A DNA stretch of 30,965 nt from a virus. Every line of letters begins with the position of its first letter. Position 1 is the stretch's first letter. Both the position numbers and the translations under genes were made by a program. The stretch is taken from positions 1 to 30,965 of IMG/VR virus record IMGVR_UViG_3300024520_000334; one strand, written 5' to 3'. The notes under the pieces are model-generated. The model was given only the letters and a program-made list of their open reading frames with translations. It was not told where the DNA came from and did no database searches. Of this stretch, positions 1 to 30,965 are shown piece by piece.

Positions 1-126
1 GCTGAAATTGAGGAAGACTGGGCTGCAGAAATTGAGGAAGGATTGCCAATTTATAGCGAGGATAGAACGGTTGATACTGCTATTAATCGAACAGTGGAAT
101 TAATAATTAAATCAATAAGGGGATAA
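1..126 (+). CDS. C-terminal fragment of an unidentified early gene
   Basis: An open frame enters from the left edge and stops with TAA at 124-126, one base before the recT start, so it is the 3' end of the gene upstream of recT. The visible 41 residues are acidic and begin with an imperfect duplication (AEIEEDW followed by AAEIEEG). In many phages the gene before recT encodes an exonuclease of the RecE/YqaJ/lambda-exo type, but no catalytic motif lies in this fragment, so that identity is only a guess from position. Confidence 0.6.
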   Translation, partial: AEIEEDWAAEIEEGLPIYSEDRTVDTAINRTVELIIKSIRG

Positions 127-127
127 C

Positions 128-1033
128 ATGGAAACTAAACAAATAGTAACTTGGGAATCAGTTCTTGATAATGTAATGCCTCAATTTGAGAGGATTGCTA
201 GGCCACATAATCAGGTCGCATGGAAAGAGGAAAACCATTTTGCATTACAGGCACTCACTAAAAACCAAATGCTTGCTAAATGCTCAGTACCATCTATTCA
301 GGCTGCTCTGATCAATGTTGCCGCTGTGGGCCTTACGCTTAACCCTGCAGATGGCTATGCTTACCTAGTACCTGAGTACAATAAAGACTTAAAGTGCCAG
401 GAGTGCGCTCTAAGGATCAGTTTTAAGGGTCTTATAAAGGTAGCTACTGATACAGGGTCGATTAAGTGGGTTAAAGCTGAGATTGTAAAAGAAAATGACA
501 CTTTTGATTACAACGGCCCCTGCCAAATGCCAGTCCACAGCATGGACCCATTTAAAGACCGAGGCGCAACTGTTGGTGTGTATTGCATAGCTAAAACTAT
601 AGATAACGATGTATTAGTTGATTTAATGGACATAGCAGAATTACAAAAGATTCAATCTTGCGCCAAAACTCAAATGGTCTGGACAGCATGGCCTGATGAA
701 ATGTCGAAGAAAGCTATTATCAAGCGAGCGTCTAAGCAGTGGCCTAAAACGGATCAATCATCCACATTGCATAAAGCCGTTGAAGTAATAAACGATACGG
801 AAGGCGGATTTGATCCGTTTGCAGCATTCGAAGCAACAGCCGCCGAACTGCTTAAACTATTACAATTAGATGACCCTGATTTGCTCGGAGTTGGCGAAAT
901 ATGGGCGGAGCTATCAGACAAAGAACGCGAAACACTATGGACAGCAAAAACAAAGGGCGGTTGGTTCACAACTGCTGAAAAAGTATTAATCAGAGAAGCA
1001 ACAGCCGTATATCATCAAGCAAATGAGGAATAG
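128..1033 (+). CDS. recT: RecT-family single-strand annealing protein
   Basis: The 301-residue product anneals complementary single strands during phage recombination, acting with a partner exonuclease on DNA ends in the cytoplasm. The RecT core is recognisable from about residue 20 to 225: a segment reading IQAALINVAAVGLTLNP, then GYAYLVPE, the LRISFKGLIKVA strand-helix, and a final KKAIIKRASKQWP helix. After the core a tail of about 75 residues (from DPFAAFEA) is added; it contains a GEIWAELSDKE and KGGWFTTAEK segment that looks like a separate small helical module. A GGGGAT ribosome site sits just before the ATG. The next gene starts two bases after its stop, so it is probably co-translated with the SSB-like gene. 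Confidence 0.92.
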   Translation: METKQIVTWESVLDNVMPQFERIARPHNQVAWKEENHFALQALTKNQMLAKCSVPSIQAALINVAAVGLTLNPADGYAYLVPEYNKDLKCQECALRISFKGLIKVATDTGSIKWVKAEIVKENDTFDYNGPCQMPVHSMDPFKDRGATVGVYCIAKTIDNDVLVDLMDIAELQKIQSCAKTQMVWTAWPDEMSKKAIIKRASKQWPKTDQSSTLHKAVEVINDTEGGFDPFAAFEATAAELLKLLQLDDPDLLGVGEIWAELSDKERETLWTAKTKGGWFTTAEKVLIREATAVYHQANEE

Positions 1034-1035
1034 TA

Positions 1036-1338
1036 ATGTCACAACTAATTAAGAAAGAAAACATTTCAATAGTAATCGGATCGTACGAAAAGGAAGGCCA
1101 GCAAAAGAAGCAATTCAGGACCATAGGCGAGCTTATTACTATGCAAGGGGATGACGGCACCACTTACCAGTTTGGAAAGCTCTGGGGAGCCTCTGGAGTG
1201 ACAGAAATCAAAGTTTACCCACAGGAGGAAAGGAACCAACAGCAACCACAACAACAATATGCTCAACAACAGCCGCAAATGAACCAACAGCAACCCGTTC
1301 CGCGAAACTGGCAGAACCCGAACAACCCACCATTTTAA
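1036..1338 (+). CDS. Putative single-stranded DNA-binding protein (SSB-like)
   Basis: The protein is 100 residues. Residues 1-62 look like a small beta-barrel: a strand IVIGSYEKEGQQKKQF, then IGELITM, then YQFGKLWG. Residues 65-92 are almost only Gln, Pro and Asn, and the last residues are NNPPF. This layout (small OB-like domain, flexible Q-rich linker, short tail ending in PPF) resembles SSB, whose acidic DDIPF tip recruits partner proteins; here the tip lacks the acidic residues. Its place directly after recT fits a role in handling single strands. The OB fold is inferred, not proven, because the domain is shorter than canonical SSB (about 110 residues). Confidence 0.6.
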   Translation: MSQLIKKENISIVIGSYEKEGQQKKQFRTIGELITMQGDDGTTYQFGKLWGASGVTEIKVYPQEERNQQQPQQQYAQQQPQMNQQQPVPRNWQNPNNPPF

Positions 1339-1432
1339 TCAACCATGGCGGTTAATAGCCGCCTATACATAAGATTATTTATATGTCAGAAAGTAGGCAG
1401 TAAAACGAATTAGTGTCGTAAAGGAGAAGGTA

Positions 1433-1675
1433 ATGGCTTGTAAATGCCTATCAGAAATGGCTTGTTATGATCCAGAAAGTTTCGGAGTGCACCATCATAG
1501 AAACTGTGAAAAGTACGCAACCGAGAAGAACAAGATTCTGTTTTTCTATGACGACAGCGTAGACTGTTGGTTGATGACCGACACGCTAGAGGTTGCCGAT
1601 TGGGATGCTGATCCGGGCGAAGTGTTTGAAATACAATTTAGATTTGAGTTACTAACCGATCAAGAACTTGACTAA
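1433..1675 (+). CDS. Small Cys/His-rich protein, unknown function
   Basis: This 80-residue product is not recognised. Its first 27 residues carry Cys at 3, 5, 12 and 25 and three consecutive His (20-22), which could bind a metal. The rest is acidic (pattern WDADPGEVFEIQF). An excellent ribosome site, AAGGAGAAGG, lies 4 nt before the ATG and decides the start. About 95 bp separate it from the SSB-like gene; that gap holds a GGCGG/CCGCC hairpin near 1348-1366 and a variant (GTGTCG at 1413) of the leader motif seen before other early genes. Confidence 0.6.
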   Translation: MACKCLSEMACYDPESFGVHHHRNCEKYATEKNKILFFYDDSVDCWLMTDTLEVADWDADPGEVFEIQFRFELLTDQELD

Positions 1676-1697
1676 ATGCCAGAGGCTAATTAGTCAA

Positions 1698-1720
1698 AAT
1701 GTCGTTAGTTATCTATTAAA
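1698..1720 (+). repeat. Intergenic leader repeat, copy A (AATGTCGTTAGTTA...CTATTAAA)
   Basis: A 23-bp sequence before the 55-codon gene at 1735. It matches 22 of 23 bases with a copy at 28925-28947 on the other strand, likewise located before a start codon. Read as codons it spells a mini-frame MSLVIY-stop. Shorter relatives (ATGTCG core) are at 1413 and 1989 on the + strand and at 28572, 29403, 29690 and 29856 on the - strand. Confidence 0.6.
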
Positions 1721-1734
1721 CAATGAGGTGAAAT

Positions 1735-1902
1735 ATGAAAGACGGAAAAGCAGAAAAGAAAAATATTAGACATGCAAGTTGGGGATCAGACAAGGCTTAT
1801 AAATGGAAGTGGCGAGCAGCTCTTCAAGATGCATTATGGGCATTTAAGCAGCGTATGAACAAGCCAACAAACGAAGGTCGGAGCCCCGATTGGGAAGTTT
1901 AA
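1735..1902 (+). CDS. Small basic Trp-rich protein, unknown function
   Basis: The frame encodes 55 residues: basic N-terminus (MKDGKAEKKNIRHASWG), then an aromatic helix-like stretch with WKW and ALQDALWAFKQRM, and a short tail ending PDWEV. Five Trp in 55 residues is unusual. A GAGGTG ribosome site lies 5 nt before the ATG. It sits in the same direction as its neighbours, between two gaps that each carry the ATGTCG leader motif. No family recognised; coding is supported by the ribosome site and by filling an otherwise empty 355-bp gap. Confidence 0.5.
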   Translation: MKDGKAEKKNIRHASWGSDKAYKWKWRAALQDALWAFKQRMNKPTNEGRSPDWEV

Positions 1903-2030
1903 TCTCTTAAATTTGTCGAACAACCGAGTATTAACAGGAGTCTAAAAGTGACGCCATGAAGAATTTAAAACTGTGCCAACCATAAGTAATGTCGTGTAGA
2001 CGTTTTGTAAGCAACTGATAAGGGGAATAA

Positions 2031-2846
2031 ATGAAAACTTACATTGTAGAAGGCGGTATCGGAAAGGCAGTGGCGTTCACTGCGCTAATTCCTGAGCTTG
2101 CCAAAGACAAAAAGATACAGATTTACACACCATATATTGATGTTTTTGCGTATAACCCGCTGGTACATTTAGTAATGGATTCCAGTTCTATCCAGGTATT
2201 TGATCCGCGCTTGATCAAGTCTGAGCGAGTATTCAGGGAGGTTTACAAGGGCAATTTTATTAATGGCAGGACTCATATAATTGAGTCTATGTGCGACGAC
2301 TATGGCATTGCGTACAGTCCTGATATGCGACCTCAGTTATACACTGACAGATACGCGTCACATCCTGATTACCCATTGCCAACAGGTAAATATTGCATTG
2401 TTCAGTTCACTGGAGGACAGGCTGCTGCTGGTGACATTGACGGACAGTATCAGTCTATCGACGCAGGCAGAAATCTGCATTCTGAATGTGCTCAAGAGAT
2501 AATTGATTCGCTTGCAAAAGAGCTGACTGTTATTGATTTCAGCTTGCCCAATGAACCTGCTTATAAAGGTGCCGAGAAGTTGTTACGACCGTTCGCTTGG
2601 TATCATGAAGCGCTGAAGAATGCCAAGTTTCACATTAGCATAGATAGCTGCCTGAATCATTTCTCTGCATCTACTAATACCAAAGGCGTGGTGCTTTGGG
2701 GCAGTACTAAGTCTAAGCTTTTTGGCTATGATCACAATGTAAATCTAGATTTTGAGTTGCCGAATTATATTGAGCCTGAAACTGTTTTAGCTGCATTAAA
2801 ACTCGATCAGCCTAAAGTCAGCAAAAAGAAACAGGAGAAAAAATGA
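2031..2846 (+). CDS. Glycosyltransferase family 9 / heptosyltransferase-like protein
   Basis: The 271-residue protein resembles GT-B enzymes of the ADP-heptose:LPS heptosyltransferase type. The N-terminus has the strand-loop-helix EGGIGKAVAFTALIPELA, matching the GGLGD...TP.L..L start of this family. The C-terminal nucleotide-sugar half shows FHISIDSCLNHFSAS followed by GVVLWGSTKSKLFGYDHNVNL, matching the family pattern D(S/T)...H.AAA...P.V.L(W/F)G. It is shorter than typical heptosyltransferases (about 320-350 residues) and ends in a Lys-rich tail. The ribosome site AAGGGG precedes the start. In a phage it could modify surface sugars, nucleotides or DNA; the acceptor cannot be told from sequence. 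Its stop overlaps the next start (ATGA), so the pair is coupled. Confidence 0.65.
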   Translation: MKTYIVEGGIGKAVAFTALIPELAKDKKIQIYTPYIDVFAYNPLVHLVMDSSSIQVFDPRLIKSERVFREVYKGNFINGRTHIIESMCDDYGIAYSPDMRPQLYTDRYASHPDYPLPTGKYCIVQFTGGQAAAGDIDGQYQSIDAGRNLHSECAQEIIDSLAKELTVIDFSLPNEPAYKGAEKLLRPFAWYHEALKNAKFHISIDSCLNHFSASTNTKGVVLWGSTKSKLFGYDHNVNLDFELPNYIEPETVLAALKLDQPKVSKKKQEKK

Positions 2847-3175
2847 TGCAATATTTAGTCTGTGTGAAAAGTAGTGAAGGCTGTGATTATTCAATCGGTT
2901 GTGGGATGAGATACAACCTCGTTGAAGCAGAATCAAGAGAAGCGGTTATAGAAAGCGTTGTGTGGCCAGATGGTCGTGAAGAATACTCATCTGTTGAAGG
3001 GGAGCTTGCTTTAACTGAGATTCTTATAATCCCAGCATCTGACGTTGTGTCAGTTGATATAGAGGGCATTCTAGCTGATATCAACACAGCGGCTGAAGAA
3101 CAACAACAACAATCAATCACAGCAAATGAGCTTGCAACGCTACAAATGCTAAAGGATAAATATGAAAACGTCTAA
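2843..3175 (+). CDS. Hypothetical early protein
   Basis: This 110-residue acidic protein is not recognised. Residues 3-70 look like an alpha/beta domain (YLVCVKSSEG at the start, then EAVIESVVWPDG); a run of five Gln around residue 89 links it to a short C-terminal helix. The start is ATGATG, giving a choice of two adjacent Met; the ribosome site AGGAG fits either. Its start overlaps the stop of the GT9-like gene and its end overlaps the next gene by 14 nt, typical of a tightly packed early operon. Confidence 0.6.
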   Translation: MMQYLVCVKSSEGCDYSIGCGMRYNLVEAESREAVIESVVWPDGREEYSSVEGELALTEILIIPASDVVSVDIEGILADINTAAEEQQQQSITANELATLQMLKDKYENV

Positions 3176-3302
3176 CATAGGGCCTTGGGCACAGAATGAT
3201 CTGACTATCGGGAGCGGAAATCTTGTTGTAGGTCTCTACGCATCAACAGGCAACTATAGTAACTGCGTGATTATAGGGGAAAGCAATGAAAGCAAGAATT
3301 AG
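3162..3302 (+). CDS. Very small hypothetical protein (46 aa)
   Basis: The frame starts inside the end of the preceding gene (14-nt overlap, AAAGGA ribosome site 5 nt before ATG) and ends 17 nt into the next gene. The product begins MKTSNIGPWAQNDL and continues SGNLVVGLYASTG, a beta-rich pattern with no known domain. Without it the 110 bp between its neighbours would be empty, and the overlaps fit the packing of the block. Function unknown. Confidence 0.5.
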   Translation: MKTSNIGPWAQNDLTIGSGNLVVGLYASTGNYSNCVIIGESNESKN

Positions 3303-3597
3303 AGTAGTGCATCACAAAAACAAAACAGCTAGCCATTATCCAGAAATTTTCTTTGGAGAAGAATGGATAAATATTTCTAGGTATAAGCCGCTCATACATT
3401 TGCCGCCTGAATGTCATTTTGCAACGGCGCGAGAAGCTAACGAAGCTCTCGATTCATTTTTCTACAAACCCCCTGAAGAAGAAATCCTTGAATATAAGCC
3501 CAATCAGATTAGATACGCAGTCTACGGCGTTGGTTGCCATGAGCCTTCTGTTATTGGACAGTCTTCTTCTTACCTGCAAGGAGAAAATAATGGATAA
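3286..3597 (+). CDS. Hypothetical early protein
   Basis: The product has 103 residues and is not recognised. It starts MKARIRVVHHKNK, contains an aromatic ASHYPEIFFGEEW segment, an ATAREANEALDSFF helix, and a polar tail ending QGENNG. The ribosome site is AGGGGAAAGC before ATG. It overlaps the small gene before it by 17 nt and the gene after it by 8 nt, so it is part of one translationally coupled early series. Confidence 0.55.
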   Translation: MKARIRVVHHKNKTASHYPEIFFGEEWINISRYKPLIHLPPECHFATAREANEALDSFFYKPPEEEILEYKPNQIRYAVYGVGCHEPSVIGQSSSYLQGENNG

Positions 3598-3853
3598 CAT
3601 AGAGAAAATTGCCAGAAAACTGTGCGAGATTAGAGGTCTAGACCCTGATGCCAATATATCCGTTTTAGAACCTGTGGCAAGCTGTAGAGGGTCTACATTA
3701 GTTGGAAGCTACGCTGATTTAAACAACGTAGTCATTGGGAACAGCATGATTGATCAATGGCGGGCACTCGTACCCGATATTATGCGCGAATTAGATCGCC
3801 AGGAAATTAGCAAGGCTATTAATGAGGTGTTAGGAGAAAACAATGAAAATTAG
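3590..3853 (+). CDS. Hypothetical early protein
   Basis: The start is ATG at 3590 rather than an upstream in-frame ATG at 3419, because an AAGGAG ribosome site lies 6 nt before 3590 and the longer version would run wholly inside the previous gene. The 87-residue product has an N-terminal helix (MDNIEKIARKLCEIRGLDPD), then LVGSYADLNNVVIGN, then an RALVPDIMRELDRQEI helix. No family recognised. It overlaps both neighbours by a few bases. Confidence 0.55.
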   Translation: MDNIEKIARKLCEIRGLDPDANISVLEPVASCRGSTLVGSYADLNNVVIGNSMIDQWRALVPDIMRELDRQEISKAINEVLGENNEN

Positions 3854-3968
3854 AGCGTTTATGTCATCAGAGCACAAAATAATGGCTGATTTATATGTTG
3901 ATGATAAAGCAGGCAACGTAGCGACTATAATTAAGCTCGCTAATGCTGCCGATTTTAAGAGGGGTTAA
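3843..3968 (+). CDS. Last small gene of the + strand block (41 aa)
   Basis: The frame begins 11 nt before the stop of the preceding gene, with the ribosome site TAGGAG in front. The product starts MKIRAFMSSEHKIMADL and ends DFKRG; it looks like a small mixed alpha/beta protein of unknown role. Its TAA (3966-3968) interlocks with the TAA of the opposite tail-fibre gene (3965-3967), so the two transcription units collide here without any intergenic DNA. Confidence 0.5.
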   Translation: MKIRAFMSSEHKIMADLYVDDKAGNVATIIKLANAADFKRG

Positions 3969-6208
3969 ACGCCGTCGTTCGCAAGATCTGTAAGCACAGA
4001 GTAGTACACGACAGCTTTTATAACGCCGGCTGTGAAGCTGCCACCTTGCGGAGTAAACGTAATTTCAGCAGCACCGCCAGCTACAATCTCAGGCACTAAA
4101 ATAGTATTTACTTTAGTGTCCTGTGCTGCTGCAGTCCCTAATGCTGCTATTGCTGTTGTGGACCCGGTACTAAAATCGGCTTTCCAAGTGTTATCACCGC
4201 CGTTCGTAACTGCGGTATCGACATTAAGTGAAACGCCTTCAAGTCGAGCGCCTACTGGTACGGTTATGCTGGTGGTAACAGATGTCCCAGCAAGCGACAA
4301 AGTGTGTGTTTCTTCAGCAGTTTTAAAACCAAATCTACCATAGCCTAGGGTTTCCTCAGCACTCGCAAAGCCTAGCTCATGAGGAATTACTAATCGTTTT
4401 GTAGCTGGCGTCAAATCACCCCATACTAATGGGTGAGTAACATCGTTTGTATCTATTGCCAAAATACATGAGGTGCTGCCTAGCTGATTAGTTTTACCTA
4501 GCTCGTGACCTATTAGAATATTACCAGAGCCAGACGTTTTATTAATGCAATACGCTTTCCCTGTGGGGAATCTGTAGGGGGGAGAGGCATTTTCGGTTAT
4601 ACATAAGCTCGTATTATCAATAACCGAAAGTACTGTAGCAGTTCCGCCATCAGTTATGTTGCAAGCAATCGTACCAACAGCAACCGTACTTAAAAAATCC
4701 TGTGTTGAGTCTACGAGTAAACCATCACCACCGCCATCAGTAGTGCCAGAATCAGCGAGATAAACTGCGCTACCTACACAAGCACCCAGTGCGATATTAC
4801 AATTTCCAACAGTCCAAAAACTACCTACACCCCTACCCATTAGGATATTATCAGCACCCGAGCTCAAATTTATAGCCGCGAAACATCCAATTCCGATGTT
4901 ATTTTCCGCCGTGCTTGCTCCAGATAAAGCTTGCCTACCTAAACCGATATTATGGCCGCCAGATGTTAGCGAATTTAATGCTATACAACCCGCAGAAATG
5001 TTGAAACATCCTGAAACCCCGGCGCCGATCATTGATGACGCGCCCAGCGCTACGTTATAACATCCCGTTGTTATACAGCGTCCACTTTCCATGCCTATGG
5101 CGGTGTTCTTGCTGCCCGTCCCGACAATACAGTAAGCCTCGCCGGAGACAAAATTATCCTGATCTAATCCCAGACACGTATTACTACACACCGCTGATAT
5201 TCTGGCGTGCGTATTGTCTGTAATGTTACAAACCAGATTGCCAATTGTTACGGTTGAAGAAAAGTTTTGCGTACTGTCGATAAGGTGTGCGCTTTGAGTA
5301 CCGTCCGCCGTTCCCGTATCTAACGTGGTAGTTACGCTGCCTGATTGCTGCAAGGCCTCCTCACCAATTGCAGTATTACAGTCACCATACAAACCTAAAA
5401 GGATCGAGTCACGCCCATACGCTGCATTACATTTTCCAATTGTGTTGCATGACATACTGCCCGCGCCAACTGCAGTGTTATTACACCCACACGTGTTATT
5501 CACAAGCGCACAATAACCGATAGCCGTTAAACATCGGGCCGTAGTCGCCGCCTCTGCCGATTGATGACCTACCGCGACATTGAACCGGGAGAAAGTGAGA
5601 CATGTCGAATTCAGCGTCTTTAATGCGCTAGTGCCCATTGCCACATTTTGGCAATTAATCGTGGCTGTACATAATGAATTATCGCCCCAGGCTACGTTGT
5701 CCTGGCCTGTCGTCAGTGCTGCGCCTGCATTTACGCCGCCTAACAAATTTCGTGAACCGCTCGTCAAAGCAGCCCCAGCGCTATCCATTATTGCAAGGTT
5801 ACATGAGCCGGAGATTGTGGCAGGGTTTAAAGTGCTCGAGTCACCTATCCCAATATTTGACGTAACAACGCTTGCGCCCGTTAACGTTCGCGGAATAGTC
5901 ACGGGAAACCAATCAGCATTACCTGTGGTGTCTGCGTCTGCGTCTGTCGTATTCGTATATAATGCGGGTTTATACTCCTGATTAATAAACGGTATAAACC
6001 GAGCGCCTGAACCATTTAACGGATAGCCTGAACTGTCTAACTGAGCTTTAGCAAGTAATCCGCCACCGTCTTTATCAGATGCCATGTTGATAGCAACGTT
6101 AGACGTGTTGTAGAATTTCAGGAAATAGCCGCTTGCTGGACCACTTCCCGCCGCTGCTGATTTGTCATACTGCGGTAATGTGCCGCTAATTGGAGACCAG
6201 TTTGCCAT
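3965..6208 (-). CDS. Tail fibre/spike with Cys-rich YadA-head-like beta-roll
   Basis: The 747-residue protein is the last gene of the late operon. Residues 1-105 form an N-terminal virion-attachment-like domain ending in WFPVTIPRTL. Residues about 117-580 repeat a motif of the form N.A.G..A(L/M), e.g. CNNTAVGAGSM, CNTAIGEEAL, CYNVALGASSM, as in the left-handed beta-roll of YadA-type heads. About 26 Cys occur, often just before the Asn of the repeat. Two related inserts interrupt the roll (about 298-362 and 486-556), sharing LxDSTQxFxSTV, CNITD and GxAYCI. Residues about 635-747 form a terminal beta-sandwich (ITVPVGARLEGV to VVYYSVL), the likely receptor-binding or trimerising end. Starts ATGGCA overlapping the stop of the upstream gene. 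Confidence 0.75.
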   Translation of the reverse strand: MANWSPISGTLPQYDKSAAAGSGPASGYFLKFYNTSNVAINMASDKDGGGLLAKAQLDSSGYPLNGSGARFIPFINQEYKPALYTNTTDADADTTGNADWFPVTIPRTLTGASVVTSNIGIGDSSTLNPATISGSCNLAIMDSAGAALTSGSRNLLGGVNAGAALTTGQDNVAWGDNSLCTATINCQNVAMGTSALKTLNSTCLTFSRFNVAVGHQSAEAATTARCLTAIGYCALVNNTCGCNNTAVGAGSMSCNTIGKCNAAYGRDSILLGLYGDCNTAIGEEALQQSGSVTTTLDTGTADGTQSAHLIDSTQNFSSTVTIGNLVCNITDNTHARISAVCSNTCLGLDQDNFVSGEAYCIVGTGSKNTAIGMESGRCITTGCYNVALGASSMIGAGVSGCFNISAGCIALNSLTSGGHNIGLGRQALSGASTAENNIGIGCFAAINLSSGADNILMGRGVGSFWTVGNCNIALGACVGSAVYLADSGTTDGGGDGLLVDSTQDFLSTVAVGTIACNITDGGTATVLSVIDNTSLCITENASPPYRFPTGKAYCINKTSGSGNILIGHELGKTNQLGSTSCILAIDTNDVTHPLVWGDLTPATKRLVIPHELGFASAEETLGYGRFGFKTAEETHTLSLAGTSVTTSITVPVGARLEGVSLNVDTAVTNGGDNTWKADFSTGSTTAIAALGTAAAQDTKVNTILVPEIVAGGAAEITFTPQGGSFTAGVIKAVVYYSVLTDLANDGV

Positions 6209-8208
6209 TATTTGCTACCTTCTGAATCAAGTGTGTTTTTAGCTGTCTCTCTTGCGTTCTGACTAGCAGCTGTAAAGAATGGTATGACTTTATTAAGAGC
6301 CGCTCTTTCTGCTGCACTACCTTTAGGCGCATTAGCTAGTTTTAATAATAAATTCCTCATTCCTGCGCTTTCATATGTTCGCGCTATACCTGCTAAAGCC
6401 CCTGCTGCGCCAAAAGATATCCCGGCATCAACTTGCGCCCCTGCTATGGCTGCAACAGGTGCCGCTAACTGTTGTCCTGTTGCGGTAGATACAGGTGCCT
6501 CTTGCGCACGTCTAGTGGCCTGTAAAACCTTTGTAATGCCATCAAGTTGCTTCTTGTCAGCACCCTTAAAAAATACATTTATTGCTTTTTGTTTAGCTGG
6601 CTTTAGTAATGCACTTGTAAACTTGTTTGGATTAGCACCTGCACCAAAAAAACCACTCTCTGTTAATGCATCGCGAATAATTGATAGCTGCGCCGATTTC
6701 CTGCCATCGTCACCAACTAAGGAGTTAAGCCTTTTTAGCTCGCTAGGTTTACCAGCTTTTAATATATTGGCAATTACTTCTGGTGTGCCCTCACCTTTCT
6801 TTAACAACCTGGATATTTCTGTATTTTTTGCCTTCTTATATCCATCTGCAAATATTCTATTACTTCTTATCCATTTAGCCGCCGCCCCTCGATCATTGGC
6901 AGATGCAAAATCTAGCAAGTCACCATCAATAGACTTTTTGACAGCCTGTAGCGGTGCCGATGCCTTAGTTGGTAACACTTCACCCTTAAATGCTGCGCTT
7001 ATATCATCTATTAGATTCGATCTTAAATCTTTTACTAATCCAAAGTCAGCATTTTGTATAGACTCTTTTAAGCTACTTAGCCTTTCAATTATCTCTGGGC
7101 TTGCATCTGATCTAAGTCGATTTTGTTTAGCTATCTGGTCATCAATCGCATTCAATGTCTTTGATACACCAACCTCTCCAAATTCATTTAGTTTTTCTAC
7201 TGCTTCGTTTCTGATTGTCGCTGCCTTGTTCAACTGCTGAGCCACGCCTCTTTTAAGGCTTTTGAATATGCCAGCTTCAATGGGTGCGTCTAAAGTAAGC
7301 CCTAGCTCCTGGGCTAAACCCTCAACTACATCAATCCTAGCTCTTTGCTGCGCTGCTCTTTTGCCGCCCGTCCCCAATACTCCTAGCTTCTCGCCTAGGT
7401 GCTGCATCGTCTTACTAAGGAAACCATTTGGAGGCAAAACGTCAGTTGTTAGGATATCGATCCCCTTTTCTTTACCCTGTCTTATCAGCTCCTTAATAGG
7501 CTCCCCAACCTTACCCCCTACCGCTCTGGCTAATGGTGATAGTATTTTCTCACCTACCACTTGACCTACAGGAGATAACGCGGCAGATATCCCAACGTCA
7601 GCCGCATCAAATTCACCACCTGAAGCAGCCTGAACGGTTTCAATTCCTGTTTGAGTCGCACCAGAAGCTGCAGCAAGCTTACCAAGACCTAGAGCGCCAC
7701 CAGCAAGCCCGGCCCGACCAGCTGGAAGAAATGCAGCAGTAATACCTAGCCCTTGTAATATGTCGAACTGAGATAGATCAGGCTTGTTAAGCTCTACGAC
7801 TGCCCCCGTTTTATTATTAACTGCAATTAATCTACCTTGAGGGGTTTGTGAACTTGGAGGCGTCATTGTTACGCCAACATTACGGAAGTTAGCCGTAAGT
7901 ACTTGAGACAATTCTTGAGGGTTCGTAGCTGTTAACAAAGCAGGCACTATAGCAGCAATCCTAAGCTTATCTTCACCACTTAGCAAACCACCTGAGCCAA
8001 TCTCAGGTACTTCTTTGAGTCTCTCTGTTAGTCGAGGGTCTTCACTTTCTAAAGCAGCCCGATTGATGCCCGTCATTGTCTCCAAGCCAAGGCCGACAGC
8101 AGCTTCGCCAGCCTTTCTCAAAGCGCTTTGTTGAGGCTCTTGTTGGGACTGTCTTTGCCTAGCCTTCGCTAAAGCTATTGCTCTCTGTTGCTCGATACTA
8201 AGAGCCAT
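6208..8208 (-). CDS. Large internal virion / DNA ejection protein
   Basis: The 666-residue product lies in the slot where P22- and BPP-1-type phages encode internal proteins ejected with DNA. It starts MALSIEQQRAIALAKARQR, a helix seen at the N-terminus of many such proteins. Residues about 155-215 are Gly/Ala-rich and apolar (ITAAFLPAGRAGLAGGALGLG), suited to membrane insertion. The middle (about 280-560) is helical and charged, and a second apolar stretch (about 585-615, AAPVAAIAGAQ) precedes the C-terminus. Start and stop overlap the neighbours (TAATG). The role is inferred from position and composition; no enzymatic motif was seen. Confidence 0.6.
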   Translation of the reverse strand: MALSIEQQRAIALAKARQRQSQQEPQQSALRKAGEAAVGLGLETMTGINRAALESEDPRLTERLKEVPEIGSGGLLSGEDKLRIAAIVPALLTATNPQELSQVLTANFRNVGVTMTPPSSQTPQGRLIAVNNKTGAVVELNKPDLSQFDILQGLGITAAFLPAGRAGLAGGALGLGKLAAASGATQTGIETVQAASGGEFDAADVGISAALSPVGQVVGEKILSPLARAVGGKVGEPIKELIRQGKEKGIDILTTDVLPPNGFLSKTMQHLGEKLGVLGTGGKRAAQQRARIDVVEGLAQELGLTLDAPIEAGIFKSLKRGVAQQLNKAATIRNEAVEKLNEFGEVGVSKTLNAIDDQIAKQNRLRSDASPEIIERLSSLKESIQNADFGLVKDLRSNLIDDISAAFKGEVLPTKASAPLQAVKKSIDGDLLDFASANDRGAAAKWIRSNRIFADGYKKAKNTEISRLLKKGEGTPEVIANILKAGKPSELKRLNSLVGDDGRKSAQLSIIRDALTESGFFGAGANPNKFTSALLKPAKQKAINVFFKGADKKQLDGITKVLQATRRAQEAPVSTATGQQLAAPVAAIAGAQVDAGISFGAAGALAGIARTYESAGMRNLLLKLANAPKGSAAERAALNKVIPFFTAASQNARETAKNTLDSEGSK

Positions 8209-9491
8209 TAGAATAACGCCCTTTCTTCTGGTGTCATGAATTGGAGCAACTCTTGATCTACTTCAGTGCTTTCCGCTTTCTTAACAAGAGTCTCTTTCTT
8301 TAGTTGGTTGCGCGAGGCCGCATCACTGAACACAACCCTGACTCTACTTAACTCCTTCCTGGCTGCATTATCACTAATTAAAGGATTTGCTAATATCGTT
8401 GCCGACTTCTCTAACGTTTTAGCTTCACTGTCTGTGATGGTTCCCTGTCCTTTCAGCTTTTGCCTTGACTCAAGCGATAGCAGTCCTACAACGCGTTCAA
8501 CATCAGCTATAGCGTCTATTGATTCTTGCGACTTAAGAAGGTCGGGGGTATTTGCAACTAATTTCCCGTAAGCACTAGTGAATCGGTCACCATTTAATAG
8601 ACTGTCGATTACTGAGGCGGCATTTAACGCTTCATCTCTGCGAACAGTTTTAGCGTTGATTATGTCTTGACGGCCTTGATTAGTTTTGGCTCTTGTTTCG
8701 TCAAGCTTGATCGCATCTAGGGCTAACTTTATTTCACCTAGTGGCGTCTTAACCTCCGCCTCTCCAACACTTTTAACTATAGCGCCCTCAATGAGTGGCT
8801 TCTTCTCTAACTCAACATCTAGTTTAGCGCCTGTAGTGCCGCTAGCCTCAGTTATTTTCTTGCCTGTAGACTCTGCGGCAGTTTGGCCAAACGCCCCCGT
8901 TTGACTTATTGCGCCGACCGGCTGCCGATCAGAGCCATCAATTGCCGCTAACACAGACCTAACTTCACCAGTATTAGGGTCTCTAGCAGTCGTGCCAAAA
9001 AACAAATTACTTTTTGAATCTTTAAATGTAGATTGTGCGCCAAACTGAGTAGCGGAGCCTCTACCAGAGGTCTGCTGAGCATCAAAAGCAGTAATTTCGT
9101 CCTGAGTTTGCAGCATGTATTGCTTTGGATCTGTGTGGAACTCTGCTAACTCAGCGTTTATGGCCTCCTGGTCACCATGAAAACCATTTTTGATGCCTTC
9201 GATAACGCCACCAATATCTTTCCGGCTCCATGCTAAGACAGCTTGCCTGGCGCCTAATACTTGCCGCTGTTGGAACTCATTAGCCTCTAACTGCTTTCGC
9301 TTTTGCTCTGCTAATAGTAGCGCTTCATCACCAGCTGCAAGATCCTGTGTCCCCTGCAGCAGACTCTGGTCAAGTAATTGGTTGCGTATTGGCTGCTCTT
9401 GTAATGCTCGACCTATTTTAAGCCCTGTCGGAATGTTTCCAGCAATATCAGGAGATCTGCCCTGTAAAAGAATATTCGCGTCTAATGGCAT
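8208..9491 (-). CDS. Internal virion / DNA ejection protein
   Basis: A 427-residue, Gln/Ala-rich, mostly helical protein. It begins MPLDANILLQGRSPD, continues with a Gln-rich helix (LLAEQKRKQLEANEFQQRQ) and has a low-complexity Ser/Thr/Gly region around 140-215. The C-terminal half is charged helix (IDSLLNGDRFTSAYGKL, then VERVVGLLSLESRQKLKG), ending FMTPEERALF. It sits between two other putative ejection proteins and overlaps the stop of the upstream gene by 10 nt, with GGAG 7 nt before ATG. Assignment comes from gene order in BPP-1/P22-like phages. Confidence 0.55.
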   Translation of the reverse strand: MPLDANILLQGRSPDIAGNIPTGLKIGRALQEQPIRNQLLDQSLLQGTQDLAAGDEALLLAEQKRKQLEANEFQQRQVLGARQAVLAWSRKDIGGVIEGIKNGFHGDQEAINAELAEFHTDPKQYMLQTQDEITAFDAQQTSGRGSATQFGAQSTFKDSKSNLFFGTTARDPNTGEVRSVLAAIDGSDRQPVGAISQTGAFGQTAAESTGKKITEASGTTGAKLDVELEKKPLIEGAIVKSVGEAEVKTPLGEIKLALDAIKLDETRAKTNQGRQDIINAKTVRRDEALNAASVIDSLLNGDRFTSAYGKLVANTPDLLKSQESIDAIADVERVVGLLSLESRQKLKGQGTITDSEAKTLEKSATILANPLISDNAARKELSRVRVVFSDAASRNQLKKETLVKKAESTEVDQELLQFMTPEERALF

Positions 9492-10354
9492 CTCAGAACT
9501 CCGTAATCAACTAAGTAATACCCATCAGTACCTTTAAATACTGATTCTGGATGCGTTTCAATAAGTTCTTGAGCTAACGGCCCTCGCTGTTCCTGATTGC
9601 CTGCAATGCGCTTGCCTTCGTCGTTCCATTCCCAGGTATAAACATTAATACCGTTTACCGTTTCAGCGTATCGAATGTTTTCTTTAAGCCTAACGTCTGA
9701 GCTAGCAAGCAATAAACCAGCCCCCAAACCAAGTCCCTGACCTAGTAAATCATTTCGTGAATTTTGATCTGCTATCCCGCCAGCAGCTCGAACATTACCT
9801 ATACCTTGGATAATTTCCTGGCCGCTAGTCGCTTGCTGTGTTGCCGCATTCGCACCAAGTCTGGTTTGATCGAATAGTTGGCCAAATTGTAGTTGGTTTT
9901 CTGATATCCTATTCTGGAATTCAGCTTGCTGATTTTGTATATCTTGCTGCTGGAATCCTTGTCCTAGTCGTAAAATGTTTTGTGTTAATAGATCATTAGT
10001 CTCACCGCTTCCGCCCCTGCCTAAAGCGCCTTGCTGGTTAATCAATTGTTGATTTTGCTGCTCTGCCAACGCTGTGAACAATGGGTTATTAAGAACTCTG
10101 GACGGGTCTCTATTAAATGTCTGAAATCCAGGTTGGAATTGGGCACCGGGCAACTGCTCACCCGCCACCGTACCTATTTCCCGGAACGGTCTTGTAAGCT
10201 TTGCACCAAATTTGAGAGCATCTTTACCCGCCTTCGCTTGGATTGCTGCGCCCTCAGTACCAGCGTCCCCAGCAGCTCCACCTAATATACTGTTTGTTAA
10301 CGAACTAATCCCGCTGCCTATTGGATTAACAAAATCACTTAAAATAAAGCCCAT
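9482..10354 (-). CDS. Ejection-type protein with C-terminal S74 chaperone/peptidase domain
   Basis: The 290-residue product has two parts. Residues 1-215 resemble an internal virion protein: Gly-rich N-terminus (NSILGGAAGDAG), then a Gln/Asn-rich helix (about 95-165, LAEQQNQQLINQQG) and an apolar GLGLGAGLLLA segment. Residues 219-290 match the peptidase S74 intramolecular chaperone domain: SDVRLKENI at the start, NVYTWEWND, then GPLAQELIETHPESV and YYLVDYGVL. In S74 proteins the Ser of this SD motif is the self-cleavage nucleophile that releases the domain after trimer folding. GGAG lies 6 nt before the ATG. Finding this domain on a Gln-rich ejection-like protein rather than on a spike is noteworthy. 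Confidence 0.65.
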   Translation of the reverse strand: MGFILSDFVNPIGSGISSLTNSILGGAAGDAGTEGAAIQAKAGKDALKFGAKLTRPFREIGTVAGEQLPGAQFQPGFQTFNRDPSRVLNNPLFTALAEQQNQQLINQQGALGRGGSGETNDLLTQNILRLGQGFQQQDIQNQQAEFQNRISENQLQFGQLFDQTRLGANAATQQATSGQEIIQGIGNVRAAGGIADQNSRNDLLGQGLGLGAGLLLASSDVRLKENIRYAETVNGINVYTWEWNDEGKRIAGNQEQRGPLAQELIETHPESVFKGTDGYYLVDYGVLRCH

Positions 10355-10363
10355 AATTTACTC

Positions 10364-10702
10364 CTACGTTACAGTAGTTCCAGAACAGTTAACGTTTATA
10401 TCTGTACCCGCATCCTGAGCAGCCTGCAATGTCATGCCCTCAGTTAAAACTTCACCTTGGACGAGTATGCAATTCCACTCACCTTTTCCTGCAATAGCTT
10501 TTTGTGCTACTTCTGTTCCTGTGTCTGCTGTTCCTGACGTTTCAACAATATAAACGGTTACAGTTCTGGTAGTTGTGCCCGTATTACGGAATGACAGTTT
10601 TCTAATAACCTGCTTAGTGTTAGCCGCAACTGCTAACATTAACGCCTCTGCAGAGCTAGAAAGCTGGTTATTATGTGTGAAGTTTTGCGGATCTCTAGCC
10701 AT
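10364..10702 (-). CDS. Small structural beta protein, probable tail/neck component
   Basis: The start is taken at ATG 10702 (MARDPQNF), because GAGGAT lies at ribosome-site distance, while an alternative ATG at 10714 falls in that site and in the previous stop. The 112-residue product is a compact beta domain: LRKLSFRN-like strand (VIRKLSFRNTGTTTRTVTVY), then WNCILVQGEVL, GMTLQAAQDAGTDI. Short proteins of this type accompany tail needle and fibre genes in podoviruses. Exact role unknown. Confidence 0.55.
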   Translation of the reverse strand: MARDPQNFTHNNQLSSSAEALMLAVAANTKQVIRKLSFRNTGTTTRTVTVYIVETSGTADTGTEVAQKAIAGKGEWNCILVQGEVLTEGMTLQAAQDAGTDINVNCSGTTVT

Positions 10703-10703
10703 T

Positions 10704-11882
10704 TTAAAAACCATCCTCTACTAAAACTAAATCAAAACTTGAATGCGCGTCTACGTCATTTGCTGACGCGATGCCCTGTATTTTAATTATCCCTGGTCCG
10801 TTAAATTTTGGCCTCGACTCGAATTTCTCTTCGAAAGAGTTTGTGCCGGTACTTTGTACAGAAGCATCTTGCTGCCTTATATATGCAAGCGTTTGAACGT
10901 CTGGGTTAGGGTTAAATCTAATTTGGAAATCGGCGCTAGCAACTGCCCCGGATGCCTTATCAATACCAACCATCCATCGAGTCATATAAGCCACTTGAGT
11001 TGAAGGGAAGCCATAAATTGCTTGTTCTGTTTGCCCACCCTCTGGAAGAATCACCGCTGTTATTGTGCTATCTGGCGCTGCTGCCGTTGCTGTGATCGTT
11101 CCTTTATTCGATCCTGGCCCTGTGCTTGTTGATTGTGGCGCTGCTACCATACTATTTATCATCACCGCAGCGTTATTCATTGCCACGCCTGCGTTTATGT
11201 CGCCAGACACTGTTTCGGTTGTTTCTGCTGTGTCCCAGTCTGGTAGATAATAGACTAGTACGCTAGTAGTTCCTGTCCCACCAGATACATCCGCCGCGCT
11301 ATCACTTGATATGGTGTGAATTCTTGCTGCTGTTGGGGCTAGCCAGACTGATTGTGTTGTAGCTGCGTTAGCTCTAGACCAGACATCAGTGGCAGAAGTC
11401 TGCAACCCCGAAGGCGCCTCGCCGAATTGGTTTACACTCGAATGGCCTGGTATGCTGCCTTTTGCAACTTCAAGAAAAAAATCTTTTACGTCCACTTCGT
11501 CACTCTCCGAAAAAGGCCATGTCATAATCTCGTTTTCTAACTCACTGACACGCTCTAAAAGATCATGTAATATTTCGCTTTCGCTAGATTCTTCAATCTC
11601 TTGGACTAAACCTGAAATAATAGAAACTTCTGTTTCTAAATCGCTTATTAGCTCATCAACATTCGAAGTCTGGATGCCGGGCTCGTATAGTTCTCCGTTT
11701 TGAGTTTCCGAAATTGCATCATCTGAACCGCCTATCCGCTCCCAGGCATCATATTTCTGCCTGAAATCTGTCTCTAGCCAATGCCTGAACTCGCTCGTGG
11801 CTACTCCATTTTCGTCAACTACCCGAGCTCCTTCTCTGAGTTGGTCTAAAAAGTTCTCAGGTGGATCAACTTTAATAGTCAT
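10704..11882 (-). CDS. Tail needle/fibre-like protein with coiled coil and beta domain
   Basis: The 392-residue product starts MTIKVDPPENFLDQLREG, common for short tail-fibre subunits. A helical, acidic stretch at about 75-125 (VDELISDLETEVSIISGLV, then LHDLLERVSELENEI) looks like a trimeric coiled coil. From about residue 140 the protein is Ser/Thr/Ala-rich beta structure ending ASANDVDAHSSFDLVLVEDGF. It lies between the gp10-like nozzle gene and ejection genes, the region of distal tail parts. GGGGGAT lies before ATG and the start overlaps the upstream stop. Whether it is needle or fibre is uncertain. Confidence 0.5.
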   Translation of the reverse strand: MTIKVDPPENFLDQLREGARVVDENGVATSEFRHWLETDFRQKYDAWERIGGSDDAISETQNGELYEPGIQTSNVDELISDLETEVSIISGLVQEIEESSESEILHDLLERVSELENEIMTWPFSESDEVDVKDFFLEVAKGSIPGHSSVNQFGEAPSGLQTSATDVWSRANAATTQSVWLAPTAARIHTISSDSAADVSGGTGTTSVLVYYLPDWDTAETTETVSGDINAGVAMNNAAVMINSMVAAPQSTSTGPGSNKGTITATAAAPDSTITAVILPEGGQTEQAIYGFPSTQVAYMTRWMVGIDKASGAVASADFQIRFNPNPDVQTLAYIRQQDASVQSTGTNSFEEKFESRPKFNGPGIIKIQGIASANDVDAHSSFDLVLVEDGF

Positions 11883-13339
11883 TAATCCCCCATAAACTTA
11901 AGGCCAATTGATGCGCCGTGAATAGAGTAAAAAACAGGATCGTAACAAATCACCTCGAAGTCGGCTTCGTAAAATGACTCAGTATGATACCAACGCACTT
12001 TCAAAAGAGCGTCGCCCGTTCTGCCGATCTCGACTTCAGCCTCGTTAGACTGAGAGTTGCCACCATCAAACGATCCTTTAAAATAGACTCTAGGGTCTGA
12101 ACCTTGGCCAGTAGCAATACCCGTTCCTCTTTTCATGATCACTTCAAACCACGACATTTCTAACCGTGCGCCTGTTTTGCCAAGCAAACCTCCATGGATA
12201 GGAGGTGTTCGTCGTCGTCTTACAATTTTGTCCGTGTCATCTGTATAAGTTGTTAAATCAAGTTCTAGAAGGTCTCCAGAACCTTTCTTTTCTATCAAGT
12301 GCTTGTTAAAAGCTTTAAGATACATCGCGCCTATATAGCTGTCCTCGTCGGCTCCTGTGGATAATTGAAACCAATCGTCAACACCTGGACTTAATGCGTG
12401 GTTGCGTTCTGAGAACACCCATGTCTGATTATTAGCTGTAAAATTATTAACGTAATATGTACCGCCTTGAACTTCGATTATCCATGACTCACACGTGTCA
12501 TTTGCAAAGGTCTCGAAAGCATTCGCAGCAAACGCTGACGTTATGTTGATGGCTTGGGTAGAAGAGAACCTATAAAACCAACCGTCATCACCTCGAAAAT
12601 AAACATAGTTTTGTGATTTAACGACTGAATGAATATCTTTTAACCCGACTGGCATTGTTCCATTTTGTATTTTAGTTAATGGTGGGTTACCTGTTGAAAT
12701 CTTCCATGTCTCAATTGATCTTGAACCCATCAGATAGCAACGCTCATTAAAAACAAAAACCACCTTTAAATCGTCTGGCGAGCTTTCTGCAGTTGCAAAA
12801 TTATTGGTTTGAAATGAGTCGGGGTCGCCAAAGTCTGACATGAAAAACTTACCACTACCCACGTCATAGATTGCAAACCCGTTTAAGAAATCTACACTAT
12901 TTCCTTGACCTAGACTTAAGCCAGTGCTCGTTGTTGGAGATGAAAAAACAGACAACGCGCCTGTGGATGTGTTGTATTGATACCACTTCGATCCAGTCGC
13001 AATAATTAAATTAGTACCGTCATCCCGCATTACACAACGTTGTGTACCGTCAATAGTGCCTATCGATGTCTCAACACCCGATGAAGTAACAGAATAAAGT
13101 GTTGTATCACTGATTTTGTACACTACAGAATTAAGTTCGTGCGCTCCTCTAGGGTTTATTCCTGTGATAGCAGAGAATGCTTTAGAACCCAACCATGGAA
13201 CCAGAACTGATTGTGTTGCGCCGGTCTTATGTGTCTCAGGAACAAAGTTCATAGTGACCTGCGCACTATAGGATGAATCCCTATGCTCTGCCGAAGGTCC
13301 GACTATGTTGACAGGTACGTTGGTGAATGAGGTTATCAT
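11882..13339 (-). CDS. P22 gp10-like packaged-DNA stabilisation / tail nozzle protein
   Basis: The 485-residue protein matches the P22 gp10 family, a hexameric beta-propeller nozzle that closes the portal channel after packaging and carries the tail needle. Family hallmarks include an N-terminus with SYSAQVTMNFVPE, the strands CVMRDDGTNLIIATG, a LGQGNSVDFLNGFAIYD segment, KVVFVFNERCYLMGS-R-SIETWK, and a late RTPPIHGG followed by LEMSWFEVIMKRG. Length is close to P22 gp10 (472 residues). The start ATG overlaps the stop of the adaptor gene, with GAGGT upstream. Confidence 0.8.
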   Translation of the reverse strand: MITSFTNVPVNIVGPSAEHRDSSYSAQVTMNFVPETHKTGATQSVLVPWLGSKAFSAITGINPRGAHELNSVVYKISDTTLYSVTSSGVETSIGTIDGTQRCVMRDDGTNLIIATGSKWYQYNTSTGALSVFSSPTTSTGLSLGQGNSVDFLNGFAIYDVGSGKFFMSDFGDPDSFQTNNFATAESSPDDLKVVFVFNERCYLMGSRSIETWKISTGNPPLTKIQNGTMPVGLKDIHSVVKSQNYVYFRGDDGWFYRFSSTQAINITSAFAANAFETFANDTCESWIIEVQGGTYYVNNFTANNQTWVFSERNHALSPGVDDWFQLSTGADEDSYIGAMYLKAFNKHLIEKKGSGDLLELDLTTYTDDTDKIVRRRRTPPIHGGLLGKTGARLEMSWFEVIMKRGTGIATGQGSDPRVYFKGSFDGGNSQSNEAEVEIGRTGDALLKVRWYHTESFYEADFEVICYDPVFYSIHGASIGLKFMGD

Positions 13340-13986
13340 GGTCTATTACGACCTCTATGAATTTGTGGAGCGTTGCCATACCTTGCTTTACGTTCACCTT
13401 TATTTGCGCCACGAATAGCACCGAGCATTAACTTATGATACATGTCTGCCTTCTCTTCCTCAGAAAAATGCAGCCATAGCGCCCACAATGAGCCGAATAT
13501 ATAAACTGATGGATAGTTAGTTAATACTGAATTGGTTGTGTTCGAGCTACTTAGTGCAACCTCTTTCGCAAAGTACTGCATTTCAATTGAATAGGCTCGG
13601 TCTGGTATTCGTTCAAATTCTAACTGGCTTGTCACTGAAAAGAATATAGGTGCGTCAGTATTTGCGCTTAATATTAATTGATCTGGAGCCCTAAATGTTA
13701 TATCAACATCATTTGCGAAACCTGGAACTGTTGAAGTTTGAGCGTTTATCTTTAGCCTGCGCATCTCTAAAAAAAGATCTGGCAAAGCTAAGAACCTGGA
13801 TGAAGTGGATACCGTAGCCGTTGAGCGGGTATCCATCTCTTTAATTCGAAGTTGTGTTACTTCATTGCTGTAAAACTCTTCCTCAGCCATCAGAATAAAA
13901 TCATCAATAGTCGCGTCGTTAGCATCCTTACGCTTTGACTGACGCCTAAGAAAATCTAATAAATCTGCATAATTTGCAAGAGCCAT
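13336..13986 (-). CDS. Head-tail adaptor protein
   Basis: A 216-residue protein starting MALANYADLLDFLRRQSKR. Residues about 25-50 (IDDFILMAEEEFYSNEV) and the LALPDLFLEMRRLKIN segment fit phage adaptor proteins that dock under the portal, as in BPP-1-like and P22-like phages. The C-terminal half has an ALWLHFSEEEKADMYHKLM helix found in the same family. It lies directly before the gp10-like gene, the expected position for the connector. The start at 13986 follows AGTAAAAATGT, nearly the leader motif seen in the early blocks. Confidence 0.65.
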   Translation of the reverse strand: MALANYADLLDFLRRQSKRKDANDATIDDFILMAEEEFYSNEVTQLRIKEMDTRSTATVSTSSRFLALPDLFLEMRRLKINAQTSTVPGFANDVDITFRAPDQLILSANTDAPIFFSVTSQLEFERIPDRAYSIEMQYFAKEVALSSSNTTNSVLTNYPSVYIFGSLWALWLHFSEEEKADMYHKLMLGAIRGANKGERKARYGNAPQIHRGRNRP

Positions 13987-13992
13987 ACATTT

Positions 13993-14286
13993 TTACTCTT
14001 CTACTTTATCAATCTCAAATTCTTGGGATGGCTTTCTGCCTCGTGCTGGAATGTGATCAATCCAGGCTTTGCCGTTCCAGTATTCCATCCAGTTTGTAGA
14101 GAACGTATCAATTGCCTTTACAGCAACAACTTCTTTACCGTCCGGGCCTTTCATTAAATCGACTAATTCAAACTCATCACCAGGAGCGCCTTCTATGCCG
14201 CATCTTCGGCGCTGACTTGACCCATCAATATTGGGATAAAAACCAAAAAAACCTTCTTGCATACCTTCCTTAACACGCACTTTCAT
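13993..14286 (-). CDS. Small hypothetical head-region protein
   Basis: The 97-residue product begins MKVRVKEGMQEGFFGFYPN, contains RCGIEGAPGDEFELVD, and ends with a charged tail. It looks like a small beta-barrel. GAGGTAA precedes the ATG. Comparable small proteins lie between capsid and adaptor genes in BPP-1-like phages. A short hairpin (TGGCACC/GGTGTCA, about 14304-14324 on the - strand, no U-tract) lies in the 54-bp leader, so it is probably not a terminator. Confidence 0.55.
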   Translation of the reverse strand: MKVRVKEGMQEGFFGFYPNIDGSSQRRRCGIEGAPGDEFELVDLMKGPDGKEVVAVKAIDTFSTNWMEYWNGKAWIDHIPARGRKPSQEFEIDKVEE

Positions 14287-14340
14287 TGTTTACCTCGTTA
14301 CTGAATGACACCCGTTAAGGTGCCACCCAGTTTATCGATT

Positions 14341-14814
14341 TTACTGAATTGTAAAGCCATCAACATAAATAGCATCTGCGTCTACCATGTTCATTGGTAT
14401 CAACACTGCTGTAAATGTGCCTGTTGGAGTGGTTCCGGTTACATCGTAGCGAATGCCTAAGTATCTAGCACTCACTGCAGTTGAGCCAGGAGGGATAGGG
14501 ATAAAGAACTTAAACCCGGCAACCAACAAATCCGCATTTAATGCGGGTGCGTCAGGTGTGCCTGATTCAAATTTCAATGTTCCTACCTGTTGGCGACCTG
14601 TAGATTGAGCGGCATTAGTTGCATACTCAACCTTAAACTCGTAGTCCTCATCACCTGTGGTCTGGTCTGCTGCAACATCTACAGAGAACATAACACACAT
14701 GGGATTACCACTGCCGATAGAACGATCAACACTAAGGTCAATCACGTTTGTACCAACTGCGTCAGCTGTAATAGCTTGCGCGTCAGATAGTAACAATTGT
14801 GCATCTACATACAT
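14341..14814 (-). CDS. Bbp16-like capsid cement/decoration protein
   Basis: The 157-residue protein follows the major capsid gene, just as Bbp16 follows Bbp17 in Bordetella phage BPP-1. Sequence hallmarks are the start MYVDAQLLLSDAQAITADA, an NVIDLSVDRSIGSGNPMCVMF segment and a C-terminal YLGIRYDVTGTTPTGTFTAVL strand pair. The role in this family is to clamp neighbouring capsid subunits from outside. AAGGAG lies 7 nt before ATG. Identification is by family resemblance plus gene order. Confidence 0.72.
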   Translation of the reverse strand: MYVDAQLLLSDAQAITADAVGTNVIDLSVDRSIGSGNPMCVMFSVDVAADQTTGDEDYEFKVEYATNAAQSTGRQQVGTLKFESGTPDAPALNADLLVAGFKFFIPIPPGSTAVSARYLGIRYDVTGTTPTGTFTAVLIPMNMVDADAIYVDGFTIQ

Positions 14815-14825
14815 GATAGTTCTCC

Positions 14826-15842
14826 TTATGTAATCTGCGTTTCAGCTTCGGTTAATTGATCCAGCATCTTAACGGGTACACCGTTAAACATGGTGGTTTG
14901 GATATTCTTGCCAAACTGGTTTAAGCCATTTTCAATAGCAAGAACAGAAACAGACTTATCAAGAGCCATAATCCGAAGCCCTGAAAGAGTTGTTCTGTTT
15001 GCGTAGAATATTGGCGTAATGCCAGTCATTGAAGGGAACCTATCAAGTGCACGACTCATCAACTTAATAATCGCTGTTGCGTCTGCAATCTCTTGAGCCC
15101 CTGACAATCCAATCAACTCAGACATGTCAATGTTTGCGATTCGCACAGCGTAGCGCCAATCCTTAACGACAAGTCCACCTTTCCACTTATACTGATCCAT
15201 CCATGCGCGGAAACGGTTGTTGCTCGAATCAAACGCATCACCTAAACCTAAGTCCTGGTGATCCAAGCCAGCTTTTGAGCCTTTAGGGAATACGCCAAAT
15301 ACTGTGCGCGGACCCCAGCCAACAAGCCAGATAGAAGCGTTGTCTGAACCAGTACCACCCGCGTCAAGGATGTTCTGGCCATTGGTTGCTGATGTGCTGT
15401 TATAGCGGTTAGCTAGACCAATGAACTCTTCAGGATTAGCGCCAGACCCATAGATTAGGGTTTGTGCCATTTCCTGACCCATGCCCTCAACAAATGAGAA
15501 TGACTCACTCAAACGAAATGAACTGTCGTCAGCATTAAGAGAAACAATATCCTCATCAATTTCAGATCGTGCTGACAAGATAGCCGCGTTCTCTGTGATT
15601 TGTGCTGTGGTTGATTTGCTTTTAGGTGTGCCTTGGTTCAACAGTCGCCAATAGACTGTTGGCAGACCCGTTCGAATTGTGGTTTGCTCGCCCGTAGGCA
15701 AGTTACCTTCTTTCCAAAGCATCGTATCTAAGATTTCGTTACTTTGCGAAAGTACCTCTGTGATTACCGCAGTCTTACCGTTCGGATCAAGCCGCTTAGC
15801 TTGGTCGTTCAGGGTAAGTACGGTGGCTCCGATAGTAGCCAT
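14826..15842 (-). CDS. Major capsid protein (BPP-1 Bbp17-like)
   Basis: The 338-residue protein forms the icosahedral shell. It begins MATIGATVLTLNDQAKRLDP, followed by VITEVLSQSNEILDTMLWKEGN, which corresponds to the N-arm and E-loop start of BPP-1-type HK97-fold capsids. Other family-like segments are YWRLLNQGTPKSKSTT, FIGLANRYN, WLVGWGPRTVFGVFPKGS, and the C-terminal MFNGVPVKMLDQL. GAGGTAA lies before the ATG. It is flanked by the scaffold gene upstream and the cement gene downstream. Confidence 0.88.
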   Translation of the reverse strand: MATIGATVLTLNDQAKRLDPNGKTAVITEVLSQSNEILDTMLWKEGNLPTGEQTTIRTGLPTVYWRLLNQGTPKSKSTTAQITENAAILSARSEIDEDIVSLNADDSSFRLSESFSFVEGMGQEMAQTLIYGSGANPEEFIGLANRYNSTSATNGQNILDAGGTGSDNASIWLVGWGPRTVFGVFPKGSKAGLDHQDLGLGDAFDSSNNRFRAWMDQYKWKGGLVVKDWRYAVRIANIDMSELIGLSGAQEIADATAIIKLMSRALDRFPSMTGITPIFYANRTTLSGLRIMALDKSVSVLAIENGLNQFGKNIQTTMFNGVPVKMLDQLTEAETQIT

Positions 15843-15854
15843 GATAATTTACCT

Positions 15855-16694
15855 CTAACCGTAAAATAGTTTATTCAAGTCTGCTTCTGATTGTTCAGCT
15901 GCAGGCTTTCCTTTTTCCCCGACAGTTTTGATTTTAGTGACCTTCTTCTTTATTCCAGACTTTTTCTTTTGCAGAGCTTCATACTTGGCAGCCTTATTTA
16001 AAGTAACCCACTCTTTGGCGGTTGTTATCTTGTTAAAATAACCATTCTCATAGTCATTATTATCTAGATATTCCGCTATTTCAGTGGTGTCCTTCTTTTG
16101 CTGCGGAGTGGGTAAGCCTTTACTTGTAAACCAATCAGGTACTAACTCGGTCAACTTGGTGCCTTCCCTTAGTGCATTAGCTTGATCGGCCTGCTTTTTG
16201 GCATCGTCTAGCTTAACTCTTGCACTCTTTATCTCTGCACGCCTTTTCTTAAACTTTCGTTCAAGCTTCAACGCTTCGCCTGGATCGACGTCCGCTAATT
16301 CATCCCAGTCGATGGAACTTTCTTCCTCATTTAGCATTATTTCCATTGCTACAACAGACTCTTGCAATGAGCTGTTTAAACTTTGAAACTTACCAAGCTC
16401 TACTGTTGCCAGTTTCATTTGGTCCGCTGCTGCCTGAGTTTTCTTTGTAGTTAATGATTGCAACTCCTTGCTGTTTTTAAGGGCAAGCCTCATCTCTTTG
16501 AGTTCGTCAGTGCTTATCTCTTCTTCAAGAGTTTCACCTTCTCCATCATCGAGTTCGTCGTCGCTCGTTAACTCTTCGTCTTCACTATCAACGGTTTCGT
16601 CTTCTACTTCTTCGGTTGTCTCTTCGAGTTCCGCATCTGTAGTTGACGGGTGGAACAATTTTCCTGGGCCGGTTTCGCTAAGATTTTCCGCCAT
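15855..16694 (-). CDS. Capsid scaffolding protein
   Basis: The 279-residue protein has the typical layout of scaffolds: residues about 18-68 are almost entirely Asp/Glu/Ser/Thr, the middle (about 70-175) is long charged helix likely to form coiled coil, and the C-terminus is Lys-rich (KKKSGIKKKVTKIKTVGEK) before a last LNKLFYG. It guides assembly of the prohead and leaves afterwards. Its position directly before the major capsid gene supports this. Function inferred from composition and place, not from a conserved motif. Confidence 0.7.
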   Translation of the reverse strand: MAENLSETGPGKLFHPSTTDAELEETTEEVEDETVDSEDEELTSDDELDDGEGETLEEEISTDELKEMRLALKNSKELQSLTTKKTQAAADQMKLATVELGKFQSLNSSLQESVVAMEIMLNEEESSIDWDELADVDPGEALKLERKFKKRRAEIKSARVKLDDAKKQADQANALREGTKLTELVPDWFTSKGLPTPQQKKDTTEIAEYLDNNDYENGYFNKITTAKEWVTLNKAAKYEALQKKKSGIKKKVTKIKTVGEKGKPAAEQSEADLNKLFYG

Positions 16695-16700
16695 TACTAA

Positions 16701-17009
16701 TTACCTGTGTAGTTTTGCTTTAGCTTGTTGTGCTAAGCGTGTTAACCATGATTCAGCAGTCTTGCCTTTCAACATGGCATTTTCAAAATTCTGTTCGAAC
16801 CTTTCTAACTCTTGTAGTTCAAGATAGATTTGTTCTCTTTCATCCGAGTCCTTTGGCTTTGTCTTGCCTATGCGCTCATACCTAGCCGCTCTAGAGACAA
16901 TAAAATATTCCCTGACTAAAGGGTTAGCCATTGCTTGCCTTCCGTACTCAGCACGCTGTATGTCGTTATTTGCGCGGGTTATGGCATCGCCTTCATCAAC
17001 TATCTTCAT
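16701..17009 (-). CDS. Small helical protein after portal, unknown function
   Basis: The 102-residue product is mostly charged helix (REQIYLELQELERFEQNFENA, split by short turns) and ends LTRLAQQAKAKLHR. The ATG overlaps the portal stop (ATGA), so translation is coupled to the portal gene. A similar small helical gene between portal and scaffold occurs in related phages. No enzyme or binding motif seen. Confidence 0.55.
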   Translation of the reverse strand: MKIVDEGDAITRANNDIQRAEYGRQAMANPLVREYFIVSRAARYERIGKTKPKDSDEREQIYLELQELERFEQNFENAMLKGKTAESWLTRLAQQAKAKLHR

Positions 17010-19084
17010 TGTTCTGGACCCCTGTTCGGTATGTCTTTACCTGAATCAGCCTCAATTTTTGCATAGTCTTTTTCTAGCGTTAACAAGTCTTTGGTATTTT
17101 CTGATTGCTGCTTGATATCAAACTGCCTTTGTTTCTCAGCTAGCTCTGCACCTTTTAACGCTAGATTGCCTTGAGCAATAGCAACCTCACCCTCTCTCTT
17201 AACTAGTTCAGCCTCTGCTAATGGGTTCTTTTGATTAGCTTGCTGTAACGCCTGCATTAACTGTGTGTTCTGCTCTAATAAGAACTGAGCTGACTGTTGA
17301 GGTATTGCAGGATCATTAATGAATTCATTTATCTGTGGCTCATCCATTGCCTGCAGTATTCTTTCAATTGTATTAAACCGCTTCTTATCATCAACTAAAG
17401 GGCTACCCTCTGCTTTCAATTGGTTCTGAATTTGGAATATACCGCTTAAGTTAGATAGGGTCTCAGCACCATCGCCGGCCCCTTGGCCAACCTTTGCATC
17501 TACTCTATGCTCATTCCACCATCTTGTTGGGTTAATTGATAACTGCTTACCACGAACCATGATTTCATCTTTAGATGATTGAAAGTGTGAGACTGTCCAA
17601 GCAATGCCTTCAAATAGGTCCAACATTCCTGTTTCAGCTATTACCCTAACAACTAATTCAATCTTTGCCGCTCCAGCATCTCTCATGCCGTCAAATCTTG
17701 TCGCGGTTTCGTTGTATATTTTGTCAGCTTCTAGCCCTTGGTTTGCAAGTAGTTCGCCTGTTGATGCTGCTCTCTTTGAATCAATATATTGAGAGATAAG
17801 GAGCATTTTGTCGCCAACGAACGGAGTTTCTAACTGCGCAGCATTAGCCCTTACATCTCCATTACCTTCAAATGTAACAACGCCTTGATTCCTTGAAGTA
17901 AGCAGAGAATCCATGTCAACGGTATCATTGACAATAATTCTACCAGTGCCCACATCATAAGAGTTATCCATGATCGAGCGCATTGTCTCAGTACCTAATA
18001 GCTGAGACTGCATTGTAATTTCTGCCCTAGATCGACCAATTAAACTACCGGGCATCAATATTGCTGAGCTTATCGCATAGGGCACATGATCAAATGGGTC
18101 GTTATCAAAGATCAATGTGCCAATCTTAACTACATAGCGGCGCTCTGGTATTCCGTCACCATCGTAATCAATCATTACATAAAGCTTGCTAACTGGTAGT
18201 AAGTCATTAGCCGGGTCACTAATTACTGCCTGCGCTGCTGTGCTTCCATCAAGACCCCTAAACCTTAAGGCTCTCATAGCTGCGTCTGTCTGGTTTGCAC
18301 TGCGAGGCAATTGGTCTAACTTTCCCTTGTCAAAGCCTCGCGCCTGAAGATCACCGCGCCTAGCCATGAATTGATGGCCTACTAAATCAGCAGTATCTTT
18401 AGTCTCAGCATTAGAACTGATTAACATCTGCTCAATAGGTATGTTGCTTAATACAACACCTTCTTTGGTGCGAGTAATTTTTATCTTAACATCATAGACT
18501 TCATCATCTACGATAGCTTTTTGCTCTACTTTCTTATTGCTTTTGTGTACTTTTGTTTCAATTACTTCAAACTCAAAGCCCTGCTTTTCTGCCTCAATCT
18601 CAAGATCGATGAAGATCATCGTCAGCTCATCGCCATCAATGCCTTTGTATTCCTTAACCTCTGTTTTCTTTTCTTCTTTCCAGGGGTAATGAATAGCGCC
18701 GATAGACTGAATTTCGTTATTCTTTAGGTAATCATGGAATAATCTAAACGATGATTTTTGATTTCGAATGATGTGGTGAACGTATTTAGTTTTTTCGTTA
18801 GCTTCGTCTATGTCTCTTTGGTCTTCAGTGTTCGGCATAAACTTCATTATGTCGCGACCACTAAGAAAGAATCTGACTAAGCTAGGCATATCTGAGCCAA
18901 CAACATCACTAACTTCTGTTGAAGTAACCTGACTCTGCCCTTCTACCTCGTAACCATTTGGACAAGCCAGATAGTATTCCATCATCTGCCGGTTCAATGG
19001 CATGTACGAGTTTGAATGTGTTATTGCATCAGCCTCAGCCATTAGCACTTGAGACTTAAATACATCATCTGTCATTTTTGCCAT
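17006..19084 (-). CDS. Portal protein
   Basis: The 692-residue product forms the dodecameric ring through which DNA enters and leaves the head. Its size and segments fit podovirus portals of the P22/BPP-1 class: the N-terminus with SNSYMPLNRQMMEYYLACPNG and MPSLVRFFLSGRDIMKF, a YDGDGIPERRYVVKIG strand pair in the clip/stem region, and DPFDHVPYAISSAILMPGS. A C-terminal Gln-rich helical barrel (about 600-680) would extend into the head. The next gene overlaps its stop. The 71-bp leader to terL carries an AT palindrome. Confidence 0.85.
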   Translation of the reverse strand: MAKMTDDVFKSQVLMAEADAITHSNSYMPLNRQMMEYYLACPNGYEVEGQSQVTSTEVSDVVGSDMPSLVRFFLSGRDIMKFMPNTEDQRDIDEANEKTKYVHHIIRNQKSSFRLFHDYLKNNEIQSIGAIHYPWKEEKKTEVKEYKGIDGDELTMIFIDLEIEAEKQGFEFEVIETKVHKSNKKVEQKAIVDDEVYDVKIKITRTKEGVVLSNIPIEQMLISSNAETKDTADLVGHQFMARRGDLQARGFDKGKLDQLPRSANQTDAAMRALRFRGLDGSTAAQAVISDPANDLLPVSKLYVMIDYDGDGIPERRYVVKIGTLIFDNDPFDHVPYAISSAILMPGSLIGRSRAEITMQSQLLGTETMRSIMDNSYDVGTGRIIVNDTVDMDSLLTSRNQGVVTFEGNGDVRANAAQLETPFVGDKMLLISQYIDSKRAASTGELLANQGLEADKIYNETATRFDGMRDAGAAKIELVVRVIAETGMLDLFEGIAWTVSHFQSSKDEIMVRGKQLSINPTRWWNEHRVDAKVGQGAGDGAETLSNLSGIFQIQNQLKAEGSPLVDDKKRFNTIERILQAMDEPQINEFINDPAIPQQSAQFLLEQNTQLMQALQQANQKNPLAEAELVKREGEVAIAQGNLALKGAELAEKQRQFDIKQQSENTKDLLTLEKDYAKIEADSGKDIPNRGPEQ

Positions 19085-19108
19085 GAATGGCTCTCATGCA
19101 ATACATTT

Positions 19109-19124
19109 ATATAATATATTATAT
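19109..19124. promoter_or_regulatory. Perfect 16-bp AT palindrome in portal leader
   Basis: ATATAATATATTATAT is its own reverse complement and lies 24-40 bp before the portal start, in one of the few gaps of the late operon. On the - strand it includes TGATATAAT, which resembles an extended -10 promoter box, but no good -35 is visible. It could be an operator, a promoter element or simply AT-rich leader. Confidence 0.35.
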
Positions 19125-19155
19125 CACACTCTCTAACTTTGTGTAGTTTGTACCG

Positions 19156-20715
19156 TTAAGCCCTTCTTCTAGGCGTAGTTAGTGGCAGTTTCCGCTTCTT
19201 ATGCTTGGGAAACCATAAGCTCATCATTACAGAGTCAGCCATATTCGGTGAGGGTATTTTAAGTTTCTTCATTTCAGCTTTTGAAAGCAGTTGTATTAAC
19301 TTATTTGAATTGTTTACTTTCTGTGGGATAGAGCAAATTTCAGACCTAAGCGCTAATAAGTCCTCAATGCCACCAGAATCAAAACTAATCATTTCATTAG
19401 GATCTATGTACTCACCTCTTACTACACATTTATATGTGTTATAAATCCTATCTGCTAATAACATATAATATTGAGCACGATTGTTTAGAAACGTGTCAGC
19501 GTATGATTTAGGTGTTTCTCTTTCCTCTTCGTTATCTATGGGCATATAGATCTTGTCAGCGTTGTCTTGACCTGAACCAGACATACCCCCGCTGAACCCG
19601 TGAAAGCTTGTCATTGTGCCATCAAATGCGGTAGATACCTGCCTTTTTAGACCTGTTCCCATCCCATCCTTATCCCAAACAAAGCAGTCACTATTGCCTT
19701 TCTTGGCTAGATTAGCTGCCCAATCACAGCCTACATCAATTTCACCTTTTCTATTCTCACGCACTTGTTCAATGATTGAGCCATGTCTTTGCGCATAACC
19801 ATGGGCATCACCCCCGTCATCCATTGGATCATAAGCTGCTATTCTTGCTCCATGTGGCTCAAAGGCTTTCTTTAATCGCTCTATCTTGTGAGCATCTACA
19901 CACGCATCGAACCATTCGCCCTGAATAATTGCATTATCTACTTCATCCAAGTAATCACCCCCCCATTTATGATTGTATTGTGCGGCAGTCATTCTATCGT
20001 AATCATCTAGGCGTTCTTGCTCTAAGCCTGATGCGATAAACCATGACTTGGGCATGTCAGTCCAATTCATTTGGACAACCATTACGGTCTCATCTTCGTA
20101 ATAGCCACACCTTTTCAATTCTGGCTCAGCACGCTCTAGCCACTTCTTTGCTATGGCTCCAGTTCTTGTCCCTCTATTCATAGTAATTATGATCTCAGGC
20201 ATTTTAATATCTGAGAGTAATAGTAGTTCGTCAAGGTCTTCTATTGATTCAATACTTTGGCCATCTAATAAAGCCTCTGTATCTGTGGCATTAAGCCTGA
20301 CTGATGCGGTTAATACTCTAAGAGTATTACTTGATATGTCCTCACCCTCTTCAATCCAAAGCCCATCGATACCCGATAGTGTGGATTTTAACGAGGTAAT
20401 GTTTCTAGCTAGGCCGCGATAGAATGTGCGGCCATTAGTGGGGATGTGAGTGATTGACGTTTTAGTATCTTCAAAGCCTGTAATGCCTAACCGGGCTATT
20501 TCATCAAGTATGGTTCTGTGTACTGACTCTTCAATTGAGTTCTGATTCTCTCTAGCACAGCACCACAGTTCTCCTGTTGAGACTTTAGCAGCTACATAAT
20601 CAGCTATTCCGGTTGATTTAGTTGAGCCTCGACCGCCTACTATTATTTTTATTCTTTTAGGCTTGGTGAATATAGGGTGTAAGTTCTGAACATATTCTAT
20701 GCGAATATCATTCAT
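19156..20715 (-). CDS. terL: Terminase large subunit
   Basis: The 519-residue ATPase-nuclease pumps DNA into proheads and cuts concatemers. The Walker A motif GGRGSTKS is at residues 27-34 and the Walker B segment DGLWIEEGE at about 117-125, with the catalytic Glu. The C-terminal RNase H-like nuclease starts with ARIAAYDPMDD (first acidic residue D296), continues with CFVWDKDGMG (D348/D350) and ends with the PNMADSVMMSLW segment carrying a last Asp. The length is typical. It follows the small subunit by 3 nt, forming the classic terS-terL pair. Confidence 0.93.
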   Translation of the reverse strand: MNDIRIEYVQNLHPIFTKPKRIKIIVGGRGSTKSTGIADYVAAKVSTGELWCCARENQNSIEESVHRTILDEIARLGITGFEDTKTSITHIPTNGRTFYRGLARNITSLKSTLSGIDGLWIEEGEDISSNTLRVLTASVRLNATDTEALLDGQSIESIEDLDELLLLSDIKMPEIIITMNRGTRTGAIAKKWLERAEPELKRCGYYEDETVMVVQMNWTDMPKSWFIASGLEQERLDDYDRMTAAQYNHKWGGDYLDEVDNAIIQGEWFDACVDAHKIERLKKAFEPHGARIAAYDPMDDGGDAHGYAQRHGSIIEQVRENRKGEIDVGCDWAANLAKKGNSDCFVWDKDGMGTGLKRQVSTAFDGTMTSFHGFSGGMSGSGQDNADKIYMPIDNEEERETPKSYADTFLNNRAQYYMLLADRIYNTYKCVVRGEYIDPNEMISFDSGGIEDLLALRSEICSIPQKVNNSNKLIQLLSKAEMKKLKIPSPNMADSVMMSLWFPKHKKRKLPLTTPRRRA

Positions 20716-20718
20716 AGC

Positions 20719-21189
20719 TTATTTATCTGCTCCGACTGGAACAAAGGTAAAGTTAGACACTTCTATGGGCTTACCGTTCGGGCCTGATATTTCTTGTTTA
20801 GACTCATCTTTAAGACCTAAATCTCTTGCAATAATGTTAGGGTTTAATAGCCCTGCAGCTGCTCCTGAGAACTTTTGATTGTATATTATTTGTTCAGCGT
20901 TCTTTGTGACTCGGATAAAATCATCTTTCTCTCTATAGTTTTCCCACGTTGAGTAGTTAATGTCTAAGAACAAACATAATCCTGAAATAGTCATTGCTCG
21001 CATTAATGGCTTGCTTTGAGTTTCGTTAAGAGCGCCCTGATATACAATAGCCTCTTCTAGCGGGTTGTCTTCTGTCCACTGGAAATACTGAACGCAGCCA
21101 TCCCATAGGATATCTGGATTTTCAAATATCGGCTTCCTACCGTGTGAGCTTCTAGCCTCCCAGAATTTATTGCCTTTAGGTGGTGCCAT
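20719..21189 (-). CDS. terS: Terminase small subunit (gp3-like DNA packaging protein)
   Basis: The 156-residue product recognises the packaging start site and loads the large subunit. It begins [20 protein letters not shown], continues [19 protein letters not shown], and has the [17 protein letters not shown] helix-turn-helix-like part followed by [15 protein letters not shown]. These match the DNA-packaging gp3 family found in P22-like and BPP-1-like phages. GAGGTAGATA precedes the ATG and the frame overlaps the end of the small gene before it by 14 nt. It lies directly before terL. Confidence 0.82.
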
Positions 21190-21379
21190 TATTATCTACC
21201 TCTTCTTCAGCTGGTGGCGTCCACCCCAAAGAGATTAATGCTTCTTGAACCTGTTTTTCTTGTGTATCAATTATATGCTTGGCTCTGTTTTCTATCTCGC
21301 CAAGGGGGGATTTGAAGTCTACTGAAGTGGTTATTACTTTATCTTTTACTGAGGTGTTTACATCAACATTGCTTTCCAT
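21176..21379 (-). CDS. Small hypothetical protein before terS
   Basis: A 67-residue acidic protein starting [15 protein letters not shown], with a helix [20 protein letters not shown] and a Pro/Glu-rich tail. AGAGGAAT lies 7 nt before ATG. Overlap with terS suggests coupling. No domain recognised. Confidence 0.5.
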
Positions 21380-21390
21380 TTGAGATTCCT

Positions 21391-21873
21391 CTAGGGTTTT
21401 TCTCGTTTAATGTCCTTGCAAATATCCTCTGCAAGTTCTAATAATTCTCTGGGTATCTTTCTGTAAAAATAATCCCAGTTTTCTTGATCGATGGCTTTAT
21501 GTAATCCTAAGTCATCTGTATGTGAGTTTATTGCCTGTTCAGGAAACAGTATACCATATTGCTCACGTCCTTTTGTAAAATCTAAAATCATGGGGTTTAG
21601 CTTGAGTGCTTCCCGGTAGCATTCCCATTGTAGTGTCCATTGCATGATTAGATTTGGCTTTGTAAAGTCCTTGTGCCGATTCCCCCAGCTTGCCGCCACT
21701 CTTTTGGGGTCGCGGTAAGTGGTGAAAACCTTATCATAGTGAGGTATCTGCTTTAATACACTTTTGTTAAAGTGGCTATACGATACTCGATAAGGCTTTT
21801 CTAGTCCCTTCTTAAAGTACTTAGTCCCGGAATGCCAGACCGTTGCTAAGTACACATTTTCCTTTTCAGGCAT
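21391..21873 (-). CDS. Sulfotransferase-like P-loop protein
   Basis: The 160-residue product resembles small phage and bacterial sulfotransferase-family proteins that use PAPS. A short strand and loop YLATVWHSGTKYFKKGL (residues 8-24) corresponds to the 5'-phosphosulfate loop. The segment KVFTTYRDPKRVAASWGNRH (48-67) corresponds to the 3'-phosphate motif R-D-P-x-x-x-x-x-S, with R54 and S62. The PAPS-binding core is present, but the protein is shorter than full sulfotransferases (250 or more), so activity is uncertain. It sits between a structural gene and the terminases like a moron. Start overlaps the stop of the upstream gene. Substrate unknown. Confidence 0.6.
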   Translation of the reverse strand: MPEKENVYLATVWHSGTKYFKKGLEKPYRVSYSHFNKSVLKQIPHYDKVFTTYRDPKRVAASWGNRHKDFTKPNLIMQWTLQWECYREALKLNPMILDFTKGREQYGILFPEQAINSHTDDLGLHKAIDQENWDYFYRKIPRELLELAEDICKDIKREKP

Positions 21874-22712
21874 TACTTATCGCCTAACATTTCCCAATTC
21901 ATGACGATTGTTCCGGTAAATGCCGCCGTTCCTGCCGTGTGACTTGCGTCATCGTCAATTACAAAGTTTAGGAATAGCTCTTTAGCGGTTGCCGTGCCAT
22001 CCATCCATCTTGCTCCTGACTCTGTAAGGACTGTCGCGATTGACAAAGCGCTAACTACGCCATCTTTATCGGATGCGCCTGCACTTATGGCTGTGCTCGT
22101 TACAAAGTCAGCCTCTGTACTCACTAGTGTTGCGCCGGTTGCCGCTGTGACAGATCCTAAAGCAACATCACCATCCCAGTTATCAATGATCGTGCCTGTT
22201 ACCCCAGCCGTTAATGTTCCACTAACTAGAGCGCCCTTCCAGAACAACATGCCTTCAGGGAAGTTATAGACACTTACGCCGCCATACTGAGCAACACCAG
22301 CATCGTCCGTGATTGTGACAGGAACCGCGTTGCATTCAATATATGTCTGCTTAACCGTAGCATTGCCTTTTTCGAAGATTGAGACGCCAGATGTTGAGCT
22401 TGATCCCGTTCCAATAACCTCTTCAGTAGTATCCTTGATGTTAGCTGTCGCTGTGCCTGATGCATATACCGTACAATTTGACCTGTAAAGCCGATCACCA
22501 CCAGATTCATTAATTAGAGTCGTTGGGGCGATAGTTACAGTAGTCGCAACTTGCTGTATTAAATCCCAGGATGCTCCGCCACTGTCTGAGCTTTCAAACC
22601 GTACCGTTGCATTATGGGTGCCGGTTAGTGAATATGTGAATGATCGGCCAGCTTTGATTAAAATGGCTACCCCTGCTGCTGCTGAAGCGTGTGCTGTTGT
22701 TACTGATGACAT
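21873..22712 (-). CDS. Virion structural protein, Ser/Thr/Ala-rich beta protein
   Basis: The 279-residue protein has no Lys/Arg-rich or catalytic features; it is almost all short beta strands and turns. It begins MSSVTTAHASAAAGVAILIK, has a VRFESSDSGGASWDLIQQ segment resembling carbohydrate-binding or decoration folds, and ends FTGTIVMNWEMLGDK. Its position among other such proteins suggests a virion accessory or fibre-associated part. Ribosome site AAGGT lies before the ATG. Confidence 0.5.
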   Translation of the reverse strand: MSSVTTAHASAAAGVAILIKAGRSFTYSLTGTHNATVRFESSDSGGASWDLIQQVATTVTIAPTTLINESGGDRLYRSNCTVYASGTATANIKDTTEEVIGTGSSSTSGVSIFEKGNATVKQTYIECNAVPVTITDDAGVAQYGGVSVYNFPEGMLFWKGALVSGTLTAGVTGTIIDNWDGDVALGSVTAATGATLVSTEADFVTSTAISAGASDKDGVVSALSIATVLTESGARWMDGTATAKELFLNFVIDDDASHTAGTAAFTGTIVMNWEMLGDK

Positions 22713-22757
22713 GATCTTTACCTTAATCTATTAATGTATCTGTATTTTAGACCTTTC

Positions 22758-22967
22758 TTACTTGTCTGTCCAAGTTGTTGAACTATCCGTTTGCTTTGTC
22801 CATGTTGTTGTTGCGTTTGCTTGGTTGCTCCATGAAGTTGTTGCGTTTGTCTGTGCTGTCCATGGATTAGGTACGCCCTCACCAATCTGTAGTCCAAACG
22901 TTAAAAACTCTGGTATGCCTCCAGGTGTGCCTATTCCTAAAGTGATTAATTGATTTATATCAGCGAT
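22758..22967 (-). CDS. Small phage protein with Trp repeats and an apparent ATC start
   Basis: A 69-codon frame with no ATG, GTG or TTG. Its first plausible codon is ATC at 22967, 9 nt after a strong GAGGAG ribosome site; an in-frame TGA lies 7 codons upstream. Read with Met at that position the product starts (M)ADINQLITLGIGTPGG and continues IPEFLTFGLQIGEG, which looks like a known type of small podovirus protein. Residues 36-69 carry a 10-residue repeat with Trp at positions 36, 46, 56 and 66 (W.xQ....TT). The HNH gene is just upstream on the opposite strand and may have disturbed this 5' end. It could also be a decayed gene. Confidence 0.5.
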   Translation of the reverse strand: MADINQLITLGIGTPGGIPEFLTFGLQIGEGVPNPWTAQTNATTSWSNQANATTTWTKQTDSSTTWTDK

Positions 22968-23004
22968 GGCTGTACACTCCTCGTGTCATTTCCTGGAGAT
23001 TATT

Positions 23005-23478
23005 ATGGGTACTAAAATTCCTATTGAGATTAGATTTTGGGCTAAAGTCAATAAAACTAAAAATTGCTGGCTTTGGTTTGGCAAAACAACTCCTACAGGG
23101 TACGGTCAAATACAAGTCGGTAGTAGAACTGATAATACCAGAAAGCTTGTATATGTTCATCGACTATCCTATGAGATGGAAATAGGCAGCATTCCAAAAG
23201 GGCTTACTATTGACCATAAGTGTCGAGTTAGAAACTGTGTTAACCCTGTGCACTTACGGGTTATGACATTAAATGATAACCTAAAATCCAGCCCTGGTTA
23301 TGTTGGTAATAAAAAGTTGTGTAACTATGGTCATAATTTAGACGGCCTCAACAATGTAGGGCATCGATACTGTAAAACATGTAGGCGCTTAGCTGCCACT
23401 AAATCTAGATCAGATAATCCAGAAAAGCATCGTATAGCTATGCGGAGATATAGAGAAAAGAATAAACCCATCAAGTAG
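23005..23478 (+). CDS. HNH homing endonuclease, free-standing
   Basis: The 157-residue product starts at ATG 23005, 6 nt after GGAG. It carries the HNH nuclease pattern of phage homing enzymes: CWLWFGKTTPTGYGQI near residue 21, then VHRLSYEMEIGSIPKG, DHKCRVRNCVNPVHL (D70-H71 and the Asn/His pair N80/H83), and DNLKSS. Cys/His pairs C73/C78 and C106/C123/C126 suggest zinc binding in the second half. The gene is the only + strand gene between 3968 and 30965 and is convergent with its neighbour (8-nt overlap of ends). It is probably a recent mobile insertion that cuts alleles lacking it. Confidence 0.85.
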   Translation: MGTKIPIEIRFWAKVNKTKNCWLWFGKTTPTGYGQIQVGSRTDNTRKLVYVHRLSYEMEIGSIPKGLTIDHKCRVRNCVNPVHLRVMTLNDNLKSSPGYVGNKKLCNYGHNLDGLNNVGHRYCKTCRRLAATKSRSDNPEKHRIAMRRYREKNKPIK

Positions 23479-24826
23479 CTCGCGTTATGCTAGTCGGAGT
23501 GGTCGCGTCATCCAGGGTGAATGTCATAGCGCTTGTACTTCCATCCAGCTTCTTAACCGTAACCGTTGTGGTTGCAGTTGATCGCTCTTGTAAAAATTGC
23601 TGAATAGCAAACACCGCTTGGGCAAGCGTTGGCGCTACTCCGTCTGCTGCGTAACTCTCTGTCATTGCTGTTGTCAATATTTCCGCAACTGTTGGAGCTA
23701 CTCCTGCAGCATCTGGAACAACTACGTTTGGCGCATATAATGCTTGCGCTGTTGCTAGTGTTACCCCATCTGTGCCTGTGATTGTATCAAGATCAGTTTG
23801 TGCTGTTGCTAGGCTTGCCGCTGTTGCTGCGTTGTCAGTACCCCTCATTGCTGTTGTGGGTATTGCGTCTAGCAATAAATCTAACCTACCGCCATTAGTC
23901 CAGTCCCCTTGTAACTCGTTTGTGTCTATCAGTATAGCGCCTGTATCCACTTTGATCGCTGCAAATCCATTTGTACCGCTACCTATTGCGAAACTATCAC
24001 CTGTCTGTGCTGTGTGGCCAGTCAATGTTGTGACAGTTGCTACTGTTGTACCTGATAATACATTAGCTGTTGTTGCTGCTGAAACGTTAGACCAGTCCAC
24101 GCCGACATTATCAGTTGCTTTTGCTGGGGCATAACTCCCTTGCGTAGATGCCAATGTAACGTTTGCAATCGTCGTGCCTGTCAACGCGTTTGCGGTTGTT
24201 GCTCCGCTTACATTACTCCAATCAATGCCTACGTTATCAGTTGCTTTTGCTGGCGCGTAACTACCTTGTGTTGATGCTAATGTGACACCTCCTGTTACAG
24301 ATCCAACAGATCCGCTGACTGACGCCACTACGCTTGCCGCATTAATTGCATTTGTGAGAGTTGTCACGGTTGGTATTACTGCGCTGGTGTGTGTGACACC
24401 TGATAAAACTATACCCGTTGCGGCTGTTATGTTGGTGGGGGTTGCCAGAGCTGCGAACGGATTATATGCAACCAGCTCTAATTCGATTAGCGTCGGAGCC
24501 ATATTTGTTGCGCCTTGGAGATACATCGAGACATAAGGGTTGGCACCGCTGATTATAGTGTCTGATAAATCTAACCTATAAGCCCCCGGCATATTAGTTG
24601 CATCTACTGCGACAAAGCCGCCGTCTGAATGCGCACCTCCTACTGTCTGAGTAGCTAGCGATAATTGTGTGGGCGTTGCTGTTGCGCCTTCTCTGTAGTA
24701 ACACGTTAGCCCAGCTGTGTCGTAGACTAACCCTGTTAACCCCGCGCCGGTTGTTGAACTAGAGTCCAGAATAAACACGTCAATCGTTTGATTTGTTGCG
24801 CCCTGTAATATTGTTCTCTTAGCCAT
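23471..24826 (-). CDS. Structural/fibre protein with internal 42-residue repeats
   Basis: The 451-residue protein is Ala/Thr/Val-rich. Residues 1-125 form a beta domain (TNQTIDVFILDSSSTTG, then GAYRLDLSDTI and LIELELVAYNP). Two adjacent repeats begin at residues 181 and 223 with VTLASTQGSYAPAKATDNVG and continue (I/V)DWSNVS.ATTAN. The C-terminus (about 400-451) has AQAVFAIQQFLQERS and TVKKLDGSTSAMTFTLD, a strand pair common at the end of baseplate or fibre-like proteins. Likely a virion appendage. Its stop overlaps the HNH gene end, so the insertion left this gene intact. Confidence 0.6.
   Translation of the reverse strand: MAKRTILQGATNQTIDVFILDSSSTTGAGLTGLVYDTAGLTCYYREGATATPTQLSLATQTVGGAHSDGGFVAVDATNMPGAYRLDLSDTIISGANPYVSMYLQGATNMAPTLIELELVAYNPFAALATPTNITAATGIVLSGVTHTSAVIPTVTTLTNAINAASVVASVSGSVGSVTGGVTLASTQGSYAPAKATDNVGIDWSNVSGATTANALTGTTIANVTLASTQGSYAPAKATDNVGVDWSNVSAATTANVLSGTTVATVTTLTGHTAQTGDSFAIGSGTNGFAAIKVDTGAILIDTNELQGDWTNGGRLDLLLDAIPTTAMRGTDNAATAASLATAQTDLDTITGTDGVTLATAQALYAPNVVVPDAAGVAPTVAEILTTAMTESYAADGVAPTLAQAVFAIQQFLQERSTATTTVTVKKLDGSTSAMTFTLDDATTPTSITRAT
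24035..24286 (-). repeat. Two tandem 126-bp repeats within the structural gene
   Basis: The copies encode the 42-residue repeats starting VTLASTQGSYAP. At DNA level they match with scattered third-position changes, so the duplication is not brand new. Such repeats in virion proteins can expand or contract by recombination. Confidence 0.7.
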
Positions 24827-25700
24827 TGAACCCGCCTGTCATGCCTGGATGCACAATTAAACCACCACTGCCGCCCGCTGTGCTTGTCTTTTTAAACGCA
24901 ACAACAGCAACGTCAGCTTCACGCCGTCCTGATGTTGTATTTTCGCTTTGTAGCCTGGCGGCCACTCGGTCACCTGATGAAATTAAAACCTCGATTGCTG
25001 TTAACGCTGATGATCTATTTTCTGAAAACATCTCGATCACCCCTAAATCGCCCGCCTTCACAACCTCAGAAGCCGCCGACCCTGTGCCAATATCTAGCAC
25101 CATTCTCGCGTTGCTGTTTACTGTTTGTGCTGGTTGCTCTGTGACAATAGGGATCAAATAATCAACATCACCCGACGCACTAGCAACCAATTCAACCCAT
25201 GCGCCCTTAGTTGTCGCTGTGGCTCCGGGGTCTAATGATTGCCCTCTGCTTGTAGACGTGTCGCTTCCGAACGATTCTACCCACGCAACCGTAAAGTCTA
25301 CTGTCCCAGAATATACGACAATGTGCACATCAACAGTTTCAGCCGTAGTGTCTGACTGGCATCTGGCCGCAAACTGAGTGCCGCTGGCGAAAGCGATAGG
25401 CAACGGTATCGATACAAACAGCCCAAGACCAGACGTGGCAGAGTTAGCGCCGACAACAGGGATCTCTTTTGCGAAATATGTGTAACTAGTGCCGCCTGCC
25501 TCATCTGCTCCAATGTCTATCAAATACGACACTCCTACAGAGTAATTAGTGATATAACAGACAATGTACGCTGCAGCTCCGCTAGATGTGCCTATTGCTG
25601 TCGGGCTGCCCAGAGTGTTTATTGTTGCGTGTGCAGTTATCTGAGTCCCGGATAGATCAGTTCCCATGCCGAGAGTTTCTAGCCATGTCAACGACGCCAT
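24819..25700 (-). CDS. Virion beta-sandwich protein, probable appendage component
   Basis: The 293-residue protein starts MASLTWLETLGMGTDLSG and is strongly beta in pattern, with two similar halves: GVSYLIDIGADEAGG with FVSIPLPIAFASGTQFAARCQ in the first, DVDYLIPIVTEQPA with LISSGDRVAARLQSENT in the second. The end is Gly-rich (GGSGGLIVHPGMTGG). The halves suggest an internal duplication of a jelly-roll-like domain. Function beyond a structural role is unknown. It overlaps the next gene by 8 nt. Confidence 0.5.
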   Translation of the reverse strand: MASLTWLETLGMGTDLSGTQITAHATINTLGSPTAIGTSSGAAAYIVCYITNYSVGVSYLIDIGADEAGGTSYTYFAKEIPVVGANSATSGLGLFVSIPLPIAFASGTQFAARCQSDTTAETVDVHIVVYSGTVDFTVAWVESFGSDTSTSRGQSLDPGATATTKGAWVELVASASGDVDYLIPIVTEQPAQTVNSNARMVLDIGTGSAASEVVKAGDLGVIEMFSENRSSALTAIEVLISSGDRVAARLQSENTTSGRREADVAVVAFKKTSTAGGSGGLIVHPGMTGGFNG

Positions 25701-26083
25701 TACCCTTTGATCCTGTCAGATTCAGCCTGTGAAATAATTCTTGTTGATACTAGATACGACAACCCTTCCTCTAAATCCTGAGATGTTGTGTCAATTACGT
25801 CTAGATTACGAGTATACTCTAGGTATGCCTCAATTTTTGAATCAGTTTTAGATGCTGTGATTATTCTCTCTAGCGTTTTGAGACCTACTTTCCTGTAAAA
25901 ATTCTCACGGGTTAACTCTGTATACCTGATTAGATCAAACATAAGTGTAACTGCGTTCCAATTCCCTAATGATTCATTTTTAGGCAACTCTTTGACAGAG
26001 ATCCCATCTCGAATATCATCAATCAACTTACTCCCAGATGTTATGAGTTGACCCGACTTTGCCTCATAATAGTGGTACATCAT
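25700..26083 (-). CDS. Hypothetical helical protein
   Basis: A 127-residue protein starting MMYHYYEAKSGQLITSG. After a short beta start it is largely helix (LMFDLIRYTELTRENFYRKV, then TLERIITASKTDSKIEAYLEY). Two adjacent ATG exist (26083 and 26080); GAGGTT fits the second slightly better. The start overlaps the stop of the FN3 gene (ATGA). No family recognised. Confidence 0.5.
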   Translation of the reverse strand: MMYHYYEAKSGQLITSGSKLIDDIRDGISVKELPKNESLGNWNAVTLMFDLIRYTELTRENFYRKVGLKTLERIITASKTDSKIEAYLEYTRNLDVIDTTSQDLEEGLSYLVSTRIISQAESDRIKG

Positions 26084-26478
26084 TTAACCTCAAAATTGCA
26101 TTGTAGCGAGCACGTGCCCACTGCCGTCATTGGTATTTGTGCTGGTGGGCTTGGTAACTCTGCGATTGTAACAGATACCTCCTCACTAATTGGGCCTTCT
26201 ATTCCGCCTAAATCCACCGTTGATATCGTAAACGTATGGACACCCACACCCACATCGACAACAGTATAACCCGTCTGATCTGCTGCGATTTCTATCGTGC
26301 CTGATCCATAATAAATATTGTAATGATCGATCTCTGTTATCGGTAATGCACTGCCGTCTGTGCGTTCTGTCGGAATATCCCAACCTAGCTCAATATCGGG
26401 GATGTCTTCAACACCTGCTGCGTTGCCGGTGCTACATAACGTCAGAATTAACATGACCGCTAAACTAATTTTGATCAT
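26080..26478 (-). CDS. Exported protein with one fibronectin type III domain
   Basis: The start at 26478 is chosen because GAGGAAAT precedes it and it yields a signal peptide: MIKISLAVMLILTLCSTGNA, likely cut near residue 20. Residues about 30-115 form an FN3-like domain (ELGWDIPTERTDGSALP, then HYNIYYG, YTVVDVGVGVHTFTISTVD). A Cys-containing tail follows (VGTCSLQCNFEVK). Exported FN3 proteins occur near lysis or tail genes of marine and enteric podoviruses; a role at the cell surface is inferred. Its 5' end overlaps the small membrane protein gene. Confidence 0.65.
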   Translation of the reverse strand: MIKISLAVMLILTLCSTGNAAGVEDIPDIELGWDIPTERTDGSALPITEIDHYNIYYGSGTIEIAADQTGYTVVDVGVGVHTFTISTVDLGGIEGPISEEVSVTIAELPSPPAQIPMTAVGTCSLQCNFEVK

Positions 26479-26596
26479 CTGCCATTTCCTCGAGTTCTTT
26501 TTGTGCCTTTCCCAGTCTGTCTCCGAAAATCCCATCTGCAAACCAGTAAAAACCCGAGACTAGAAACATAGTACCGCCTAAAATGACCCATTCCAT
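26465..26596 (-). CDS. Small membrane protein of the lysis region
   Basis: The 43-residue frame starts at 26596, overlapping the DUF1353 stop (TAATG). Residues 3-21 are an apolar span (WVILGGTMFLVSGFYWFA) followed by an acidic helix DRLGKAQKELEEMADDQ. One N-terminal membrane segment with a charged tail fits a holin-accessory or spanin-like role, but the length alone cannot decide. It fills the gap between DUF1353 and the FN3 gene exactly. Confidence 0.55.
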   Translation of the reverse strand: MEWVILGGTMFLVSGFYWFADGIFGDRLGKAQKELEEMADDQN

Positions 26597-26979
26597 TAAA
26601 ATCGCTTGCCTTTAAAGACTGATCGCGTACCTTGATATGACCTAACACCCCAGTACATAGTGTATCGTTTCCACGTTGACACGCCGCAATCTTTCATAGC
26701 CTCTAAGAATATTTTATCACATTCTACCCGTGAATATGTTTTTGTAGCTGTATGCCCAGTTTCTTTGTAAAGTCTGTCATGTACTACAGCTGCTTTTCTG
26801 TGCTTGCCCATTACTGGAATTATTGGAGTGAGTAATCTTGGAATGCTTGCGTAATCTGATATAAACCCGACTGGAACTTTTATTAGACTGTCGGCATTTG
26901 TTAGATAGATTAGCTCTTTTGTCAGCTCAACCTCTGCTGATCCGTAAGCTTTTGTGTGCAAATCGCTTAAAAATGGCAT
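26596..26979 (-). CDS. DUF1353 family protein
   Basis: The 127-residue product shows the DUF1353 pattern: LIKVPVGFISDYASIPRLL in the first half, HRKAAVVHDRLY in the middle, then SRVECDKIFLEAMKDCGVSTW and a final YWGVRSYQGTR. Family members occur near lysis genes of many phages; the biochemical role is not established. Start overlaps the holin-like gene stop region with GGTGAG upstream. Confidence 0.8.
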   Translation of the reverse strand: MPFLSDLHTKAYGSAEVELTKELIYLTNADSLIKVPVGFISDYASIPRLLTPIIPVMGKHRKAAVVHDRLYKETGHTATKTYSRVECDKIFLEAMKDCGVSTWKRYTMYWGVRSYQGTRSVFKGKRF

Positions 26980-27252
26980 TTACTCACCTTTTCTGCGTTT
27001 GTGTCTGATGTATTTATTGATTGCTAGATACATAGATACCGCTGTTAATCCTAGACCGATTACCGTTATAGAATTGCCGATTGTAAAAGAATATTCAAAC
27101 GCCCCGCTCAATAAATCCATCATAAATATACTCGGTTTATCGCTTGCACATGCCGGTATGTTTACTTTTACTATTCCCTCTCCCACTAAAATGGCGCTAG
27201 TGCCGCCCATCCCTGTTGCGCTGACTGCTACCAAATTATTCATATCTGTCAT
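26980..27252 (-). CDS. Holin-like membrane protein
   Basis: The 90-residue product has a mildly apolar first half (LVAVSATGMGGTSAILVGEG) and one clear membrane span at about 57-80 (TIGNSITVIGLGLTAVSMYL), followed by a basic tail KYIRHKRRKGE. Small size, membrane span, basic C-terminus and position after the amidase gene fit a holin, which opens the inner membrane to release the amidase. GGAG lies 4 nt before the ATG. The start is 12 bp after an intrinsic terminator, so expression must depend on readthrough. Confidence 0.6.
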   Translation of the reverse strand: MTDMNNLVAVSATGMGGTSAILVGEGIVKVNIPACASDKPSIFMMDLLSGAFEYSFTIGNSITVIGLGLTAVSMYLAINKYIRHKRRKGE

Positions 27253-27263
27253 GTCTCCTGACC

Positions 27264-27312
27264 AAAAAAAAGCAGATGCCCGTCTGAATATTCAATTATG
27301 ACGGGCTCTGCT
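27264..27312 (-). terminator. Strong intrinsic terminator between amidase and holin-like genes
   Basis: On the - strand AGCAGA plus GCCCGTC pairs with GACGGGC plus TCTGCT, giving a 13-bp stem with one bulged A, a 15-nt loop, and a run of eight T directly after. All parts of a rho-independent terminator are present. It faces the transcripts running leftwards and would stop them just before the holin-like gene. Confidence 0.75.
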
Positions 27313-27341
27313 GTTGCCACTGTTGGCAGTAGGGGTAATTT

Positions 27342-27370
27342 ATTAAACATTCGTTTTTAATACCATTCAA
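27342..27370 (-). promoter_or_regulatory. Candidate late promoter (pR'-like)
   Basis: On the - strand TTGAAT (27365-27370) and TTTAAT (27342-27347) are separated by exactly 17 nt. They match the sigma70 -35 and -10 boxes at 4 and 5 of 6 positions. Transcription would start near 27335 and reach the terminator after about 70 nt. It lies over the end of the amidase gene. Confidence 0.45.
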
Positions 27371-27761
27371 TTACATCAAAGCAAGGGCAATCTTTACTAA
27401 CTCCTGGTATGTCTCTATGTCCTACAACCTCAGATCCTGGAAACGTCACAACCAACACATTGACCAGTGTTCTCAATTTCCTTTTCTGCATTATAGTATA
27501 ATTATCGTTTGGTTTCATGTCCTTGTCCAATCCACCGATTAAGCAAACTCCAATTGAGTTTTTATTGTGACCTCTGGCATGTGCGCCTTGCACGTCAATG
27601 CTGCGGCCTTTCTGTAATTCGCCCCCCCGTTTTATGATGTAATGATAGCCAACATCGTTAAACCCACGCTCTTTGTGCCATTCTCTTATTTCCTCCGTTC
27701 CTATATCCATTTGCGGCGGAGTCGCTGAGCAGTGTATTATTATTTGATCTATTTTCCGCAT
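27357..27761 (-). CDS. T7 lysozyme-like N-acetylmuramoyl-L-alanine amidase (endolysin)
   Basis: The 134-residue enzyme cuts the amide bond between muramic acid and L-alanine in peptidoglycan. The start at 27761 (MRKIDQIIIHCSAT) is chosen over a longer frame because the ATG overlaps the stop of the preceding gene (TGATG) with GAGGAC upstream. Zinc ligands expected from T7 lysozyme are H10, H115 (VVGHRD) and C125 (KDCPCFDV); the catalytic Tyr and Lys correspond to Y39 and K123. Length matches the T7 protein after its N-terminal extension. It is the first lysis gene, with the holin-like gene downstream. Confidence 0.9.
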   Translation of the reverse strand: MRKIDQIIIHCSATPPQMDIGTEEIREWHKERGFNDVGYHYIIKRGGELQKGRSIDVQGAHARGHNKNSIGVCLIGGLDKDMKPNDNYTIMQKRKLRTLVNVLVVTFPGSEVVGHRDIPGVSKDCPCFDVIEWY

Positions 27762-27922
27762 CAATTGTCCTCTTTGATGCAAGTATTGCACACAAATATG
27801 TCATCGAGCTTATAATAATTATGGGGCTTAGCGCTGAATTGCCGTCCACAGAATTCACATTCTTGTTGGTGTTCTAAATCCTCATCGTCGAAATTTAAAT
27901 CTGTTCTGTCTTCAATGCTCAT
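27761..27922 (-). CDS. Small zinc-ribbon protein
   Basis: A 53-residue frame between ninG and the amidase gene. It starts MSIEDRTDLNFDDEDLEHQ, with GAGGTGA before the ATG. Two CxxC pairs (C22-C25 in ECEFCGRQF and C45-C48 in FVCNTCIKED) form a likely zinc ribbon. It overlaps the ninG stop by 11 nt and the amidase start by 1 nt. Its place before the terminator-controlled late genes makes a regulatory role conceivable; this is only inference. Confidence 0.65.
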   Translation of the reverse strand: MSIEDRTDLNFDDEDLEHQQECEFCGRQFSAKPHNYYKLDDIFVCNTCIKEDN

Positions 27923-28499
27923 GATTCACCTCTTTTAACTGTGCTAGTTTATGTTTATATTTAAGCTCAATTTCTTTTAAATCCTGGCAAGTGTATTTCT
28001 TTGGTTCGTGTGGTCCTTCCAGATAGTTTAGTCTATCAATTCCTATTCTGACCAATAATTCGATCCTGTAGTCTGCAATGTTCCCTGATTTGTGGTTATT
28101 ACATGCAGAGCATTGTTTATGACAATTGTCCTCATTAAATCGTAATTCTGGATGTGCTCCGATTGTCCTGTAATGTCCGGCGTGATATTGACCCTTGTGA
28201 TGTCTTCCACATGATACGCACGAGTGCTCGCTATCCCTTTCTCTGATATATGCGTTAAATACAGTTTGTGCTTTCTTTGCCCTGTATGATTTGTCATTAT
28301 CGTAAAATTCTCGCTTCTGCTTTGCATGAGTAGCCTTTTTAGCGGCCTGTGCTTTCCTGTGCGCCTTTTCTTGTTGTTTAGCTTGAATTGCCCTCGCTTC
28401 TTTGTACGCGTGCTCTAGTGTGCAATATGCGCCCTTTGGCGTGACTATGTAATCATGCCCGAATTCCCCACAGTGCTTGCACTTGCGTTTATTAGCGAT
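27912..28499 (-). CDS. ninG: NinG/Rap-like recombination protein with an apparent ATC start
   Basis: The frame from 28499 to 27912 codes for 195 residues that clearly match lambda NinG (Rap), a structure-specific nuclease in phage recombination. The N-terminus holds a zinc-finger-like KCKHCGE and GAYCTLEHAY, then a long Lys/Ala helix. The C-terminal core has QTVFNAYIRERD, CVSCG, YHAGHYRTIGAHPELRFNE, and HKQCSACNNHKSGN. There is no ATG, GTG or TTG ahead of the finger: an in-frame TAG lies just upstream, and the first plausible start is ATC (28499), 8 nt after AAGGA. Translated with Met there it starts (M)ANKRKCKHC, as in relatives. A -1 shift at AAAA from an ATG at about 28525 is the alternative. 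Confidence 0.85.
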   Translation of the reverse strand: MANKRKCKHCGEFGHDYIVTPKGAYCTLEHAYKEARAIQAKQQEKAHRKAQAAKKATHAKQKREFYDNDKSYRAKKAQTVFNAYIRERDSEHSCVSCGRHHKGQYHAGHYRTIGAHPELRFNEDNCHKQCSACNNHKSGNIADYRIELLVRIGIDRLNYLEGPHEPKKYTCQDLKEIELKYKHKLAQLKEVNHEH

Positions 28500-28579
28500 A
28501 CGCTTAGTCCTTTTCTATACATATAGATTTTCTTATTTCAGAAACTATGGCACTTTTCTAAATAGCGCTAACGACATTT

Positions 28580-28909
28580 TTACTGCTTGGTTTCGACATC
28601 AAAACAAATTTTCATAAATCGGCTAGCGGCGTCGTTACAAACTGCGTGTATTTCATCCATGCAATTGTCATCAACTATGTCGGCTTGATGGATTGCGTCA
28701 GAGCACATCATTGCAACATTACAGTGCCATGCGTGGGCGTAGCTTCCAGGCTCGACACCTTCGTCATGCATGGCCTTTTGGATCACCTTAAAGGCTTTTG
28801 ATACTTCTGATTCTGATATTTCTTTTGGTGCAATGCCAAGCGTTGCATTAAGCTGATCAACAACGGATTGCTCGCGCTCTAACATTTGCCTGTACTCTAA
28901 ATCTTCCAT
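28580..28909 (-). CDS. Hypothetical nin-region protein
   Basis: The start is ATG 28909 (MEDLEYRQMLEREQ); a TTG 12 nt upstream is really part of the TTGGAGAAG ribosome site. The 109-residue protein is helical and acidic: VVDQLNATLGI, SKAFKVIQKAMHDEG, then a His/Cys-containing middle (YAHAWHCNVAMMCSDAIHQ) and DAASRFMKICFDVETKQ. It may belong to the phage accessory proteins of nin regions but no family is recognised. An 80-bp gap with the ATGTCG motif separates it from ninG. Confidence 0.6.
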   Translation of the reverse strand: MEDLEYRQMLEREQSVVDQLNATLGIAPKEISESEVSKAFKVIQKAMHDEGVEPGSYAHAWHCNVAMMCSDAIHQADIVDDNCMDEIHAVCNDAASRFMKICFDVETKQ

Positions 28910-28924
28910 TTTCTTCTCCAATTT

Positions 28925-28947
28925 TTTAATAGTTAACTAACGACATT
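28925..28947 (-). repeat. Intergenic leader repeat, copy B
   Basis: AATGTCGTTAGTTA plus CTATTAAA on the - strand, one mismatch in 23 bases to the copy at 1698-1720. It lies 16 nt before the start of the gene at 28909. Read as codons it spells MSLVNY-stop. Confidence 0.6.
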
Positions 28948-28955
28948 AGTTCTTG

Positions 28956-29390
28956 TTAGTCGGTATAAACCTTCAAATGAAATATCCCATTGCTAGGTGC
29001 TCTTAACCACTTGAACCCAAAACAAACATTAAAGTTATCTAGTATTTGTCTGGGGCTCATACCCTCCGGGTACTTGCCTCTATATTCCATCCAATAATAT
29101 TTACCTGCAATTGTCACATACCCAAATTCTGTTTCGCTTAGTTCGTCAAAAGCCTCTTGATGTGTTTTTGACCTCGTACAAGGGTTAGCTTTTTTTGAGG
29201 TAAGTGCTGGCGCGCATTCTGGCGTTTCGGTCTCAAACTCACACTCAGAGCACCTGTAACACATATCCACGCAATGGCTACAAGGTGGGTTTATGTGACA
29301 GCTACAGCAAGTATCATCTTCAATCTCTCCCATAATCCCTTTACACCCATTTCTGTTACAGATATCACCCTCAATTAGTCCGTGATCCAT
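28956..29390 (-). CDS. Cys-rich multi-zinc-finger-like protein
   Basis: The start is set at ATG 29390 (MDHGLIEG), because GGGGAG lies 7 nt before it; an upstream in-frame ATG is part of the ATGTCGGGG leader motif. The 144-residue protein has a Cys-dense first half (ICNRNGCKG, TCCSCHINPPCSHCVDMCYRC, then CEFE), enough for two or three zinc sites, and a second half (YVTIAGKYYWMEYRGKYPEG, then FKWLRAPSNGIFHLKVY) that looks like a compact beta domain. Function unknown; a nucleic-acid contact role is possible. Confidence 0.6.
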   Translation of the reverse strand: MDHGLIEGDICNRNGCKGIMGEIEDDTCCSCHINPPCSHCVDMCYRCSECEFETETPECAPALTSKKANPCTRSKTHQEAFDELSETEFGYVTIAGKYYWMEYRGKYPEGMSPRQILDNFNVCFGFKWLRAPSNGIFHLKVYTD

Positions 29391-29413
29391 ATAGTTACTC
29401 CCCGACATTTTTA

Positions 29414-29677
29414 CTAATTAACCCGGCAATCTTCACAGGTGCTCTTGATTTCTTCCCATGACCGAATGTCCGAAGCCGTCTTGCCACAACTCATGGTGCA
29501 TGTTTTATGTGGGCTTATCTGGTTTTCATCTGCGTACTCGGGCCAACACTTATCACAATAATGCTCATCATGACCTGGTACTTTGCCCCATCCATAGCCG
29601 AATACGTCTTCATTAATGCTATCTACATCAAGCTCTTTATGGCACTGATCACACGCTATTTTTATAAATGTACTCAT
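29414..29677 (-). CDS. Small zinc-ribbon-like protein
   Basis: The 87-residue product has Cys pairs C9-C12 (ACDQCHKEL) and C41-C44 (YCDKCWPEY), plus C60/C64 and C81/C84, suggesting one or two zinc ribbons. GGAGG lies 7 nt before ATG and is part of an ATGTCGGAGG copy of the leader motif. It overlaps the end of the gene before it by 29 nt. Function not recognised. Confidence 0.6.
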   Translation of the reverse strand: MSTFIKIACDQCHKELDVDSINEDVFGYGWGKVPGHDEHYCDKCWPEYADENQISPHKTCTMSCGKTASDIRSWEEIKSTCEDCRVN

Positions 29678-29843
29678 AACTCAAACCTCCGACATTTTTA
29701 CTTTTTAGCAAGCACATCACTTTTGTTCGCCCTTGCAATTTGTCATCTTTGTATATTTCAAATGTTGCCGAGTCCTCGTCTTTTTCAACGCACTTAGTCC
29801 TATAAACTGGCTTTTTAAATACGCTTTTAAACCATTTGAACAT
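29649..29843 (-). CDS. Small basic hypothetical protein
   Basis: The start chosen is ATG 29843 (MFKWFKSVFKKPVYR), with GGGGGAT 7 nt upstream; the in-frame ATG at 29861 belongs to the leader motif. The 64-residue product has a basic aromatic N-terminus, a short acidic beta part (KDEDSATFEIYKDDK), and a C-terminal tail that runs through the leader motif of the next gene (KSKNVGGLSYEY). Reading through that motif is unusual and may mean the true end is shorter in relatives. Confidence 0.5.
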   Translation of the reverse strand: MFKWFKSVFKKPVYRTKCVEKDEDSATFEIYKDDKLQGRTKVMCLLKSKNVGGLSYEYIYKNSV

Positions 29844-29847
29844 AACT

Positions 29848-30012
29848 CTATCCCCCGACATTTAAATTTTCAGCAGGCTCTTGATGCTTGCGCCAGTTAT
29901 CTATCTGCTCTTTGCTCATTTCGTTTGGACAATGCTCGAACATTAAATTATCTATTTGCATTTGCAGGTATTCAACCTGCTGTTCAAGCACTTCAATTTG
30001 CTTCTGTAACAT
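29848..30012 (-). CDS. Small coiled-coil-like protein (54 aa)
   Basis: The frame starts at ATG 30012 and encodes a heptad-like helix LQKQIEVLEQQVEYLQMQI followed by NEMSKEQIDNWRKHQEP, then ENLNVGG. Hydrophobic residues at positions 6, 9, 13, 16, 20 and 23 fit a short coiled coil. No ribosome site is obvious. Its last codons cross an ATGTCGGGGG copy of the leader motif, and the next gene starts 4 nt after its stop. Confidence 0.5.
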   Translation of the reverse strand: MLQKQIEVLEQQVEYLQMQIDNLMFEHCPNEMSKEQIDNWRKHQEPAENLNVGG

Positions 30013-30018
30013 ATTGAT

Positions 30019-30135
30019 TCAACTACAGCCTTTTGATCTAGTATGGTTTACTGCGCACACGGAGGTAAACCAGCCCCGTTTCACCACCGCCGAGCACCCC
30101 CAGCGGATCAGGCATTGCGCTTGCCGGTGTTTCAC
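30019..30135 (-). CDS. Possible 38-residue basic Cys-containing protein
   Basis: GTG at 30135 overlaps the stop of the gene before it (GTGA), a common coupling arrangement. The frame reads (M)KHRQAQCLIRWGC, then SAVVKRGWFTSVCAV, and ends RSKGCS, with four Cys and many Arg/Lys. This stretch is visibly more GC-rich than its surroundings. Because it is short and lacks an ATG it may not be a gene, but otherwise 119 bp would be empty. Confidence 0.3.
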   Translation of the reverse strand: MKHRQAQCLIRWGCSAVVKRGWFTSVCAVNHTRSKGCS

Positions 30136-30371
30136 TCTGTAACTGCCCGCATTAATTTAATCAGCACCACACTTTCGTTCATGTGTCGATCAAACACGCC
30201 CACCAAATCATCGACCTTGTCAAAGATCATTTGCTGAGTTCTGATAGTGTTTGCGTAAAAAACATCTAATTCTGGTTTATCCCTTCTCGTCGATCTAAAA
30301 ACCGCTATCGGACTGCTTTTTTCTGCAGCTTTAATTCTAGCCATTGTTTGATCAATTTTTAATATCGGCAT
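30132..30371 (-). CDS. Hypothetical nin-region protein
   Basis: The 79-residue protein starts MPILKIDQTMARIKAAEKS with GGGGGAG 3 nt before ATG. It is basic at first, then acidic helix (VDDLVGVFDRHMNESVVLIKLMRA). It follows the DUF1367 gene by 9 nt. No family recognised. Confidence 0.55.
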   Translation of the reverse strand: MPILKIDQTMARIKAAEKSSPIAVFRSTRRDKPELDVFYANTIRTQQMIFDKVDDLVGVFDRHMNESVVLIKLMRAVTE

Positions 30372-30380
30372 AACTCCCCC

Positions 30381-30824
30381 TTAAAAAAAGCTCACTAACT
30401 GGTTATAGGTGTTCTCGTCTGTTGTTCTAAAAATGTGTTTCATCGCTGCGTTAATTAGCGCGTTATAAAATGACTCAAAATCTTCTTGCTCCATTCCCGA
30501 ATAGCTAATTGATCTCGCTTCTACTCTGACCTCGCCGTTGATGTTGTATAGCTCTGTGTAGTAACCCGCTAGGACTGTTAACTGGTTCCTGAACCTGTTG
30601 AATTGAGCGTGTATGTCTAAGTTGCGTAAATCCTGGTCACCAGCCCAATGATCAAAACAGAAGTTGAGAAAAGCAAAAACCTTTTTATGAAACTGATAGT
30701 TTCGAGTGTGCTTAATCTCAACTGTGTAGAGTTCGCCGGTCTTGAAGCGGATAGTTTTATCTTGCTCGATATCAGTAACCGGCCTAAATATTCCACCAGC
30801 TTCTTTTATCATTTCGATTTTCAT
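30381..30824 (-). CDS. DUF1367 family protein
   Basis: The start is ATG 30824 (MKIEMIKEAGG). A longer frame from a GTG at 30962 would only add a Gly/Val/Glu repeat read from the hexamer array and is rejected. The 147-residue product has the family pattern: an early IRFKTGELYTVEIKHTRNYQFHKKVFAFLNFCFDHW segment (about 26-61), then LDIHAQFNRFRNQLTVLAGY and ARSISYSGMEQEDFESFYNALINAAM (in part). DUF1367 genes typically stand beside ninG-type genes in lambdoid and P22-like phages; their role is not known. Confidence 0.8.
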   Translation of the reverse strand: MKIEMIKEAGGIFRPVTDIEQDKTIRFKTGELYTVEIKHTRNYQFHKKVFAFLNFCFDHWAGDQDLRNLDIHAQFNRFRNQLTVLAGYYTELYNINGEVRVEARSISYSGMEQEDFESFYNALINAAMKHIFRTTDENTYNQLVSFF

Positions 30825-30830
30825 ATCAAC

Positions 30831-30956
<126 letters not shown>

Positions 30957-30965
30957 CCGCACCCC

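Follow-up and report, generated by a model that had tools for sequence, protein, structure and literature searches.

An intact phage ninG gene with ATC at the start-codon position of its relatives

The window, the whole stretch of DNA analysed here, is a single virus record of 30,965 bases assembled as a metagenome consensus. On its minus strand lies a ninG/rap coding frame of 195 codons plus TGA (27912..28499), which has an ATC codon (28497..28499) where its relatives have their start codon. Our leading interpretation, with a probability slightly below one half (roughly 0.48), is that this is an ordinary phage ninG with a weak start and that it begins at a genuine AUC. A genuine AUC and a one-base change of an ATG appear about equally likely, a choice that sequence alone cannot decide.

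The frame opens after a TAG (28517-28515) and closes with a TGA (27914-27912). It begins AAA AGG ACT AAG CGT ATC GCT AAT AAA CGC AAG TGC, and the ATC is the only AUN codon ahead of the zinc finger. The only ATG, GTG or TTG codons in the frame were TTG 28055, in the C-terminal part, and GTG 27929; both lie far within the protein, and no other usable start was present. The frame matched the Pfam NinG profile (PF05766) over its full length (profile positions 5-191 of 193; 1.1e-55; 188.9 bits against a curated cut-off of 25.4 bits) and PHROG 171 (NinG/Rap) at 2.2e-66, and it is therefore no chance open reading frame. Of the 29 columns in which 93% or more of 94 full-length NinG relatives agree, 28 had the identical residue, the sole exception being V for I, and every conserved cysteine and histidine was kept. 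These results confirmed the claim of a preliminary description that an intact NinG frame with all its conserved Cys and His residues lacks a canonical start. That description had also placed the TGA correctly at 27912; it had extended the feature to 28525, and the gene is properly given as 27912-28499. Selection on the frame, which it also asserted, is borne out for the past. Such selection is no sign that the AUC itself is old or in use, since a recent or artefactual ATG-to-ATC change would leave the same picture.

The surroundings of the gene were those of an ordinary nin-like recombination and lysis region, as indicated by a NinB/Orf gene at 30381-30827 and an amidase gene just downstream of ninG. 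Its sequence marks the gene as an ordinary phage ninG, predicted to encode a Rap-type DNA-junction endonuclease of such a region. A 53-residue cysteine-rich open reading frame with an ATG start (27761..27922, minus strand) lies downstream and overlaps the end of ninG. Upstream on the same strand, another open reading frame (28580..28909) ends 80 nt before the ATC, and coupling of ninG translation to it was rejected because of this distance. The 80-nt spacer (28500-28579) contains a 10-codon open reading frame (ATG 28577) in the ninG frame. In a related record that carries a relative of the upstream open reading frame (L160), a stop codon lies 3 nt ahead of the ninG start.

Alignment to relatives placed their start codons at the ATC. 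The N-termini that begin there were MANSKRKC (L002, L011), MTNSKRKC (L033), MANSKRRC (L056), VANSKRSC (L014, from GTG), MAKKYKC (L012) and MANKKRRC (L091). At the DNA level these begin ATG-GCN-AAY-AGY-AAA-CGN (L002, L011 and L056), ATG-ACT-AAC (L033), GTG-GCT-AAC (L014), ATG-GCT-AAA (L012) and ATG-GCG-AAT (L091). Most have one residue more before the first cysteine than the window protein, and L012 has the same number. An AAGGA resembling a Shine-Dalgarno sequence (28508..28512, minus strand) ends 8 nt before the ATC, as had been described. Because the closest N-termini align at the ATC and AAGGA stands at this distance, the codon is the start position by homology, and the earlier proposal of AUC as the start position is thus well supported.

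The comparison of homologues at this codon gave a divided answer, in that the position matched but ATC occurred in none of them. An ATG, GTG or TTG start was found in 98/98 non-redundant NinG relatives with an intact N-terminus, no near relative of the window being among them. Two further relatives (L042 and L261) had seemed to lack a start, but their NinG match begins only at profile position 58 or 89; they were not counted because that frame does not include the N-terminal domain. The missing canonical start is, from these sequences, unusual for the NinG family, and this counts against a genuine AUC. Surveys for further NinGs yielded 2 more from 369 genomes and 19 from 296 genomes. As wider controls from related contigs, 69/69 amidases and 49/50 terminases had canonical starts.

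The best anti-Shine-Dalgarno duplex at the ATC had an energy of -5.3 kcal/mol, which was mid-ranking among the gene starts of the window. In this ranking every other scored gene start was taken as ATG, which also weighs against an AUC, and the start at 27763, which had been placed a base or two off, was not used. An extended Shine-Dalgarno sequence that might make up for a weak codon was looked for at the ATC and was not found, the value being average for this phage; there is hence nothing like the compensation described for the AUU and AUA starts of S. aureus (PMC13009471). The average strength argues against a genuine AUC and is typical of a gene that starts with ATG.

Two alternatives place the start at an upstream ATG in another frame. 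The 25-codon open reading frame MYRKGLSVSLINASASTVGNSGMIT (28445..28522, minus strand) begins MYRK at an ATG that had been put at about 28525 and lies at 28522-28520, 23 nt upstream. It had been proposed as the donor for a programmed -1 frameshift, in which ribosomes would slip back one base on the AAAA in the overlap to enter the ninG frame. The run of four A residues is there, but the sequence on which slipping would occur, T AGA AAA, does not fit the X XXY YYZ pattern of a slippery heptamer, the RNA fold was not unusual (z -0.32) and the Shine-Dalgarno energy of this ATG (-1.5 kcal/mol) ranked with the weakest in the window. An N-terminus of the form MYRKRTKR was seen in no relative, and the nearest ones have their start at the ATC position. 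The slip was rejected on these grounds, and we regard it as very improbable. The second alternative, an undetected one-base indel by which the true protein would start at ATG 28522 and read on into the ninG frame, is only marginally less remote. The two frames would be joined if the short A run were one base longer or shorter, and the NinGs of Gilliamella carry basic N-terminal stretches that differ in sequence. Against this, the run is only four bases long, the Shine-Dalgarno sequence of that ATG is weak and the most similar N-termini, of the MANSKRKC kind, have their start at the ATC.

A contig similar enough to show this codon was sought using the NinG protein, the terminase, the upstream gene, the amidase, a 150-residue gene upstream and an N-terminal DNA pattern as queries, and none was found; records very near the window may lie outside the searched set. 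The degenerate DNA pattern over the ninG N-terminus gave no match and the 150-residue gene no relative. The best terminase relative was 86% identical, and 27 terminase-related records contained 6 NinGs, which were only 28-52% identical to that of the window. The ATC was accordingly read from one metagenome consensus contig with no second copy found, a further point against a genuine AUC.

The competing explanation, that an ATG was changed at its third base either by a consensus or assembly error or by a recent start mutation lowering or abolishing NinG, with nothing new at work, is a strong one that we place somewhat short of even odds. It predicts all the positive features equally, since the intact frame, the Shine-Dalgarno sequence and the homologous position are expected under either reading and so do not separate them. 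It also agrees with the canonical starts of all 98 relatives and with the origin of the sequence in a single metagenome contig, which about 2 kb further on ends in a degenerate GGGGTC-type repeat (30828-30965). This repeat runs into the frame of the NinB gene; it is unusual and possibly an assembly artefact. Among 61,358 ancestral AUG starts surveyed in one study, a single switch to AUU was recorded and, of the switches given, none to AUC, AUG-to-AUU switches being extremely rare in cellular genes (PMC5622118); to the extent of the switches given, this favours a changed base over a stable AUC. On the other side, only 3/9 single-base changes of ATG give AUH codons, which are still able to initiate weakly. 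Moreover, no frameshift or nonsense codon was seen in the other window genes looked at, so that gross sequence error is low.

If the AUC is genuine, the AAGGA eight nucleotides upstream would place the ribosome at the codon, and the initiator fMet-tRNA would pair with it inefficiently, since starts other than NUG are rejected by IF3. The protein would begin Met-Ala-Asn-Lys-Arg-Lys-Cys and its level would be well below that obtained from AUG. A genuine base at this site and initiation on the AUC are our inference, as are the low expression and the IF3 mechanism, which draw on established knowledge and the papers cited here. For a genuine AUC speak the alignment with the ATG or GTG of relatives, the position of the ATC as the sole AUN before the zinc finger, the well-spaced Shine-Dalgarno sequence, the intact gene with its conserved residues, and precedents for AUN starts, to which a terminase gene seemingly also without ATG, GTG or TTG may be added. 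The infC gene starts with AUU in E. coli and ATC in Streptomyces (PMC5472188), and in S. aureus infC and ccpN start with AUA and cvfC1 with AUU, reduced initiation having been measured for cvfC1 and ccpN (PMC13009471). Lambda can do without ninG (PMC10695390), so that weak initiation would be tolerated; the same dispensability is in keeping with a changed ATG.

Compared with the NinG/Rap family, the window gene shares the full-length match, the conserved Cys, His and other columns and the nearby NinB/Orf gene, but it differs in its ATC and in an N-terminus one residue shorter than that of the MANSKRKC relatives. Like the infC-type genes, it has an AUN codon at the start position behind a Shine-Dalgarno sequence, and low initiation would be expected. 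In infC the codon serves autoregulation by IF3, whereas ninG has no known link to IF3. The AUN codons of ccpN and cvfC1 are reported to be conserved among relatives; the ATC was present in one contig only, and its Shine-Dalgarno sequence is not extended.

Other candidate non-canonical starts were seen in terminase genes. In a distant relative of the window by terminase (L151:9989-10060), a TAG precedes the open large-subunit frame, whose N-terminal part contains no ATG, GTG or TTG; the likeliest start, judged from the sequence, is an ATT that overlaps the TGA ending the open reading frame before it (AAAGATTGATATT). A second IMG/VR contig (L153) agrees with it, is identical to it over 11,840 bases and may not be independent. 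In L136 the terminase gene has ACA where the similar locus of L134 has ATG, and its start may instead be a TTG nine bases upstream.

It is conceivable, though unlikely, that an AUC start has been maintained in this phage lineage to keep NinG/Rap scarce and its translation dependent on IF3 and the state of the host, and that AUN initiation may recur in this phage group, as the ATT candidate of the L151 terminase gene would suggest. If the codon reflects a base change, the gene would be an example of a consensus sequence mimicking recoding. If the AUC start is genuine, it would add a phage gene to the few known to start with AUC, and gene callers that accept only ATG, GTG and TTG would miss such genes in viral metagenomes or cut them short.
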